From assembly GCF_018141425.1 (NCBI RefSeq), contig NZ_CP058561.1, positions 4,836,001-4,900,000 of the forward strand: a stretch of DNA of 64,000 nt, written 5' to 3'. The notes under the pieces were generated by a model. The model had not been told where the DNA came from. It worked only from the letters and a program-made list of their open reading frames with translations, and did not search any database. This DNA is from Vallitalea guaymasensis. GTDB taxonomy: Bacteria > Bacillota > Clostridia > Lachnospirales > Vallitaleaceae. The position numbers and the translations under genes are program-made. This document shows, in pieces, positions 1-64,000 of the stretch. Position 1 is the stretch's first letter; the number at the start of each line of letters is the position of its first letter.

Positions 1-1
1 T

Positions 2-193
2 ATAGTCCGTGTGCATGAATGCTATAATAGAAGAACTAATGCTAAGCTTACATTCTTTAAAGATCTGAAAGAAGTTGTTGAGTGTGATCTAGAAGAAAGA
101 GAAGTATTAAACAATATAGAAACTGCAAATGGAGAATTCCAGTTTGAAATTAAACCATATGAAATTAAAACATTCAAATTAATATTGAAATAG
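2..193 (+). CDS. C-terminal end of a GH38-like alpha-mannosidase (5' truncated)
   Basis: The reading frame is open from base 2, so the gene begins before the window and the GTG at 11 is not a real start. The visible roughly 63 residues contain an Asn-Arg-Arg segment and end in a beta-rich tail with EIKTFKL. That pattern is typical of the C-terminal domain of bacterial GH38 alpha-mannosidases, where the last strand carries an 'IKPFEIKTF' type sequence. The catalytic domain is not visible, so the family call rests on the tail only. A GH130 mannoside phosphorylase and a sugar ABC transporter lie a few kb downstream, which fits a mannoside-use locus. Another glycosidase family with a similar C-terminal domain is possible. 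Confidence 0.55.
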   Translation: MVRVHECYNRRTNAKLTFFKDLKEVVECDLEEREVLNNIETANGEFQFEIKPYEIKTFKLILK

Positions 194-200
194 TTGATTC

Positions 201-235
201 AAAAAAAGGAACTGTTATTAAACAGTTCCTTTTTT
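201..235. terminator. Bidirectional rho-independent terminator
   Basis: A perfect stem (GGAACTGTT pairing with AACAGTTCC, extended by an A run on one side and a T run on the other) encloses a 4-base ATTA loop. It lies between two convergent genes, so it can end transcription from both sides. Confidence 0.9.
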
Positions 236-243
236 AATGATAG

Positions 244-1806
244 TTATTTTAATGATTTATAATCGGTAGGAGAGACACCAGTATATTTCTTGAATATCCT
301 ATAAAAATAATTAGGGTCCATATAACCGACTTTCTTGGCAATCTGAGCCGTTTTAAGATTGCTTTCCAGTAAATATTCCTTAGCTCTGTCGATTCTATAA
401 TTATTCAGGTAATTAGGAAATGATACACCAGTTTCTTTTTTGAATAACTGTCCCAGGTAAGTTGTATTTATGTTGAACTGAAAGCTTAGAGTTTTTAAAG
501 AAAGCTCTTTGCTGTAATTTTTATGAATATACTTTAATACCTGATATACTACTGGACTAGTTGAGGTTTCTTTTTCATTTAGTTTATCTATTATATAGGT
601 GAATAGATCTTTTAAAGTTTCTTTAAGTATTTTTAAGTCATGTATGTTGTGTATAGTAGATAGTAAATTTGATTGATGATTTATAATTTCGTTTTGAAAT
701 AGAACAAATTGACTGCTCATGGATTTATATAATGTTAATAAGATTTTTACAACAATCATTTTCAGATGTTCTGGAGTTATTCCAGGTATATTGATGACTT
801 CATCAAATAGTTTGTCTATATAGTCAAACAATTCTTCTTTGTTCTTGGATACCAGTGAAGATGCTATAAAATTATGGTCTATAGATATTAGGTTTTCTAC
901 TTTCAATTTACTATCATCAATTAAATCATTACATATAACCTTTTTATTTGGGTATATCAGAAAGTACTCAAAAAGTTTTCTTGCTGTCTTATAACTTTTA
1001 GAAAGTTCTTTATAAGATATAACTGTTGGTCCTAGAGTTATATGTACTTTTACATTAAGAGAAGTTATATTATCATATATTCTACCTAGTATATTGAGTA
1101 TATAAGAATCTCTATCATCATATTGTTCATGGGTGAATATCAAAACAAAATTACCATACATGTCTTCAAAGGACATTATTTTACCATCGGATTTTATATA
1201 GTTATAACAGATGTTGTATATCTTGGATACTTGAGAGTTTACATTGCTGTCTAATGTAATATTGATTATTGCCACACTATAGCAGGAACTATCCGTAATT
1301 ATTTGCAGCATATCTGCTCTATTTCTAAGTTCTTCTGAAGTAATTGAATCATTTACCCATCTAGATAAGATATTGCCTCTTAATATATGCCATTCACTAT
1401 TATCAGGTGTAAAAATAACCTTGGATGTTGCTAGATCAAGACTCTTGACTGTTTCTTCCAGAGTAGCAGTCAATTCATCTGTATTAACTGGTTTTGTCAG
1501 GTAGTTCTCTATACCAAGCTTTATACCTTCCTTAACGTATTCAAAGTCATTATATCCACTTAGTATTAAACATTTACAATTAGGATTTAGTATTTTTGCT
1601 TCTGATATAAGTTCTAGACCTTGCATCTTAGGCATTTTTACGTCAGTTATGAGAATATCAACATGAGTGAATTTCATGAAATCAAGAGCGTCTTTTCCAT
1701 TATAGGCTTTACCGACAACTGTTAAATTCAATTTAGCCCAATCTATTAACACTTCAAGTCCGTCAACAATAAAAGGTTCATCATCAACTAATAAAACATT
1801 ATACAT
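244..1806 (-). CDS. YesN-type response regulator with AraC DNA-binding domain
   Basis: This is a 520-residue cytoplasmic response regulator. The N-terminal receiver domain (about 1-120) has the acidic pair at residues 8-9, the phospho-acceptor Asp55 in ITDVKMP and the conserved Lys in LTKPV. A long middle linker of about 290 residues follows, then a C-terminal AraC/XylS double helix-turn-helix (about 420-520) ending in the YFYRIFKKYTGVSP signature. In this family phosphorylation by a YesM kinase activates nearby carbohydrate transport genes. The kinase gene lies directly upstream, its stop codon touching this ATG. The likely target is the divergent ABC transporter operon beginning near 4051. 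Confidence 0.93.
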   Translation of the reverse strand: MYNVLLVDDEPFIVDGLEVLIDWAKLNLTVVGKAYNGKDALDFMKFTHVDILITDVKMPKMQGLELISEAKILNPNCKCLILSGYNDFEYVKEGIKLGIENYLTKPVNTDELTATLEETVKSLDLATSKVIFTPDNSEWHILRGNILSRWVNDSITSEELRNRADMLQIITDSSCYSVAIINITLDSNVNSQVSKIYNICYNYIKSDGKIMSFEDMYGNFVLIFTHEQYDDRDSYILNILGRIYDNITSLNVKVHITLGPTVISYKELSKSYKTARKLFEYFLIYPNKKVICNDLIDDSKLKVENLISIDHNFIASSLVSKNKEELFDYIDKLFDEVINIPGITPEHLKMIVVKILLTLYKSMSSQFVLFQNEIINHQSNLLSTIHNIHDLKILKETLKDLFTYIIDKLNEKETSTSPVVYQVLKYIHKNYSKELSLKTLSFQFNINTTYLGQLFKKETGVSFPNYLNNYRIDRAKEYLLESNLKTAQIAKKVGYMDPNYFYRIFKKYTGVSPTDYKSLK

Positions 1807-3609
1807 TTATAAATCTCCCTTCTTCTTTGCAGGTATATGAATTGTCACCTTGGTTCCAACATTTTTTTGTGAGGATATTTTTAGTCCATAAGAATCACCA
1901 TATACTATCCTCAATCTTTCATGAACATTATATATTCCTATACTAGTAGGCTGTACCTCATGCTCAAGAGCCAATTTTATATTATTTAGAGTACTTTCTT
2001 CTATTCCACATCCATTATCTTCTATTTCGATATAGATATCCTTATCCTTGAAATAACTATTAATGGTAATACTATTGTTTGTTGCATCCAAATTTATTCC
2101 ATGAACAATATAGTTTTCTACTATGGGTTGTAATGATAGTTTAACTATACTATAAGACAGCATGGATTCTTCAACATTTAAGTTTACAGTTAATTTATTA
2201 TTATATCTAATTTGAAATAATTTCAAATATAATTGACAGTGTTCAAGTTCTTTTTCTATAGTAGTTATGGTTTCGGTCTTTAATGAATTCCTGAAGAAGG
2301 TTGCTAAGATATATATCATTTCACTTACATCTTTTGCACCACTTACGGCAGCTCTCATTCTAATGGATTCTAATGTATTATATAAAAAGTGTGGATTTAT
2401 TTGAGCTTGTAAAGATTTTAGTTCAGCACTTTTTTGTTTAACCTGATATACATATACTTTTTCAATATAATCATTCAGGTCATCGCACATCTTGTTAAAA
2501 TTATTGGAGATAGCTGTTAATTCATCTTTTTTATTTTTTGTTTTTATGCGTACTGATAAATCACCATTACGTACTTTTTTTATAGCTGATGTTATGTTAT
2601 GCAAACGACTTGAATAAGATGCAGTAAATAAAATAGACAAACCGATAATTGCTATTATACATAATATTGTAACTAATAAAATTAACAAAATAGTAGGTTT
2701 TACATAATTTTGAATGATCTTTTTGGGTATTACACCTAGAATAACTATATCAGCATCTGTATTCTTAATTGATTTTACATAGGTAGAATCAACTAGCCTA
2801 TAATTATGATTTGAATATCTAATGATATCAGGATCAATGTTTTGGTTATACTCATTAGCCGAATCAAAAACTACATTATTATTGTTTGTGAGTATTTTGA
2901 CATGTCCAGGATTGATGCTGTTTGAATTATTGAATATACTATTATGAATACTCTTGCTGTCATAATTAATTATTATTTTTCCTACAGGTCTTAATGAAAT
3001 AGGATTCTGAATGGTTAATATATAGCTGTAAGTACTAGACGTAGAACTATCAGTAGGACAGTTTGTCTTGAATATGGCTTTTTCTGTAAGGGGGTACTTA
3101 CTCAATTCTTCTTTATAACTCTTGAATAATTCTGTATCATTATTATAATATTTTGATTCAGTTTCGCCATTAAAGGTATATAGGAATTCGCTTTTTATAC
3201 TATATAGTATTATGCTGTCAATATCCCTATCCTGTAATAGTGAAATCTCCAGATAAGCATTTAGTCTGGCGAAATGTGATATGTTATTTTTGAAGTAACT
3301 ATTCAAAGAATAAGTATAAAAATCAGGGTAACCAATTTCTAAAAAAGTTAAAACAGAGTCAGCATAAGATTTATTCACATAAAGATTGTTTAATATATTC
3401 TGCGAAGTATTGTATTTTGATGTTAGAGTATAATAGGTTTCATCTATCAATCTTGAATTAGCATTCTTAATCTCTTTTGTTTTATTATCATTAATTATAT
3501 ATATAGATAAACAAGATAAACATGTAAGAAAAATTATTGCTATGAGTGAGTAAAAAGTTATGATTTTTTTGAAAAGCTGGTTTTTAATGTTTGATATCCA
3601 TCTTGTCAA
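1807..3609 (-). CDS. YesM-type sensor histidine kinase
   Basis: This is a 600-residue membrane kinase that pairs with the adjacent response regulator. It has an N-terminal transmembrane helix (about 15-38), an extracellular Cache-like sensor region (about 40-300), a second helix (about 303-327), a HAMP linker, the His_kinase segment INPHFLYNTLESIRM with the phospho-acceptor His, and a C-terminal ATPase with a DNGCGI N-box-like motif. The start is TTG at 3609; no ATG or GTG is in frame upstream and a weak GGATG-type SD precedes it. Because the sensor faces outside, the ligand is probably a sugar or a sugar-loaded binding protein. That ligand assignment is inference. Confidence 0.92.
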   Translation of the reverse strand: MTRWISNIKNQLFKKIITFYSLIAIIFLTCLSCLSIYIINDNKTKEIKNANSRLIDETYYTLTSKYNTSQNILNNLYVNKSYADSVLTFLEIGYPDFYTYSLNSYFKNNISHFARLNAYLEISLLQDRDIDSIILYSIKSEFLYTFNGETESKYYNNDTELFKSYKEELSKYPLTEKAIFKTNCPTDSSTSSTYSYILTIQNPISLRPVGKIIINYDSKSIHNSIFNNSNSINPGHVKILTNNNNVVFDSANEYNQNIDPDIIRYSNHNYRLVDSTYVKSIKNTDADIVILGVIPKKIIQNYVKPTILLILLVTILCIIAIIGLSILFTASYSSRLHNITSAIKKVRNGDLSVRIKTKNKKDELTAISNNFNKMCDDLNDYIEKVYVYQVKQKSAELKSLQAQINPHFLYNTLESIRMRAAVSGAKDVSEMIYILATFFRNSLKTETITTIEKELEHCQLYLKLFQIRYNNKLTVNLNVEESMLSYSIVKLSLQPIVENYIVHGINLDATNNSITINSYFKDKDIYIEIEDNGCGIEESTLNNIKLALEHEVQPTSIGIYNVHERLRIVYGDSYGLKISSQKNVGTKVTIHIPAKKKGDL

Positions 3610-4050
3610 TTTTGCAACACATCCAATCTTAAATAAATATTTCTAGTTGAGTATGTTTATATTATAATATGAAATTACTTTTTAGTCCATCAATAATGTA
3701 AGATATAACTAATTAGAAAAAAATATATAAAAAAAATCTAGTAAATATAAATAATTTATAGTTGTTTTGTGATAGTTGCAGTAAAAAAATAATAGTGAAA
3801 ACTAATATTTGTGTAATATCTATAACATCTGCAAATGAACAAGTATTATGCATATAAACAGTGATTATTATTGATAAATGGACAACTTTTTGCTATAAAA
3901 CCAAATGATTTTATATATGGATATAAGTAAAATATATAATTATAACTAGGAAAGTGATATTTTTATAGTAAAACTAAACAATTTAAACTAGAGAATATTG
4001 AAGATAGCTTATATAATATACATACGTTAGCGATAAATAAAGACAGGTAG
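3610..4050. other. AT-rich divergent regulatory region
   Basis: This 441-bp gap separates the minus-strand kinase/regulator operon from the plus-strand transporter operon. It holds no credible gene: the minus-strand ORF overlapping 3963-4316 runs across the permease start and is a shadow. By position it should contain the promoters of both operons and the regulator's binding site. I could not pick out a convincing -35/-10 pair or a clear repeat. Confidence 0.5.
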
Positions 4051-5019
4051 GTGATAAAGGTAGTGAAAGCTTTAACTAACAAAAAGACTACTTTTAAAAT
4101 GACGAGCAACATTAAAAGAAATTTTGCTTTATTATTAATGATTTTACCAGGGGCAATATGGTTGATTGTATTTAAGTATTTGCCGATGTTTGGAGTTGTT
4201 ATTGCATTTAAAGATTTTAGATATTTTCCTGGTGGTTTCATTAACAGTTTATTAAAAAGTGATTGGGTCGGCTTTGATAATTTTAAGTTTCTATTCAGTT
4301 CCAGTGATGCATTCATAATAGTTAGAAATACAATATGTTATAATGCTGTATTCATACTTACTGGGACGATTCTTTCTGTAGCATTTGCAATCATGCTTAA
4401 TGAAATGACTAGAAAAAAATTAAGTAAAATATATCAGACAAGCATGTTTTTTCCATATTTCTTATCTTGGGTAATTGTTTCATATTTTGTATATACCTTT
4501 TTAAGTTTGGACAAAGGAATAGTTAATAATATCTTGGTTTCTTTAGGTATGGACAAGATATCTTGGTATTCTGAGCCTGGAAAATGGCCTTTACTATTAG
4601 TATTTATTAATAACTGGAAAAATCTTGGGTATAGTATAGTCTTTTATTTAGCTGCAATTTGTGGTATAGATAAGGCGTATTATGAATCTGCAATGTTGGA
4701 TGGAGCTACAAAATGGCAGCAGATCAAACATATTACTTTACCACACTTAAAACCATTGATCATTACACTGACAATATTAGCTATTGGAAGAATCTTTAGT
4801 GCTGATTTCGGTCTTTTCTATAATGTACCAAAAGAATCAGGACCTTTATTTCCTGTAACTAATGTAATTGATACCTATGTATATAGAGGTTTGATAAAAT
4901 CAGGTGATGTGGGTATGAGTACGGCAGCAGGTTTATTCCAATCATTTGTAGGATTCATATTGATTATGGTTACAAATGGTATTGTTAGAAAAGTAGATAA
5001 AGAAAACGCAATATTCTAG
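4051..5019 (+). CDS. Sugar ABC transporter permease, LplB-like
   Basis: This is a 322-residue integral membrane subunit with about six helices. It has the EAA loop that contacts the ATPase (YESAMLDGATKWQQIKHITLP, about 207-227) and the LPGAIWLIVFKYLPMFG segment typical of LplB/YtcO permeases. The listed GTG start at 4051 has a weak SD; an in-frame GTG at 4063 and an ATG at 4099 are alternatives. The second permease follows at a 14-base gap. No ATP-binding subunit is encoded in the operon. That is normal for this family, which borrows a shared MsmX-type ATPase (established knowledge). Confidence 0.93.
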   Translation: MIKVVKALTNKKTTFKMTSNIKRNFALLLMILPGAIWLIVFKYLPMFGVVIAFKDFRYFPGGFINSLLKSDWVGFDNFKFLFSSSDAFIIVRNTICYNAVFILTGTILSVAFAIMLNEMTRKKLSKIYQTSMFFPYFLSWVIVSYFVYTFLSLDKGIVNNILVSLGMDKISWYSEPGKWPLLLVFINNWKNLGYSIVFYLAAICGIDKAYYESAMLDGATKWQQIKHITLPHLKPLIITLTILAIGRIFSADFGLFYNVPKESGPLFPVTNVIDTYVYRGLIKSGDVGMSTAAGLFQSFVGFILIMVTNGIVRKVDKENAIF

Positions 5020-5033
5020 TGGAGGTGAAATAA

Positions 5034-5948
5034 ATGGCTAAAAATAAAAGAAAAAGAAGTTTCCATGATATTTCTAAAAAATCAGATATAATTATAACAG
5101 TATTTTTTGGCTTGTTTTCACTAATGTGTATTGTGCCATTCATAACAGTTATAATGTCATCTATAACAGATGAAGCAGTTTTGAGAGTTAATGGATATTC
5201 TTTATTTCCAGCAAAATTTGATTTTGCTGCTTATGAATATATATTTAAGACAGGTACACAGATTATAAAATCTTTTGGTGTATCAGTATTTATAACGGTT
5301 GTTGGAACAATCATTAGTGTTACAGTAACAGCTTTCTATGCTTATGCATTATCTAGAAAGTGTTTTAAATACAAGGGTTTCTTCAATTACATGGCATTTT
5401 TTACTATGTTGTTTGGTGGTGGACTTGTACCAACTTATTTAGTTGTAACAAGGGTAGTTAAACTTCAAAATACTATATGGGCCCTTATCTTACCATTAAC
5501 GGTGAATGCTTTTTATGTTATAGTTATGAGAACATTCTTTAGAACTAGTGTGCCGGATTCCATAATTGAAGCATCACAAATTGATGGTTCAGGTGAATTT
5601 AGAACATTTTTTAAGATAATACTACCTATATCATTACCTTCTGTTGCATCTATTGCTTTATTTACAACTTTAGGATATTGGAATGATTGGTTTAATGCAT
5701 TATTATATATTGATTCTGCACAAGTAACTCCTATACAGTACTTATTGATGAAGATTGAGAAACAGATGGAGTTTCTTATTCAAAATGCAAATGAAATGGG
5801 TATGAGTAGACAAGAAGTCAACAAGCTGCCTTCTGAAACGTTGAGAATGGCAATTGTAGTTATATCAACAATACCTATAGCTTGTGCATATCCTTTTTTT
5901 CAAAAGTATTTTATACAAGGACTTACAGTAGGTTCAGTAAAAGGTTAA
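5034..5948 (+). CDS. Sugar ABC transporter permease, YtcP-like
   Basis: This is a 304-residue membrane protein and the partner of the preceding LplB-like permease. Six hydrophobic segments are visible. The cytoplasmic EAA loop reads IIEASQIDGSGEFRTFFKI, and the family tail YPFFQKYFIQGLTVGSVKG, typical of YtcP/UgpE-like subunits, is intact. A strong SD (GGAGGTGA) precedes the ATG. With the downstream lipoprotein it forms an oligosaccharide importer of the CUT1 class. The cargo is not shown by sequence; mannosides are inferred from the GH130 gene in the same operon. Confidence 0.94.
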   Translation: MAKNKRKRSFHDISKKSDIIITVFFGLFSLMCIVPFITVIMSSITDEAVLRVNGYSLFPAKFDFAAYEYIFKTGTQIIKSFGVSVFITVVGTIISVTVTAFYAYALSRKCFKYKGFFNYMAFFTMLFGGGLVPTYLVVTRVVKLQNTIWALILPLTVNAFYVIVMRTFFRTSVPDSIIEASQIDGSGEFRTFFKIILPISLPSVASIALFTTLGYWNDWFNALLYIDSAQVTPIQYLLMKIEKQMEFLIQNANEMGMSRQEVNKLPSETLRMAIVVISTIPIACAYPFFQKYFIQGLTVGSVKG

Positions 5949-6020
5949 TATAAGTGTATTATTTGCTATTATCAGCAATTTAATATAGAGTTAAATTTCA
6001 ATTCAAAGGGAGGAAATATA

Positions 6021-7517
6021 ATGTTTAAAAAAAGTTTAATTTTAGTTTTAGCATTAATGCTTGCTTTATCAACAATGTTAGTAGGGTGTGGAGAAAAGAA
6101 AGATGATAAAAATCAAACAGATTCTACTAATTCAGGTTCAGACAAAGAGAAAGAAAAGCCAGTTAATCTGACTTGGTATACAATTGGTACACCTCAAAAG
6201 GATGAAGCTCTTGTAGAAGAAGAATTAAATAAATATTTATTAGAAAAAATCAATGCTACAGTTGATATCAAGATGTTTGACTGGGCTGAATACAATCAAA
6301 AAATGCAAGTTAAGATTGCTTCAGGAGAAAACTTTGACCTAATGTTTTCATGTTCTTGGGCTAATGACTTTGCTTCAAATGTATCAAAGGGTGCATTACT
6401 TCCACTTGATGATTTAATCAACGAGTATGGAAAAGGTATCAAAGATAACTTACATCCATTATTCTTAGAAGGTGCAACTATTAATGGTAAAATCTACGGA
6501 TTGCCTACTAATAAAGAATTAGGATGGCAGGCAATGTGGATCATCAATAAAGACCTAGCTGATAAATATGATATTGATGTTAGCAAAATTACTACTTTAG
6601 AAAGCTTAGAGCCATATTTACAAATTATCAAAGACAATGAGCCAGAAGTAGTACCATTGACTCTTGATAAGCAAAGTGCTCCATATATTCCTAATATAGA
6701 TGATTTCTTAGGAGCTAACTTACCATTTGGTATAAAACTTGATGATGATTCAAAGATTGTCAACACATACGAAACTGAAGAAGCAATGGAAATATTCAAG
6801 ACAATGCACAGATATTATGAAAAAGGATTCGTTCATCCAGATGCAGCAATCAATACAGTTGGAGACTACAATAAATCAGGAAATTACTTCATAGCGAAAG
6901 CACACTATCAACCATATGCAGAATTGATATGGCATGATGGAGATTTCAGTATGTCAGAGATAGCAATTATGCCTGTACATGAGCCTTATGCAAATAATAG
7001 TTCAACTCGTGGTGCTATGCAAGGTATTTCAGTAACTTCTGAACATCCAGAAAAAACAATGGAATTCTTGAATCTATTATATACTGATGAGTATGTAGTT
7101 AATCTAATTGATTATGGTATTGAAGGAACTCATTATAATAAAGTTGATGACAAACATATATCTAAGACTGAACAAGGTAAAAAATCATATGTGTTCCCAG
7201 GATTTTCTATTGGTAACTTATTCAACACTTATTCATTAGAAGGTACTCCAGATGATAAATGGGATAAATTCGAAGAATTCAACAACTCATGTATCAATGC
7301 TCCATCATTAGGATTTACTCCTGACCTATCATCAGTTAAGACTACAATGTCAGCTGTTACTAACGTGGCTGAAGAAGTAAATGCTTCTATTCAATTAGGA
7401 GTAGTTGATCCTACTGAATATGTTCCAAAAGCTATTGAGAAATTTAAAGCAGCAGGAATAGATAAAGTAATTGAAGAACTTCAAAAACAATATGATGAGT
7501 GGCGTGCAAATAAGTAA
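6021..7517 (+). CDS. Extracellular solute-binding lipoprotein, LplA-like
   Basis: This 498-residue protein captures the sugar outside the membrane. It starts with a signal peptide and lipobox LVGC, giving lipidated Cys23, followed by a Lys/Asp/Ser-rich tether. Residues about 50-420 form a bacterial extracellular solute-binding fold, and the C-terminal region (about 425-498, beginning LGFTPDLSSVKTTMSAV) matches the DUF3502-type extension of LplA proteins. A strong SD (GGGAGGAAA) precedes the ATG. It lies between the permeases and the catabolic genes. The oligosaccharide specificity is inferred from context only. Confidence 0.93.
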   Translation: MFKKSLILVLALMLALSTMLVGCGEKKDDKNQTDSTNSGSDKEKEKPVNLTWYTIGTPQKDEALVEEELNKYLLEKINATVDIKMFDWAEYNQKMQVKIASGENFDLMFSCSWANDFASNVSKGALLPLDDLINEYGKGIKDNLHPLFLEGATINGKIYGLPTNKELGWQAMWIINKDLADKYDIDVSKITTLESLEPYLQIIKDNEPEVVPLTLDKQSAPYIPNIDDFLGANLPFGIKLDDDSKIVNTYETEEAMEIFKTMHRYYEKGFVHPDAAINTVGDYNKSGNYFIAKAHYQPYAELIWHDGDFSMSEIAIMPVHEPYANNSSTRGAMQGISVTSEHPEKTMEFLNLLYTDEYVVNLIDYGIEGTHYNKVDDKHISKTEQGKKSYVFPGFSIGNLFNTYSLEGTPDDKWDKFEEFNNSCINAPSLGFTPDLSSVKTTMSAVTNVAEEVNASIQLGVVDPTEYVPKAIEKFKAAGIDKVIEELQKQYDEWRANK

Positions 7518-7539
7518 GAATTGATATAAATTTAATACT

Positions 7540-7562
7540 AAAAGGGGCTGATAGCCCCTTTT
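7540..7562 (+). terminator. Intra-operon hairpin after the binding-protein gene
   Basis: AAAAGGGGCT and AGCCCCTTTT pair around a 3-base GAT loop. It sits just after the binding-protein stop. It probably lowers read-through into the YesL/GH130 genes and protects the 3' end of the lipoprotein mRNA, a common way to make more binding protein than other subunits. Confidence 0.85.
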
Positions 7563-7599
7563 ATACTAATAAATATACTTTGAAAAGAGGTGCTTGGAA

Positions 7600-8214
7600 T
7601 TGGGAAAATTATTTTCTATAGATAGTTTATTTTATAGAATAGGAACAATCATTATTGATTTATTTTACATGAATTTGCTATGGATATTGTTTACCATATT
7701 AGGATTAGGCATTACAGGTGGAGCATCCACTACAGCTTTATACTATGTGATGTTGAGAAGAGCTGAAGATAAGGGTAATTGTAATTTCAAAGAGTTCTTT
7801 TATGGTTTTAAGAAAAACTTTAAGAAATCTACTATAGTCTGGATTGTTCTTGTATCAGTATTTTCAATAATATATGTTAACATCAATAATATCACCTTTT
7901 TTCAAAGTATAATTGGAAATACATATATGACAATGTTTCTTTTTGCAGTCCAATTGTTGGTGCTCATTGAAATATTGATTATAAGCATATATATATTTTC
8001 TTTATTGGCAATGTATGATAAACCAGTTAACCTTTTATTTAAGGTAGCATTTGTTTTAGGTAATAAGTATTTTTTTACAACATTAACTTGCTTAGCACTC
8101 ATGATAATTGTTCTTATTGGTTTATTTCATGTACCGATTATACTTTGTGCAGGTATAAGCGGTCTGATTATGCTTACATCTTTGATTATAAAAGATAAAA
8201 TTATATTAGAATAA
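7600..8214 (+). CDS. YesL-like DUF624 membrane protein
   Basis: This is a roughly 204-residue membrane protein with four to five predicted helices. It has the DUF624/YesL opening MGKLFSIDSLFYR and the GASTTALYYVMLRR segment. I prefer the TTG at 7600 over the TTG at 7594: it lies 9 bases after the AGAGG SD and gives the family's usual N-terminus. DUF624 genes often accompany LplB/YtcP transporters and YesMN regulators in Firmicutes. Their molecular role is not known; a transporter-accessory role is inferred from context. Confidence 0.88.
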   Translation: MGKLFSIDSLFYRIGTIIIDLFYMNLLWILFTILGLGITGGASTTALYYVMLRRAEDKGNCNFKEFFYGFKKNFKKSTIVWIVLVSVFSIIYVNINNITFFQSIIGNTYMTMFLFAVQLLVLIEILIISIYIFSLLAMYDKPVNLLFKVAFVLGNKYFFTTLTCLALMIIVLIGLFHVPIILCAGISGLIMLTSLIIKDKIILE

Positions 8215-8229
8215 AGGAGATAGACATCA

Positions 8230-9216
8230 ATGGGAAAATATAAGATTATTGGTGAACCATTAAAAAACATTCCATGGGAAGAAAAACCAACTGATTGTAA
8301 AGAAGTGATTTGGCGTTCTAATATGAACCCAATAATAAAAAGAGATCATCTACCAACATCAAATAGTATCTTCAATAGTGCTGTTGTTCCATTTGAAGAT
8401 GGTTTCGCAGGTGTTTTTAGATGTGATGATAAAAGAAGAGAAATGAGAATTCATGCAGGATTCAGTAAAGACGGAGTTAATTGGGATATCAACAAAGAGC
8501 CTATAAAATTCAACTGCGATATTGAACAAGTAAAAGAATTTGAATATGCTTACGATCCTAGAGTGGTATGGATAGAAGATAGATACTATGTAACATGGTG
8601 TAATGGATTCCACGGACCAACTATAGGTATAGCATATACTTATGATTTCAAAGAATTTCATCAATTAGAAAATGCATTTTTACCTTTTAATAGGAATGGA
8701 GTGCTTTTCCCTAAAAAGATAGATGGTAATTTTGCAATGCTAAGTCGTCCAAGTGACACTGGACATACTCCTTTTGGAGATATATTCTATAGTGAAAGTA
8801 ATGACTTGGAATTCTGGGGTAGACATAGACATGTAATGGCACCTAGAGGCTGGTGGCAAAGTACTAAAATTGGAGCAGGACCAGTACCTATTGAAACTAG
8901 CGAAGGATGGTTATTAATTTATCATGGAGTACTGACTTCTTGTAATGGTTATGTATATCATTTCGGAGCTGCATTACTTGATTTAGAAAAACCTTGGAAA
9001 GTAATTGCTAGAACTGAGCCTTATCTATTAGCTCCAAGAGAATTATATGAGTGTGTAGGGGATGTTCCTAATGTAGTATTCCCATGTGCAGCATTAACTG
9101 ATAGTGAAACAGGAAGAATTGCTATATATTATGGTGGAGCAGATACAGTTACTTGTTTAGCATATACTCAAGTAGATGAATTAGTAGAGTTCATCAAATC
9201 AAATTCAAAATTATAA
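8230..9216 (+). CDS. GH130 beta-mannoside phosphorylase
   Basis: This 328-residue cytoplasmic enzyme belongs to GH130, whose members mainly phosphorolyse beta-1,4-linked mannosyl-glucose, mannooligosaccharides or mannosyl-GlcNAc to mannose 1-phosphate. The five-bladed propeller motifs are clear: YDPRV with the probable proton-relay Asp109, [26 protein letters not shown] with [17 protein letters not shown] and IYYGGADT. Length is normal. It ends the transporter operon, so imported mannoside is probably cleaved here after entry. Which acceptor it uses cannot be read from these motifs, and some GH130 members are hydrolases. Confidence 0.93.
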
Positions 9217-9535
9217 AATAATTCGAGGGTCAAGTAATAGTGGGTACAATCTGCTTTTGCTTGACCCTTAAATAATAGTTTTTCTATAGTTTTTGTAAGA
9301 AAATGTCGTCTGTTATACCAGCCTTTGCAGTTGGAGTTTTAAATTGGATGAGTATTTAACTTATTAAAAGTAAGTTATTTTGATGTTATACTTAATAAAT
9401 TGTGATATATAATGAAAATATATTTTGAAAAATAAAATTTAACATTATAATCATTTGCAAGACAAATTTCTACAAAATATTTGGAATTATTGTGTTATTA
9501 TATCTGATGTCATATAATGACAGGAGGTATTAGAT
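9217..9535. other. 319-bp intergenic gap before the MFS gene
   Basis: Apart from the stem-loop at its left end this gap is AT-rich and shows no gene. A TATAAT at about 9513 is too close to the SD of the MFS gene to be a convincing -10 box. A promoter for the following operon is expected here, but I cannot fix its position. Confidence 0.4.
9226..9268 (+). terminator. Stem-loop ending the mannoside operon
   Basis: AGGGTCAAG pairs with CTTGACCCT across a 25-base loop directly after the GH130 stop. The T tract after it is weak (TAAATAATAGTTTTT), so termination may be incomplete. Confidence 0.65.
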
Positions 9536-10792
9536 ATGAGAGAAAAAATAAAAAAACATCCTTTAATTTTATTCTCAGATTTCAGAAAATTATTTATTGC
9601 TAGACTCATATCCTCTATAGGGGATAAATTTTTCTTGCTTTCGCTTTCATGGTTAGTATTATCAATGGATAATTCTAATTCTGCATTGCATCTGAGTATA
9701 GTAATGGCCGCTAACATTATACCAGTAGTTATTTTTGGACCATTCATGGGAACTATTGCTGATTGTATTAATCGGAAAACATGTCTTGTTTTGGCTGATA
9801 TAGTACGAGCTTTTTTTATGGCAATTTTAGCATTCCTTGTGTGTAATGATAATTATACCATATGGTCTTTATTTATTCTAAGTTTTTTAATAGCTACATT
9901 TACGCCGTTATTTGAATCAGCAACTAATGCATCAATTGAAATCCTAACCGATGAAGAAAGTATTTCTCAGGCTGTAGCTCTTGATTCTATGGTTTTGCAA
10001 GTATCGAATCTACTAGGGGCTTTTCTTGGGGGAGTAGTCATCTATGCTGTAGGGATCAAAGGTGCTTTTATATTTAATGCTTTGTCTTTCATCGTATCTT
10101 TAGTTATTATTCTTTTTATACATACTAATCTTAGTGTTAAGAAGAGTACTATGGCTAAAAATTTTAGACAAGAGTTCGGACAAGGGTTTAAATATATTTT
10201 AAGTATTAAACCTTTATTTGCACTTATTATTTTTTTTCTCATTTTTAACTTTTTTGTATCACCAATTGCAATATTTATACCCCTTATTGTGAAGTTTGTC
10301 ATCAATGAACAGTCAAACTGGCTTGCAATATTAGAAGGTGCAGTTGCATTGGGTTCAGTAATAATTACATTATTACTTAGTTTCAGAAATGATATTAATG
10401 AGAAGATGTACAAAAAGATTTTTATCAGTGTTCTTACTATGGGAATATCTATGAGTTTAATAGGGTTATCAACTAATAGATATATAATTGCTTTATGTTT
10501 ATTTATAACAGGTTGTACATTAGCCCATGTAAATGCTACAGCGTATGGTTTTTTTCAAAAAATTGTACCAGATTATTTAAAAGGACGTTTTTTCGCAATT
10601 CTTACTACAATGTGCTTCAGCATTATACCAATAACTTATATTATTAATGGTGCATTAACCAATATTGTCAGTGTATCCACAGTAGTCTTTTATGAAGGAA
10701 TGTTATCTGTATTAGCTGCATTCATAATAATTTTTATACCAAAGTATCAATTAGGAGGGGATAATTATGGGTTATTATATAAGGTTGATTAA
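9536..10792 (+). CDS. MFS efflux transporter
   Basis: This is a 418-residue major facilitator with about twelve hydrophobic segments. It resembles the MFS_3 group that includes EntS and macrolide exporters, with a FRKLFIARLISSIGDKFF opening and a GTIADCINRKT loop between helices 2 and 3. An excellent SD (GGAGG) precedes the ATG. Its 3' end overlaps the next gene by 26 bases, showing translational coupling. As the first gene of a GNAT-LuxE-LuxC operon, it is a natural candidate to export the pathway's product. The substrate is unknown. Confidence 0.9.
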   Translation: MREKIKKHPLILFSDFRKLFIARLISSIGDKFFLLSLSWLVLSMDNSNSALHLSIVMAANIIPVVIFGPFMGTIADCINRKTCLVLADIVRAFFMAILAFLVCNDNYTIWSLFILSFLIATFTPLFESATNASIEILTDEESISQAVALDSMVLQVSNLLGAFLGGVVIYAVGIKGAFIFNALSFIVSLVIILFIHTNLSVKKSTMAKNFRQEFGQGFKYILSIKPLFALIIFFLIFNFFVSPIAIFIPLIVKFVINEQSNWLAILEGAVALGSVIITLLLSFRNDINEKMYKKIFISVLTMGISMSLIGLSTNRYIIALCLFITGCTLAHVNATAYGFFQKIVPDYLKGRFFAILTTMCFSIIPITYIINGALTNIVSVSTVVFYEGMLSVLAAFIIIFIPKYQLGGDNYGLLYKVD

Positions 10793-11771
10793 ACCAAATG
10801 AAATTCCAGAAATATGTGATCTGATATATCAGATTTATGGAGATACATATGCATATAAAAATATGTATGACAAAAAAAACATGGAAGTACTCAATAAAAG
10901 TAAGAGACTGATATCTTTTGTAGCGATAGGTGACAATGAAGAAGTTATAGCTCATGTAGGATTAAGAATTGATGGTTCTCAAGGCGAGATGTCTGCGGCA
11001 TTTGTTAAAAAAGAGTATAGAAGACATAACATTTTATATGAATTATCAGAGAAGGTAGTAGAATATGGTAAGGAATTAGGATTAGAAGCCATATATGTTA
11101 TTTCTATAACTAGCCACATATATTCACAGAAAGTAGCTTCAAAACTAGGATTTAAAGATTGTGCATTTCTAATATCATGTATGGAGCCTATGAAATTCAA
11201 AGGTATAATAGAAAAAACTGTACGTGAATCCTTAAAAGTAACATATCTTTTCTATGATAAACCAGATTATCTAGAATTATATATACCCAGTTCCCTGCAA
11301 AAAGTCCTTAATCTCATATATACTAATCTTAGAATCAATGTCATACCTTTGCCTGAATCTGAAGAGTCAATAAGGGAAAAGAGTGAGATTAACATAACTT
11401 ATACAGATGCCTCAAATTGCTATGTAGATATTAATAGATTGGGAAAGGATTTATTGGAAGAACTTAATAAGGTAATTACCCAATATGATAATGATTTTAT
11501 ATCAAACATCTATTTGTATATAAGACTTGAAGATTCTCTGGTACATAAGTTTTATGAAGAGTTTACAAGTAGAGATTTCTTTTTTGCTGGAATAATGCCA
11601 GGAAAGAATAATAATAGATTGATACTACAGAAAGTAAAAGAAATTCATCCTGATAGCATAAAAATTAATTCATCTATTGGCAATAAGATTTTTCAGCATA
11701 TATTAGAAAGTAAAGAAAATATAACCTTAGTTAATGAAAATAAAAAACACAGATATCCTAAAGTGATTTGA
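10767..11771 (+). CDS. GNAT-family acyltransferase with extra C-terminal domain
   Basis: This 334-residue protein has an N-terminal GNAT fold (about 1-145), including the acyl-CoA-binding turn region SAAFVKKEYRRHNILYELSE and the SQKVASKLGFK helix. The C-terminal half (about 146-334) has no motif I recognise; it may be a second, degenerate GNAT-like domain. The ATG lies inside the end of the MFS gene with an AGGAGGGG SD. GNAT enzymes move an acyl group from acyl-CoA or acyl-carrier to an amine. Here it could acylate a precursor or the amine made from an aldehyde, which is inference from the LuxE/LuxC neighbours. Confidence 0.82.
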   Translation: MGYYIRLIKPNEIPEICDLIYQIYGDTYAYKNMYDKKNMEVLNKSKRLISFVAIGDNEEVIAHVGLRIDGSQGEMSAAFVKKEYRRHNILYELSEKVVEYGKELGLEAIYVISITSHIYSQKVASKLGFKDCAFLISCMEPMKFKGIIEKTVRESLKVTYLFYDKPDYLELYIPSSLQKVLNLIYTNLRINVIPLPESEESIREKSEINITYTDASNCYVDINRLGKDLLEELNKVITQYDNDFISNIYLYIRLEDSLVHKFYEEFTSRDFFFAGIMPGKNNNRLILQKVKEIHPDSIKINSSIGNKIFQHILESKENITLVNENKKHRYPKVI

Positions 11772-11788
11772 ATTGGAGGAGAATGATT

Positions 11789-12910
11789 ATGCGTACATTC
11801 AAATATATTGATGAAGTAAGTAGATTAAAACCTTTTAAGTTCAATAAAGAATATGACCAAATTTTTGTAAATGCAATGAAAGAGAATTATGAATTTCAAT
11901 TGACAAAACATCCTTATCTGAAGCATATGTTGGATTATACAAATGGAGGTTTAGATATAAACACAATTGAAGATATATATGATATACCCCCAATTTTTGT
12001 GGATTTGATGAAATATCATGACTTATGCAGTTTGCCTGAAGAGGAAATAGAATTAACCTTGACCAGTTCGGGAACAAAAGGACAAAAGACTAAGTCATTT
12101 TTTGACAAAGGTTCTATATCTCGACTAAATAAGATAGCTTCATCAGTCTTTAATGCTATAGGGTATAGTTCTGAGATACCAGTTGAGTATTTTGTGCTTT
12201 CTTATGATATAACTAAAGCAACTGATATTGGTACTAGTTGGAGTGATAAACAAATGATTGATTTGGCTCCACAAAAATCAGTCCATTGGATGATTGAATG
12301 GGATGAAGAAAGTAAACAATATATATTCGATGATGAAAAATGGGCTCGACTATTTATTGAACGAAGTAGTGAAGGACCTGTGAGATTATTAGGTTTTCCA
12401 GCTTACATGTACAAGATGGTGGAAACCATTAAAAAGATACATAAACCTGTAAAAGTTGATGAAAGAAGTTTTATACTCGCTGGTGGAGGATGGAAAAATC
12501 ATCTTGGAAAATCAATGTCATTAAAAGAATTTGGAAGTTACATGGAGAAAAATATAGGATTGAAGCCTAGCCATATAGGGGATACATATGGGTTAGCAGA
12601 GCATGGGATTCCTTATTGTTCTTGTGAATATGGACATTATCATATTCCACAATATAGTCGTGTAAGAGTATGTGACCCATTGACGCTAGAACCAGTTCCT
12701 ATGGGAGAAGAAGGGATTCTGCATTTACTTACACCTTATAACATTGCCCAACCTAATTTATCTCTTCTTTCAACAGATATAGTGACATTAGGGGAAAATT
12801 GTCCATGCAATAGAGAAGGTACTTATATCAAGAGTATTCGTCGTGGAGGAAAGAAAAAACACAAAGGTTGTGCCATTGCAGCATTAGAGATACTTAAGAA
12901 TTCAAAATAA
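11789..12910 (+). CDS. LuxE-like acyl-protein synthetase
   Basis: This 373-residue member of the adenylate-forming superfamily has the LuxE domain. In luminous bacteria LuxE activates a fatty acid as acyl-AMP and carries it on a Cys before reduction by LuxC. Visible signs are the nucleotide loop LTLTSSGTKGQ, the DTYGLAEHGIP segment and a GCAIAALE tail whose Cys (about 361) sits near the place of the acyl-carrying Cys of Vibrio LuxE (about 362-364). I chose the ATG at 11789, 8 bases after GGAGGA; the upstream TTG at 11768 overlaps the GNAT stop and has no SD. No luxAB is nearby, so the product serves something other than light. Confidence 0.88.
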   Translation: MRTFKYIDEVSRLKPFKFNKEYDQIFVNAMKENYEFQLTKHPYLKHMLDYTNGGLDINTIEDIYDIPPIFVDLMKYHDLCSLPEEEIELTLTSSGTKGQKTKSFFDKGSISRLNKIASSVFNAIGYSSEIPVEYFVLSYDITKATDIGTSWSDKQMIDLAPQKSVHWMIEWDEESKQYIFDDEKWARLFIERSSEGPVRLLGFPAYMYKMVETIKKIHKPVKVDERSFILAGGGWKNHLGKSMSLKEFGSYMEKNIGLKPSHIGDTYGLAEHGIPYCSCEYGHYHIPQYSRVRVCDPLTLEPVPMGEEGILHLLTPYNIAQPNLSLLSTDIVTLGENCPCNREGTYIKSIRRGGKKKHKGCAIAALEILKNSK

Positions 12911-12958
12911 CGTTAGATTAGATATAAACACAATTTTGAAAGAAAGGAATAGTGTATC

Positions 12959-15571
12959 ATGATAAAAAATATTATATGGGGAAAAGATATAAATGAATCA
13001 TTAGATGAGAAGTTGATAGAATCAAATTTCTCTGATGAAAAGTTGCAGAGTATGAAAGATGAGTTTTGGAAGACACCGATAGATGATATATTGTATGTAT
13101 TAGAACAAACAGGTCAATTAATGACTGATAAAAATAAGAAATATTATAATAGATCAATGGAAATATTGCCTGAACTTCTAGGTTATTCCCCTAGTATGGT
13201 TAGATTAGGTATTTCTATGTTGCAGGACGTATTAAGTATAGATAGTCTATCAAAGAGATTAGATGTGTTAAAAGATTATCATTCTATAGATTATCCTTGT
13301 GATATAGATAATAATATTACCTATGCTTTACCTGTAGGTAGTGTATGCCATATAGCTGCTGGAAATATATTTTTGGGAGCTATTGATTCCTTACTATATG
13401 GAATTGTAACAAAAAATATCAATATAGTGAAAGTATCAAAAAAGAGTCCTGATTTTGCTTACATATTCTTTGAAGCATTGAAGGAAGCAGATAAGAATAA
13501 TATATTGATACCTTATATATCAATTATATATTGGGATAGGATGAATCAATCATATATTGAAGATTATATGAAGCAACACTGTGATATCATCTTACTGTTC
13601 GGCGGCAGAGAAGCAGTTCTAAACTACAAAAATGGTACATCCCATAAAGTTAATGTTGTCGCTTTTGGTCCAAAACTTAGCTTTGGTCTAATTACTAAGG
13701 ATTTATCATACGAAAGATTAGAAGAGATCGCAATGGGTTTTGCAAAAGATATAGTAATGTGGGAGCAGAATGCTTGTACAAGCTGTCAGAATATATTTAT
13801 TGAAGAAGATGCCAATACTCAGAGATTCATTGAATTACTTAATGAATCACTTGAAATACTAGGGGTCACATATGAAAATGAGTATTTGACTATTGATGAA
13901 AAATTGGAGATTAGAAGAACACGTTCTCTCTACAGATACGAAGAATATGAAGAAAAAGCAGAAGTCATTGAAGGTAAAAGAGGTCATCACACTATAATAA
14001 TCAATCATTCAAAGGATATACAGGATTCACCATTATTCAGAACGATATATATTAATATAATAAAAGACTATAAAGATATATTAGAGGGAAATATTAATGG
14101 ATTACAATATTATATGTCCACTATAGGTGTTGCGGCTAATAATAATTACCAGCAGATAATTGATGATTTTTCCATTCTGGGGGTATATCGTTTTTGTTCA
14201 CCAGGAAATATGAGTCTTTCTTCAGAAGAATCCTCTTTACATGATGGAGTTAACATTACATCTTGCCTTATTAGGCAAATAGGGTTTGAAGATCTACCAT
14301 ATTCCAGCATTGGTTTATCCAACTGTAATAAGAATAAAAAAGAAGCAATTGTATTATCAAAAATCAACGCTATCTTAAAACAAGCATTGAAGTCAACATA
14401 CTATAAAGAATTGTATAAAGATATCCAGATACCTGTAAAATCCTTGGAAGACTTTAGTAAATTGCCTGTACTTACTAGTAAAGCACTTATTAGTCAATCT
14501 CCTAATATGCTTACAGATAAAAATGAGAACAGCTACGTTTTTTCATCTGGAGGTTCATCAGGAAAAGAGAAATTTGTATGGTATAGTGCAGAGGAATTTT
14601 CCAAGTCCAAAGAAGTATTTGGTATTGGATTCAAAAATATAGGTATAACCAAGGATGATTTTGTAGTCAATTATCTGAAAGCTGGTAGTCTATGGACAGC
14701 TTTCTTGGCTACCAATAAGGGACTAGAAAAAACAGGATGCAGAATATTATCATTAACGGCTAATCAGTGTAAAGAAGACAGTATTAATATTATAAAGAAA
14801 CTTAAACCAAATGCAATCATGGGTATACCTGGCACTTTAATACTACTGGCTCAAAAAGCAGAAGAATTAAATGAAGATATTACTTTTGAAAAGATATACT
14901 ATAGTGGTAATCATATGGCAGAATCAGGAGAAAAGTATCTAAAGAAAGTATTCAAGTGCAGTGTTATCAAGTCTTTTGGATATGCAGCTGTTGAAACCGG
15001 ACCAATAGGTTACCAGTGTCCACACTGTAAACCAAGTGAATATCATGTTTTTGAAGATTGGTGTTATGTAGAAAAAGATGAGGATAACAATATTTTAATA
15101 ACAGACTTAGAAAGAAAACTGCATCCAATAATCAAGTATAAATTAGGTGATAATATTGAGTATGTAGAAGGAGAGTGCAGTTGTGGTAATAAGTCTCCAA
15201 AAATCAGACTCATATCAAGAAATGATGATGTTATCAGGTTGAATGATACGGATTTATATTTATATGACATAGATCAGGTTATTAAAAAGAATGATTATCT
15301 ATCACCATTCTATCAAATTGAGATAGATAAAGATGAAGGAACATTGATTAAGATACATATTCGTATAGAAACTATACAAGATATGGAGTGTAACGAAGAA
15401 TTTGTTTCTAATGTACTGGACTCAATTAAAAAACAGGCGAAAGCTCTAGGAAAATTCAGTAGTAAAAATCTGATAGGGCATGTGTATCTTGAATTACTAG
15501 AACCTGAAACTATCAAACGTAATTTTAGAACTGGAAAAATACGTAAAGTAATAGATAATAGATATAACTAA
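12959..15571 (+). CDS. LuxC acyl reductase fused to PaaK-like adenylating domain
   Basis: This is an 870-residue two-domain enzyme. Residues about 1-450 are a LuxC acyl-CoA/acyl-protein reductase, with a PVGSVCHIAAGNIF nucleotide-binding region and the probable catalytic Cys273 in NACTSCQ. Residues about 465-870 form a PaaK/LuxE-like adenylate-forming domain: the phosphate loop SSGGSSGKEK (529-538), the FGYAAVETGP segment, two Cys pairs (CPHC and CSC) that may bind zinc as in PaaK proteins, HPIIKYKLGD, and a C-terminal TGKIRK lysine motif. Ordinary LuxC is about 480 residues and stands alone. The fusion plus separate LuxE implies two activation steps and one reduction to an aldehyde. The substrate is unknown. 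Confidence 0.88.
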   Translation: MIKNIIWGKDINESLDEKLIESNFSDEKLQSMKDEFWKTPIDDILYVLEQTGQLMTDKNKKYYNRSMEILPELLGYSPSMVRLGISMLQDVLSIDSLSKRLDVLKDYHSIDYPCDIDNNITYALPVGSVCHIAAGNIFLGAIDSLLYGIVTKNINIVKVSKKSPDFAYIFFEALKEADKNNILIPYISIIYWDRMNQSYIEDYMKQHCDIILLFGGREAVLNYKNGTSHKVNVVAFGPKLSFGLITKDLSYERLEEIAMGFAKDIVMWEQNACTSCQNIFIEEDANTQRFIELLNESLEILGVTYENEYLTIDEKLEIRRTRSLYRYEEYEEKAEVIEGKRGHHTIIINHSKDIQDSPLFRTIYINIIKDYKDILEGNINGLQYYMSTIGVAANNNYQQIIDDFSILGVYRFCSPGNMSLSSEESSLHDGVNITSCLIRQIGFEDLPYSSIGLSNCNKNKKEAIVLSKINAILKQALKSTYYKELYKDIQIPVKSLEDFSKLPVLTSKALISQSPNMLTDKNENSYVFSSGGSSGKEKFVWYSAEEFSKSKEVFGIGFKNIGITKDDFVVNYLKAGSLWTAFLATNKGLEKTGCRILSLTANQCKEDSINIIKKLKPNAIMGIPGTLILLAQKAEELNEDITFEKIYYSGNHMAESGEKYLKKVFKCSVIKSFGYAAVETGPIGYQCPHCKPSEYHVFEDWCYVEKDEDNNILITDLERKLHPIIKYKLGDNIEYVEGECSCGNKSPKIRLISRNDDVIRLNDTDLYLYDIDQVIKKNDYLSPFYQIEIDKDEGTLIKIHIRIETIQDMECNEEFVSNVLDSIKKQAKALGKFSSKNLIGHVYLELLEPETIKRNFRTGKIRKVIDNRYN

Positions 15572-15575
15572 GTCA

Positions 15576-16505
15576 TCAACCATGTTGTTGATACAAACCA
15601 TATTGCTGTCGATAAGAAGTAGGAGTCAATCCTACTTTTTTTCTGAATAAAGTATAAAAATAGGTATCATTATCAAAGCCACAGGCGTATGCAATTTCAT
15701 TAATTGGCATAATAGTACTTAGAAGCATTTCTTTAGCCTTGGAAATTCGCAGGTGGACTAGATAATCAATAGGACTTTTACCAACTATCTCTTTAAATAT
15801 TTTACAAAGAAAATTAGGGGATAGATTGAACATTTTTGATAGCTGTTTAAGGGTAATCCTTTTATTGAAATTGTTATCAATGTAATCTTTCAATTCCATA
15901 ATATTATCATAATTACTAGAGATTGAACGAATATTTTTTTTTCTTTTATTTATAGGCTGTAATTCAGATAAGAGACTATTCATTATACTATAAAGATAAG
16001 TTTTGCCTATCAATTGAAAGTCTTCATCGTTTCTTATAAAACTCTGGAAGCAGTCCTTCATTATTTTATTATAATATCCATAATCTTCTACTGTAGTTCT
16101 ATAAGGTAGTTTATTCAAAAAATCTGTTTTACTTGCTTTATCATACATTGTTTCAAGTAATAAGTTTGTTGGATTTTCAAAAGGATCATTACTATTGTAG
16201 AAGTTCATGTTATTTACATCAAAGATACTATCAAAAATGATAATAGTACAATGATATGCTGCTACACCTTGAACTACCATACCAGGCTTTCTGTAGAATA
16301 TATTACCTTTCTTAGCAAGTAATTTCTCTCCATTGGTAATGATGTATCCTTTATCGCTATAATGGATTAATTCTATTTCATACCATTTGACAACTCTTTC
16401 CTGAAATACTGTTCCAGCAGAAGGACATGTTTTTCTTGTCATTCCACCTATAGAAATGATGTATGGATTAAAGTTTTCATAGCTATATTTTTTCATTTCA
16501 ATCAC
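15576..16505 (-). CDS. AraC-family transcriptional regulator
   Basis: This is a 309-residue regulator. Residues about 1-190 form a cupin-like sensor domain, and about 205-309 hold two helix-turn-helix units with FNLSPNFLCKIFKEIVGKSP and ACGFDNDTYFYTLFRKKVGLTP. It is divergent from a URO-D family gene 122 bp away and convergent with the LuxC gene, with only 4 bp between stops. The most likely target is the divergent URO-D gene. Its cupin domain suggests a small carbohydrate-like or aromatic ligand, which is family knowledge and not read directly. Confidence 0.9.
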   Translation of the reverse strand: MIEMKKYSYENFNPYIISIGGMTRKTCPSAGTVFQERVVKWYEIELIHYSDKGYIITNGEKLLAKKGNIFYRKPGMVVQGVAAYHCTIIIFDSIFDVNNMNFYNSNDPFENPTNLLLETMYDKASKTDFLNKLPYRTTVEDYGYYNKIMKDCFQSFIRNDEDFQLIGKTYLYSIMNSLLSELQPINKRKKNIRSISSNYDNIMELKDYIDNNFNKRITLKQLSKMFNLSPNFLCKIFKEIVGKSPIDYLVHLRISKAKEMLLSTIMPINEIAYACGFDNDTYFYTLFRKKVGLTPTSYRQQYGLYQQHG

Positions 16506-16627
16506 CCATATATATTATACCATAATTGAGTAATATAATTAAGTTAAAAAGTAATATATTTTATTAATAAGAATAAGTAATTATGTTAATATACAGTTAA
16601 ATAGATTAATTAGGAGGGAATAGCAGG

Positions 16628-17707
16628 ATGACAGGATTTGAAAGAATCAGTAATATAATTAACCATAAACCAGTGGATAGATTACCTGTTTTTGAGCATT
16701 TTTGGGAAGATACATATACTGAATGGAGAAATAAGGGTTTTATCAAGAAAGAAGAGAGCTTTGAAGATCATTTCAATTTGGATATGCAGAATTATTGGAC
16801 TTTCAATATGATTGCTGATCTTGATTTTGAACAAGAAGTTATAGAAGAAACAGAGGAGACTATTTTAGTCAAGGATGGTAATGGAGCGTTTTTGAGAAGA
16901 CATAAAATACATGATTCTACACCAGAACATGTAGACTTTACTGTAAAAAACAAAGCTGGATGGGAAGAACATATTAAACCTTATCTCACAATAGATGAAA
17001 GAAGAATAGATTTTGAAGGCTATAGAAAAGCAAAAGCTGAGGCAAAAAGAGCCAATAGATTTTTTTGCTGGTCAGGGCTCAATGTTTTTGAATTAATGCA
17101 TCCTGTATGTGGACATGAATATATGTTGATGGGAATGGTTCTAGAGCCTGAATGGATTCAAGATATGGTTATGACCTATAGCAGATTGGTAGTAGAATTA
17201 CAGAAAATACTATTTGAAAGAGAAGGATATCCAGATGGAATATTCTATTATGAGGATATGGGATTCAAAGAAAAACCTTTCTTCTCACCGGATTTCTATA
17301 AAAAGCTTATTCAACCAGGACATATATATACTATTGATTATGCTCATAGTAATGATATTCCTGTTATAATGCATTCTTGTGGATATGTTGAACCATTGCT
17401 TCCTAGTATGATTGAATCAGGCATAGACTGTTTGCAAGTTATTGAAATTAAGGCTGGTATGGATTTATTGAAGCTGTATGAAGAGTTTGGCGATAAGATT
17501 GCATTCATGGGAGGTATAGATGTGAGAAAACTCTATACCAATGACAAGAAAATTATTGACCAAGAACTTGAAAATAAGATACCTAAGCTTAAGAAGAAGT
17601 TTTCCTATGTAATTCACAGTGACCATTCTATTCCTAAGACTGTTGATTACAGTACTTTTACATATTATTTAGAAAAAGCTACAAAGTTAGGTACTTATGA
17701 TTGCTGA
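16628..17707 (+). CDS. URO-D superfamily methyltransferase-like protein (copy 1)
   Basis: This is a 359-residue TIM-barrel protein of the uroporphyrinogen decarboxylase superfamily. The motif MHSCGYVEPLLP (about 245-257) has the His-x-Cys zinc ligands seen in corrinoid methyltransferases such as MtaA. The later segment VIHSDHSIP replaces the usual third Cys ligand region. No haem pathway genes are near, so true HemE activity is unlikely. The SD is good (AGGAGG). It is divergent from an AraC regulator. A methyl-transfer or decarboxylase role on an unknown small molecule is the most that can be said. Confidence 0.8.
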   Translation: MTGFERISNIINHKPVDRLPVFEHFWEDTYTEWRNKGFIKKEESFEDHFNLDMQNYWTFNMIADLDFEQEVIEETEETILVKDGNGAFLRRHKIHDSTPEHVDFTVKNKAGWEEHIKPYLTIDERRIDFEGYRKAKAEAKRANRFFCWSGLNVFELMHPVCGHEYMLMGMVLEPEWIQDMVMTYSRLVVELQKILFEREGYPDGIFYYEDMGFKEKPFFSPDFYKKLIQPGHIYTIDYAHSNDIPVIMHSCGYVEPLLPSMIESGIDCLQVIEIKAGMDLLKLYEEFGDKIAFMGGIDVRKLYTNDKKIIDQELENKIPKLKKKFSYVIHSDHSIPKTVDYSTFTYYLEKATKLGTYDC

Positions 17708-17742
17708 ATATAAAGTTATAAAGTCAAGTGGTTATACAGTTC

Positions 17743-18588
17743 TTAAGCATTAAAAATTCGTCTATTGCCTTCTCTAAACTCTTTTGGTGGCAATAGATTT
17801 TTCTTTTTGAATAAGGAATAACAATAAGAAACATTATGAAAACCTACTTCATATACTATATCTAGTATATCCATTTTGGTGGTTAAGAGTAATATTTCCA
17901 TTTTTTCAAGTCTTAACTGATTTATCCATTGGGCTGGAGTCTGATTATAGTATTTCTTCATTTGTCTAGAAAGATGTTCATGGGACTTTTCTGAGATTTC
18001 AATGAATCTTTTTAATCCTATCACAAAATTATCCTGTTTTTTCATTTCTTCTTTTGCAGACTGGAGCCATCCAGGTATAATTTCGTTGTTCATAGCACTT
18101 AATTTATTGGTATTGTATATAAATATATAATCGTAAATAATACTCTGAAAATAATATTCTTGAACTTCCGTTGGCATTTGTTTAATTTTACCTAGCTTAC
18201 TGAAAATACTATTCCATTGGTAATCCAAGGCGTAGACACTAGGTATACCACTATTGGAGTTTTCTTGCCTTATTCTATTAAAAAATGATTTGCACTTATC
18301 ATCCAGCTCTGAGAAATAAAATGCTAGATTGGTTATTGTAGTTTCTTTATCCTTTTTTGCTGAAAAACAATGTGTGTCATCTGGATAGATGAATTGTATG
18401 GATTGAACAGGTAAATAGTGTTTTTCATCATCGATATAGTGGATAAATGTACCTTTCTCTACAAAAAACATTTCATAGAAATCATGGGAATGTAAATTAC
18501 TTTTGATATTGGAACTGAATAATGATTTGGCAACATAATATTTTTCATCATCTTTCAGAAAATCTTTTAATAATAAGTGGTCATGCAT
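17743..18588 (-). CDS. AraC-family transcriptional regulator
   Basis: This is a 281-residue AraC regulator. The first 140 residues are a cupin domain with HSHDFYEMFFVEKG, a RmlC-like His-rich strand. The last 100 residues are the paired helix-turn-helix ending in VGFHNVSYCYSLFKKKNLLPP. It lies 35 bp from the end of the preceding URO-D gene and is divergent from the second URO-D gene by 143 bp, so it most likely controls that gene. It is distinct in sequence from the AraC protein at 15576, so the two pairs are parallel units and not a recent duplication. Confidence 0.9.
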   Translation of the reverse strand: MHDHLLLKDFLKDDEKYYVAKSLFSSNIKSNLHSHDFYEMFFVEKGTFIHYIDDEKHYLPVQSIQFIYPDDTHCFSAKKDKETTITNLAFYFSELDDKCKSFFNRIRQENSNSGIPSVYALDYQWNSIFSKLGKIKQMPTEVQEYYFQSIIYDYIFIYNTNKLSAMNNEIIPGWLQSAKEEMKKQDNFVIGLKRFIEISEKSHEHLSRQMKKYYNQTPAQWINQLRLEKMEILLLTTKMDILDIVYEVGFHNVSYCYSLFKKKNLLPPKEFREGNRRIFNA

Positions 18589-18731
18589 ATAAAGAACACC
18601 TCAACTAATTTTCTTTAATAATATCAATATACCATAATGATTGTCAATATGTAATGAGAAAAAATATCTGCTTTAAGTTAAAATGATATCAGCTAAAAAA
18701 TAGTTAATTCTATAACTCATAGGAGGATATT

Positions 18732-19877
18732 ATGAAGGGAAGAATCACAGACCACAAAAATAGAAATTTAGCCAAATTACATGAAGATGTAGCATTTGGA
18801 AGAGCTAATGGTGAAATTATCTGGCAGCCAAGGATTCAATGCTGGTTAACAGATAAACAATTCGCTGGTGAAAAATTACCTGAGCCTTATGAAGGAAAAA
18901 CAAAGCCCGAAATTTATAGAGAACTTGGTTGTTCAGCTAGGGTATATGAGTATAATGAAAGTTTTTATCCTATTGATGGACCTGGTATTAAGAGATATGA
19001 AAATAAATTAAGTGAAACAAGAACTGAACATGTCATAGATACTCCAGTGGGTAAAGTGACATTAGTAACAGAAAAGACGCCTTCCAGTCCTCACGCAATA
19101 ACTAAAAAATGGTGGGCTGAAAACAAAGAAGATATAAAAGTCTTTACATATATAGCTGAAAATGGTGATTGGGGATGGAATGAAGATTATTTCCAAAAGA
19201 CCAAGAAAGAGTGGGGAAATCTAGGTGCTCCAACAATATTTATGCCAAGGGTCAATGTACAGAATCTATATATTGATATTATGGGTGTAGAAAAAGCTGT
19301 ATATGCATTAATGGACTACGAGGCAGAAATTGAGAGATATTTTAAAGCATTAGACGAATATCATAGTAGAATGATTCAATGTATCAATAAATCTCCTATC
19401 AATATTATTAATTTTGGAGATAACCTGCATTGTGGAACATTACCACCATATTACTTTGAAAAATATGTTCAGCCATCTTATTTGGAAAGATGCAAACAGC
19501 TGCATGAGGGTGGTAAGTTTGTATATTCTCATTGGGACGGGGATACAAAAGCACTTTTACCATTTGCCAAAACATGTGGATTAGATGGAATCGAAGCAAT
19601 AACGCCTAAACCACAAGGAGATGTTACTTTAGAAGAAGTAAAAGAAGCATTAGGTGATGATATCTATCTTGTAGATGGTATAGCTGCGGTACTATTTGAC
19701 GAAATATACCATGAAGAAGAATTGATTAAACAAACTGAAGATCTAATTAGAATGTTCAAGGATAAATTAATTCTTGGTATATCAGATGAAATTTCATCAA
19801 CTGGTGATATTGAAAGAGTTAAGACTGTTGGTAGAATAGTAGACGATTACAACGCATCATTAAATATTAACAAATAA
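18732..19877 (+). CDS. URO-D superfamily protein (copy 2)
   Basis: This is a 381-residue member of the uroporphyrinogen decarboxylase-like superfamily. It shares the barrel layout of the copy at 16628, but the metal-ligand region reads FVYSHWDGDTKALLPFAK (about 260-277), with His but no neighbouring Cys, and the C-terminus has LILGISDEISSTGDIERV. The two copies are therefore distant paralogues. The SD is AGGAGG. The gene stands alone downstream of its AraC partner and ends at a strong terminator. Function is unknown; a methyltransferase lacking the classic zinc site, or a decarboxylase, is possible. Confidence 0.75.
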   Translation: MKGRITDHKNRNLAKLHEDVAFGRANGEIIWQPRIQCWLTDKQFAGEKLPEPYEGKTKPEIYRELGCSARVYEYNESFYPIDGPGIKRYENKLSETRTEHVIDTPVGKVTLVTEKTPSSPHAITKKWWAENKEDIKVFTYIAENGDWGWNEDYFQKTKKEWGNLGAPTIFMPRVNVQNLYIDIMGVEKAVYALMDYEAEIERYFKALDEYHSRMIQCINKSPINIINFGDNLHCGTLPPYYFEKYVQPSYLERCKQLHEGGKFVYSHWDGDTKALLPFAKTCGLDGIEAITPKPQGDVTLEEVKEALGDDIYLVDGIAAVLFDEIYHEEELIKQTEDLIRMFKDKLILGISDEISSTGDIERVKTVGRIVDDYNASLNINK

Positions 19878-19882
19878 ATCTG

Positions 19883-19937
19883 CTTCGCACCCACCTATAT
19901 CTACTTAAATAGTAGAATAGCAGGTGCGAAGTTTTTT
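19883..19937. terminator. Bidirectional terminator between convergent genes
   Basis: CTTCGCACC pairs with GGTGCGAAG, followed by TTTTTT on the plus strand, with a second small stem (CTACT/AGTAG) in the loop. It separates the URO-D gene from the convergent gene at 19942. Confidence 0.85.
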
Positions 19938-19941
19938 ACAG

Positions 19942-21456
19942 TCATTCATTGAGAATATTAGAATCAGTATTCGATTTTTTATCTACATTCTCATTGATTA
20001 GAATCTCTATCTTATCTTCAGCTATTATATTTTTAGCAGAATTCTTAGTCTTATTTTCTATTTCCTTGATTTGCTTAATGAGCTCGGGAATTTTAATATC
20101 TATATTTTGGTCGGGAATTACTTTCGCATGTTTTTCTTTTACATGCTCTTCTTTTACCTGTTCTTTTTTTGCATCATCGATCTGTGGAGTTTTAGTTTGT
20201 TTATTCTCGCTGGCTATATATGCTTTACGTAATTTCTTTTTGAGCTTTTTGATTTCCTGCTCAGCCTGAGAAGTTTTTGATTTCCACATTTTAGCTTGAG
20301 TTTGCAATTCTTTAGCCATTTTAGCTAGATTATCATATTGTTTTGTTATATTCTGCTGAACTTCTTTTTGTTCATCCAGTTCATTCTTTAATGCTGCAAT
20401 ATTGTACATTTCATTAGAAGTGAAATTACCGATAATTGATTTTATCTCAAGGTTAGTTTGACTGCTAAGGAGTATATTATCTGTATCAACTTGACTCAGT
20501 ACAGCTAATATAGGATATTTATAGATATAACCAAAAAATTTGTTTCCTGAAAGACTATTGTTGTTGTAGCCATAAAAATAGAAATGTCTAGCTTCTGGAT
20601 TTTGAGCTGAACATAATTTTGGTTCGGTAAATGTAGTTCCGTTATTACATGATAATGAATACATTAATTTATTGGCTTCTTTGAAATTAATCCATACAAT
20701 ATTATTATAGATAAAAATAATTGGTGATATTGTTTCAGTAGTAGAATATACTTTTATCGGGTCAGACCATTTATCATCCTTTTTAATGAAATAAATTGTA
20801 TTGGTTGAGCCTCTTTCTACATATGTAACACAAACCTTATCATCACATAAGCATAGACTATAATCCATAAAAGGACTTATTGAATCTGTTATTGTTTCAA
20901 ATTCTTCCCAATTAGTTGATAGGATGTTGTATTTATATAGATTAAGTTCATAGCTTCCTTTATCATTAAGTATTTGGCATAAAAGATAGATGATATTGTT
21001 GCTTATAAAACATTCATAAGGTGAGGAAAGACTAGGGACGGAAAATAGTGATTGAGGTTCAGTTTTTTCATTCTGTTTGAAAGCATGAAAAATTAGATCA
21101 CTAGTTTTTTCAAAAGGATTATAAGCACAATAGAACAAATAATTTTTCTGATGATACAAGTATCTGATATTACTTATTTGATAGGTATTGTCAAAGTCAT
21201 CCATTAGGTTAGTGAATTCAAATTTATTATTTTTTTCATATAAATGTATTAAGCTGTTAGTGGAGTTCTTATATATTACATGGATATTGTTAAAATCATC
21301 AAGAGAAGCGGAGTATTCGTTGTTGGTACTTTTTGCGATGACTACAGCTCTTTGGTTATATTTTATTGGATAACGTCTATAGTATATGCTTTCTCCAGTT
21401 TTGTCTATGAGTAAGTTTGAAGCATTATTTTTCGATAGTAGATATGGCATATTCAT
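19942..21456 (-). CDS. Hypothetical protein with predicted propeller and coiled-coil regions
   Basis: This 504-residue protein has no function I recognise. Residues about 1-340 consist of repeated beta-rich segments of roughly 45 residues with aromatic and Ser/Asn-rich turns (for example SSPYECFISNNIIYLLCQIL and ISPIIFIYNNIVWINFKEAN), which suggests a beta-propeller. Residues about 345-425 are a long charged coiled coil, followed by a Lys/Glu-rich low-complexity tail. There is no signal peptide or membrane segment. The propeller-plus-coiled-coil layout suggests a scaffold or surface-layer-associated role. Spore-associated proteins of Clostridia can look like this, but that is speculation. Confidence 0.65.
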   Translation of the reverse strand: MNMPYLLSKNNASNLLIDKTGESIYYRRYPIKYNQRAVVIAKSTNNEYSASLDDFNNIHVIYKNSTNSLIHLYEKNNKFEFTNLMDDFDNTYQISNIRYLYHQKNYLFYCAYNPFEKTSDLIFHAFKQNEKTEPQSLFSVPSLSSPYECFISNNIIYLLCQILNDKGSYELNLYKYNILSTNWEEFETITDSISPFMDYSLCLCDDKVCVTYVERGSTNTIYFIKKDDKWSDPIKVYSTTETISPIIFIYNNIVWINFKEANKLMYSLSCNNGTTFTEPKLCSAQNPEARHFYFYGYNNNSLSGNKFFGYIYKYPILAVLSQVDTDNILLSSQTNLEIKSIIGNFTSNEMYNIAALKNELDEQKEVQQNITKQYDNLAKMAKELQTQAKMWKSKTSQAEQEIKKLKKKLRKAYIASENKQTKTPQIDDAKKEQVKEEHVKEKHAKVIPDQNIDIKIPELIKQIKEIENKTKNSAKNIIAEDKIEILINENVDKKSNTDSNILNE

Positions 21457-21678
21457 TTCCCCTTTACTTTAGGACTCAATAACTTATTTATTAATATATT
21501 ATTCTAGTCTATTATGATTAATGCCCTAAAATAATTTTTGACAAACATGTCTTCATAAAAAAGGAAATCTCTATGTTAATTTATAAGACAAAATATAATT
21601 ATAAGCTTATACCTTGTAACACTACTCCAGATTTATACATAAAATATATTGAAATTAATTTTTAGAGGAGGAAGTAAA

Positions 21679-21879
21679 GTGTCTGATTGCAAAATATGTT
21701 TCCATAAAGGTGATGGAAAATTTATGCGTCGACCTGTAGAAGGGAATTGTCCAGTATGTAACCCAGAAAAACCAGTTGACCCTGCAAATGATGCATGTGT
21801 ATGCCCACCATTAGGAGAACCTAATAGTTATATGGGCACACATTTTTTTGCCATAAATAAAGTCGGATATTGCTTATAA
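21679..21879 (+). CDS. Small Cys-rich protein, possible zinc ribbon
   Basis: This 66-residue protein contains two CxxC pairs (CKIC near residue 4 and CPVC near residue 27), a CVC and a terminal CL. The CxxC spacing suits a zinc ribbon or a disulfide-rich coat protein. The start is GTG at 21679, 7 bases after a strong AGAGGAGG SD; the longer TTG start at 21649 has none. It stands alone. Its segment LGEP (bases 21811-21822) is nearly identical at DNA level to the region just before the gene at 29030, and both read LGEP in frame. Function unknown. Confidence 0.7.
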   Translation: MSDCKICFHKGDGKFMRRPVEGNCPVCNPEKPVDPANDACVCPPLGEPNSYMGTHFFAINKVGYCL

Positions 21880-22133
21880 TTTTAATAAATGTGTTCTAAT
21901 TACTTAATAATGTAAAAAAAAGATAATTAATTCTTTATTTTGAGAAATATAATTTCGATTTAGTTGTAGTATGGATTATTTATGATATTCTTAATTTGGA
22001 GAGATATTGTAAATATAAAAAAATAGTATTATATTATTTCTCTATGTATCACTTATATATTTATATGAATAGTAATTTCATGTAAGTAAAAAGTGGTATT
22101 TTAATTTTAATTTTAACGTAAGGAGGCTGTAAT

Positions 22134-23204
22134 ATGCATAAAAAATTATTTATTCCAGGACCTGTAGAGGTTAAAGATGATGTGCTTAAGATGATGGCTA
22201 AACCTATGATTGGGCACAGAACTAAAGAGGCTTCTAAGCTTCAGAGAGACATCAGCGAAAAACTTATGAAACTTTTCTACACTGAAAATCAAATTATTCT
22301 ATCAACTACATCTGGTAGTGGATTAATGGAATCAGCCATTCGTTCTTGTACTAGAAAAAGAGCAGCTGTATTTGCAGTTGGCGCATTTGGTAAGAGATGG
22401 TATGAAATGGCTATAGCAAATAACGTTCCAGCTGATTTATACGAAGTAGAGTGGGGTACCCCTACAACGAAAGAATCTGTTGATGAAGTATTAGCAACTG
22501 GTAAATATGATGTTGTTACAGTTACTCATAATGAGACATCAACTGGTGTTATGAATCCAGTAGATGAGATTGGTGAAGTTGTCAAAAAATATCCTGATGT
22601 AGTTTTCTTGGTTGATGCTGTCAGTTCAGCAGGTGGTGCTAAGATTGAAGTTGATAAATGTGGAATAGATGTATGTATAACTTCTACTCAAAAAGCTCTT
22701 GGTCTACCTCCAGGACTTGCTATTTGCACTGCTTCCGAAAAAGCAATAGAAGCTGCTAGACAGGTTGAACATAGAGGATTTTATCTTGATCTTGTTAAGT
22801 TGTACGATACTATCAAGAAAAAAGATCATCAATATCCTTCAACACCATCACTGTCACATATGTTTGCTTTAGATTATAAATTAGATAAAATCTTGGAAGA
22901 AGGTCTAGACAATAGGTTTAATAGACATGCCGAGATGGCAAAATACGTTAGAAATTGGGCTAATGAATATTTTGAATTATTACCTGATGAAAGATATGCA
23001 TCCAATACACTAACAAATATCAAAAACACAAGAGAAATCAGTGTTGGAGAATTAAATAAAGCTCTTGGTGAAAGAGGCTTCATGATTTCCAATGGATATG
23101 GAAAATTAAAAGAAAAAACATTTAGAATAGCACATATGGCTGATACTACTTTAGAAGAAGTAAAAGAACTTCTTGAAAACATAGAGGATATATTGAAACT
23201 ATAG
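22134..23204 (+). CDS. Serine-pyruvate/phosphoserine-type aminotransferase
   Basis: This is a 356-residue class V PLP aminotransferase of the alanine-glyoxylate/serine-pyruvate type. The PLP lysine lies in STQKALGLPPG (about residue 190), and the opening FIPGPVEVKDDVLKMM with GHRTKEAS is the family's substrate-binding signature. It is followed by a SerA homologue and a DUF1015 gene, each with its own GGAGG SD. That context points to the transamination step of serine biosynthesis (3-phosphohydroxypyruvate to phosphoserine) instead of glyoxylate metabolism, although it is not a classical SerC sequence. Confidence 0.88.
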   Translation: MHKKLFIPGPVEVKDDVLKMMAKPMIGHRTKEASKLQRDISEKLMKLFYTENQIILSTTSGSGLMESAIRSCTRKRAAVFAVGAFGKRWYEMAIANNVPADLYEVEWGTPTTKESVDEVLATGKYDVVTVTHNETSTGVMNPVDEIGEVVKKYPDVVFLVDAVSSAGGAKIEVDKCGIDVCITSTQKALGLPPGLAICTASEKAIEAARQVEHRGFYLDLVKLYDTIKKKDHQYPSTPSLSHMFALDYKLDKILEEGLDNRFNRHAEMAKYVRNWANEYFELLPDERYASNTLTNIKNTREISVGELNKALGERGFMISNGYGKLKEKTFRIAHMADTTLEEVKELLENIEDILKL

Positions 23205-23275
23205 ATTATTATAAATTATTAAGTATCTTAGATTAATAATTAGGTATAAAAAGTAAATTTATTGGAGGTTATATT

Positions 23276-24178
23276 ATGGCTAAAATATTAGTCGCTGATG
23301 GTATGGATAGAAATGCTGCAAAAGAACTAACAAATATGGGGCATGAATTAGTTATCGAGCATTTGGATGTACCAGAGTTAAAGAAGGAGTTAGGTGATTA
23401 CGACGTAATCATTGTTAGATCTGCTACTAAGATCAGAAAAGAAGTCATTGATGCAGTTGCTGGAAGCAATCTAAAACTAATCATCAGAGCGGGAGTAGGA
23501 CTTGATAATATAGATGTTTCTTATGCTAGAGAGAAAGGTATAGCTGTTGAAAATACACCAAAAGCTAGTAGTGCATCAGTAGCAGAACTAACCATTGCTC
23601 ATATGTTTTCTTTGGCAAGATTTTTATACATATCTAATGTTACAATGAGAGATGGAATGTGGTATAAGAAAGCTTATAAAGGCATAGAATTATCTGGAAA
23701 GACTTTAGGTCTTATAGGTTTTGGAAGAATAGCTGTAGAAGTAGCCAAGAGAGCTAGTGTGCTAGGAATGAAGGTTATCTATACAGATATTATAGCTAAA
23801 GATGGATATGATGAATTTAGCTGTGTTTCAAAAGAAGAATTAATAAAGACTTCTGATTTTATATCATTACATATACCTTTCATCAAAGAAGTGGGACCAG
23901 TACTTAGCGAAAATGAATTCAATATGATGAAAGACGGAGTTTATATCGTTAACTGTGCAAGAGGCGGCGTTGTAGATGAAGAAGCATTAATAAAAGCTTT
24001 GGATTATGGAAAAGTAGCAGGAGCGGCTATTGATGTATTTGAGGAAGAACCTACTAAGAATAAGAAGTTGTTCACTCATGAAAAAGTTTCATTGACACCT
24101 CATATAGGAGCATCTACCAAAGAGGCTCAAGCTAGAATTGGTTTAGAGATAATAGATAAAGTTAAAGAATACTTTTAG
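23276..24178 (+). CDS. serA: D-3-phosphoglycerate dehydrogenase, short form
   Basis: This is a 300-residue D-2-hydroxyacid dehydrogenase oxidising 3-phosphoglycerate, the first step of serine synthesis. Visible are the NAD-binding GLIGFGRIAVEVAKRA, the catalytic Arg region NCARGGVVDE, the conserved Glu in DVFEEEP, and the catalytic His in TPHIGASTKEAQ. It ends after the catalytic/NAD core: the ACT and intervening domains used for serine feedback in longer SerA proteins are missing. It sits 71 bp after the aminotransferase and 30 bp before the DUF1015 gene in one apparent operon. Confidence 0.9.
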   Translation: MAKILVADGMDRNAAKELTNMGHELVIEHLDVPELKKELGDYDVIIVRSATKIRKEVIDAVAGSNLKLIIRAGVGLDNIDVSYAREKGIAVENTPKASSASVAELTIAHMFSLARFLYISNVTMRDGMWYKKAYKGIELSGKTLGLIGFGRIAVEVAKRASVLGMKVIYTDIIAKDGYDEFSCVSKEELIKTSDFISLHIPFIKEVGPVLSENEFNMMKDGVYIVNCARGGVVDEEALIKALDYGKVAGAAIDVFEEEPTKNKKLFTHEKVSLTPHIGASTKEAQARIGLEIIDKVKEYF

Positions 24179-24208
24179 TATAACAAAACTTTGATTGGAG
24201 GTTAGCAT

Positions 24209-25453
24209 ATGGCTGTAGTTAGACCTTTTATGGGTATTAGACCTAGTAAAGATTTAGTAGAGAAAGTAGCTTCTCTTCCTTATGATGTCATGAATAGAAA
24301 AGAAGCAAATGAAATGTCAGCTGGTAATGATTATTCATTTTTACATGTTGTTCGTGCAGAAATAGATGTGGATGACAGTGTAGATCAATACGATAAAGTT
24401 GTATATGAAACAGCTAGGAAAAATCTTGACAAAATGATTGAAGATAAGATTCTAGTTCAAGATGAGAGTCCATGCTACTATATCTACAGACAAATCATGG
24501 ATGGAAGAGTTCAAACTGGACTTGTAGGTTGTACATCTATTGATGATTATATGAATAATGTTATCAAGAAGCATGAGTTCACAAGACCAGCTAAGGAAGT
24601 CGACAGGATCAATAATTTTGATTACTGTGATGCAAATACAGCACCAATATTTTTAACATATAGGAAAAATGACGAACTAAATAAGATTATCAATGATTAT
24701 ATTAAGTTCAACAAGCCTATATACAATTTTACAAGTGAAGATGATATTACACATATTGTTTGGGTTATCAATGGGGATTTTATAATAGATAATATTAGTA
24801 GAATATTTGAGAACACCGAATATTTATATATAGCCGATGGACATCATCGTTCTGCCTCTTCTGTAAAAGTAGGATTGAAAAGAAGAGAAGAGAATCCAGA
24901 TTTCACAGGAGAAGAAGAATTCAATTATTTCCTATCAGTTATCTTTCCAGATGAAGATTTATTCATAATGGATTATAACAGGGTAGTTAAGGATTTGAAT
25001 GGCTATACAAAAGAAGAGTTCTTAGACAAAGTTAAGGATAATTTCTTAGTGGAAGAATATGCAGGAGGTAGTTATAGACCTGTAGATAAGCATACATATG
25101 GTATGTACCTAGATAATAAGTGGTATAAGATCACTGCAAAATATGAAATCACTAACAAGGAAAACATTGTTGATAGATTGGATGTTGCTATTCTACAAGA
25201 TAATCTATTAGGACCAATCCTTGACATCAAAGACCCTAGGACAGATAAAAGAATAGATTTCATAGGTGGAATCAGAGGACTTAAAGAACTTGAGAGACGT
25301 GTTGATGAAGGAATGAAAGTTGCTTTTTCCATGTGTCCAACTACAATAGATGATTTGATGGAAGTTGCTGATACAGGGGAAGTAATGCCACCAAAATCAA
25401 CATGGTTCGAGCCAAAACTAAGAAGTGGATTATTTGTGCATAGGTTAAGTTAA
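24209..25453 (+). CDS. DUF1015 family protein
   Basis: This is a 414-residue DUF1015 protein, recognised by the opening VVRPFMGIRPSKDLVEKVAS, by LPYDVMNRKEA and by the conserved YIADGHHRSAS motif (about 207-217). The His-His-Arg motif suggests a phosphate or metal-dependent reaction. In many anaerobes the gene sits next to serA and an aminotransferase, as here. No serB-like phosphoserine phosphatase is visible in this operon, so a role in serine metabolism is plausible but unproven. It starts at a strong SD (TTGGAGG) and ends 31 bp before the FabG-like gene. Confidence 0.85.
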   Translation: MAVVRPFMGIRPSKDLVEKVASLPYDVMNRKEANEMSAGNDYSFLHVVRAEIDVDDSVDQYDKVVYETARKNLDKMIEDKILVQDESPCYYIYRQIMDGRVQTGLVGCTSIDDYMNNVIKKHEFTRPAKEVDRINNFDYCDANTAPIFLTYRKNDELNKIINDYIKFNKPIYNFTSEDDITHIVWVINGDFIIDNISRIFENTEYLYIADGHHRSASSVKVGLKRREENPDFTGEEEFNYFLSVIFPDEDLFIMDYNRVVKDLNGYTKEEFLDKVKDNFLVEEYAGGSYRPVDKHTYGMYLDNKWYKITAKYEITNKENIVDRLDVAILQDNLLGPILDIKDPRTDKRIDFIGGIRGLKELERRVDEGMKVAFSMCPTTIDDLMEVADTGEVMPPKSTWFEPKLRSGLFVHRLS

Positions 25454-25484
25454 TTTATTTTATAATGTTAAAGGAGGAGTATAT

Positions 25485-26225
25485 GTGAGGTTAAAGGATA
25501 AAGTTGCAATTATTACAGGAGCAGGACGTGGTATAGGAGCTGCAACAGCAATCAGGTTTGCTGAAGAAGGGGCAAAAGTGGTAATAGCGTCTTTATTTGA
25601 GAATGAAGTTGAAGAGACTGTTAATAAGATAATCAAAAATGGTGGCGAAGCTATTGGTATAACTGTTGATGTGACTGACAAACAACAGGTTGATACCATG
25701 GTCAGAAAAACTTTGGATGCCTACAGAAAATTGGATATCATTGTTAATAATGCAGGAATAACTGCAGATGGTACTTTAGTCAAGATGACAGAAGAAAACT
25801 TTGATAAAGTGATAGATGTAAATCTAAAAGGTGTATATAACTGTGGTCAAGCTGCTGCAAAAGTAATGGTAGAGCAAGGCAAGGGAGTAATCCTAAATGC
25901 TACATCAGTTGTTGGATTATACGGAAACTACGGTCAAACTAATTATGCTGCTACCAAATGGGGCGTAATTGGAATGACTAAAACATGGGCAAAAGAGTTA
26001 GGTAAAAAAGGTGTACGTGTCAATGCTGTAGCACCTGGTTTTATTCTTACACCTATGACAGAAAGCATGCCTGAAAAAGTACTCAACATGATGAGAGATA
26101 AAGCACCTGTCAAGAGATTAGGTCTACCAGAAGATATTGCCAATGCTTATCTATATCTAGCTTCTGATGAAGCAACTTATGTAACAGGTTCTGTACTTGA
26201 AGTATCTGGTGGTATCGTATTATAA
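25485..26225 (+). CDS. 3-oxoacyl-ACP/acetoacetyl-CoA reductase-like SDR
   Basis: This is a 246-residue short-chain dehydrogenase. It has the Rossmann motif TGAGRGIG (about 11-18), NNAGIT, and the catalytic Tyr-x3-Lys in NYAATKWG, giving a FabG/PhaB-like NADPH reductase. The start is GTG at 25485, with a strong AGGAGGAG SD; an ATG two bases earlier is immediately out of frame. The gene just downstream is a thiolase. Together they could form 3-hydroxybutyryl-CoA from two acetyl-CoA. No PHA synthase or crotonase lies nearby, so the pair may instead serve fatty-acid metabolism. Confidence 0.9.
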   Translation: MRLKDKVAIITGAGRGIGAATAIRFAEEGAKVVIASLFENEVEETVNKIIKNGGEAIGITVDVTDKQQVDTMVRKTLDAYRKLDIIVNNAGITADGTLVKMTEENFDKVIDVNLKGVYNCGQAAAKVMVEQGKGVILNATSVVGLYGNYGQTNYAATKWGVIGMTKTWAKELGKKGVRVNAVAPGFILTPMTESMPEKVLNMMRDKAPVKRLGLPEDIANAYLYLASDEATYVTGSVLEVSGGIVL

Positions 26226-26274
26226 AAAAGGAAGATGATAAGAAAATACTATTTTTGGAGAGGATTGGGTATTT

Positions 26275-27453
26275 ATGAGAGAAGTAGTGATTGTAGGTGC
26301 AGCAAGAACGCCAATAGGTAAATTCGGAGGTAGTTTAGCTAAGCTTTCAGCTGTTGAACTAGGGGTGGTTACAGCAAAAGCCGCAATTGAAAGAGCAGGA
26401 ATAAAACCAGCGCTCATTGATGAAGTTCTTATAGGTAATGTCTTAACAGCAGGGCTTGGACAAAATACTGCTAGACAGATTGCGATTGGTGCGGATGTAC
26501 CAGAAACTACACCTGCTATTACAATCAATAAAGTTTGTGGTTCTGGACTTAGGACTGTAAGTATGGCTGCACAATTCATAATGCTTGGAGATGCAGATGT
26601 AGTTCTTGCAGGTGGTGTTGAAAGTATGAGTAATGCACCATATTTGATACCAAAAGCTAGATGGGGTTACAGGATGGGAAATGGTGAACTTGTTGATTCA
26701 ATGATAAATGATGGATTAACAGATATATTCAATAAATATCATATGGGAATCACAGCTGAAAATGTTGCAAAACAATGGGAAATAACAAGAGAAGAACAAG
26801 ATGAATTTTCTCTTAACAGTCAATTGAAAGCTGAAAAAGCCCAAAAAGAAGATAGATTCCAAGATGAGATAGTCCCAGTAGTAATACCTCAACGCAAAGG
26901 TAATCCTGTAATATTTAATAAAGATGAATTTCCAAAACATGGTATGAGCATAGATAAACTTGGTAAGTTAAGACCAGCATTTGATAGAGAAGGTACTGTC
27001 ACAGCTGGTAATGCTTCAGGAATCAATGATGGTGGAGCTATGCTTATAGTTATGGCTAAAGAAAAAGCAGAAGAATTAGGTATAGAACCTTTGGTTACTA
27101 TAAAATCTTATGCATCAGCGGCACTTAATCCAAGCATAATGGGTTATGCTCCAGTACCAGCTACTAAAAAAGCTCTAGAAAAAGCTTCAATGACAGTTGA
27201 TGACCTTGATCTAATAGAAGCCAATGAAGCATTTGCTGCACAATCCATAGCTGTATTAAGAGATTTAGGTTTGGATAAAGAAAAAGTGAATGTTAACGGA
27301 GGAGCAATTGCATTAGGTCATCCTATAGGTGCATCAGGAGCACGTATATTAGTGACTCTAATATATGAGATGATGAAACGTGAAAGTAAAACAGGTTTGG
27401 CTACATTATGTATTGGTGGAGGTCAAGGAACTGCCATAATAGTGGAAAGATAG
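26275..27453 (+). CDS. Acetyl-CoA C-acetyltransferase (thiolase)
   Basis: This is a 392-residue thiolase of normal length. The acyl-accepting Cys88 is in [10 protein letters not shown], the [10 protein letters not shown] motif carries the catalytic His, and the second catalytic Cys is in [10 protein letters not shown]. It condenses two acetyl-CoA to acetoacetyl-CoA or runs in reverse. It follows the FabG-like reductase at 49 bp. The two genes are consistent with a short-chain acyl-CoA branch such as butyrate or ketone formation, but the window lacks the later enzymes, so direction is unknown. Confidence 0.94.
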
Positions 27454-27459
27454 ATTGTA

Positions 27460-27489
27460 AGGGTTGTCTGTATATAAACAGACAGCCCT
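27460..27489 (+). terminator. Stem-loop after the thiolase gene
   Basis: AGGGTTGTCTGT pairs with ACAGACAGCCCT (one G-U pair) around ATATAA. No proper T tract follows, so this is a weak or rho-assisted terminator. Confidence 0.55.
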
Positions 27490-27574
27490 AATAGTTTGCG
27501 TGAATATAATAATAAAGTAGTAAAAAGTAAAATAGAATATAATAAGAAGAATATATTGCAGGTGATTACAAGTT

Positions 27575-28993
27575 ATTGGTGCAGCTTATATAAGAGTAAG
27601 TACTTGTGAACAGCTAGAATACAGCCCAAGTGCCCAGAAAAATGCAATTATGCAATATGCCAAAAAAAACAATATACATATACCTGAGTGTAATATATTT
27701 ATAGATGAAGGGATTTCAGGTAGAAAAGCTGAGAAAAGGCCAGCTTTCATGAGCATGATTAAGAAGGCAAAAGAAAAACCAAAACCATTTGATGTAATTT
27801 TGGTTCATAAATTTGATAGATTCGCTAGAAGCAGAGAAGATAGTGTGGTTTACAAATCACTTTTAAAAAAAGACTGTAATATAAAAGTTATCAGTATAAC
27901 AGAACAGTTGGAGGAAGACAAATTTTCAATTATCCTTGAGAGTATGCTAGAAGCTATGGCGGAATATTATTCACTGAATCTATCAGATGAAGTAAAAAAA
28001 GGTATGAAGGAAAAAGCAAGAAGGGGAGAAATGCAAACAAGACCTCCTCTAGGATATAAATTTGTCAATGGTAAAGTAGTTGTTGATGATGATGAAAAAG
28101 AGATCGTACAATTAATCTATAATAAATTTGTTAATGATAATATGGGCTATGTCAATATAGCAAATACACTTAATAATATGGGTTATCATACCAAGAATAA
28201 TGGATTATTTCAAAGTAAATCAATAAAATATATTCTTGAGAATCCATTCTATGTTGGTATTGTGAGGTGGAACAGGAAAAATAGAAATGGTGTACTAAAA
28301 GATGAAGAGAAATGGATAGTTTCAAATGGTGACCACGAAAAGATAATTGATGATTATATATACCATCAAGCGATAAAAAAGATAGAACGGATGAAAAAAA
28401 CTAAGAAGATCAATCATTCCAATGAATATAGCCATTATTTGTCAGGTTTAATTAGATGTGCCTATTGTAAAGGAAGTATGGTATATAAAAATAATCAAAA
28501 AAGATATTCATATTTCAGATGCAGAAAAAGTTCTGAAGGAGCATGTCTCCAGAGAAAAATGATTAGAGTCAGTTTGATTGAAAAAATGATGGAAGATAAA
28601 TTGGTTGAAGATTTCAATAATGTATTAGTCATTACAAAACATAAGAAAATATATATGAACAATCAAAGAAAATTCATTTTGGGTAAATTGAATAAATTAG
28701 ACAATAAGTACAATAAGATTAAAAAAGCTTATATTGAAGATATTGATTCTATTGAGGAGTACAAAGTAAATAAATCAAAATTAAGTGAAGAACGTAAAAA
28801 CCTTATAAAGGAATTGGAAAATATAAGCAGTATTTCTTTTGACGAAGAAAATAGTATACTACTACACAATGTATTTACTACTAATGAATATCCAATTCCT
28901 ATTAGAAATAAAATATATAGTTCTTTTATAGATAAGATAGAAGTGGATGTAATTAAAAAAACAATCCAAATAAACTATTATAGAAATGATTGA
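27575..28993 (+). CDS. Large serine recombinase without a normal start codon
   Basis: This is a roughly 472-residue large serine recombinase. It shows the N-terminal resolvase domain with catalytic Ser9 in YIRVSTCEQ, HKFDRFARSREDSV, the recombinase domain (about 150-260), a zinc ribbon with CAYC and later Cys, and a long coiled coil. The frame is open from 27566 but has no ATG, GTG or TTG before the catalytic Ser; the first in-frame ATG is at 27650 and would remove it. An AGGTGA SD lies 9 bases before ATT at 27575. A TTG at 27576 is one frame off, so a one-base indel or a rare ATT start is possible. It resembles the recombinase at 29725. Confidence 0.8.
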   Translation: MGAAYIRVSTCEQLEYSPSAQKNAIMQYAKKNNIHIPECNIFIDEGISGRKAEKRPAFMSMIKKAKEKPKPFDVILVHKFDRFARSREDSVVYKSLLKKDCNIKVISITEQLEEDKFSIILESMLEAMAEYYSLNLSDEVKKGMKEKARRGEMQTRPPLGYKFVNGKVVVDDDEKEIVQLIYNKFVNDNMGYVNIANTLNNMGYHTKNNGLFQSKSIKYILENPFYVGIVRWNRKNRNGVLKDEEKWIVSNGDHEKIIDDYIYHQAIKKIERMKKTKKINHSNEYSHYLSGLIRCAYCKGSMVYKNNQKRYSYFRCRKSSEGACLQRKMIRVSLIEKMMEDKLVEDFNNVLVITKHKKIYMNNQRKFILGKLNKLDNKYNKIKKAYIEDIDSIEEYKVNKSKLSEERKNLIKELENISSISFDEENSILLHNVFTTNEYPIPIRNKIYSSFIDKIEVDVIKKTIQINYYRND

Positions 28994-29029
28994 TGTGTGT
29001 TCCTTTGACTATTAGGTGAACCTAAATTA

Positions 29030-29653
29030 TTGACTTGTGTTGCTCCAGTAGTATTTGACGAATGCGGTATTAATCTTTGTAGAGAAATAAAGATACCAGA
29101 ATGTTTACTTGAAGAAAATCCATGTACTAAAGCTATTGAATTAAAAGTTATTGATATTGATTTTAGTATTGGTGAGATTGATGGTTCATGTGTTGAAACT
29201 TTACCTAAAAGACCTAACTGTGTTAGAGTTACATTATCTAAACTAAAAGTTAGATTCGCAGCAAAATTATTAGACAGACATTGTAGAGTATTAGCAGAAG
29301 AATGCTTCCAAGCACTATATCTCCCAGATAAAGATTCTCCACATTGTGATGATGATACGAATCCACCATCAATAACAATTGATTTATATGCTCCATATGG
29401 TGTTTCATATTATGGAGAGTGTAAAGAATGTATTCCTTGTATAAATTATCTAGGATTTGTTGAGGGACCTGATAGAAATAATGAATTACGCCAAGGTATT
29501 GGTTGCCAAGGATTAGCAAAAGTTATAGATTTTGATCTTGACGACGGATGTATGGCTGTTGGATTATCATTATATCTAAAAACTATCTACTTTATCCAGT
29601 ATAGACTTAAACATGCAGGTCTATGTTTCAATAGAGTATATAAAATGTACTAA
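29030..29653 (+). CDS. Cys-rich protein of unknown function
   Basis: This is a 207-residue protein with about 18 cysteines, concentrated in the first 60 residues and in the segment YYGECKECIPC (about 127-137). It has no signal peptide and no domain I recognise. It starts at TTG 29030, with AGGTGA 10 bases upstream. The frame continues upstream as LGEPKLL to a stop at 29006. The DNA there is a near copy of a site in the Cys-rich gene at 21679, so the natural N-terminus may have been lost. Position between two recombinases suggests cargo or a disrupted host gene. Spore-coat or surface structure is a guess. Confidence 0.65.
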   Translation: MTCVAPVVFDECGINLCREIKIPECLLEENPCTKAIELKVIDIDFSIGEIDGSCVETLPKRPNCVRVTLSKLKVRFAAKLLDRHCRVLAEECFQALYLPDKDSPHCDDDTNPPSITIDLYAPYGVSYYGECKECIPCINYLGFVEGPDRNNELRQGIGCQGLAKVIDFDLDDGCMAVGLSLYLKTIYFIQYRLKHAGLCFNRVYKMY

Positions 29654-29717
29654 AAAAGGGCTATCGGTTAATACATTGTAGCAATCTACAAAAATATATT
29701 ATTCTACAGCCCTTTTT
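29653..29717. terminator. Bidirectional terminator
   Basis: AAAAAGGGCT pairs with AGCCCTTTTT across a 45-base loop that holds a small TAG/CTA stem. It separates the Cys-rich gene from the convergent recombinase gene. Confidence 0.75.
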
Positions 29718-29724
29718 AATATAT

Positions 29725-31188
29725 TCAGTCTAAATAGAGATCAATAATAATGGTATTATCTTTGGAATTAAATACAATCTGTTTGATGAAGGATTTAGCA
29801 ATTTTATGTTTGGTTACAATTGATGAATTATCAAGATAGAGTAAGTCAGTTGGAGAAGATATGTGCATAATTGAATCATTCTTATTTTGTAATTCTTCTA
29901 TTTTAAGTTTCTCTAATTTCTCAATAAGCCCATTCTTTTCGTTATCAATATTCCTTTTGTTAGCTTCATATTCCTTAAGAGTATCTATCTCTTCCAGATA
30001 TGATTTATTAGCTAATTCATATTTTTTACTTATTCTTTTAAGCTGCTGCTGTAATAGGGTTATATCTTCTGATTTAAAACTAGTAGAGCTATCTTTTTTT
30101 GAAATATCGATATCTCTAAAATTATCAAGGTTCTTTTCTAGTTTTTTTAAAACATAGTTCTCTATTTTTCTTCCACTAATATAGTTTGGAGTATTACAAC
30201 TTCCTTCAAAATATTTGGAACAGCGAAAATTAATATATTTGCCTTTGACTTTATTTGAAGACATTGTACTACCACATGAGGAACAGCGGAGTAAAGAGCT
30301 TAACCAATGTTTTTTTTCATTTATTGGTCTGGAGTGGGTAGAACTGATAGCTTTGTTCTTATTGAATTTCAGTTGAGCCCTATCCCATAATTCTTTTTCT
30401 ATTATTGGTTCATGGTGAGCTTTTTCTATAATCCATTGTTCAGCGGAATTAGGAATGTTATTACCGCCTTTACGATAATTCCATCTATTATAGCCGCAAT
30501 ATACAGGATTTTTTATTATATATTCAATACTGCGTTTACTGAATAATTTTTTCTTTTTGGTTCTGTATCCTAACAGATTTAGATTTTTGGCTATTTCATA
30601 AAGAGATTTATTATCATTAGTGTAATTGTTGAAAATTAGTCTTATCATATTGGAGTATTTATTGTCTATGAGTAATGTTTTGGATGCTTTATCTAATTTA
30701 TACCCTATGGGACAGGTACCGGAATGTTCACCACGTTTAGCTTTTTCTATCATACCCTTTTTAACTTCATCAGATAGGTTGAGGGAGTAGTATTCTGCCA
30801 TAGCTTCTAACATACTCTCTAGAATGATGGCGAATTTGTCATCTTCAATATGTTCAGTAATACTTATTACTTTTATGCCACATTCTTTTCTAAGGAGAGA
30901 TTTGTAAACCACGGAATCTTCACGATTACGAGCAAATCTATCAAACTTGTGTATTAAGATGGCGTCAAAAGGATGGGGGGTGCTTTTAGCAAGACCAATC
31001 ATACGCATAAATCCAGGTCTTTTCTCAGCTATTCTTCCGGATATTCCTTCGTCTATGAATATATGTTCATCCTGGACTAAGTAATTATTCTTATTAGCAT
31101 ATTCAAGTAATGCTGTTTTTTGAGCACTAGGGCTATATTCTGTTTGTTCATCAGTAGATACTCTTATGTAAAGTGCTGCTCTTTGCAT
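29725..31188 (-). CDS. Large serine recombinase
   Basis: This is a 487-residue serine recombinase, intact from ATG with an AAAAAGGTGATG SD region. Ser11 in YIRVSTDEQ is the expected nucleophile, followed by HKFDRFARNREDSV, the recombinase domain, a zinc ribbon with CSSC and a later CNTP segment, and a coiled coil near 390-440. It is a paralogue of the recombinase at 27575, with many shared blocks, and faces it. Such enzymes integrate, excise or invert DNA at attachment sites. Neither an obvious integrative element nor att sites could be defined around it by eye. Confidence 0.92.
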   Translation of the reverse strand: MQRAALYIRVSTDEQTEYSPSAQKTALLEYANKNNYLVQDEHIFIDEGISGRIAEKRPGFMRMIGLAKSTPHPFDAILIHKFDRFARNREDSVVYKSLLRKECGIKVISITEHIEDDKFAIILESMLEAMAEYYSLNLSDEVKKGMIEKAKRGEHSGTCPIGYKLDKASKTLLIDNKYSNMIRLIFNNYTNDNKSLYEIAKNLNLLGYRTKKKKLFSKRSIEYIIKNPVYCGYNRWNYRKGGNNIPNSAEQWIIEKAHHEPIIEKELWDRAQLKFNKNKAISSTHSRPINEKKHWLSSLLRCSSCGSTMSSNKVKGKYINFRCSKYFEGSCNTPNYISGRKIENYVLKKLEKNLDNFRDIDISKKDSSTSFKSEDITLLQQQLKRISKKYELANKSYLEEIDTLKEYEANKRNIDNEKNGLIEKLEKLKIEELQNKNDSIMHISSPTDLLYLDNSSIVTKHKIAKSFIKQIVFNSKDNTIIIDLYLD

Positions 31189-31600
31189 AACATCACCTTT
31201 TTAATCATTCTTTATTTTAACCATTATAAGTTTTAGTATAATATATGTTATTATAGGCAAAATTAAATTAGAAAAAATAATCCTTCTCCTTTTTAATTAT
31301 ATGTTGAGATAAGTTACTAAATGTTATTTTGTAACGGTTAGTTAGTCTAACAATAATAAACATTATACTATTTCATTGAGCATATAACAATAGATGTAAT
31401 TGATATATATGATAATTTTGAAATTAAGAGGAAAGGATTAATATATTAGCTGGAAATCAAAAAAATAGTAGTGGATTGCAGTAATTATAAGAAAGGATTT
31501 GGTAATTTGAATACCCTTGGATTCATTGAAATACAAAATTAAGTTTAGTATAATTGAAATACAAAATATTAAATATTACAAAAATGGGGATGTGACTTAA
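31189..31600. other. 412-bp AT-rich divergent region
   Basis: This gap lies between the divergent recombinase and alcohol dehydrogenase genes. It contains no ORF worth reporting. The only clear structure is a 15-base direct repeat near its right end (31525 and 31553). Promoters for both genes must lie here, but no firm -35/-10 pair was identified. Confidence 0.5.
31525..31567 (+). repeat. Tandem 15-bp direct repeat upstream of the dehydrogenase
   Basis: ATTGAAATACAAAAT occurs at 31525-31539 and again at 31553-31567, 28 bp start to start, that is, between two and three helical turns. It ends 33 bp before the alcohol dehydrogenase ATG. Position and spacing suit an operator, but no binding protein is known. 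Confidence 0.6.
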
Positions 31601-32773
31601 ATGGAAAACTTAAATTCATTTCAATTCTTACTAAGTACCAAGATAATTTTTGGGAAAGATCAATTAAATTCTCTAGGAGATCAGTTGGCAGAAATTAGTG
31701 CAAAAAAAATCATGATAGTAACAGATAAAGGTTTGATTAAAGCAGGCATAGTGGATAAGGTATTGGATATTATCAAAAGAAATAATATAGACTATTATTT
31801 ATATGATGAAGTAATTCCTAATCCAAGGATAAATGTAGTAGATGAAGCTGCTGCAATATGCAAGAATGAAAATTGTAATGTTCTTATTGCCATTGGTGGA
31901 GGAAGTGCTATGGATACCACTAAAGGAATATCAGTTATGGCAACCAATGAGGGAAGTTCTTACGACTATCTAGATGGAAGAGGAGAGAGTAAAAAAGAAA
32001 TATCAAACGATCCTTTACCTATAATAGCTATACCTACAACATCAGGAACAGGGTCTGAAGTATCTTTTTATTCGGTTTTAACCGATCCAGAAACTAAGAT
32101 AAAAGATTCAATATCTTCACATAAGATTTATCCTGTAGTTGCCATCATAGATCCTGTTCTTACTAAAAATCTACCTTCTTTCATTACTGCATGTACAGGT
32201 TTAGATGTTTTGGGACATGCATTAGAAGCATATACATCAACTATAGAAAATCCTATGACTGATTTGTTTGCATTAGAAGCCATTAAGATTGTTTTTAATA
32301 GTTTAGCTGAAGCAGTGAACAGTGGAGATATTGAAGCTAGAGTTAATATGTCTTATGCCTCCATGTTAGCTGGAATAGCAATGAGTCATTGTGGAGCTAC
32401 TATTCCTCATGCTCTTGGATGTCCATTGACAGGTCATTGTGGTATGCCTCATGGATTAGCAGTAGGAATTTTACAGATACCTATGTTAGAGTTCAATAAA
32501 GAGGTTTTACAAGATAAAGTCAAAAACGTATTAAAATATATGGATGAGGATATTAATAACATTGATGAAGGTCAATATCACACATATTTAATTAATAAGA
32601 TTAAAGAATTAATGAAAAAGATAAATATTGAAGAAGCTGTAAATAAATATGTTATGGATGAAAAGAGTATAGACCTAATGTCAAAAGATGCAATAATACA
32701 TGGCTGTACATTAATCAATCCTAAGAAGATTTCTATAGAGGATATTATAAATATCTATAATGAAATAGGGTAA
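31601..32773 (+). CDS. Iron-containing alcohol dehydrogenase
   Basis: This is a 390-residue Fe-ADH of normal length. The NAD-binding stretch is VLIAIGGGSAMDTTKGI, and the metal site includes TGLDVLGHALEAYTS and the later GCPLTGHCGMPHGLAVGIL region with its His ligands. It reduces aldehydes or ketones to alcohols with NAD(P)H, or the reverse. The SD is weak (GGGGA, about 11 bases before the ATG). It lies alone between the recombinase region and a Cys-rich ORF. A possible link with the LuxC aldehyde pathway 16 kb away is only speculation. Confidence 0.92.
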   Translation: MENLNSFQFLLSTKIIFGKDQLNSLGDQLAEISAKKIMIVTDKGLIKAGIVDKVLDIIKRNNIDYYLYDEVIPNPRINVVDEAAAICKNENCNVLIAIGGGSAMDTTKGISVMATNEGSSYDYLDGRGESKKEISNDPLPIIAIPTTSGTGSEVSFYSVLTDPETKIKDSISSHKIYPVVAIIDPVLTKNLPSFITACTGLDVLGHALEAYTSTIENPMTDLFALEAIKIVFNSLAEAVNSGDIEARVNMSYASMLAGIAMSHCGATIPHALGCPLTGHCGMPHGLAVGILQIPMLEFNKEVLQDKVKNVLKYMDEDINNIDEGQYHTYLINKIKELMKKINIEEAVNKYVMDEKSIDLMSKDAIIHGCTLINPKKISIEDIINIYNEIG

Positions 32774-32782
32774 GTTATTTGG

Positions 32783-33034
32783 TTGGAAATATTTGTTTAT
32801 GTTATATTACAACATGGAGGTCTTTGTGTACCACCAAAATGTATACCAATTAACCCTTGCGAACAAAATCCTTGCTTAGAATTTGTTGAAGGTGATTTGT
32901 TAGAACAAAGTATTCAACCACTGGAGTTATGTACTAGACCAAAAACAATTAAACCTTGTTGTTATGATCCAGTAGAAGACCCAACTCCAGCAGATGAAGC
33001 AGCTACTAAAACAGAGTGTGACAATTGCTTATAG
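32783..33034 (+). CDS. Small Cys/Pro-rich protein, start uncertain
   Basis: This small protein is 83 residues from TTG 32783, or 68 residues if translation begins at 32828. The Cys/Pro-rich body (VPPKCIPINPCEQNPC onwards, ending CDNCL) looks like a disulfide-rich structural protein. A clean GGAGG SD at 32816-32820 lies 7 bases before a GTA codon at 32828, exactly where a GTG or ATG would be expected; the residues encoded before it look unlike the rest. The TTG start has only a weak SD. It shares the terminal Cys-Leu with the protein at 21679. Function unknown. Confidence 0.55.
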   Translation: MEIFVYVILQHGGLCVPPKCIPINPCEQNPCLEFVEGDLLEQSIQPLELCTRPKTIKPCCYDPVEDPTPADEAATKTECDNCL

Positions 33035-33044
33035 GATATAGCAA

Positions 33045-33072
33045 GTTAGAGTCTAACTAATGTTAGACTCTA
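33045..33072. repeat. Palindromic hairpin between convergent small genes
   Basis: TAGAGTCTAAC and GTTAGACTCTA form an 11-bp perfect stem with a TAAT loop. The left arm with its two preceding bases is itself a palindrome. No T tract follows on the plus strand. It lies between the Cys-rich ORF and a convergent miniprotein gene and probably blocks read-through. Confidence 0.65.
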
Positions 33073-33083
33073 GGTACATAGCT

Positions 33084-33257
33084 TTATTGATTTTTTGTTT
33101 TCATACTTTTTACACTATATCCTATAGCATTTACCATTTGGTGAATCATCTTTTTTTCGGCTTCTATTTTTTGTTCTTTTGTCAATGAATTATATGGAAC
33201 TCTTTCTCCAGTGGATAAATTAGTTATATAAGATGTTACTTTGTACCCATCTGCCAT
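33084..33257 (-). CDS. 57-residue basic hypothetical miniprotein
   Basis: This short ORF begins with ATG at 33257, 7 bases after an excellent GGAGGTGAT SD, and ends at 33084. Its composition is that of a real protein: a Thr/Ser-rich first part (VTSYITNLSTGERVPYNSL) followed by a charged helix with EQKIEAEKKMIHQMV. No Cys and no membrane segment. It lies upstream, on the same strand, of nothing obvious. I do not recognise the family. The SD and codon pattern make it a probable gene. Confidence 0.6.
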   Translation of the reverse strand: MADGYKVTSYITNLSTGERVPYNSLTKEQKIEAEKKMIHQMVNAIGYSVKSMKTKNQ

Positions 33258-33394
33258 TAGACTATCACCTCCACTAATATTCTATGCGTGTAGGTTTGTA
33301 CTTAATTAAATCTAATTCAGAGACATCTAATGCAGAGGTTTTTAGATAATAAATTAGAGCCCTTAATAGGACTCTAGTGTATTAACAATTCTAT

Positions 33395-34063
33395 TTATTC
33401 TTCTTGTAGAGAAGCTTTATATTGAGCTTTTTTTCTTAGCATTATAATATTAGTTATTAATTGTTCTATGAAGGTATATAAACCTGATACAATCCAATAT
33501 AACCCTATGATAACAGGTGCTTTTGATATAAATAATGCATTTATTATTATTGTGCTTATAATCATGACTTTATTTGGTTTGGTTAATTCTAATTCTTTGA
33601 ATATATTTAGATAGTACATGATATTAGGCATCAAGTGAATTATTACTGATATTATTGGTATTATATAATAATTGTCAGGGGCTTTTAAATTAGTTATCCA
33701 AGGTAGGATAACAGTGGATGTTACCTCAAGAGGTATACTAGCAATAGCTCTGTAGAGTGATATCATTATTGGAAGTTGTACAAATGTTAATAAACAACCT
33801 ATCATGCTACCAGAATATTTGCTGGAGATCTTGCTGATTTCTTTTTCCATCTTAACTTTGTCATTACTGTATTTTTTCTTGATGCTTTCCACTTCTTTTG
33901 ATAATTTTTGTTGAAGTTCTAAGCCTTTTTTCTGTTTGATAGTTAGTGGTATTAACAGTATTTTAATAAGTAGTGTGATTAGGATTATAGTGATACCCCA
34001 ATCGTTAACTACATAATACAGTTGGTTTAGTATATCAGATAAAAACTTTATTACAATATTCAA
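33395..34063 (-). CDS. Compact YidC/OxaA-family membrane insertase paralogue
   Basis: This is a 222-residue YidC-like insertase with about five helices. It has the segment ITIILITLLIKILLIPLTIKQ, where the family's groove Arg is replaced by Lys, then the charged coiled-coil hairpin (LQQKLSKEVESIKKKYSNDK) and the SLYRAIASIPLEV region. It starts directly at the first core helix with no lipoprotein signal, unlike the housekeeping YidC/SpoIIIJ. The TTG start at 34063 has a clean AGGAGG SD. An 81-residue membrane ORF lies upstream in the same direction. A specialised insertase for small membrane proteins is a reasonable inference. Confidence 0.88.
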   Translation of the reverse strand: MNIVIKFLSDILNQLYYVVNDWGITIILITLLIKILLIPLTIKQKKGLELQQKLSKEVESIKKKYSNDKVKMEKEISKISSKYSGSMIGCLLTFVQLPIMISLYRAIASIPLEVTSTVILPWITNLKAPDNYYIIPIISVIIHLMPNIMYYLNIFKELELTKPNKVMIISTIIINALFISKAPVIIGLYWIVSGLYTFIEQLITNIIMLRKKAQYKASLQEE

Positions 34064-34096
34064 TTAAATTCCTCCTAGTTTTGGTTTTAGGTTGGT

Positions 34097-34342
34097 TTAG
34101 TTGAATATTAGTTTCGTTTTTTCAAAGAAAATCCATATTTTATATTTATGATAGGATTCAATATCTTCTTGATATAGGGTAGTCTTATAGTCAAGATATT
34201 GAGTGGAGCTAATGGTGTTGTAGATAAATATTTGTTTAAAGAAACGCATACTATTATTAGTAGTATCAATATGAATATACATAAAGTACATGATTAAGGC
34301 AACTAGTATAAGTTGTATGATTAAAGAAAAATCAATATTCAT
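34097..34342 (-). CDS. 81-residue hypothetical membrane-anchored protein
   Basis: The protein begins with one strong hydrophobic helix (SLIIQLILVALIMYFMYIHI, about 6-25), followed by a soluble tail rich in Tyr and Lys. An SD of GAGGTGAGAAATT type precedes the ATG. It ends 33 bp before the YidC-like gene, suggesting co-transcription and that it may be a client or partner of that insertase. No family recognised. Confidence 0.55.
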   Translation of the reverse strand: MNIDFSLIIQLILVALIMYFMYIHIDTTNNSMRFFKQIFIYNTISSTQYLDYKTTLYQEDIESYHKYKIWIFFEKTKLIFN

Positions 34343-34815
34343 AATTTCTCACCTCTAAAAATAGTATTGGTATAATAATACATGGAATTGTGATTTTCTG
34401 CAAGTGAAATTTGATAAAAGAAAATAATAAAAATTTACTTTAGATGTAAGTTGTTATTAATATTAGGGATTATTAGGTATATTGCAAGTAAGGCAGAAAA
34501 AATTTTTGTTCTGTCGTGGCTTTTTGCAAAATAGTATATGTATATGTTACGCCAGCTACTTGCTCGTCCTGAGCAAAAAGCTGGGTTCGGCGTCCTGCCT
34601 CACTACTCCACATATACATATACTATTTTGCTTGAAATAACCGTCAATATAATCACAAAACACTTTTTCTTCTATGTTAGATTAACTATTGGCTATTTGA
34701 AATTTCAGTTCTTAAAAAGTGTAGATGAAAATAGGTATTTCTTGAAGTTAAATTATTTGGTTGATATAATGATTTGTATAATAGTTATTAAGTCGTGTAT
34801 TAGGGGGTAATTAAA
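34343..34815. other. 473-bp non-coding region with large palindrome
   Basis: This gap separates the divergent YidC-side genes from the HAD gene. It contains the large inverted repeat at 34526-34631. An ORF predicted through the palindrome (34538-34810) has no SD or sensible composition and is rejected. The rest is AT-rich without clear features. Confidence 0.5.
34526..34631. repeat. 106-bp palindromic element with GC-rich loop
   Basis: Two perfect 21-bp arms, 34526-34546 and 34611-34631, enclose a 64-base loop. The loop is much richer in G+C than the surroundings and contains nested complementary pieces (GCCAGCT with AGCTGG, GCTC with GAGC), so the whole can fold into one long branched hairpin. 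No T tract follows on either strand, so it is not a simple terminator. It resembles a REP/MITE-like mobile palindrome. Confidence 0.75.
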
Positions 34816-35514
34816 ATAAAATTCAATAATATTAAAGCAATTTTGTTTGATTCAGGGAGAGTGTTAAATTATCCTAGGACAGGAAATTGGTTTATATCAC
34901 CAAGGATTTATGAATTTATTGATAGAGATATTTTTGATAGGGTAAAGGAACTGGATATAAATAGGGCATTTCGGAAGGCTTATGATTACATAGAAAAGCA
35001 AAGTTTAATTATAGACAGAGAGCAGGAGTATTATCATTTTAGAAGGTTTTATAGAATATTTTCTGATGAATTGCCTATTTTAAATTTGGATGATGAGCTT
35101 GTAGATATGATAGCTAAAGATTTGGTATATAATAATAGGAAATATAAGTTTTATGATGATGTGTATGAGGTTATACCAAAACTTTATGAGAGGTATGAAT
35201 TAGGTATAGTTTCTGATGCTTGGCCGTCTTTATTAAATGTATATGAAGAAGCGGGATTGAGGGATTATTTTTCAACATTTATTATATCATCAATAATGGG
35301 AGTGACAAAACCTGATAAAGGTATGTTTATACCAGCGCTAGAGGAATTAGGTATATCACCAGCACAGACATTATTTATTGATGATAATTATAGTAATTGT
35401 CAAGGTGCAGAAGAATTAGGGATAAATTCTATAGTTTTAGATAGAGATAAAGGTTATGATGAACAGGTTGAGAGTATATCTTCATTAGATGAATTAGTCA
35501 AAATTTTAGATTAA
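34816..35514 (+). CDS. HAD-superfamily hydrolase, start codon ATA or TTG
   Basis: This roughly 232-residue HAD phosphatase-like protein has motif I as ILFDSGRVL (the second Asp replaced by Gly), motif II Ser in GIVSDAW, the Lys in GVTKPDKGMF and motif III LFIDDNYSNC. The second motif I Asp is the usual acid/base, so its absence suggests altered catalysis. The natural N-terminus appears to begin at ATA 34816 (codons for KFNNIKA follow), 8 bases after a GGGGG SD. The first standard start is TTG 34843, which would cut into the first strand. A 33-residue ORF follows. Confidence 0.75.
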   Translation: MKFNNIKAILFDSGRVLNYPRTGNWFISPRIYEFIDRDIFDRVKELDINRAFRKAYDYIEKQSLIIDREQEYYHFRRFYRIFSDELPILNLDDELVDMIAKDLVYNNRKYKFYDDVYEVIPKLYERYELGIVSDAWPSLLNVYEEAGLRDYFSTFIISSIMGVTKPDKGMFIPALEELGISPAQTLFIDDNYSNCQGAEELGINSIVLDRDKGYDEQVESISSLDELVKILD

Positions 35515-35528
35515 GGAGTGTGATTGTT

Positions 35529-35630
35529 ATGATGGAAGGAATAGCTATTGTTATAAGAGGGGATAACATATATAATAGTGTAATAACAAGTATTGTTGCT
35601 ATAAGAAATGAAATACATAGAATAGACTAG
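35529..35630 (+). CDS. 33-residue hypothetical ORF
   Basis: ATG at 35529 lies 10 bases after AAGGAG, and the ORF ends at 35630, just before the SD of the next gene. The peptide is hydrophobic with scattered charges (MMEGIAIVIRGDN...). It could be a small membrane peptide, a translational coupler, or chance. Weakly supported. Confidence 0.3.
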   Translation: MMEGIAIVIRGDNIYNSVITSIVAIRNEIHRID

Positions 35631-35644
35631 AAGGGAGTACTTAT

Positions 35645-36130
35645 ATGATTAGAGATGTAAAATTAAGTGATGCTCAGGCAATATGTGATATCTATAATTA
35701 TTATGTGGAAAATACGGTTGTTACTTTTGAAGAAGAAAATGTAACAGTAGAGGATATGGCAGATAAGATTAAGTATATTACGGATAAATACTGTTTTATA
35801 GTATATGAAAAAAAGGGTAAAGTAGTTGGATATGCGTATGTTTCTGAGTGGAGAGGTAGAAGTGCATATCGTTTTTGCGTTGAATCGTCAATATACTTGG
35901 ATAAAGATTATAGTGGTAGAGGTGTCGGAACTATTTTGTATGAAGAATTAATAGATAGATTGCGAAAACTTAATTTTAGAGTGATAATGGGAGTTGTAGC
36001 GTTGCCTAATGAGCCAAGTGTGAAGTTACATGAAAGAATTGGATTCAAGAAGGCGGGGCATTTTGAAAAAGTTGGTTTGAAATTTAATAAATGGATAGAT
36101 GTAGGATATTGGCAATATAATATTAAATGA
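35645..36130 (+). CDS. GNAT acetyltransferase, phosphinothricin-acetyltransferase-like
   Basis: This is a 161-residue GNAT enzyme of the Pat/YncA type. It has the opening MIRDVKLSDAQAICDIYNYYVENT, the acetyl-CoA loop YSGRGVGTILYEELID (about 98-113) and the VALPNEPSVKLHERIGFKKAG region. Such enzymes acetylate methionine sulfone/sulfoximine, phosphinothricin or similar amino acids. The physiological substrate is usually unknown. A proper SD (AAGGGAG) precedes the ATG. Confidence 0.88.
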   Translation: MIRDVKLSDAQAICDIYNYYVENTVVTFEEENVTVEDMADKIKYITDKYCFIVYEKKGKVVGYAYVSEWRGRSAYRFCVESSIYLDKDYSGRGVGTILYEELIDRLRKLNFRVIMGVVALPNEPSVKLHERIGFKKAGHFEKVGLKFNKWIDVGYWQYNIK

Positions 36131-36284
36131 GTTAATATTCGGTGATTTCGGGAAAGTATTGATTTACCATATATATGATGGTAAAATATTATTATAAGTA
36201 ATATGTAATAAGATAATTAGTTTAATAAGGTCTAAATTAGGACAAAATATATACTAGAATGATTGTCAGAAAGAGTGAGGAACA

Positions 36285-36449
36285 ATGAAAAGTACGTATT
36301 ACACAAGAAAATTAAAAGAATCTAGGAAAGAGCAGGGCTTGTGCATTGATTGCAGCAAACCACATAGTACAGGATATTTAAGATGTCAAGAATGTTTGGA
36401 CAAACAGGCAGAGTATGCAAGAAAAAAAAGAAAGAAAGTAAATTCCTAG
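36285..36449 (+). CDS. 54-residue Zn-ribbon-like basic miniprotein
   Basis: ATG at 36285 follows AGAGTGAGG. The 54-residue product has four Cys as CIDC and CQEC, 10 residues apart, flanked by Lys/Arg-rich ends (KLKESRKEQG and ARKKRKKVNS). This is the layout of a small zinc ribbon that binds nucleic acid. It ends just before a terminator. No family recognised; phage and plasmid genomes often carry such proteins. Confidence 0.65.
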   Translation: MKSTYYTRKLKESRKEQGLCIDCSKPHSTGYLRCQECLDKQAEYARKKRKKVNS

Positions 36450-36453
36450 ACTA

Positions 36454-36495
36454 AAAGGCAGTGTATGTAATTATTTATGTACAGTGCCTTTTTTT
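36454..36495 (+). terminator. Rho-independent terminator
   Basis: AAAAGGCAGTGTA pairs with TACAGTGCCTTTT (one mismatch) and is followed by TTTTTTT. It ends the miniprotein transcript. Confidence 0.8.
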
Positions 36496-36634
36496 AGTAC
36501 CAAAAAATATGATATTAGTGCTATGGCATAAACTGAATTTCTTATAACGTTCACTTTCTCTTTTTCATAAGCATATAATGAATTAGGTATTATAATACAC
36601 TTAAGAAGAAGAATTAAGAAAGTGAGGTGAATAA

Positions 36635-37351
36635 ATGGATAATTATAAAATCATTTGGAAAGGAAATGACAACACCAACAAGTCTACTAGAAGAGGACAT
36701 GCCCCTAAAGTAATTGTTGACCACATAACAGAAGGGTCAGCAAAATCTACTATAAATTGGTTTACTAGTTCAGGTAATACAGTATCATCAGCACATTTTC
36801 TTGTTACTAAATCAGGAGAGATATATCAATTTGTAAAGATTGAAGATAATGCATGGGCTAATGGAATTAATTCATATAACAGAAAATATTCTACTGCATC
36901 TATTGTGAAAGAGATGGGAGTCAATCCTAATTGGTATTCGGTTTCTATAGAACATGAAGGAATACATAGGATGACACAAGGAAAATTGACAGATAAACAG
37001 TTGGCAGCAACCATTTGGTTACATCAATATATAATAGATTATGTTAAAAGAAAATGGGATGTTAATATACCTTTAGATAGAAAACATATACTGGGACATT
37101 ATGAAATTGATCCAAGAAGGAAACCAAATTGTCCAGGAGAAAAATACCCTTTTAATCAAATTATACAAGCATTGAATAATAAAAATACCTTAACTGATAT
37201 TAAGGGGCATTGGGCAGAACAAGATATAAATGAGGTTGTTTTACAAGGTATAATGTCTGGGTATCCAAATGGAGAGTTTAAACCTGATGAAAAAGTATCA
37301 CGAGCGGAACTAGCAACAGTTATAGCTAGATTACTTAAAAAGGAGGTGTAG
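36635..37351 (+). CDS. N-acetylmuramoyl-L-alanine amidase with SLH domain
   Basis: This is a 238-residue cell-wall amidase. The N-terminal Amidase_2/PGRP domain (about 10-175) has zinc-site residues His30 (VIVDHITEG), a later His in ILGHYEIDPRRK and Cys in PNCPGEKYP. The C-terminal 50 residues form one SLH domain (LTDIKGHWAEQDINEVVLQG...). No signal peptide is visible, as in endolysins that need a holin. The next gene encodes a holin-like protein with its SD beginning right after this stop. The SLH domain would tether it to the wall. Confidence 0.9.
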   Translation: MDNYKIIWKGNDNTNKSTRRGHAPKVIVDHITEGSAKSTINWFTSSGNTVSSAHFLVTKSGEIYQFVKIEDNAWANGINSYNRKYSTASIVKEMGVNPNWYSVSIEHEGIHRMTQGKLTDKQLAATIWLHQYIIDYVKRKWDVNIPLDRKHILGHYEIDPRRKPNCPGEKYPFNQIIQALNNKNTLTDIKGHWAEQDINEVVLQGIMSGYPNGEFKPDEKVSRAELATVIARLLKKEV

Positions 37352-37354
37352 TAG

Positions 37355-37564
37355 ATGAAAAAAGAGATTCTACGAAGGTTAACAAATACCAAAGTAATTA
37401 TTAGTATTGCTAGTACAATTGTTATGATGCTTGTTGCGGCAGGTGTAAAAGTTCCTAATGAAAATGTAATGATTATTGTAGAAGGGCTATGCACAATAGG
37501 AATTTTATTAGGGGTACTTAATGATAAAGGAATGGAAACAGAAAAATGGGACGACAAGGAATAA
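37355..37564 (+). CDS. Phage-type holin
   Basis: This is a 69-residue protein with two hydrophobic helices (about 14-30 and 38-55) and the tail LGVLNDKGMET, typical of small class II holins of Gram-positive phages. The ATG follows AAGGAGGTG, which lies in the end of the amidase gene. It would form pores to release the amidase. The pair is not accompanied by other phage genes. Confidence 0.8.
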   Translation: MKKEILRRLTNTKVIISIASTIVMMLVAAGVKVPNENVMIIVEGLCTIGILLGVLNDKGMETEKWDDKE

Positions 37565-37639
37565 TTATTGATAAATTAGTTTTGGACATACTATATAACT
37601 AATAATAATGGAGTGGGATAATACATTTATTCCATTCCA

Positions 37640-38059
37640 TTATTTTCTCATTCTTGGAGATTTTGTTACAGAGGCAACCAAAAAAACTGCTACAGCTATA
37701 GCACATGCCAGTTCGATAGCCTGTATACCATAATATGTAGACATATCATAATCTTGAATTACAATATTATAGATAGCTTTATACAGAATTGCTCCAGGAA
37801 CTAAAGGGATGATACCTGCAATTAAATATATAGTAACCGGTGCTTTCCTTATTTTAGATAATATATGGGCTATAATACTAATAGTTAGAGCTCCAAGGAA
37901 TGTTGAAAAAATAATGGAGTCCATATTTATTGTTAATAAATAAACGAGCCAGCCTATAGCTCCGTTAATACCACAATAAAGTAGCTGATTTTTTGAGATG
38001 TTAAAAATTATTGAGAAAAACAAAGTTGCAAAAAAAGCTGCTATCACTTGAATAATCAT
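37640..38059 (-). CDS. Threonine/serine exporter small subunit (YjjB-like)
   Basis: This is a 139-residue membrane protein with about four helices of the ThrE/DUF3815 family. The start overlaps the end of the partner gene by 4 bases (ATGA), so translation is coupled. In this family the large and small parts, fused in ThrE, export serine/threonine or small carboxylates such as succinate. The sequence LIPGAILYKAIYN is the typical repeat motif. Confidence 0.86.
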   Translation of the reverse strand: MIIQVIAAFFATLFFSIIFNISKNQLLYCGINGAIGWLVYLLTINMDSIIFSTFLGALTISIIAHILSKIRKAPVTIYLIAGIIPLVPGAILYKAIYNIVIQDYDMSTYYGIQAIELACAIAVAVFLVASVTKSPRMRK

Positions 38060-38832
38060 ATTGCTATACCTCCAGATAACAAGTAATATAGTTTCAGAAC
38101 TACTCCTACACCAGTTGCAATGGATGCGGCTACAATAAGAGCTTCAACACCTCTTGAAATACCAGACAATAAATTACCTTCAATGGTATCTCTAATTGCA
38201 TTGGTAAAAGCAACACCTGGAACCAAAGGCATGATGGAACCAATAATTATTAAGTCGAAGTTCGTTCCAAGGGGAATAAGTTTAGTAAATAAAATAGCAA
38301 TCAGTGCAATCAAACAACCACCAACTATATCATAAAAAAACTTATATATATTCAATTTCTTAAATAATATATCTATAAGAGCTAAGTTGGCACCGATAAT
38401 AGAAGATGCAATAAAATCTCTAAGATTTCCACTAAAAACTGTTGTAAAAAAACCAGCGGCCAGACCAGTAGCTATAATTGTCAGCATATTTGAATAAGCC
38501 GATTTTCCTTTAACTTCAAGTAATTTTTCATAAGCTTCTTCTATAGTAAGTTGATTGGTACAGTATTTTCGGGAAATATCGTTGGTAAGTTCTACTTTGG
38601 ATAGATGGATAGTTCTTTTATTAACCCTTTTCACATATGTAATCATTTCAATTGTTGGATCGTCTAAAGTGGCAAATATTCCTGTCGGTGTAACAAAGGA
38701 TTCTATAACCTGAAAATTAGTTGTTTTCAATATTCTATTTATAGTATCTTCAACTCTATAAGTCTCAGCGCCATTTCTTAACATGATCTCTCCTGAAAGA
38801 ATAGCTGATTTGAAAATTAGTTTATAGTTCAT
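38056..38832 (-). CDS. Threonine/serine exporter large subunit (YjjP-like)
   Basis: This is a 258-residue DUF1212/ThrE family protein. The N-terminal soluble domain (about 1-110) carries AILSGEIMLRNGAETYRVEDTI and a FVTPTGIFATLDD segment; the C-terminal part holds about five helices with IMPLVPGVAFTNAIRDTIEGNLLSG. It works with the overlapping small subunit. A nearby glyA and serine operon make serine balance a plausible role, but the substrate is not visible. Confidence 0.88.
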   Translation of the reverse strand: MNYKLIFKSAILSGEIMLRNGAETYRVEDTINRILKTTNFQVIESFVTPTGIFATLDDPTIEMITYVKRVNKRTIHLSKVELTNDISRKYCTNQLTIEEAYEKLLEVKGKSAYSNMLTIIATGLAAGFFTTVFSGNLRDFIASSIIGANLALIDILFKKLNIYKFFYDIVGGCLIALIAILFTKLIPLGTNFDLIIIGSIMPLVPGVAFTNAIRDTIEGNLLSGISRGVEALIVAASIATGVGVVLKLYYLLSGGIAI

Positions 38833-39245
38833 ATGATCACCTTATAATTATTCTTTTATAATAAAAATTAGCTTATTTTTTTGATATTTTATATACAATC
38901 CAAATGTTATTCTAATCAAATACATTGTACACTATACTTAAGCAGGTATCAATTCAATATTCAAAATTATAATAAATAATATCTTTAATAGGAATTAACA
39001 ATATTTAGTAAATATTTTATAATGATAATTATAATAAAATTAGTATTTTTTTTAACATGAATAGGATATACTTATTTTATCTTAGAATAAGCGTTTATAT
39101 GTATCTTTTTTATATTACTATATTAATTACAATATTTACAAATAGTAAAAAAGCACTAATTACATAGGTAAATATAACTAATTGACTTGCTTTTGTTTGT
39201 TATGTAAAATTCAAAAGACGTAACTTTATAATTGCAGAGAGGAAA
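38833..39245. other. 413-bp AT-rich intergenic region
   Basis: This region lies between the divergent exporter and symporter genes. No gene is seen. The right end holds a credible promoter at 39182-39210; the rest is AT-rich sequence with no clear hairpin. Confidence 0.5.
39182..39210 (+). promoter_or_regulatory. Sigma-A type promoter for the NSS symporter gene
   Basis: TTGACT at 39182 and TAAAAT at 39205 are separated by 17 bp, close to the TTGACA/TATAAT consensus, and lie about 35 bp before the gene start. Confidence 0.65.
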
Positions 39246-40616
39246 GTGTATACATTGAAGGATAATAATGTTCAGAGAAGTCAATGGGGAAGTAAAATAG
39301 GTTTTATACTGGCTGCTGGAGGATCAGCTGTTGGTTTAGGAAATATATGGAGATTTCCATATCTAGCTGGAGAAAATGGTGGAGGAGCTTTTGTACTTAT
39401 TTATTTAATAACTGTAGCAATAATAGGGTTCACATTAATGCTTGCAGAATTTACTATTGGAAGATACTCTCAAAGTAATGCAGTTGGAGCCTTTAAAAAT
39501 ATTGATAAAAGATTTGGTTTTATAGGATTCATCGGTGTTATAGTCGCATTTTTGATTATGGGTTTTTATATGATTGTTGGTGGATGGTCATTAGCATATA
39601 TTTTTAAGGCTATCACAGGAACAATAAGTACAACAGACCCAAACTTTTTATCTAGTTCATTTAATGAGTTGGTAGTTAATGACTTTCAACCAATTTTTTG
39701 GGGTGGCATATATATAATTCTTAATATTTTCATAGTTTCATCAGGTATAAATAAAGGAATTGAAAAGGCTAGTAAAATCCTTATGCCTGCATTATTTGTA
39801 ATTATGATAATACTGACTTTCAAGAGTTTATCACTTGAAGGAGCTATGGAGGGTGTTAAATTTTTTATTAAACCTAACTTTAGTGAGATAACACCAAAAG
39901 TAGTCCTCAACGCAGCTGGTCAAGCATTTTTTTCTTTGAGTCTAGGTATGACATGTATGGTTACTTACGGAAGCTACTTAAATAAAAGTGAAAACTTAGT
40001 TAAGAATGCAATGATAGTACCATTGCTAGACACATTAGTAGCCATTATGGCTGGATTTGTTATTCTTCCAGCAGTATTTGCATTCGGTTTTACACCTGAG
40101 GAAGGACCAAGTCTTGCATTTGTTACTATTCCAGCAGTATTCACTACAATGGGAACTAACCTGGGAACTATATTTTCAACACTATTCTTTATATTATTGA
40201 CTATAGCTGCTATTACTTCATCTATATCCCTATTGGAGATACCAGTTGCTTACTTAATAGAACAACGAAAATGGACCAGAAGAAAAGCAGTTATTATTAC
40301 TAGTATAATTGTATTTGTAATGTGTATATTTTCATCATTATCAAAAGGCAGCTTAAGCCATGTAATGATTGGTGGTAAAAGCATATTCGACCTATATGGT
40401 TTTCTGACTTCCAATATACTACAACCATTTGGAGGATTGATGGTCTGCTTGTTTCTTGGTTGGATATTAGGTAAGAAAAAAGCATTGAATGAAGCTACCA
40501 ATGAAGGTACAGTCAAGTTTAGATTAGCTAACTTATGGATCTTTTTATTGAAATATATAATACCTGTACTTATTTTCCTAATATTCTTATCAGGGTTAGG
40601 TGTTTTCAATATTTAG
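39246..40616 (+). CDS. Sodium-dependent amino acid symporter (NSS/SNF family)
   Basis: This is a 456-residue membrane protein with eleven to twelve helices. The unwound helix 1 signature GSAVGLGNIWRFPYLAGENGGGAF (about 22-45) is typical of Na+-coupled NSS transporters such as LeuT and MhsT. The start is GTG 39246 or TTG 39255; the SD (GAGAGG) is closer to the first than ideal. The substrate is probably a neutral amino acid. It stands alone between a ThrE pair and glyA. Confidence 0.93.
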   Translation: MYTLKDNNVQRSQWGSKIGFILAAGGSAVGLGNIWRFPYLAGENGGGAFVLIYLITVAIIGFTLMLAEFTIGRYSQSNAVGAFKNIDKRFGFIGFIGVIVAFLIMGFYMIVGGWSLAYIFKAITGTISTTDPNFLSSSFNELVVNDFQPIFWGGIYIILNIFIVSSGINKGIEKASKILMPALFVIMIILTFKSLSLEGAMEGVKFFIKPNFSEITPKVVLNAAGQAFFSLSLGMTCMVTYGSYLNKSENLVKNAMIVPLLDTLVAIMAGFVILPAVFAFGFTPEEGPSLAFVTIPAVFTTMGTNLGTIFSTLFFILLTIAAITSSISLLEIPVAYLIEQRKWTRRKAVIITSIIVFVMCIFSSLSKGSLSHVMIGGKSIFDLYGFLTSNILQPFGGLMVCLFLGWILGKKKALNEATNEGTVKFRLANLWIFLLKYIIPVLIFLIFLSGLGVFNI

Positions 40617-40728
40617 ATATTTTCTGATTATTATTAATGAATGTTAAGTTAGGTATTTCATAAATTCATAAAAAAAGGAAATAAATCAAATATATCAAAT
40701 GCGTATTCCAATATAGATTAACTTATGC

Positions 40729-40734
40729 TATAAT
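40729..40734 (+). promoter_or_regulatory. Extended -10 promoter element for glyA
   Basis: TATAAT is preceded by TGC, an extended -10. A poor -35 (TTCCAA) lies 17 bp upstream. It is 40 bp before the glyA ATG. Confidence 0.55.
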
Positions 40735-40773
40735 GATTTCATTGATTTACTAAGTAAAAATGGAGGTATGTAG

Positions 40774-42006
40774 ATGTATACATTTGATGAAGTTAAAAGC
40801 GTTGATCCAGAATTAGCTAGTGCACTGGATAAGGAAATAAACAGACAAAGGGATAATATTGAACTTATAGCATCAGAGAATTTTGTATCAAAAGCAGTAT
40901 TAGCAGCAATGGGAAGCCAGTTAACTAATAAATATGCAGAAGGTTACCCAGGTAAAAGATATTATGGCGGTTGTGAATGCGTAGATATAGCGGAAGATCT
41001 AGCTAGAGACAGAGTAAAAGAATTATTTGGTGCAGAACATGCTAATGTTCAACCTCATTCTGGCGCTAACGCTAACTTAGCAGTTTATTTTGCAGTACTT
41101 AATCCTGGTGATACTATTATGGGTATGAATTTATCACATGGGGGACACTTAACACACGGAAGCCCTGTTAATATTTCAGGTAAACAATATAAAATCGTAC
41201 CATATGGTGTAAACGAAGAAGGTTACATTGATTACGATGAACTAATGAAAATCGCAAAAGAAAGCAAACCAAAGCTTATTGTAGCAGGAGCAAGTGCTTA
41301 TGCTAGAACAATAGATTTCAAGAAATTCAGAGAAGTAGCTGATGAAGTTGGAGCTTATCTAATGGTAGATATGGCACATATTGCAGGTTTAGTTGCTGCG
41401 GGACTTCATCCAAATCCAGTACCATACGCTGACTTTGTAACATCTACAACTCATAAAACATTAAGAGGACCTAGAGGCGGACTTATCTTATGTCCAGAAA
41501 AATATGCCAAGATAATTGATAAAGCTATATTCCCAGGTATCCAAGGTGGACCTTTGATGCACGTTATAGCTGCAAAAGCAGTCAGCTTCAAAGAAGCTTT
41601 ATCAGAAGACTTTAAAAAATATCAGCAACAAACAATCAACAATGCTAAAGCTTTAGCTGAAGGTCTAACTAAAAGAGGATTTAATCTTGTATCAGGGGGA
41701 ACAGATAATCATCTACTATTAGTTGACCTTCAAAATATGGACTTAACTGGTAAAGTTGCAGAAAAATTACTAGACGAAGTATCAGTAACATGCAACAAAA
41801 ACACAGTACCATTTGACCCTAAGAGTCCATTTGTAACTAGCGGAATAAGACTTGGAACACCTGCTGTTACAACAAGAGGAATGAAAGAAGAAGATATGGA
41901 TACCATCGCCGAAATCATATATCTAGCACTAAGCGATTTCGAAAACAACAAAGAAAAAGCACAGAACCTAGTAAAAGACCTAGTAAAAAAATATCCACTA
42001 TACTAA
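40774..42006 (+). CDS. glyA: Serine hydroxymethyltransferase
   Basis: This is a 410-residue PLP enzyme of normal length, converting serine and tetrahydrofolate to glycine and methylene-THF. Visible are the opening [31 protein letters not shown]-like [24 protein letters not shown], and the PLP lysine in [14 protein letters not shown] good SD (GGAGGT) and an extended -10 promoter precede it, and a strong terminator follows. It links to the serine operon at 22-25 kb metabolically. Confidence 0.97.
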
Positions 42007-42030
42007 AAATAAATAATATATAATATACCT

Positions 42031-42061
42031 AAAGCTCAGTGCTAACCCCACTGAGCTTTTT
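42031..42061 (+). terminator. Terminator after glyA
   Basis: AAAGCTCAGTG and CACTGAGCTTT pair with a short CTAACCC loop, followed by a T run. Confidence 0.9.
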
Positions 42062-42150
42062 CTATAATGAAATACATATCAGCTTTCATAAACAAATTAC
42101 TTATGAAAAATAGTTGACCATACACTCATGATATTAAAAAATAACGGGCA

Positions 42151-42228
42151 TAAAAAAAGTGGTATATGATTCGTTTTACGCAGACCGTTCCTTTGGAGTA
42201 AGGCAAGTAAAACGAATCATATACCACT
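42151..42228 (-). terminator. Very long-stem terminator for the TraB-like gene
   Basis: Two perfect 22-bp arms (42158-42179 and 42207-42228) enclose a 27-base loop. Read on the minus strand the stem is followed by TTTTTTT. It lies just beyond the stop of the gene at 42248. The stem is much longer than usual, and the loop has some likeness to the palindrome at 34526. Confidence 0.75.
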
Positions 42229-42247
42229 AATATAGCCATACGTTAGT

Positions 42248-43750
42248 TTATTTTATCTGTTCAACACTATAACCTTCGTCCTCTAACTTATTAACTATCC
42301 CTGCATTAGTTACCATATGACCAGCTCCAACTATTACAAAATAAGTTTTTCCACTATCATCATTAAGATAACTTAATACACTCTCATACATATGATCATT
42401 TCTATCTATCCAGAATTTCTTAGTAAATTCATCAGTAGCATTTTCATCATACGCCACTACTTCTTCTAATTCTTCAACATTTCCTTTTCTCCAAGATTCT
42501 AACATTCCAGCAATCACTTCAACATTATTATCCATTGAATCAACAGCAGGATCAGTTTCATCATTATCTGCTTTTTCTTCAGGCTTAGTTAATACACTCT
42601 GTAAAAATTGCTCTTGGAACTCTGGGTCAAAGGATTCAAATAGATCAGTTTGGAATTTATAACCTTCAATTTCAATAATTGGTTTTCTGAATAATGCCTT
42701 GGACATAAAATAAACATCTACACCAAGTCCTGCGTGAATTGATTGTTCAGCAGTTTGCATATTTTGAATGGTAAAAGCCGCACTCCAAGGTTTTAATATA
42801 TCATATTGTTCTTTTGTAAGAACACCAAAACTCTTCATTGCTTCTTCATAAGCTTCATATGTTTCTTTTGAAACATGTTGGTCTATAGTAGTTCCATCAG
42901 AATATACCATTTTTTGCTGCATATAAGCAATTCCTTCTTGACTGTCTAATAAATTAACCTCAACAGCTAAAGCATCAGATGAATCAAAAGCTTCTAATAT
43001 GTCATCATTCATTGGATAAATACGTGAATCTGCTATATGTATTGAACCTAGAAGATAAACTGTATTTTTTCCACCGCTAACTTTCCAAAAAGCACCTTTT
43101 GCAGCTCTATCAGATTTTTGAATAGCATAATAATAAGCTCTTCTTGTTAAAGCGAAAAGTTGTTCCTTAGTACAATTGTTTTCAAGTCCCAGCTTATTAT
43201 TACCGATACCATTTAGAAGGTTATTAGAAACCAAATATCCCACACCATTAAGATTACCATCTGCTGATGAAATATCATCAAAAGAAAGTGAATAATCCAG
43301 TTCATAGTCGAAAGTTGGTTCAGCTTTTTTGATAACTTTATATAGAACGTTTACAACATCTTTTCTTGTAACGACTACATTCATATTATCATCTAATAAA
43401 AATACGTTAAATAATTTGTAAGCAGCTTTTTGTAAAGCTATATCATCAATTGTTATATCTTCATCAGATACTGTTTCGCCAGTTAATTTTTCATATAACT
43501 TAACACCTACAGTATATAATTCTCTATAAGTTACATTTGATTGATATTGCCCAAACATAGATATATCAATAATATCATAGATACTTAACATCTGAACATC
43601 TTCTAATGCCCATATGCTAGGTTGTTCAGGTTGTTGCTGCTTGATTGGTGCAGGATTCGCATATGCTACTTGAAAATTGTAATTGATTGATACTAAACAA
43701 AGAACAAGTGACATACACAAAATAGTAAATAACTTTCTTGATTGTTTCAC
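42248..43750 (-). CDS. Secreted TraB/GumN family protein
   Basis: This is a roughly 500-residue exported protein. A signal peptide (KLFTILCMSLVLCLVSINYNF... cleaved near AYA) is followed by an N-terminal SLH-like region (about 45-190) and a TraB/GumN domain (about 200-500) with FWKVSGGKNTVYLLGSIHIA and the C-terminal VIVGAGHM. GumN-like proteins may be metal-dependent proteases or haem-related, and their role is unsettled. I prefer GTG 43750, 8 bases after a GGTGG SD, over GTG 43762, which lies inside the SD. Confidence 0.85.
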   Translation of the reverse strand: MKQSRKLFTILCMSLVLCLVSINYNFQVAYANPAPIKQQQPEQPSIWALEDVQMLSIYDIIDISMFGQYQSNVTYRELYTVGVKLYEKLTGETVSDEDITIDDIALQKAAYKLFNVFLLDDNMNVVVTRKDVVNVLYKVIKKAEPTFDYELDYSLSFDDISSADGNLNGVGYLVSNNLLNGIGNNKLGLENNCTKEQLFALTRRAYYYAIQKSDRAAKGAFWKVSGGKNTVYLLGSIHIADSRIYPMNDDILEAFDSSDALAVEVNLLDSQEGIAYMQQKMVYSDGTTIDQHVSKETYEAYEEAMKSFGVLTKEQYDILKPWSAAFTIQNMQTAEQSIHAGLGVDVYFMSKALFRKPIIEIEGYKFQTDLFESFDPEFQEQFLQSVLTKPEEKADNDETDPAVDSMDNNVEVIAGMLESWRKGNVEELEEVVAYDENATDEFTKKFWIDRNDHMYESVLSYLNDDSGKTYFVIVGAGHMVTNAGIVNKLEDEGYSVEQIK

Positions 43751-43882
43751 AATAATAACCACCTTTCTTATAATGCCTAGAATAACTATGTATATATTTA
43801 CAGAATGATATTATCATACATATATATCTATGTCAATATCTAGAAAGACAGCCATAAATTATAAAAATTGAATAAATATACA

Positions 43883-44518
43883 TTAATATCCTAATTCTTC
43901 TCCAATAAGAATGACCTTTATTCTATTAGGTACTCGTGACATTCTTGTTATGACTGTTTGACAACAAATACAATCATCACTAAGGCAATCACTGCATTTA
44001 CCTGTGATTGAACATGGTGTATTCTTATTTAATCTAACTGTATTAATAGGTGAAGCTTCATTTCTAACTCTTTTCAATGCAGACTCTTCATCTAAAACAA
44101 CCTTATTCATTCCAGCAACGACGATTACATTATCAGGACCATATATTAGAGCAGCAAGTCTATTACCATTACCATCAATATTAACTAGTTTTCCATCAAG
44201 TGTGATAGCATTGGAACTCATAAGATAATAATCAGCAGAAAGAGCCTGATGATAAATTTCCGCTGCCTCTTCATTATTCTTGGCAGTACTTCTGTCCAAT
44301 AGATTATAATTACCATTTTTTAGAGAATCAAATAAGTCAATTTCTTGTAAGGTCATTGAACCACCCCATGAAACTGTAGATCCATCTTTTAATAACTCAA
44401 GGATTTTATCTTTTGCCAATTCTTTGTTTTCACAATAATAAGCTTCAATTCTTCTTTTCTGAAATTGTTTTATAAGATTCTTACTTGTGTTTTCATAATA
44501 TTTTTTTCTAGGTGTCAT
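43883..44518 (-). CDS. LUD-domain protein (LutC/YkgG-like)
   Basis: This is a 211-residue LUD-domain protein: the family motif VSWGGSMTLQEIDL is near residue 50, and DNVIVVAGMNKVV is near 130. The C-terminal part has a Cys cluster (CSITGKCSDCLSDDCICC), which could hold an iron-sulfur cluster. LutC partners LutA and LutB are not present, so lactate oxidation is not implied. I prefer ATG 44518 (9 bases after AAGGAG) over TTG 44527. Confidence 0.85.
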   Translation of the reverse strand: MTPRKKYYENTSKNLIKQFQKRRIEAYYCENKELAKDKILELLKDGSTVSWGGSMTLQEIDLFDSLKNGNYNLLDRSTAKNNEEAAEIYHQALSADYYLMSSNAITLDGKLVNIDGNGNRLAALIYGPDNVIVVAGMNKVVLDEESALKRVRNEASPINTVRLNKNTPCSITGKCSDCLSDDCICCQTVITRMSRVPNRIKVILIGEELGY

Positions 44519-44600
44519 TACCTTCAACTCCTTATATGTATTTTTAATGATTTTTCTAATTGTAGTATACCATCTAAATTGGTAATAGTCATGATTTTTA

Positions 44601-44768
44601 TTATAAATCTAGAATCTCTTTTATTTTGTCATAATCAGGTAGAGCTTTTGCTTCTTCTTCGGTGATTCTCTTAAAGCCTAATTTCAGATAATAATCAAGT
44701 TGTTTTTCATTAGTCAGCATTAGGATTTTACCTTTTTCATCGTATACGTATATTTCATTAAAAATCAT
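44601..44768 (-). CDS. 55-residue hypothetical protein
   Basis: This is a short protein beginning MIFNEIYVYDEKGK, starting at ATG 44768, 6 bases after GGGG; the upstream in-frame ATG at 44789 overlaps the SD. It has a predicted beta hairpin then an acidic helix (EEEAKALPDYDKIKEIL). It has a believable codon pattern. No family recognised. Confidence 0.6.
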   Translation of the reverse strand: MIFNEIYVYDEKGKILMLTNEKQLDYYLKLGFKRITEEEAKALPDYDKIKEILDL

Positions 44769-44974
44769 ATAATTCCCCTTTCTTAACAATAGAAGTTAAT
44801 TACCTATTATTAAATAATATGATTGAGATTATATGAATTATTACATTACCTTTTACAAATAATAAGATAATCAACAATAGGAATTACAGCATCATTTTTA
44901 ATAATAAATATTGTTATCAACTTATTAGGAATTATTATAATTTGAATAAAATTCTTTGAAAGGAAGATGAGTTA

Positions 44975-45808
44975 ATGCATACTATGTGGAAAGGGTCAAT
45001 TAGTTTTGGCTTAGTCAATATACCAATAAAAATGTTCGCAGCTACTGAAAATAAAGATGTTAGATTTCGATATATTCATAAGGAGTGCAATACTCCTATA
45101 AAATACAAGAAAATATGTCCCACATGCAACAAAGAGGTTGCAGAAGAAGACATAGTAAAAGGGTTTGAATATGAACCGGGTCATTATGTAATTATAAGTG
45201 ATGAAGATTTGAATTCTGTTAAAAATGAAATCAACAGTAAATCTATTGAAATAGTTGATTTTGTAAATCTTTCTGAGATAGATCCAATATATTTCAATAA
45301 AACATATTACCTTGCCCCACAAGATATAGTTGGGAAGGCATATAAGCTCCTTAGAAAAGCTATGGAAGAAACAGGTAAGATAGCTATAGCAACTATAACT
45401 ATCAGGAACAAACAATCTCTAGCGGCTCTTAGAGTATACAAGAACGTACTTGTAATGGAAACCATATTCTATCCAGATGAAGTACGTCCCATTAGTCAGG
45501 TACCAGGTTTACCAGAAGATGAGCAAGTGGATGAAAAAGAACTTAATATAGCTAATCAATTAATTGATAATCTAACAGCTGAATTTGAACCAAGTAAATA
45601 CAAAGATGATTATAGAGAAGCTATGATTGAATTAATTAACAAGAAGATATCCGGCAAAGAAATAAAAGTAACGAAAGAAGCTCCAGAAAGAAATGTAATA
45701 GATCTAATGGAAGCATTACAAGCCAGTTTGAAAGAGACTAAGACTGGGAAAGTAAAACCACCTACAACAAAGAAGAAGAAAACTGCATCAAAAAAACAAA
45801 CAAGTTAG
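44975..45808 (+). CDS. ku: Ku protein, non-homologous end joining
   Basis: This is a 277-residue bacterial Ku. It has the opening MHTMWKGSISFGLVNIPIKMF, the CPTC segment and the core YYLAPQ and ARV/ALRVYKNVLVMETIFYPDEVR region that forms the DNA-encircling ring. It ends in a Lys-rich tail (KPPTTKKKKTASKKQTS) that in other Ku proteins helps DNA binding and recruits LigD. A LigD ligase gene follows 18 bp later. In spore formers this pathway repairs breaks in germinating spores. Confidence 0.95.
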   Translation: MHTMWKGSISFGLVNIPIKMFAATENKDVRFRYIHKECNTPIKYKKICPTCNKEVAEEDIVKGFEYEPGHYVIISDEDLNSVKNEINSKSIEIVDFVNLSEIDPIYFNKTYYLAPQDIVGKAYKLLRKAMEETGKIAIATITIRNKQSLAALRVYKNVLVMETIFYPDEVRPISQVPGLPEDEQVDEKELNIANQLIDNLTAEFEPSKYKDDYREAMIELINKKISGKEIKVTKEAPERNVIDLMEALQASLKETKTGKVKPPTTKKKKTASKKQTS

Positions 45809-45826
45809 TTAGAGAGGTTTTTGATT

Positions 45827-46771
45827 ATGGAATTAATAAAACCCATGGAACCTATCTTATCTACAGAAATTATTGAGGATAAGGACTTCATACATCAAAT
45901 AAAATGGGATGGTATTAGAGGAATTACGTATATAGATAATGATACTCATAAGGTTTTCACTAAGAATGGTAATGAAAGAACAGATTATTACCCTGAATTA
46001 AATGAGATTAATCATCTTTTTAATGGTAGAAGTGGTATTATTGACGGTGAAATTATAGTTCTTGATGATAACTTACGCCCAACTTTTAATTATATACTTA
46101 ATAGAGAAAGAGTAAGAAATCAGTCTAAGATAAAATATTATGCAAATAAATATCCAATAAAATATATTGCCTTTGATATATTATTATTGGACGGTAAAGA
46201 CTTGAGAAGTCATCCCCTAGAAGACAGAATAGAAATTCTTCATAAAACATTAAATAAAAGCGGTATAATAACAATAACAGATTCATTTGATGATGGTAGA
46301 AAATTATATGAATTGATGGAAGAAAAAAACTATGAAGGTATAGTATCCAAAAATATAAATAGTAAATATATAGCTGGTAAAAAACATGATATGTGGTACA
46401 AAACTAAAATATTCAAAAAGATGTTGACAGCTATTGGGGGGATACAGTTAGGTAATGGTAAGATAAAGTCTCTACTATTGGGAATATACAGTGAAGGAAA
46501 TCTTATTTATATTGGTAATGCTAGCATAGGACTCAAGGAATCTGATTATAACTTGTTGAAAGAATATATGAGCGTAATCAGTATGGAAGAAAGTACATTC
46601 ACTAATATAGATAAAGATAGAAATGTCATATGGATAAAACCTATTTTAACCTGTTGGGTCAGTTTTTTGGAATGGACAAATACCAATTCTTTAAGACATC
46701 CAAAGATAATAGGGTTCAGTTCAAAAAAAGCTACAGAAGCTATTGGAGAGGAGTATACCTATCGTGGATAA
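45827..46771 (+). CDS. ligD: LigD-type ATP-dependent DNA ligase
   Basis: This is a 314-residue ligase made of the nucleotidyltransferase domain (AMP-accepting Lys26 in QIKWDGIRG, later EGIVSKN) and an OB domain. It covers only the ligase module of classical LigD; the polymerase is a separate gene. ATG 45827, 9 bases after AGAGAGG, is the natural start, not the TTG 6 bases earlier. It follows Ku and overlaps the polymerase gene. Confidence 0.93.
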   Translation: MELIKPMEPILSTEIIEDKDFIHQIKWDGIRGITYIDNDTHKVFTKNGNERTDYYPELNEINHLFNGRSGIIDGEIIVLDDNLRPTFNYILNRERVRNQSKIKYYANKYPIKYIAFDILLLDGKDLRSHPLEDRIEILHKTLNKSGIITITDSFDDGRKLYELMEEKNYEGIVSKNINSKYIAGKKHDMWYKTKIFKKMLTAIGGIQLGNGKIKSLLLGIYSEGNLIYIGNASIGLKESDYNLLKEYMSVISMEESTFTNIDKDRNVIWIKPILTCWVSFLEWTNTNSLRHPKIIGFSSKKATEAIGEEYTYRG

Positions 46772-47657
46772 AATTATTATGGTAGACAATAATAAAATAA
46801 AAATATCAAATCCGGATAAATTATTATGGTCAGAGCTTGGTATAACAAAAGTGGACTATCTAAAATACTTAATATATATAACACCATATATTATAAAACA
46901 TGCAAAAGATAGATTCTTGACTACTATCAGGTATCCAGACGGTTATGATAAAAAATTCTTCTATCAGAAAAAAGTTCCAAGTTATGCTCCAGAATTTGTT
47001 GACTCAGCTAGATGGAAAGATGGAAGTGAGTATATCAATCTTAATAAGCAAGCTACTCTTGTATGGCTTGGTAATCTAGCTTCACTTGAATTTCATACCA
47101 CCTTCAACAGAATACAAAAACCTTTTTCGCCTACTAATCTAGTATTTGACCTTGATCCATCAGAAGGACAAGTCTTTGAACAGGTCATTGAAGTGGCTTT
47201 GAATGTATACGATACTCTAAATAAGCTTAATATTACCAGTTATGTAAAAACTTCCGGTGCAACTGGATTACAGATATATATACCTATTGGGGAAAAGTAT
47301 GATTACAACGAGGCTAGGAAAATCAGTAAATTCTTCGCTGAGTATTTTGCTAATAAATATCCAGAGCTAATAACTATAGAAAGACTAAAAGAAAAAAGAG
47401 GGAAAAAATTATATTTCGATTATCTACAGATGTGGGAAGGGAAGAGTATCATTACACCTTATTCCCCAAGAGCTACCAAGTATGCTTCTGTTTCAATGCC
47501 AGTGAAGTGGGAAGAAGTAGAAGCAGGTATCAAGCCACAAGATTTTACTATATTCAATGCCTTGGATAGGATAAAAAAAGTAGGGGATATTTTTGAACCT
47601 TTACTGGATAATAAAAATGTTGAAAGCTTTAGTTCCATACTTCAACAAATAAAATAG
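46764..47657 (+). CDS. LigD-type NHEJ polymerase/primase domain protein
   Basis: This is a roughly 297-residue archaeo-eukaryotic primase-like polymerase. It has LVFDLDPSEG (metal Asp pair) and TSGATGLQIYIPI, and in classical LigD this domain fills gaps at breaks. The GTG at 46764 lies 10 bases after GGAGAGGAG and overlaps the ligase end by 8 bases; the TTG at 46743 lies before that SD. Ku, ligase and polymerase are one operon. No LigD phosphoesterase domain is present. Confidence 0.92.
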   Translation: MDKIIMVDNNKIKISNPDKLLWSELGITKVDYLKYLIYITPYIIKHAKDRFLTTIRYPDGYDKKFFYQKKVPSYAPEFVDSARWKDGSEYINLNKQATLVWLGNLASLEFHTTFNRIQKPFSPTNLVFDLDPSEGQVFEQVIEVALNVYDTLNKLNITSYVKTSGATGLQIYIPIGEKYDYNEARKISKFFAEYFANKYPELITIERLKEKRGKKLYFDYLQMWEGKSIITPYSPRATKYASVSMPVKWEEVEAGIKPQDFTIFNALDRIKKVGDIFEPLLDNKNVESFSSILQQIK

Positions 47658-47863
47658 AAGAATAATAATAAAAGGCAAGAGCAACAATTTATTTACAATA
47701 TGAAAGTTAATTGATATAATTAACCTAGTTAAATTTAGTATATTGCTATTATGGATAAACAATTTTTAGTTAGATAGTTACAAATGAGTGACTTAATAGT
47801 TTAATGGAATGGGAAAGAAAGAATTTTCCTATATTGACAAAATATAATTTAGGGGCAATTATA

Positions 47864-49111
47864 ATGAATAACATTAGTATTACAGATATCATAGAACAGG
47901 AAAGTATTGATATATTAATGCAAGTCATTTTATCACCTCATGAGGATTTTGCTGTAGGTATTGAAGCTTTGGCAAGAGGAGTTGATCCTAATACTAATAC
48001 AAGCGTTAATCCTAATGAATTATTTCGACAAGCTAGGATGTGCGGACTCGCTGTTGAATTAGATAAATTATGTGTAAAAAAAGCAATACAAGAATTTACA
48101 CATATATATAATAAAAATAAAAGTACTCTATTATTTATAAATATTGAGGATAGCTTCATATCTTATTCAATTACCTATGATTATTTGATAGAGTGTGCAG
48201 ATGAATATAATATTCCATACGAGAACATTGCAATAGATTTATGTGATTTTGATTTATACTCAGTAAAAGAGGTAGAGATCTTTATTGAAAAATATAGAGC
48301 AAAAGGCTTTTATATGAGTATAGATGATATGGGTAAAGATTATTATAATCTAGATAAGATATTATTGATTAATCCAGATATTATTAAAATCAATACTTTT
48401 TTACTTAGTAATCTGGAAAGCGAACAGTACAGGAAATATTTATTGAAATTTATATCTTCCATAGCACATGAGATGGGAATGGTTGTAGTTGCAAAGGGGA
48501 TAGAAAGTGACAAAGACCTGAATTTTTTTATTGAATGTGGAGCACAGTTTGTTCAAGGCTATTATATAGCTAGACCCAGTAAATTATCTTCTAGTGAGAT
48601 TGATGATATAATACATAATTTTAAACGAAAAGATAATATGGAAGAATATTATTTCAAAAATAAAGTTGATAGTGATAGAAGTACTATGACTAAGATTATA
48701 AATTTCATGAATAACATAAAAGAACAAATTGACGGTGTTCATATAGGTCATGAGGAAAATAATTTCAAACAAATATTTGATGAATATTCTTATGTTGAGA
48801 ATTGTTGGATACTGGATATGAAAGGTATTCAGGTTAGTGATGCCTATATTAATAAGGATAATTTTAGAACAAGAAATTCTTCAATATTTAATATATCCAA
48901 AAAACATATGGATTTCTCTAAAAAAGAGATTTATGAAAGATTAGTTAATACAATATTGGATGTGTGGATAACAAAACCATTTCATTCATTACTGACCAAT
49001 AACATATGTCTAGGAGTTTCCAAGTACATAGTGGATTCAAAAGGTGAACAATATATATTATGCCTTAATATCAACATTAATAGGTTTAATATGGTTAGAG
49101 ATTCAGTTTGA
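47864..49111 (+). CDS. EAL-domain protein with partly degenerate active site
   Basis: This is a 415-residue cytoplasmic protein. The EAL domain (about 10-240) has GIEALARG, FINIED, SIDDMGKD, IKIN, AKGIE and VQGYYIARP. The usual Glu of the E-x-TE metal motif is replaced (AIDLCDFD), and the usual acidic residue before GIE is Lys. The C-terminal part (about 265-415) looks PAS/Cache-like, as in YkuI. It could be a weak c-di-GMP phosphodiesterase or a c-di-GMP-binding sensor. ATG 47864, 8 bases after AGGGG, is chosen over the upstream TTG 47804. Confidence 0.85.
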   Translation: MNNISITDIIEQESIDILMQVILSPHEDFAVGIEALARGVDPNTNTSVNPNELFRQARMCGLAVELDKLCVKKAIQEFTHIYNKNKSTLLFINIEDSFISYSITYDYLIECADEYNIPYENIAIDLCDFDLYSVKEVEIFIEKYRAKGFYMSIDDMGKDYYNLDKILLINPDIIKINTFLLSNLESEQYRKYLLKFISSIAHEMGMVVVAKGIESDKDLNFFIECGAQFVQGYYIARPSKLSSSEIDDIIHNFKRKDNMEEYYFKNKVDSDRSTMTKIINFMNNIKEQIDGVHIGHEENNFKQIFDEYSYVENCWILDMKGIQVSDAYINKDNFRTRNSSIFNISKKHMDFSKKEIYERLVNTILDVWITKPFHSLLTNNICLGVSKYIVDSKGEQYILCLNININRFNMVRDSV

Positions 49112-49244
49112 CAAGAAATATTATATAATATGATAAAATTGGATATATCTAGTTGACTTATATAAAAACTTAATATAATATTATAGCTAAATGAATTGAT
49201 ATAAATATTGATAGAACAAATCAATAAATAATGGAGGCAGTAAC

Positions 49245-50720
49245 ATGGAAAAAGTTAAAATCAGAACTAGGTTTGCACCTAGTCCAACAGGTAGAATGCA
49301 TGTTGGTAATCTTAGAACAGCTCTATATGCTTATCTAATAGCTAAGCATGAAGATGGAGATTTTTTACTTCGTATAGAAGATACAGATAGAGAGCGATAT
49401 GTAGAGGGTGCTATAGAGATTATTTATAATACTCTAAAAAATACTGGATTAATACATGATGAAGGACCTGACAAAGATGGTGGTGTGGGACCATATGTTC
49501 AAAGTGAGAGACAAGCACAAGGAATATATCTAAAATATGCAAAAGAATTAATAGATAAAGGTGAAGCATACTATTGTTTCTGCGATAAGGAAAGATTAGA
49601 AGATTTACGTAACAAGGCAGAAGAAGCAAAAGAAACTTACAGATACGACAAACATTGTTTAAGTCTATCAAAAGAAGAAATAGAAAAGAAACTTGCTGAT
49701 AATGTACCATATATTATTAGACAGAATAACCCTGCTACTGGAAGTACATCATTCATCGACGATATATATGGAACTATAACTGTAGATAATTCAGAGTTGG
49801 ATGATATGATTCTAATAAAGTCAGATGGTTATCCAACATATAATTTTGCTAATGTTATTGACGACCATTTAATGGGAATAACACATGTTGTAAGAGGTAA
49901 CGAATATTTATCCTCTTCACCAAAGTATAATAGATTATACGAAGCATTTGGTTGGGAAGTGCCTACTTATGTACATTGTCCTCTTATTACTAATGAAGAA
50001 CATCAAAAACTAAGCAAAAGAAGTGGACATTCATCATATGAAGACCTTATAGAACAAGGTTTCCTTGCTGAAGCTATAGTTAATTTTGTTGCACTCCTTG
50101 GATGGAGTCCAAGATCTAATGAAGAGATATTTACAAAAGAAGAACTTATAAAGGAATTTGATTATAGACATATTAATAAATCTCCAGCTGTATTTGACAT
50201 GACAAAGTTCAAATGGATGAATGGGGAATATATCAAAAAAATGTCAGACGATAGATTCCATGAGTTGGCTTTACCTTTTATGAAGGAAGTTATTACAAAA
50301 GACTACATCGATCTTAGAAAGATCAGTCCTTTGATTAAATCAAGAGTGGAAGTATTAACGGATATACCTGCTCATCTTGATTTCTTTGAAGAATTACCAG
50401 ATTATAATATTGATCTGTATAATCATAAAAGAATGAAGACTAATCCAGAAAACTCATTAGAGAATTTGGAAAAGATTCTTCCAATGTTAAAAGAGCAGGA
50501 ACAATTTGATGTAGATAGCTTACACGAAGCTGTAATGGCTTTTGTTAAGGAATTAGGGATCAAGAATGGTCAGATGTTATGGCCTTTGAGAACTGCTTTA
50601 TCAGGAAAAGCTATGACACCAGGTGGTGCTTTTGACTTAGCAGATATATTAGGAAAAGAAGAATCTATAAGAAGAATTGAAGCAGGAATAGACAAATTAA
50701 AAAAAGAATTGAATAGATAG
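49245..50720 (+). CDS. gltX: Glutamyl-tRNA synthetase
   Basis: This is a 491-residue class I synthetase of normal length. It has [19 protein letters not shown] with the HIGH-type motif (HVGN), RIEDTDRER, and the KMSKS-type loop KLSKRSG. It charges tRNA-Glu, and in many Clostridia also tRNA-Gln. A strong SD (GGAGGCAG) precedes the ATG. It lies upstream of the leuA T-box without a clear own terminator. Confidence 0.96.
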
Positions 50721-50777
50721 TTTTTATATGACACTGTATAAAAATACTAATAAATTTAAAAAAATACATTTTTAATA

Positions 50778-50806
50778 TTGACAAATGGATAAATTGATGA
50801 TAATAT
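50778..50806 (+). promoter_or_regulatory. Probable promoter of the leuA leader
   Basis: TTGACA and TAATAT are separated by 17 bp, placing a start near 50813, about 50 bases before the first T-box stem. Confidence 0.55.
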
Positions 50807-50859
50807 ATTAAAAAATTGATATGTAAAAAGACTGTGAAAAGGAATAGTAGATATTTGGA

Positions 50860-51082
50860 TTATTACAGAGAGCTATTGGTTGGTGTGAAATAGCATTTGA
50901 TAAATATTGAACTCGCCTTGGAGTTGCTCGCTGAAAGTTTAGTAGGAGGAGACGGAACCCAACCGTTAGATTGGCAGGATATCGGTAAATGTTACCTGTA
51001 TCTATAGGATTACAAATTTGTTTTTGTAAAGAGTGGTTTGCGATAAATTATACCTTTCGTCTCTTTTGACGAAAGGTTTTTT
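50860..51082 (+). promoter_or_regulatory. T-box riboswitch (leucine, CUC specifier) with terminator
   Basis: The leader has the T-box Stem I hallmarks: AGAGAGCT at 50868, the GGTTGGTGTGAAA hairpin, the specifier segment GAACTCGCC giving CUC (50912-50914), and the AGTAGG...GACGG...CCGTTA block. Next comes the antiterminator AAAGAGTGG at 51028 pairing with CTCTTT, and a terminator with arms ACCTTTCGTC/GACGAAAGGT and a T run. Uncharged tRNA-Leu should bind and allow read-through to leuA. Confidence 0.85.
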
Positions 51083-51197
51083 AATTTATATACAACATTT
51101 TTTACAGGTCTATTCATATTAGGCTGTTATTTACAAACATTTTTGTTAATTATCATTTACTATATCCATCTGAGTGTATTTCTACTAAGAAATAAAT

Positions 51198-51252
51198 AAG
51201 AGTGGTACCACGGACCTTCGTCTCTTGAATCAAGAGCTGCAGGTCCTTTTTT
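51198..51252 (+). promoter_or_regulatory. Second T-box antiterminator/terminator without its own Stem I
   Basis: AAGAGTGGTACCACGG at 51198 is close to the T-box consensus. It is followed by GGACCT...AGGTCC with a T run, and AAGAG can pair with CTCTT to make an antiterminator. The 115 bases before it show no Stem I. It therefore looks like a duplicated decision module that must use the first leader's specifier or act on its own. Confidence 0.8.
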
Positions 51253-51369
51253 ATTTTTATAGAAAAGATCTGCTAATTAAGGAGTAGCCTTTTTTCTTGT
51301 CTTATAGGTAAAAACGTTGAGTAAGTTTAGTTAATTTGACAATAATAATCATTTAGAGGAGGAATTGGA

Positions 51370-53046
51370 ATGAGTTTTAAAAATTATAAAAAATATGAAC
51401 CTGTAAAATTAGATGATCGTAGGTGGCCTTCAAATACAATAAAAAAAGCACCTATTTGGTGTAGTGTTGACTTAAGAGACGGTAATCAGTCGCTTCCTAT
51501 ACCCATGAATGTTGAGAAGAAAACAAAGATGTTCTATCTATTAAAAGAAATGGGCTTCAAAGAGATTGAAGTTGGTTTTCCTTCAGCTTCAAAAGCTGAA
51601 TTTGATTTTACACGTAAATTGATTGAAGAAAATATGCTAGATGATGATATGACAATTCAAGTTCTTACACAAGCGAGAGAAGAACTTATCAAAAAGACTT
51701 TTGAAGCTATAGATGGTTGTAAGAGAGCTATTGTCCATGTATATAATTCTACATCAACATTACAACGAGAAGTAGTATTCAAAAAAGATAAAGAAGCTAT
51801 TATTGATATAGCGGTAAATGGAGTCAAATTAATAAAAGAATGTGCTAAGAAAAGTAATGTTAAAGAAATTATTCTAGAATATTCACCAGAAAGTTTTACT
51901 GGAACAGAACTTGATTACGCATTAGAAATATGTGAAGCTGTTATAGAAGCTTGGGAGCCAACAGAAGAAAATAAGATAATCATTAATTTACCTGCAACAG
52001 TTGAAATGTCAATGCCTAATGTCTATGCTGACCAGATTGAATGGTTCTGCAGAAATATTAGCTGTAGAGAAAGCGTCATCATCAGTGTCCATACTCATAA
52101 TGATAGAGGAACAGGTGTTGCTGCTACTGAACTTGCAATGTTAGCTGGAGCTGACAGGGTTGAAGGTACTTTATTCGGTAATGGTGAAAGAACAGGTAAC
52201 TTAGATATGTTGACAGTTGCCATGAATCTATATTCACAAGGAATTGATCCAGAATTGAATATTGATAATATCAACCATATAATTACCGTCTACGAAGAGT
52301 GTACATTACTAAAAGTTCATGAACGCCATCCTTATGCAGGAGAATTGGTATATACAGCTTTTTCTGGTTCACATCAAGATGCTATTAAAAAGGGCTTGGA
52401 CGTTTATAACCAAAACGAAAATAAATACTGGGAAGTTCCTTATCTTCCAATTAATCCTTCAGATATAGGCAGAGAGTATGAAGCTATCATCAGAATCAAC
52501 AGCCAGTCTGGAAAAGGTGGTATCGCGTATATTCTTCAAGCTGAATATGGTTATAAATTACCTAAGAAAATGCATCCAGAAGTAGGTAAGTTAATACAAG
52601 GTGTAACAGATAGAACAGGAAAAGAATTAAATCCTCAAGAAATATACGATATATTCAATAAAGAGTATTTTGAACAAGATAGTATCTTATCATTGAATAG
52701 ATTTGAGAGTATAATTGAAGATAAAGATACTAAGAAAAAAGATGTAAAAGTAACCGTCTCAGCAGAAGTAACTTTCAGAGGCGAAACAAAACAGGTCAAA
52801 GGTATTGGCAATGGTCCAATTGCAGCGTTTGTAAAAGGTATAAGAGAATTAGATATAGAACCATTCAAATTAGTTGAATATGAAGAACACAGTATGAATG
52901 GAGGAGCAGATGCTCAAGCAGTTGCTTATATAGGGCTTATCAATGAAAAAGATGAAGTGAAATTTGGTATAGGAAAAGATTCAAATATCAATTTAGCTTC
53001 TATAAGAGCTTTAATCAGTGCGATAAATCGCCATATGAAGAACTAA
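51370..53046 (+). CDS. leuA: 2-isopropylmalate synthase
   Basis: This is a 558-residue enzyme of the long LeuA type, condensing acetyl-CoA and 2-ketoisovalerate, the first committed step of leucine synthesis. It has the metal motif DLRDGNQSLPIPM, VHTHNDRGTG, the GNGERTGN segment and a C-terminal regulatory domain (about 430-558) with NGPIAAFVKGI. The upstream CUC-type T-box fits leucine control. No leuBCD lies in the window. Confidence 0.95.
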   Translation: MSFKNYKKYEPVKLDDRRWPSNTIKKAPIWCSVDLRDGNQSLPIPMNVEKKTKMFYLLKEMGFKEIEVGFPSASKAEFDFTRKLIEENMLDDDMTIQVLTQAREELIKKTFEAIDGCKRAIVHVYNSTSTLQREVVFKKDKEAIIDIAVNGVKLIKECAKKSNVKEIILEYSPESFTGTELDYALEICEAVIEAWEPTEENKIIINLPATVEMSMPNVYADQIEWFCRNISCRESVIISVHTHNDRGTGVAATELAMLAGADRVEGTLFGNGERTGNLDMLTVAMNLYSQGIDPELNIDNINHIITVYEECTLLKVHERHPYAGELVYTAFSGSHQDAIKKGLDVYNQNENKYWEVPYLPINPSDIGREYEAIIRINSQSGKGGIAYILQAEYGYKLPKKMHPEVGKLIQGVTDRTGKELNPQEIYDIFNKEYFEQDSILSLNRFESIIEDKDTKKKDVKVTVSAEVTFRGETKQVKGIGNGPIAAFVKGIRELDIEPFKLVEYEEHSMNGGADAQAVAYIGLINEKDEVKFGIGKDSNINLASIRALISAINRHMKN

Positions 53047-53052
53047 TATAGT

Positions 53053-53105
53053 AATACCTATAGAGAAGAACATGAAAAAATGTTTTATCTATAGGTATTT
53101 TTTTT
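53053..53105 (+). terminator. Terminator after leuA
   Basis: AATACCTATAGA pairs perfectly with TCTATAGGTATT and is followed by a T run. A small ACAT/ATGT stem lies in the loop. Confidence 0.9.
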
Positions 53106-53180
53106 GCCTACATAGTCAATATTATTATATGATTGCAGTAGTAATAATTCAAGACGTAGTTTTTAAAATCACATATTGAC

Positions 53181-53209
53181 TTGACAAGATTATTAAAATG
53201 AATTATACT
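53181..53209 (+). promoter_or_regulatory. Strong sigma-A promoter
   Basis: TTGACA at 53181 and TATACT at 53204 are separated by exactly 17 bp, about 50 bp before the FabK-like gene. Confidence 0.8.
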
Positions 53210-53255
53210 TTGATTATCAAAATATTTGTTTGTCAAATAATATGACTTTAGGAGG

Positions 53256-54326
53256 ATGACTGAATTGAATATACCAAAGCTGAAAATCGGAGATTTGAAT
53301 ATTAAATTACCTATTATACAAGGTGGTATGGGAATAGGCGTATCCAAGGCTAATTTAGCTTCAGCAGTAGCTAATGAAGGTGGTATTGGTGTTATATCAG
53401 GTGTTCAGATTGGATATGCAGAACCAGATTTTTTGACTAATACATTAGAAGCTAATGTGAGAGCTTTGAAGAAAGAGATAAAAAAAGCAAGGAAATTAAG
53501 TCCGAAAGGTATCATTGGTGTTAATCTAATGGTAGCTATGACTAATTATAAAGAATATGTGAAAACAGCAATCAATGAAAAAATTGATATTATTATATCA
53601 GGTGCTGGCTTGCCTATGGAATTACCTAAGATTGTAAAGGGAAGCCCTACCAAAATCATTCCTATTGTATCATCCAGCAAAGCAGCTAGAATCATACTTA
53701 AGCAATGGGAAAAATGTAACCGTCTACCAGATGCTATAATAGTTGAAGGAGCTAAGGCAGGTGGACATCTAGGTTTCAAGGCAAAAGACTTAATATCAAA
53801 TACATGCAAAAGCCTAGAAGAGATAGTGAAAAATGTTATAGGCATGGTATCACCATATGAAGAAAAATATAATAAAAATATACCTGTTATAGCAGCTGGT
53901 GGAATTATTGATGGAAATGATATAGGGAAAATCTTATCAGCAGGAGCACAGGGTGTTCAAATGGGAACTAGATTTGTTGCTACTGAAGAATGTGATGCAT
54001 GTGATAGTTTCAAAGAAGCCTATATCAATTCTACAAAAGATGATATATGTCTTATTAAAAGTCCTGTAGGTCTTCCAGGAAGAGCTATCAACAACAATTT
54101 TATCTGTAAAACACAAAAAGGGAAAATACCTATTAAGAAATGTTTTGCGTGCCTTCATACCTGCAATCCAGGAGAAACACCATATTGTATCTCAGAAGCA
54201 TTAATAAACTCTGTTCAAGGGAGAGAGGGATTAGTGTTCTCAGGTAGTAGAGCAAATGAAATTAAAGATATCATATCTGTAAAAGAACTGATGGATAAAT
54301 TAAAAAATGAAATAGATATGTATTGA
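53256..54326 (+). CDS. FabK/nitronate monooxygenase-like flavoprotein
   Basis: This is a 356-residue FMN-dependent barrel of the NMO/FabK family. It has the opening LKIGDLNIKLPIIQGGMGIG, VEGAKAGGHLG, IPVIAAGGIIDGNDI and AGAQGVQMGTRFVA. The C-terminal Cys-rich stretch KKCFACLHTCNPGETPYC (about 295-312) is found only in a subgroup and may bind a metal or cluster. Enoyl-ACP reductase or nitronate oxidase activity cannot be told apart by these motifs. A strong promoter lies upstream. Confidence 0.88.
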   Translation: MTELNIPKLKIGDLNIKLPIIQGGMGIGVSKANLASAVANEGGIGVISGVQIGYAEPDFLTNTLEANVRALKKEIKKARKLSPKGIIGVNLMVAMTNYKEYVKTAINEKIDIIISGAGLPMELPKIVKGSPTKIIPIVSSSKAARIILKQWEKCNRLPDAIIVEGAKAGGHLGFKAKDLISNTCKSLEEIVKNVIGMVSPYEEKYNKNIPVIAAGGIIDGNDIGKILSAGAQGVQMGTRFVATEECDACDSFKEAYINSTKDDICLIKSPVGLPGRAINNNFICKTQKGKIPIKKCFACLHTCNPGETPYCISEALINSVQGREGLVFSGSRANEIKDIISVKELMDKLKNEIDMY

Positions 54327-54334
54327 CAGATAAA

Positions 54335-55062
54335 ATCACCACCACCCGTAAAACGGGTGGTTTGCACTTACCCTATAAGGGTATATTACTAGCTGAGTCT
54401 CAAGACTCATTGAATAGTCTGCCAACTGCATCTATTCTCAAGTTACACCTAAAGGTGTTTTCATTAGCCTTTTATTATCGGCTTACCCGTAAACGGGTCA
54501 ATATATTCCTTCAGACTTAATTGATCTGAGGCTATATCTTCTTGTAATTGATTTCTTATATACTGTTCTATTGCCTTCTTGTTCCTTCCTACTGTATCTA
54601 CAAAATATCCTTTACACCAAAATTTTCTATTCCCATATTTATATTTTAAATTAGCATGTCTGTCAAATATCATCAGCGAACTTTTTCCTTTTAGATATCC
54701 TACAAACTGTGATACACTTAATTTAGGTGGTACACTTACTAACATATGTATGTGATCTTTACATGCATTTGCTTCTATTATTTCTACGCCTTTATACTCA
54801 CATAATTTACGAATTATCTGCCCAATATCTTTTTTTATCTTTCCATAAATTATTTGACGTCTGTATTTTGGTGCAAATACTATATGATATTTGCAATTCC
54901 ATTTGGTATGTGCTAAACTTTTGTTGTCCATTTGGACTTCCTCCTTTGTCTATTATAGATGCGGTCGGCAAACCTGCTTCTATCTTAGCATTGGAGGTTA
55001 TTTTTTTCTACTCATAGCTATAAGCTTTTTAGAACCACAGGCATAGCCTGTGGTATTCATTA
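54335..55062 (-). mobile_element. IS200/IS605-family element
   Basis: A Y1-transposase gene is flanked by small terminal hairpins: ACCACCCGT/ACGGGTGGT at 54341-54361 and ACCACAGGC/GCCTGTGGT at 55034-55054. Such subterminal hairpins are the recognition sites of IS200/IS605 transposases. The element sits between the convergent FabK-like and chemoreceptor genes and disrupts nothing. The exact ends are estimated. Confidence 0.85.
54464..54931 (-). CDS. tnpA: IS200/IS605 TnpA transposase (HUH/Y1)
   Basis: This is a 155-residue Y1 transposase. It has the HUH metal motif in CKDHIHMLVSVPP, the opening TKWNCKYHIVFAPKYRR and a later Tyr in FWCKGYFVDTVGRNKKAIEQYI, the family's full-length pattern. It cuts and joins single-stranded DNA at the terminal hairpins. 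A good SD (AAGGAGGAAG) precedes the ATG. No tnpB gene is present, so this is of the TnpA-only IS200 type or a reduced derivative. Confidence 0.95.
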   Translation of the reverse strand: MDNKSLAHTKWNCKYHIVFAPKYRRQIIYGKIKKDIGQIIRKLCEYKGVEIIEANACKDHIHMLVSVPPKLSVSQFVGYLKGKSSLMIFDRHANLKYKYGNRKFWCKGYFVDTVGRNKKAIEQYIRNQLQEDIASDQLSLKEYIDPFTGKPIIKG

Positions 55063-55071
55063 ATACAAAAA

Positions 55072-55104
55072 TAACCCACCAAATTAATTTTGGTGGGTAT
55101 TTTC
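55072..55104 (-). terminator. Terminator of the chemoreceptor gene
   Basis: ACCCACCAAA and TTTGGTGGGT pair around a TTAAT loop. On the minus strand the hairpin overlaps the last codons of the gene and is followed by a T-rich stretch. Confidence 0.8.
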
Positions 55105-56448
55105 ATGGTTTCCTAATTTGAAATGATTAACTATTGAGGATAATTCATTGATAAGCATATAGATTGAATCTATCTCGTTGCTTATTTGTTGAGTTTGTGT
55201 AGCTTGGTTTTCAGAACCAGCAGCCACTTCTTCGGTAGATGCCGCATTGGATTCTGCCAATTCAAATATTATAGCTATTTGTTCTAGTACCTCATCTTTA
55301 TATTTAATCAAGCTTGTACTGTTAGATTTTATACCAGTAACATATTGTTGTGACATTTCAATGGAATTATTGATATCATCAAATTTCTTTTTAGTTTCTG
55401 TTAACATTTCCATTTGGGATTTTACAGCTTTACGAACTAATTTTGTTTCTTCATAAGCAGTATTTGACTTTTCTTGCAGTGTTTTAACAATTTCATCTAT
55501 TTGAGCTGTTGATGTGGCTGATTGTTCAGCTAACTGTCTTATCTCATCTGAAACTACTGCAAAACCTTTACCATGTTCACCTGCTCTGGCAGCTTCAATA
55601 GCTGCATTTAAGGCAAGTAGGTTGGTTTGTTCTGCTATGGAAGCGATAAGAGTTGTAACTTGACTTATTTTCTCTGCATTTTCATTGGTTTCCCTAACGA
55701 TTTCATATACACTTTTAGTAGAGTTAGCACTTTCATAACTTTTTTGTAATAATGTATCTAGAGAACTATCTCCTTCATCAACGGCTGAATTGATTTCGTT
55801 GAATGAATCTAACAGATAATTAATAATATTAAGGTCCTCATCAATTATTTTTCCAAGTGTATTTATGGTTTCCTGTCCTTTTTCTACGTTAGCAACCTGA
55901 GATGAAGAACTTTCTGCTATTTGTTCTACAGCTCCTGACATCTCTTCAATACCTGTCAATATTGATTTGGAAGAATCATTTATAAGATTAGAAGAATCAG
56001 ATAATCTATCGGTATTTTCTTTTATTTTCTTAATATAATCAGCAAGACTATTTCTAAGGAGTGCAAAAGACCTTAATAAATTACCGCTTTCATCTTTAGT
56101 TTTTAAAACTTTATTGTCTAGTGAAAAACTAAGATCTCCATCAGCTATGGAAAGAGCATTTTTGCTGATAGTGTTAATGGATGGTGCAAGTTTGAACGCC
56201 AATCTATAAAGAACAAATAATGTGATTAGTAGATTAGCAACAGCAGCAGCTAAAAATATGTATCCAAGACTAGTTAGTTGGGTTGTGTTAATAATTTTTT
56301 CGGCATTATTATATTTTGTAATCAAAATAATAGAGAAGCAAATACCGACAATTGATAGAATTGAGCTAATTATTAAACTTAGTGTGAGTAATTTTCCTTT
56401 GATTTTTTTCAAAACTGTCACCTCAATTATATTTTTTGTTTTTGCCAA
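55084..56448 (-). CDS. Methyl-accepting chemotaxis protein without a sensor ectodomain
   Basis: This is a 454-residue chemoreceptor. Two hydrophobic helices (about 20-43 and 58-83) are separated by a very short loop, so there is almost no outside sensor. A HAMP domain and the cytoplasmic signalling domain follow, with the hairpin tip [19 protein letters not shown] (about 275-293). It probably senses membrane state or an intracellular cue, or signals with partners. No che genes are near. Confidence 0.93.
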
Positions 56449-56648
56449 TTTGTGAGTTTATTATTAAAATAAATACCAAATTTTACCTTAGTGTTTAGTA
56501 TAACATATTTTTTATTTAAAACCTATAATTTGAATGAAATTATTACAAAAAAGTTAATAATCATGAATATAAATAATACTAATTATTCTATCACTATGAT
56601 AATTATTAACATATATTAATATTAGAGATAATTATAAGGAGTAATCTG

Positions 56649-57086
56649 ATGGAGAATATTTACAGTTTTGACAGCGTTAAGGATAAAGATGACAAAAAAA
56701 ATCGTATGGTACCAGCAAAACCCAAATACCCCAATGGTATGAATGATATGGACGACATGTATAATATGGACGATATGAATGATATGGAAGAAATGTATGA
56801 TATGGACGACATGAATGATATGGAAGAAATGTATGATATGGACGACATGTATGACATGGAACCAATGATGTCCATGAGACAAATGGATCAAATGATGCCT
56901 ATGAATCAAATGGCAGTAATGAATCCTATGATGATGAGACATCAAATGATGGCAATGTATGCTATGGCTAATATGGCTGCTATGGCAATGTATAGTATGA
57001 ATGCAATGGTAGATAGTATGAATAGAATGATGTACGATATGGATGAAGATATGGATGAAGATGACGACATGATGGATATGGATTAA
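56649..57086 (+). CDS. Methionine/aspartate-rich repetitive protein
   Basis: This is a 145-residue protein with about 45 Met (31%) and many Asp/Glu. Residues 37-72 are three 12-residue repeats of the type MYDMDDMNDMEE, encoded by 36-bp DNA repeats at 56757-56864. A Met/Ala/Gln-rich, possibly helical region follows (about 73-125), and the acidic tail is DEDMDEDDDMMDMD. The SD is AAGGAG. No signal peptide. Met-rich sequences can bind Cu+ or absorb oxidants; the acidic repeats suit metal binding or a coat matrix. No family recognised. Confidence 0.75.
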   Translation: MENIYSFDSVKDKDDKKNRMVPAKPKYPNGMNDMDDMYNMDDMNDMEEMYDMDDMNDMEEMYDMDDMYDMEPMMSMRQMDQMMPMNQMAVMNPMMMRHQMMAMYAMANMAAMAMYSMNAMVDSMNRMMYDMDEDMDEDDDMMDMD

Positions 57087-57110
57087 GGCGCTGATAACAA
57101 GCGCCTTATA
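57087..57110 (+). terminator. Terminator after the Met-rich gene
   Basis: AAGGCGCT pairs with AGCGCCTT around GATAACA, right after the stop; the T tract is short. Confidence 0.75.
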
Positions 57111-57198
57111 GTTTACAATGCTTATATCTATCATTTAATTTCCATTGAGAGTATGAAAGGGGAAAAGAATGCATTATAGCATAATTCAACGTTTTAGA

Positions 57199-57543
57199 TT
57201 ATATATTAAGTTCTTTGTCAATGGATTCTAATATTGTCATATTGGACTGATATACAATTCCCTGAACCTGCTGCATAGCTTCTGCGTAATCTTTTATTAT
57301 TGTTCTACTTGAAATTCTTTCAAAGTTATCTACGATTTTTTTCATTTCAGCTTCCATCTGATTTGGAGGAAGATTTCTTTTATATAAGTTAGCCTGTTCA
57401 TTCTGGAAATTCTTTATCATAGCTGTCAAATTTCTATCTTGGAGAATTCGATTTTTCAGATTCTTAGCATTCTTGAATTCTGGTGTGTTTTTAATTAAGC
57501 CAATCATTTCCATAGTCTTTTTTTCAATACTCAAATATGCCAC
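57199..57543 (-). CDS. YlbF/YmcA family protein
   Basis: This is a 114-residue all-helical protein of the YlbF/YmcA (DUF964) family, with ATP/ligand-free coiled helices and the segment TPEFKNAKNLKNRI. In Bacillus these form a complex with YaaT that affects competence, sporulation and RNase Y. A single family member here could do the same. No partner gene is close. Confidence 0.85.
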   Translation of the reverse strand: MAYLSIEKKTMEMIGLIKNTPEFKNAKNLKNRILQDRNLTAMIKNFQNEQANLYKRNLPPNQMEAEMKKIVDNFERISSRTIIKDYAEAMQQVQGIVYQSNMTILESIDKELNI

Positions 57544-57700
57544 CTCTAAATATTTTATTTGTGATTACAATATATTCGTAGAACCATAAAATATGATAAA
57601 TAAATATCTTACCTTGAATTATAATAAATAAAATATACAAGTATCCAATAAAAGTTGTATTACATATAATGATATAAGGTACTACTAGGTAGGTGGAAAA

Positions 57701-57961
57701 ATGAGAGAGGAAAATATTAATGATGTCCTATCATTGTTATCAGCTTATATCTTTAAAGATTGTAATGAACTGGGAGTCATTACCTTAGGACAAATACATA
57801 GCATTATTAATATATTGGTAAAAGCTAATATACCTTTTACACTGAATGTTACTGAAGGTACTAGAAGAGTAGCTAAAAGTGCCGTTTTCACTATAAGTAT
57901 TACACCTACATTTGAAATAAGAAAGATATTTCAATTTGAAGAGGGTAGGATTGTCATATAG
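57701..57961 (+). CDS. 86-residue hypothetical protein
   Basis: This small soluble protein begins MREENINDVLSLLSAYIF. A helical first part precedes a beta-rich second half (FTLNVTEGTRRVAKSAVFTISI). The upstream signal GGTAGGTGG precedes the ATG, and a strong terminator follows. Family not recognised; it resembles small Firmicute proteins of unknown role. Confidence 0.6.
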   Translation: MREENINDVLSLLSAYIFKDCNELGVITLGQIHSIINILVKANIPFTLNVTEGTRRVAKSAVFTISITPTFEIRKIFQFEEGRIVI

Positions 57962-57990
57962 AAGCTGGAATAAGAGCTTATTTAGAATAA

Positions 57991-58021
57991 AAAGCATCCT
58001 AAGTGCATATAAGGATGCTTT
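57991..58021. terminator. Bidirectional terminator
   Basis: AAAGCATCCT and AGGATGCTTT form a perfect 10-bp stem between convergent genes. Confidence 0.9.
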
Positions 58022-58041
58022 TATTATTAGTAATATGATAC

Positions 58042-59349
58042 TTAAAGTAAAGGTGGTTTCACCCTATTTTCGCTCCATGATTTAAGTTGTTCCATAAGGT
58101 TTGAAAGAACTTCTTTATAAGAATTATCATGCACTAGATTTTTCATTTCATAAGGATCATTTATCATATCAAACATTAACCAAGGTTCACTAAGGTCAGA
58201 TTTAACAGATAGCTTATATTGTTCTGTCCTGATCATTACCCAGTCTGTTTCGTGACAATGATAATTTTCAGCAAAGACAGGTTTGCTTTTTATTCCTGAA
58301 TCATTAAGTATTAATGGCAGTAGGCTTTCACCATCAAATGAACGATTTACGTCTATATCAGCTAAATCCAGGCAAGTAGGATACAAATCAATACATGAAA
58401 CTGGTGCTTTAATTTCATTATGACCTTTTTGACCAGGTACATATATTACAAGAGGTACTCCACATGATTCTTCATAAGGGTAATTCTTATTGATTAATCC
58501 ATGACTTCCTTGCAGGTCACCATGATCAGCTGAGAAAATGATAGCAGTATCATCAGCGAGATTTAGATTATGTATAGCTTCTATAATTCGTCCAATACCG
58601 TTATCTATCTGAGAAACCATACCATAATATAAATGTTTATATTTTTCCATATCCGTACCGTAACGTTGATAATTTGGGTCATTCTCTACAGGTCTTGGAC
58701 TACGTGGAGAGCCAGTTGGTGTGAACGGTAGAGTAGCTTCATAATTAATTGGATAAGGCATATCCACATTTTTGTACAAGTCTTCATATTCTTGTGAGGG
58801 TTGAACAGGATAATGAGGTGCTTGATAAAAAACAACATGTAAAAATGGGTTATCAGTATGGGCAAGTTCTTCTAATCTTTCAATAGCCAAATCGGTTGTA
58901 ACATCTGTTCGGTGTTTATTATATCTATGTTCAGTATTATTTTCATCATAGAAAAATACATCATCCAGAAAACCGTTATAACATTGATATCCAATAAAAT
59001 GTTTGAAACCTCCTCTTAAGTGTTCAGGGATAGGACAATTACCTTTACCACCTAAATGCCATTTACCCACAAAACTAGTTTCATACCCTGATTTGTTAAA
59101 AGCATCTGCCATGGATATAATATTTTCAGGAAGAGGCTCACAATTGTGATATACTTTACTATCAGAAGAGTACATTCCCGTAAACAAATTAGCTCTATAT
59201 GGACCACATACTGGATTATTGGAATAGGAATTTCGAAATATGCAGCCTTCTTTAGCTAGTTTATCAATATTAGGTGTTTTTATGAAACTTTGCTCATACC
59301 CTACTGCATATTTGTGCATTTGGTCCGTTAATAACATTACAATATTCAT
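58042..59349 (-). CDS. Sulfatase (Cys type)
   Basis: This is a 435-residue type I sulfatase. The formylglycine motif CxPxR is CGPYRANLFTG with Cys48, preceded by the first metal site MLLTDQMHKYAVG, with WHLGG and FSADHGD later. It hydrolyses sulfate esters after Cys48 is oxidised to formylglycine by a maturase, which is not in the window. No signal peptide, so it acts inside the cell. Its divergent AraC neighbour probably controls it. Substrate unknown; sulfated sugars are likely. Confidence 0.92.
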   Translation of the reverse strand: MNIVMLLTDQMHKYAVGYEQSFIKTPNIDKLAKEGCIFRNSYSNNPVCGPYRANLFTGMYSSDSKVYHNCEPLPENIISMADAFNKSGYETSFVGKWHLGGKGNCPIPEHLRGGFKHFIGYQCYNGFLDDVFFYDENNTEHRYNKHRTDVTTDLAIERLEELAHTDNPFLHVVFYQAPHYPVQPSQEYEDLYKNVDMPYPINYEATLPFTPTGSPRSPRPVENDPNYQRYGTDMEKYKHLYYGMVSQIDNGIGRIIEAIHNLNLADDTAIIFSADHGDLQGSHGLINKNYPYEESCGVPLVIYVPGQKGHNEIKAPVSCIDLYPTCLDLADIDVNRSFDGESLLPLILNDSGIKSKPVFAENYHCHETDWVMIRTEQYKLSVKSDLSEPWLMFDMINDPYEMKNLVHDNSYKEVLSNLMEQLKSWSENRVKPPLL

Positions 59350-59433
59350 AGTTACCTCCTATAAGATGCATTTTGTTTTTATAAAGTATATAATTATTTT
59401 AGGAGATAATGAATAGTAAGAGGAGATAAAAAG

Positions 59434-60273
59434 ATGATACTAAACGATAATAATTGGAAGAGATTTGATGAATTGTTGAATATGACACCATACAAAGGTC
59501 ATTTCCAGATTCATGATATTCATAATGTTGAATTAAGGAAGAAATGGGGTTTATCACAGCGTAAAATTCATGATTATCTATTAGCGTATATCAGAGAAGG
59601 TAATGGACATTATGATATTGATGGTAATATATGTCCTATTGTACCTGGTAATATGATATTAATCAGTCCTGATTTGATACATAGTGCACAGCAATATGAT
59701 ATTACACCTTCATTATATTCAATTAGATTTGGTTTATATGATAATCAATTATTAAAGGACATCAGTGATGAGGTTAATCCTTTTTATATATACTATTCAC
59801 CAAGTAACAGCGAATACTACAGAAACTTGATGAATGAAATATATAAGTGTTATATAAATGTAAGTTATGGAACCAATCATAAAAGATTACTTAATGCTTA
59901 TATGACAAAGATTCTATCAGATATCTATTGTGAGATGAGCAATGAAGGAAAAAGCTATGATATGCGTCTAGAAAGAGCTAGAGTGTATATTATTAAGCAT
60001 CCATTGGAGGAACATGATATTAATGAATTGGCTAAAATATCAGGATATTCCAGTGCTTATTTTTCCAAGAAATTCAAAGCACAGTATAGTATCTCTCCCA
60101 AAAGCTATATTTTTGAAAATAAAATGAAATACTCAAGAACTCTATTAACAGAATACAATTACTCAATTAAGGAAGTTGCTAATAAATTAGGCTATTCAGA
60201 TCAATATATATTCTCAAATCAATTCAAGAAAACCTTTGGTATTACGCCTGCTAAAATTAAAAATAGCAGGTAG
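59434..60273 (+). CDS. AraC-family regulator
   Basis: This is a 279-residue regulator. A cupin-like N-terminal domain (about 30-110, with the metal/sugar-type EGNGHYDIDGNICPIVPG segment) is followed by the C-terminal double helix-turn-helix (KISGYSSAYFSKKFKAQYSISP, KLGYSDQYIFSNQFKKTFGITP). It is divergent from the sulfatase by 84 bp and is likely its activator, by context. Confidence 0.91.
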   Translation: MILNDNNWKRFDELLNMTPYKGHFQIHDIHNVELRKKWGLSQRKIHDYLLAYIREGNGHYDIDGNICPIVPGNMILISPDLIHSAQQYDITPSLYSIRFGLYDNQLLKDISDEVNPFYIYYSPSNSEYYRNLMNEIYKCYINVSYGTNHKRLLNAYMTKILSDIYCEMSNEGKSYDMRLERARVYIIKHPLEEHDINELAKISGYSSAYFSKKFKAQYSISPKSYIFENKMKYSRTLLTEYNYSIKEVANKLGYSDQYIFSNQFKKTFGITPAKIKNSR

Positions 60274-60338
60274 TAATATGGGAAAAAAATCTATATGATA
60301 AATCTCTAACTTAGGGATTTATCATATATTTAGATTAC

Positions 60339-61424
60339 TTAAGAATTCAATTTATATAATAAAGCTGTTCTATTGTTAACATCCATTTTAGCATATATAT
60401 TCTGGATGTGAGTTCGTATTGTATGGCTGCTCAAAAACAACTGATCAGCAATCTCAGTATTTGTTAACCCCTTTAATAAAAGATTGATGATTTCTAATTC
60501 CCTTTTTGTAAGTTTATAGTTAATCAGTTTTTTCTCGTGGATTTTTTCTGGTTGTTCATCTTCTGTTATATAGATTGTATACATTGTTTCAATAGTATGA
60601 TATGTACTGCTTACAATGAATGGATATATTTTGAATGTATATGAATCTATGTTGATTTCATTATTGTTATTTTTATGATAATCAGAAGTAAGTAAATCAA
60701 CAATTTTATTAATGTATTCATTCTTAGTGGGCGAGAAATAATTTCTGTTTTCTGAGATGATTTTACAATATTCTTTAGCTGTATCATTTGTATATATATG
60801 TGAAAATTGATAATTTAATATCATTAATCCAGTGGGTATGACAGAGTATGAGCTTTTAAATATGTTAGCCTCTTGATTGGATTCAAATTCTTTTAGATAC
60901 ATATTTAATGATTGGGTTATTATTTCATTTATCTTGCTTAATAAACAATACTCATAAGTTGTAACATCATTTTGTCCGTCTTGCTTTAAAATTGCAATTA
61001 CACCTAATTGTCTATTATTATAATTAAGAGGTAATACAATCTGATTATCCCAATCATAATATCTTAAAAAATCATTGTAATATTCGCTCTGAGTGAAATT
61101 ATAGGAGGACATCAAATCTTTAACAGTAATAACTTTGTTATGATATAAGTTATTATTAAGGCTACTGGAATAAGCTTTATGAAAAATATCTTTATAAAAA
61201 TAATGTTTTATGTAAGAATTCATTGCTTTCTCAACGGTTTTTGTTGATATGGGATTACATAAATTGATATCATTCCTATCTAGATCATAAAAGAAAAAAT
61301 TCATATTATCATAATTAAAAAGTTCAGATATCATATTTAAAGTTTTTTGTCTAAAATCATAATCTATGTTCTGAATTTCTAAGGTAAAATCTAATAATTT
61401 ATTCAAGTCATTTTTATTAAGCAT
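60339..61424 (-). CDS. LuxR-type (HTH) regulator
   Basis: This is a 361-residue protein whose last 65 residues are a LuxR/GerE helix-turn-helix (LTKRELEIINLLLKGLTNTEIADQLFLSSHTIRTHI). The N-terminal part (about 1-280) resembles a GAF/PAS-like sensor with alternating beta strands. It is divergent from the SDR gene at 61616 by 191 bp, which carries an inverted repeat. Ligand unknown. Confidence 0.88.
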   Translation of the reverse strand: MLNKNDLNKLLDFTLEIQNIDYDFRQKTLNMISELFNYDNMNFFFYDLDRNDINLCNPISTKTVEKAMNSYIKHYFYKDIFHKAYSSSLNNNLYHNKVITVKDLMSSYNFTQSEYYNDFLRYYDWDNQIVLPLNYNNRQLGVIAILKQDGQNDVTTYEYCLLSKINEIITQSLNMYLKEFESNQEANIFKSSYSVIPTGLMILNYQFSHIYTNDTAKEYCKIISENRNYFSPTKNEYINKIVDLLTSDYHKNNNNEINIDSYTFKIYPFIVSSTYHTIETMYTIYITEDEQPEKIHEKKLINYKLTKRELEIINLLLKGLTNTEIADQLFLSSHTIRTHIQNIYAKMDVNNRTALLYKLNS

Positions 61425-61475
61425 ATATTATCACCTTTTTTTATCTATAATGTCATTTTTAAAGCTTACTTACAA

Positions 61476-61518
61476 AATACGTAAAAAATACTAGATGATT
61501 TAATTAAGTTTACGTATT
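61476..61518. promoter_or_regulatory. Inverted-repeat candidate operator
   Basis: AATACGTAAA (61476-61485) and TTTACGTATT (61509-61518) form a perfect 10-bp inverted repeat with a 23-bp spacer, midway between the divergent LuxR-type and SDR genes. Site and symmetry suit a dimeric regulator; no proof. Confidence 0.5.
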
Positions 61519-61615
61519 CTTTTTAATACTAATAATGAGATAATAATATCATAAAACAAAAAACAAATAAAGAATAACTAAATACTTTACATAATGGGAA
61601 AGGAGATATAAGTAT

Positions 61616-62401
61616 ATGCTAGAGATGAATTTAACAAAAAAAGTAGCAATCGTAACAGGAGGTGCAGGTGGACTAGGAAAGGCAATCGCTTTAAAATTAG
61701 CTGAGGCAGGTGCTGTAGTCGCTGTATCTGATATTAATCTGGAAGGTGCAAAAGAAACAGTTGATGAGATAAAAGCAATGGGTCAAGCTAGTATAGCAGT
61801 GAAAACTGATATTACAAAATCTGCTGAAGTATCTTCATTGGTAGAAACTACAATCAAAGAATTTGGTAATTTACATATCATGATTAATGCTGCAGGGATG
61901 GGAATTATAAAACCAGTTAGTGATTTTGCAGATAATGAAATTGATAAAATTCTGGATTTGAATTTAAAAGGAACTATTTATGGTACAAGGGAAGCCTTAA
62001 AACATATGATACCTAATAAAGAGGGTAAGATAATAAATATATCATCAATTGCAGCAAAGAATGCGTCTCCAGGTACTTCTATGTATGCAGCTACAAAAAG
62101 TGGAGTCATTGCTTTTAGTAAGGCTGTTGCAAGAGAAGTTGCACATGATAATATTAATATCAATGTTATTTGTCCTGGAATAATTAAAACACCAATGTGG
62201 ATTGCACAATTGAAAACTATGGCAGATAGTGTAGAAGAACAAAATAAGATATTTGATAGCTATATTGAAAGAGAGATTCCTCTAAATAGACCACAAGAGC
62301 CAGAAGACATAGCAAATATAATTGTGTATCTATGCTCTGAGCAAGGTAAGAATATTACAGCACAAGATATTAATGTTGATGGTGGTTCTATAGTATTCTA
62401 A
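61616..62401 (+). CDS. Short-chain dehydrogenase/reductase
   Basis: This is a 261-residue SDR. It has TGGAGGLGKA (about 15-24), NAAGMG, and the catalytic Tyr/Lys in SMYAATKSG. It is similar to oxidoreductases acting on sugars or steroid-like alcohols. It is divergent from a LuxR-type regulator and is followed by a terminator. Substrate unknown. Confidence 0.92.
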   Translation: MLEMNLTKKVAIVTGGAGGLGKAIALKLAEAGAVVAVSDINLEGAKETVDEIKAMGQASIAVKTDITKSAEVSSLVETTIKEFGNLHIMINAAGMGIIKPVSDFADNEIDKILDLNLKGTIYGTREALKHMIPNKEGKIINISSIAAKNASPGTSMYAATKSGVIAFSKAVAREVAHDNININVICPGIIKTPMWIAQLKTMADSVEEQNKIFDSYIEREIPLNRPQEPEDIANIIVYLCSEQGKNITAQDINVDGGSIVF

Positions 62402-62502
62402 CTTGAATATTTAATAAGTAGAATTATTAGCACAAATTAAATAGATAAGTAAGAGTATCTTTACAACATGATATAAAAATGTATTTTAAGATATTATTTT
62501 TG

Positions 62503-62542
62503 AAATCCCGTAAATTATTATTGATTTATTGGGATTTTTTTT
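62503..62542 (+). terminator. Rho-independent terminator
   Basis: AAATCCC pairs with GGGATTT (with internal TAAAT/ATTTA) and is followed by a T run. Confidence 0.85.
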
Positions 62543-62629
62543 ATATCATTGATATAAACTATCTTTATTATTGATTAAGGATTATAGATTACCTAAAAAA
62601 TCTAAATATAATTTGTAAGGAGTACAAGA

Positions 62630-63337
62630 ATGAATACATTTCTATTTGATTTAGATGGTACATTATTACCATTAGAAGAACAAAAATTCGTTAAGACATA
62701 TTTTGATGAAATGCACAAAGTATTTGAGGATATGATTGATAAAGAAATGTTTGTAAAATATGTATGGACTGCAACTGATGTCATGAGAAAAAACGAAGAG
62801 AATAAGACTAACATGGAAATATTTATGAATAAGTTTGAAGAATTAGTTGGTGATGAAATTGATGAATATAAGAATAGATTTGACGATTTTTATGATAGGG
62901 GCTTTTTAGAGATTGAAAAAGCAGTATCAAAAAATGATTATTCTGTTAAATGTATCAATATGCTTAGAGATAAAGGGTATACTGTTGTTCTAGCTACTAA
63001 TCCTTTATTCCCACTAAAGGCAATTCACCACAGAATTAATTGGGCTGGACTCAAAGAGACAGATTTTCATCATATAACATCTTACGAGACTAGTCATTTT
63101 TGTAAACCCTGTGTAAATTATTATGAAGAGATCTTGAGCTGTATAAATAAAAAACCTGAAGAATGTATAATGGTTGGAAATGATGTACAGGAAGATTTGG
63201 TTGCAGGGGAATTAGGTTTAGAAACATTTTTGTTAGAAAATCATATAATCAATAGAGATGAAGCAGATATCAACTGTACCTATAGAGGTAAATATGAGGA
63301 TTTGTACAGATTTGTAGAGAATCTGCCAGCCATATAG
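62630..63337 (+). CDS. HAD-superfamily hydrolase
   Basis: This is a 235-residue phosphatase-like protein. It has motif I LFDLDGTLLP (both Asp present), motif II Thr in VVLATNP, a Lys in HFCKPC and motif III MVGNDVQED. Complete catalytic set, unlike the HAD at 34816. The SD is AAGGAG. Substrate unknown; typical HAD phosphatases are broad. Confidence 0.92.
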   Translation: MNTFLFDLDGTLLPLEEQKFVKTYFDEMHKVFEDMIDKEMFVKYVWTATDVMRKNEENKTNMEIFMNKFEELVGDEIDEYKNRFDDFYDRGFLEIEKAVSKNDYSVKCINMLRDKGYTVVLATNPLFPLKAIHHRINWAGLKETDFHHITSYETSHFCKPCVNYYEEILSCINKKPEECIMVGNDVQEDLVAGELGLETFLLENHIINRDEADINCTYRGKYEDLYRFVENLPAI

Positions 63338-63351
63338 ATGAGTAAATAAAA

Positions 63352-63389
63352 GGGCTGTCTCTCTATACATTTGTGTAGGGGGACAGCCT
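63352..63389 (-). terminator. Terminator of nrdJ
   Basis: GGCTGTC pairs with GACAGCC, with an inner stem in the loop. On the minus strand the hairpin is followed by CCTTTTATTT, just after the nrdJ stop. Confidence 0.75.
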
Positions 63390-63405
63390 GATTATATTGT
63401 ATATA

Positions 63406-64000
63406 TTATCTTATTGGACAAACTCCGTTGTCACAACTGGAGTCACCAATGTCAAAATCAATCTCTTCTTTTTCATATTTGCTTATAAGACTAGGTAAGA
63501 AAGGTCTTAATTTAGCAGCTCTTTCATTATACTCTTCCTCTTCTATAGCTTCATAAGGCAATAGTTTGTAGAAGTTGTCATCTAGTGACAAGAAAGATAA
63601 TGCTACAGTACTATCCCAGTTTTTCCATACCCATTCTTCAACTTCATCCCATTCATGATCTCTTACATGTACTGTTATAGAACAGTTATGATCTACATAG
63701 TTCTCCATAAATAGTTGATAGTTCTCTAATTGTTGAATTGCAGTAACGTCATATTTGGTAACTCCTCTTGGAGCTTTTACAGGAAATTCTATTACCTTGG
63801 TAGTGCAGGACTTAGAATCTTGACCAACTTCTGGGAAAATAGGGTATTCTAATTCTTCACATACTTTTACTAACGGATCATCACTATTTATTCTAATTCT
63901 TCTGATATAATATGGAGAATGTGAGTAGTGAACTCCACTGGATACAGATGGCAATTGACTTAGAGTTCCTTCAGGTTTCACCGTTGTTACTAGTAGAGGT
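63406..64000 (-). CDS. nrdJ: Adenosylcobalamin-dependent ribonucleotide reductase, C-terminal part
   Basis: The visible roughly 198 residues are the end of a class II reductase. The frame is open to the window edge as TTVKPEGTLSQLPSVSSG, a typical NrdJ stretch, so the ATG-like position at 63981 is not the start. Features include SHSPYYIRRIRI, APRGVTKYDVTAIQQLENY, VDHNCSITVHV and a C-terminal redox pair C-x4-C (CDNGVC). It makes deoxyribonucleotides using B12. The 5' part lies outside. Confidence 0.93.
   Translation of the reverse strand, partial: PLLVTTVKPEGTLSQLPSVSSGVHYSHSPYYIRRIRINSDDPLVKVCEELEYPIFPEVGQDSKSCTTKVIEFPVKAPRGVTKYDVTAIQQLENYQLFMENYVDHNCSITVHVRDHEWDEVEEWVWKNWDSTVALSFLSLDDNFYKLLPYEAIEEEEYNERAAKLRPFLPSLISKYEKEEIDFDIGDSSCDNGVCPIR

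Follow-up and report, generated by a model that had tools for sequence, protein, structure and literature searches.

A four-gene operon with LuxE and LuxC/PaaK proteins in Vallitalea guaymasensis: a likely peptide-aldehyde pathway of the leupeptin kind

What could be made by a short run of genes encoding a transporter, a GNAT N-acyltransferase, a LuxE-type synthetase and a LuxC/PaaK fusion? Such a run lies in the 64,000-nucleotide stretch of the Vallitalea guaymasensis genome analysed here (contig NZ_CP058561.1, positions 4,836,001 to 4,900,000; hereafter the window). We consider it fairly probable that the four genes form a compact pathway to a peptide aldehyde that works without an NRPS and is of the leupeptin (leup) type, a proposal that links gene set, carrier strain and published description. 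The product would probably be an exported N-acyl peptide aldehyde acting as a protease inhibitor. With exported peptide aldehydes as the proposed product class, the unknown operon would become open to testing. The genes and domains are listed below, with positions in the window.

9536..10792, + strand: MFS exporter, 418 aa, leading gene of the unit (Pfam MFS_3, 9.1e-38)
10767..11771, + strand: GNAT N-acyltransferase, 334 aa (Pfam Acetyltransf_1, 4.6e-9)
11789..12910, + strand: LuxE-type acyl-protein synthetase, 373 aa (Pfam LuxE, 5.9e-37)
12959..15571, + strand: LuxC/PaaK fusion, 870 aa, a single ORF with both halves recognised
13073..14254, + strand: LuxC acyl reductase domain, fusion residues 39-432 (Pfam LuxC, 6.8e-59)
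14318..15562, + strand: PaaK-type adenylating ligase domain, fusion residues ~454-868 (NCBIfam PaaK-type, 2.7e-33, under the cut-off)

The four genes are tightly packed, exactly as an earlier note on this DNA had described them: the transporter gene adjoins the biosynthetic genes and overlaps the GNAT gene by 26 bp, and gaps of 17 and 48 bp precede LuxE and LuxC/PaaK, respectively. The LuxE start was called mechanically at a TTG at 11768; an in-frame ATG preceded by GGAGG is located at 11789. All Pfam matches of the four proteins exceeded the curated cut-offs, and the nearest NCBIfam models of the MFS protein, TIGR00900 and EntS, were both under theirs. The LuxE protein, including its C-terminal cysteine, and the LuxC domain could be aligned to LuxE and LuxC of PDB 7xc6. 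The candidate acyl-carrying Cys361 of LuxE (12869-12871) was a cysteine in all seven aligned rows, and the candidate acyl-accepting Cys273 of LuxC (13775-13777) was likewise invariant (7/7). A putative reductase for aldehyde formation is therefore present at the family level, in the form of the LuxC domain with its Cys273. In the second half of the fusion, residues 479-868 were closest to the PaaK-type ligases among the NCBIfam models, and residues 769-868 matched Pfam AMP-binding_C_2 (1.7e-6). A structure model of the fusion was set aside as poor (mean pLDDT 42.6). The enzyme logic of the earlier note, with acid activation, reduction to an aldehyde, amine acylation and export, is supported at this level of protein families.

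A further genome of the genus, G005, carries all four genes in unchanged order behind the same upstream genes, which is more than chance would give. The proteins were 97% (MFS), 87% (GNAT), 95% (LuxE) and 92% (LuxC/PaaK) identical, and dN/dS values of 0.12, 0.25, 0.09 and 0.12, respectively, show that the four genes are under purifying selection. Flanking genes were considered as members and rejected: the stretch 15584-19891, with the AraC gene at 15576-16505, was unmatched beside the operon in G005. In another genome (G004), the four genes were absent downstream of the same upstream genes. From both observations it follows that the unit consists of the four genes only.

The neighbourhood search proposed in the earlier note thus found the set conserved within the genus, and it recurred in other Clostridia and in other phyla, three phyla altogether. 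Besides the genomes of the genus, one Clostridia genome had the set of GNAT, LuxE, LuxC/PaaK and exporter in full and three had it in part. The order LuxE-LuxC/PaaK-MATE-GNAT-PaaK was seen in another genome of the genus (G003; 23%, 31% and 22% identity to the window for GNAT, LuxE and fusion) and in G782. The carriers outside the Clostridia were three Streptomyces-type plasmids and two Salmonella plasmids, and the LuxC and PaaK parts were fused in these records as well as in the loci L044 (that of G005), L046 and L101. The usual form elsewhere comprises GNAT, LuxE, LuxC/PaaK and an exporter, plus a second, stand-alone PaaK-type ligase. The plasmids of Streptomyces sp. NBC_00158, S. cattleyicolor (pSCAT) and Streptomyces sp. 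BHT-5-2 share with the window the four families, their order and the LuxC/PaaK architecture, and differ by a further stand-alone PaaK gene in front of MFS-GNAT-LuxE-LuxC/PaaK, by an identity of only 18-30%, and by fused ligases devoid of an N-terminal stretch present in the window ligase. The shared order is one of the 24 possible orders of four genes and is weak by itself. In Salmonella the order was LuxE-LuxC/PaaK-PaaK-GNAT, the four genes covering 5,759 bp. Identities between the window and the sets of other phyla were 18-22% for GNAT, 29-30% for LuxE and 20-22% for the fusion (overall range 18-31%), low values that speak against the leup reading.

The leupABCD leupeptin pathway of Gammaproteobacteria was reportedly described by Li et al. 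2020. In the literature, the pathway works without an NRPS and employs separate AMP-dependent ligases plus a reductase (PMC11212599); leupABCD spans 5,831 bp, against the 5,759 bp in Salmonella, and has a transporter beside it (PMC8283571). By these printed descriptions, leupABCD resembles the window in the absence of NRPS, in the AMP-dependent ligase chemistry predicted for the window, in an aldehyde-making reductase and in the adjacent transporter (PMC8283571, PMC11480411, PMC11212599, PMC10548850); it differs in having several ligases instead of one and in its phylum, the likeness being one of description. The pSCAT plasmid of S. cattleya DSM 46488 bears the gene set, and this strain is reported to produce leupeptins (PMC12235219), leupeptin being acetyl-Leu-Leu-argininal. 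The tie between operon and leupeptin in S. cattleya is one of strain. The published leup primers had at least six mismatches to the Salmonella operon regions. The earlier note could match the gene combination to no described pathway and made its novelty depend on this. The set in fact occurs in three phyla and fits the leupeptin pathway as printed in the sources above, so that novelty is largely lost; what stays particular is the window form, one ligase short, divergent, and likened to leup by description. Leupeptin-type gene sets are then present in Clostridia.

Members of the LuxE and LuxC families are known to take part in fatty aldehyde synthesis. The earlier note read the operon as a fatty or aryl acid reductase, in which LuxE plus LuxC (or else the fused ligase) would turn an acid into an aldehyde or alcohol, GNAT would conjugate it and MFS export it. 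We regard this as unlikely. The window shares with the LuxC-LuxE complex of luminous bacteria (PDB 7xc6) the families of the LuxE-to-LuxC acyl transfer and both cysteines, and most of the LuxE regions fetched from the bacterial order (18 of 20) were separate LuxE-LuxC pairs lacking GNAT. GNAT, however, was found in both regions with a fusion and in none of the 18 without, so that GNAT and an operon-type ligase accompany the fusion and are absent from separate pairs. The window also differs from the luminous system in its extra ligase half and GNAT, in having no LuxD in the operon and in a genome with no Bac_luciferase (PF00296) match, hence no luxAB as the earlier note had noticed in the operon; the control search was positive in 10 of 14 genomes. 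The scores were under the NCBIfam equivalog cut-offs for LuxC (143.6 against 750 bits), LuxE (101.3 against 550), as for fatty-acyl enzymes, and PaaK (115.2 against 700). A fatty acid or luminescence role was therefore dropped as the main reading. In the trees, the window ligase half grouped with the operon ligases and apart from ordinary PaaKs (100/100), and the LuxEs of these operons clustered together (81/98). Together with a carrier strain that makes peptide aldehydes, this grouping gives no indication of the fatty or aromatic product that had been suggested.

Peptide aldehydes are inhibitors of serine and cysteine proteases. We propose the following route to such a compound, in which reactions, substrates and product are all predicted. 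The GNAT protein would cap an amino acid with an acyl group at its amino end. The N-acyl amino acid would be adenylated by the PaaK-type ligase half and joined by it to another amino acid. LuxE would then activate the resulting N-acyl peptide at its carboxyl end and hold it on a cysteine, from which the peptide would pass to Cys273 in LuxC. Reduction to the aldehyde would take place in this half of the fusion, and the MFS protein would export the product. An NRPS reading was dropped since the operon has no NRPS domain: Pfam detected no condensation or carrier domain in the four proteins, and none of the genome's 21 condensation matches falls within the window. Acylated small peptide aldehydes are also the product class of livipeptin and of the peptide aldehydes made by NRPSs. 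Their synthesis, however, relies on an NRPS or tRNA-dependent enzyme together with a carrier protein and a reductase domain (PMC10548850), and the operon encodes none of these. We expect that operons of the present kind may be missed by cluster finders that look for NRPS modules. That the aldehyde is only an intermediate, from which an exported pyrazinone or other signal is formed, with no role in protease inhibition, appears very improbable. Leupeptin-derived pyrazinones are signals in Klebsiella (PMC11480411); the window itself speaks neither for nor against such a step, and the N-acyl cap would presumably need prior removal.

The single ligase domain, a member of the operon-ligase clade, sets the operon of the window apart from the other operons found complete, each with two PaaK-type ligases. 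A second ligase borrowed from elsewhere in the genome, or a single ligase used twice, would give a tripeptide aldehyde like leupeptin. The two ligases of the other operons and the presence of two further PaaK-type genes (L090 and L091) point that way; yet these lie outside the operon, matched weakly (1.7e-8 and 2.0e-8) and grouped with ordinary PaaKs, and G005 retains the same single-ligase set, which makes this alternative improbable. One ligase instead of two, together with the divergence, suggests a smaller product, most likely an N-acyl dipeptide aldehyde. Such a one-ligase version could reveal which ligase forms which bond.

The window LuxC fell outside the group of the other fused LuxCs, which suggests that its fusion with PaaK is perhaps of independent origin; a single clade of all fused LuxCs was rejected (p-AU 0.001) in a test that was chosen after a tree had been viewed and that involves long branches. 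It is possible, as a tentative reading, that an anaerobic Clostridia lineage has a single-ligase four-gene route to N-acyl dipeptide aldehydes, with a LuxC-ligase fusion independent of that of the two-ligase leupeptin-type operons. In the best tree the window ligase branched before the split between fused and stand-alone ligases (98/93). A ligase predating the duplication was nevertheless dropped, placement in either branch being unrejected (p-AU 0.129 and 0.123).

The GNAT protein is probably made of two GNAT-like halves. Its structure model (mean pLDDT 64.9) matched the GNAT fold, and the P-loop region was atypical in the alignment, with RRHNIL at residues 85-90. Searched with the window GNAT, the Streptomyces GNATs went undetected, and the sole match among 72,556 records was the Salmonella plasmid with the gene order given above. 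The atypical P-loop and the missed Streptomyces proteins, like the placement of LuxC and the lack of one ligase, count against the leupeptin reading. GNAT alone was rejected as a pathway marker because relatives also occur apart from such operons, in six fetched places of five genomes with no LuxE, LuxC or PaaK match nearby. Other relatives adjoin ligases in G003, G782, G692, G750, G940 and Salmonella.

The four ORFs of the operon, the 26 bp overlap and the gaps of 17 and 48 bp were all found as the earlier note had stated, and Pfam/NCBIfam-type domain searches of the four proteins returned the families it had assigned. The absence of luciferase was also borne out, as no luciferase-family match was present in the window genome, a single contig of 5.6 Mb (control positive in 10 of 14 genomes). 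By eye, the ribosome binding sites were good before the MFS, GNAT and LuxE genes and weaker before the gene of the LuxC/PaaK fusion. The nearest named relative at the locus was the Vallitalea sp. McD1.25 MAG (region L023), with a fusion protein 92% identical. In G005, a genome of the same genus, the four genes are likewise preceded by the sugar-transport and GH130 genes that precede them in the window. Between the window and G005, identity at the nucleotide level was continuous over 3882–15583 and appeared again from 19892; the break at 15583 places the AraC gene (15576–16505) and the following genes outside the conserved unit. The related genome G004 shares the upstream genes and lacks the four; downstream of the former stand two different ORFs, of 680 and 182 aa, and beyond these relatives of window 17743–18588 and 18732–19877. 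The dN/dS values between the window and G005 were 0.12 (MFS), 0.25 (GNAT), 0.09 (LuxE) and 0.12 (fusion); two upstream genes, for comparison, gave 0.05 and 0.09. The block at 15576–19877 encodes two regulators of the AraC family in alternation with two proteins of the URO-D family; nothing matched it next to the G005 operon, and part of it was present in G004.

Matches to the fusion at 1e-20 were observed in 19 of 196 relatives; those in the window genome and G005 extended along the whole protein. G003 showed one fused protein and one stand-alone ligase, and the remaining genomes matched in the ligase half, except G009 and G055 (LuxC half alone). A fusion profile at 1e-40 matched 18 of the 398 Bacillota genomes sampled, at full length in the window genome only. 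The LuxE search of the order at 1e-10 gave 37 matches in 32 of 295 genomes, and 20 of these regions were examined for neighbours. The fusion was present in two, both with the GNAT; the other 18 possessed separate LuxE and LuxC genes, with a GNAT match in none. The GNAT profile had been built with the two positive regions included, and the window queries alone gave the same pattern. PaaK-profile matches in seven of the 18 corresponded to the LuxE proteins themselves and to nothing else.

In these separate-gene regions (L045 and L047–L063) LuxE and LuxC were adjacent in 17 of 18, and the neighbours scanned in L045, L047, L048 and L049 included no partner common to the four. The exception, L062 (G009:C12:20001-40000), showed one gene run with LuxE and LuxC at 6860–18298, with an AgrB gene upstream:

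Genes of the L062 run
LuxE
LuxD-like acyltransferase (NCBIfam LuxD 3.5e-26, below cut-off)
asparagine synthetase A/AsnRS-like protein
732-aa protein, without Pfam or NCBIfam match
YcaO protein (TIGR03266 2.7e-84, below cut-off)
methyltransferase
DHH protein
LuxC

In the class, 7 of 291 genomes (the window genome counted) had a match to the GNAT profile at 1e-12; the matches in G835 and G840 were partial, with stops, and their neighbourhoods were left out. In G692, G750, G782 and G940 the GNAT adjoins a ligase matching the operon-ligase profile at 2e-95 or better, and the ligases of G782, G692 and G750 were placed in the tree with stand-alone operon ligases. G782 carries a full set (LuxE, LuxC/PaaK, MATE, GNAT, PaaK). 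The contigs that hold the loci of G692, G750 and G940 are short (6.7, 3.6 and 3.9 kb); G692 additionally carries a MATE gene and the end of a ligase. A second GNAT profile matched 8 of 398 Bacillota genomes, and no LuxE, LuxC or PaaK was found near these GNATs at six places in five of the eight, a count that leaves aside G415, G521 and a further place in G428. An N-terminal extension of about 150–200 aa was visible in the GNATs of L101 (9608–10990), L099 (2049–3593), L100 (691–2142), L102 (905–2404) and L113–L115, the last three showing the same length pattern away from LuxE/LuxC/PaaK operons. By eye it resembles the anti-sigma-factor ATPase fold; that of L101 had no Pfam match.

The fusion query at 1e-5 gave matches in 187 of the 72,556 plasmid records, two of them with at least 80% coverage, both from one S. 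cattleyicolor strain. Six of the 187, then a seventh, were examined. The order PaaK, MFS, GNAT, LuxE, LuxC/PaaK was observed in S. cattleyicolor pSCAT, Streptomyces sp. BHT-5-2 p1 and Streptomyces sp. NBC_00158, the first two sets being found with the NBC_00158 proteins as queries. On two Salmonella enterica plasmids the order is LuxE, LuxC/PaaK, PaaK, then GNAT, the last annotated whole in CP054717, while in CP053580 a shorter ORF was all that could be seen of it; a 121-aa ORF upstream resembles, by eye, a shortened MFS gene. In the Niallia and Pantoea records LuxE and LuxC were separate genes, with no GNAT or PaaK match. The window GNAT query at 0.01 matched one plasmid record, the Salmonella operon. 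It left the Streptomyces GNATs undetected, and these were identified through annotation and Pfam.

We consider it reasonably probable that the window operon encodes an NRPS-independent peptide-aldehyde pathway of the leupeptin type. According to three papers, all citing Li et al. 2020, leupeptin in X. bovienii is made by a non-NRPS route that employs AMP-dependent ligases as separate enzymes, together with a reductase (PMC11212599), leupABCD occupies 315,353–321,183 of CP011636.1 next to a transporter (PMC8283571), and the leup pathway is set against NRPS routes (PMC10548850). The four Salmonella genes span 5759 bp, compared to 5831 bp for leupABCD as located there. Cultures of S. cattleya DSM 46488 contained, according to PMC12235219, a family of leupeptins and also acetylleucylleucine, the latter described there as the precursor of leupeptin. 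The plasmid pSCAT of NRRL 8057 (= DSM 46488) carries the GNAT/LuxE/LuxC-PaaK gene set, and leupeptin producer and operon are linked here through the strain, short of genetic proof.

We infer all the reaction steps of the proposed pathway. The window LuxC and LuxE could be aligned with the structure 7xc6 of the LuxC–LuxE complex and keep both candidate acyl cysteines, to which we assign the catalytic roles given in the Lux literature. The ligase half is similar to structurally characterized enzymes of the PaaK type. The GNAT is a predicted acyltransferase with an atypical P-loop region. Sequence profiles matched its N-terminal half; the GNAT structures matched by its model (mean pLDDT 64.9) covered roughly half of the protein, with TM-scores by query of 0.31–0.40 among the 50 structure matches listed, and the modelled C-terminal half appears to have GNAT-like secondary structure.

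Identities of the window proteins were 22–23% (GNAT), 29–31% (LuxE) and 21–22% (fusion) to G003 and Salmonella, and 18%, 29–30% and 20–22%, respectively, to the Streptomyces sets. The window ligase domain groups with operon ligases as opposed to ordinary PaaKs at 100/100 in two trees (12 operon versus 26 ordinary rows, and 16 versus 21). The operon LuxEs, including that of the window, cluster at 81/98 in the later tree; an earlier tree with fewer operon rows left the window LuxE unplaced among operon and separate LuxEs. The window LuxC falls outside the clade formed by the LuxCs of the other operons, and a common clade was rejected (p-AU 0.001) in a test chosen after seeing a tree, whose outcome may be distorted by long branches and uneven residue composition. 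Even so, it would be fair to read this LuxC as the result of a separate fusion event or of an exchange of the reductase half. In the alignment, an N-terminal stretch of the window ligase is absent from the other fused ligases. That the operon represents a single-ligase N-acyl dipeptide-aldehyde pathway in Clostridia, with a LuxC–ligase fusion of independent origin, is a more tentative proposal. Our confidence in both the leupeptin-type and the single-ligase readings is slightly reduced by how low these identities are and by the Streptomyces GNATs that the window query missed.

The novelty would be a pathway of the same kind as leupeptin's, with one ligase fewer, in Clostridia. In a literature collection lacking most subscription papers, which makes for weak evidence, leupeptin biosynthesis with clostridia returned one paper, on Klebsiella, leupeptin and aldehyde gene clusters together with firmicutes one, PMC10548850, and Vallitalea with peptide aldehydes no paper on Vallitalea among the 12 matches listed. 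The window genome itself contains 21 condensation-domain matches, many within large ORFs, at about 1743000–1756000 and 3060000–3097000 of G000:C1, indicating an NRPS-rich organism.
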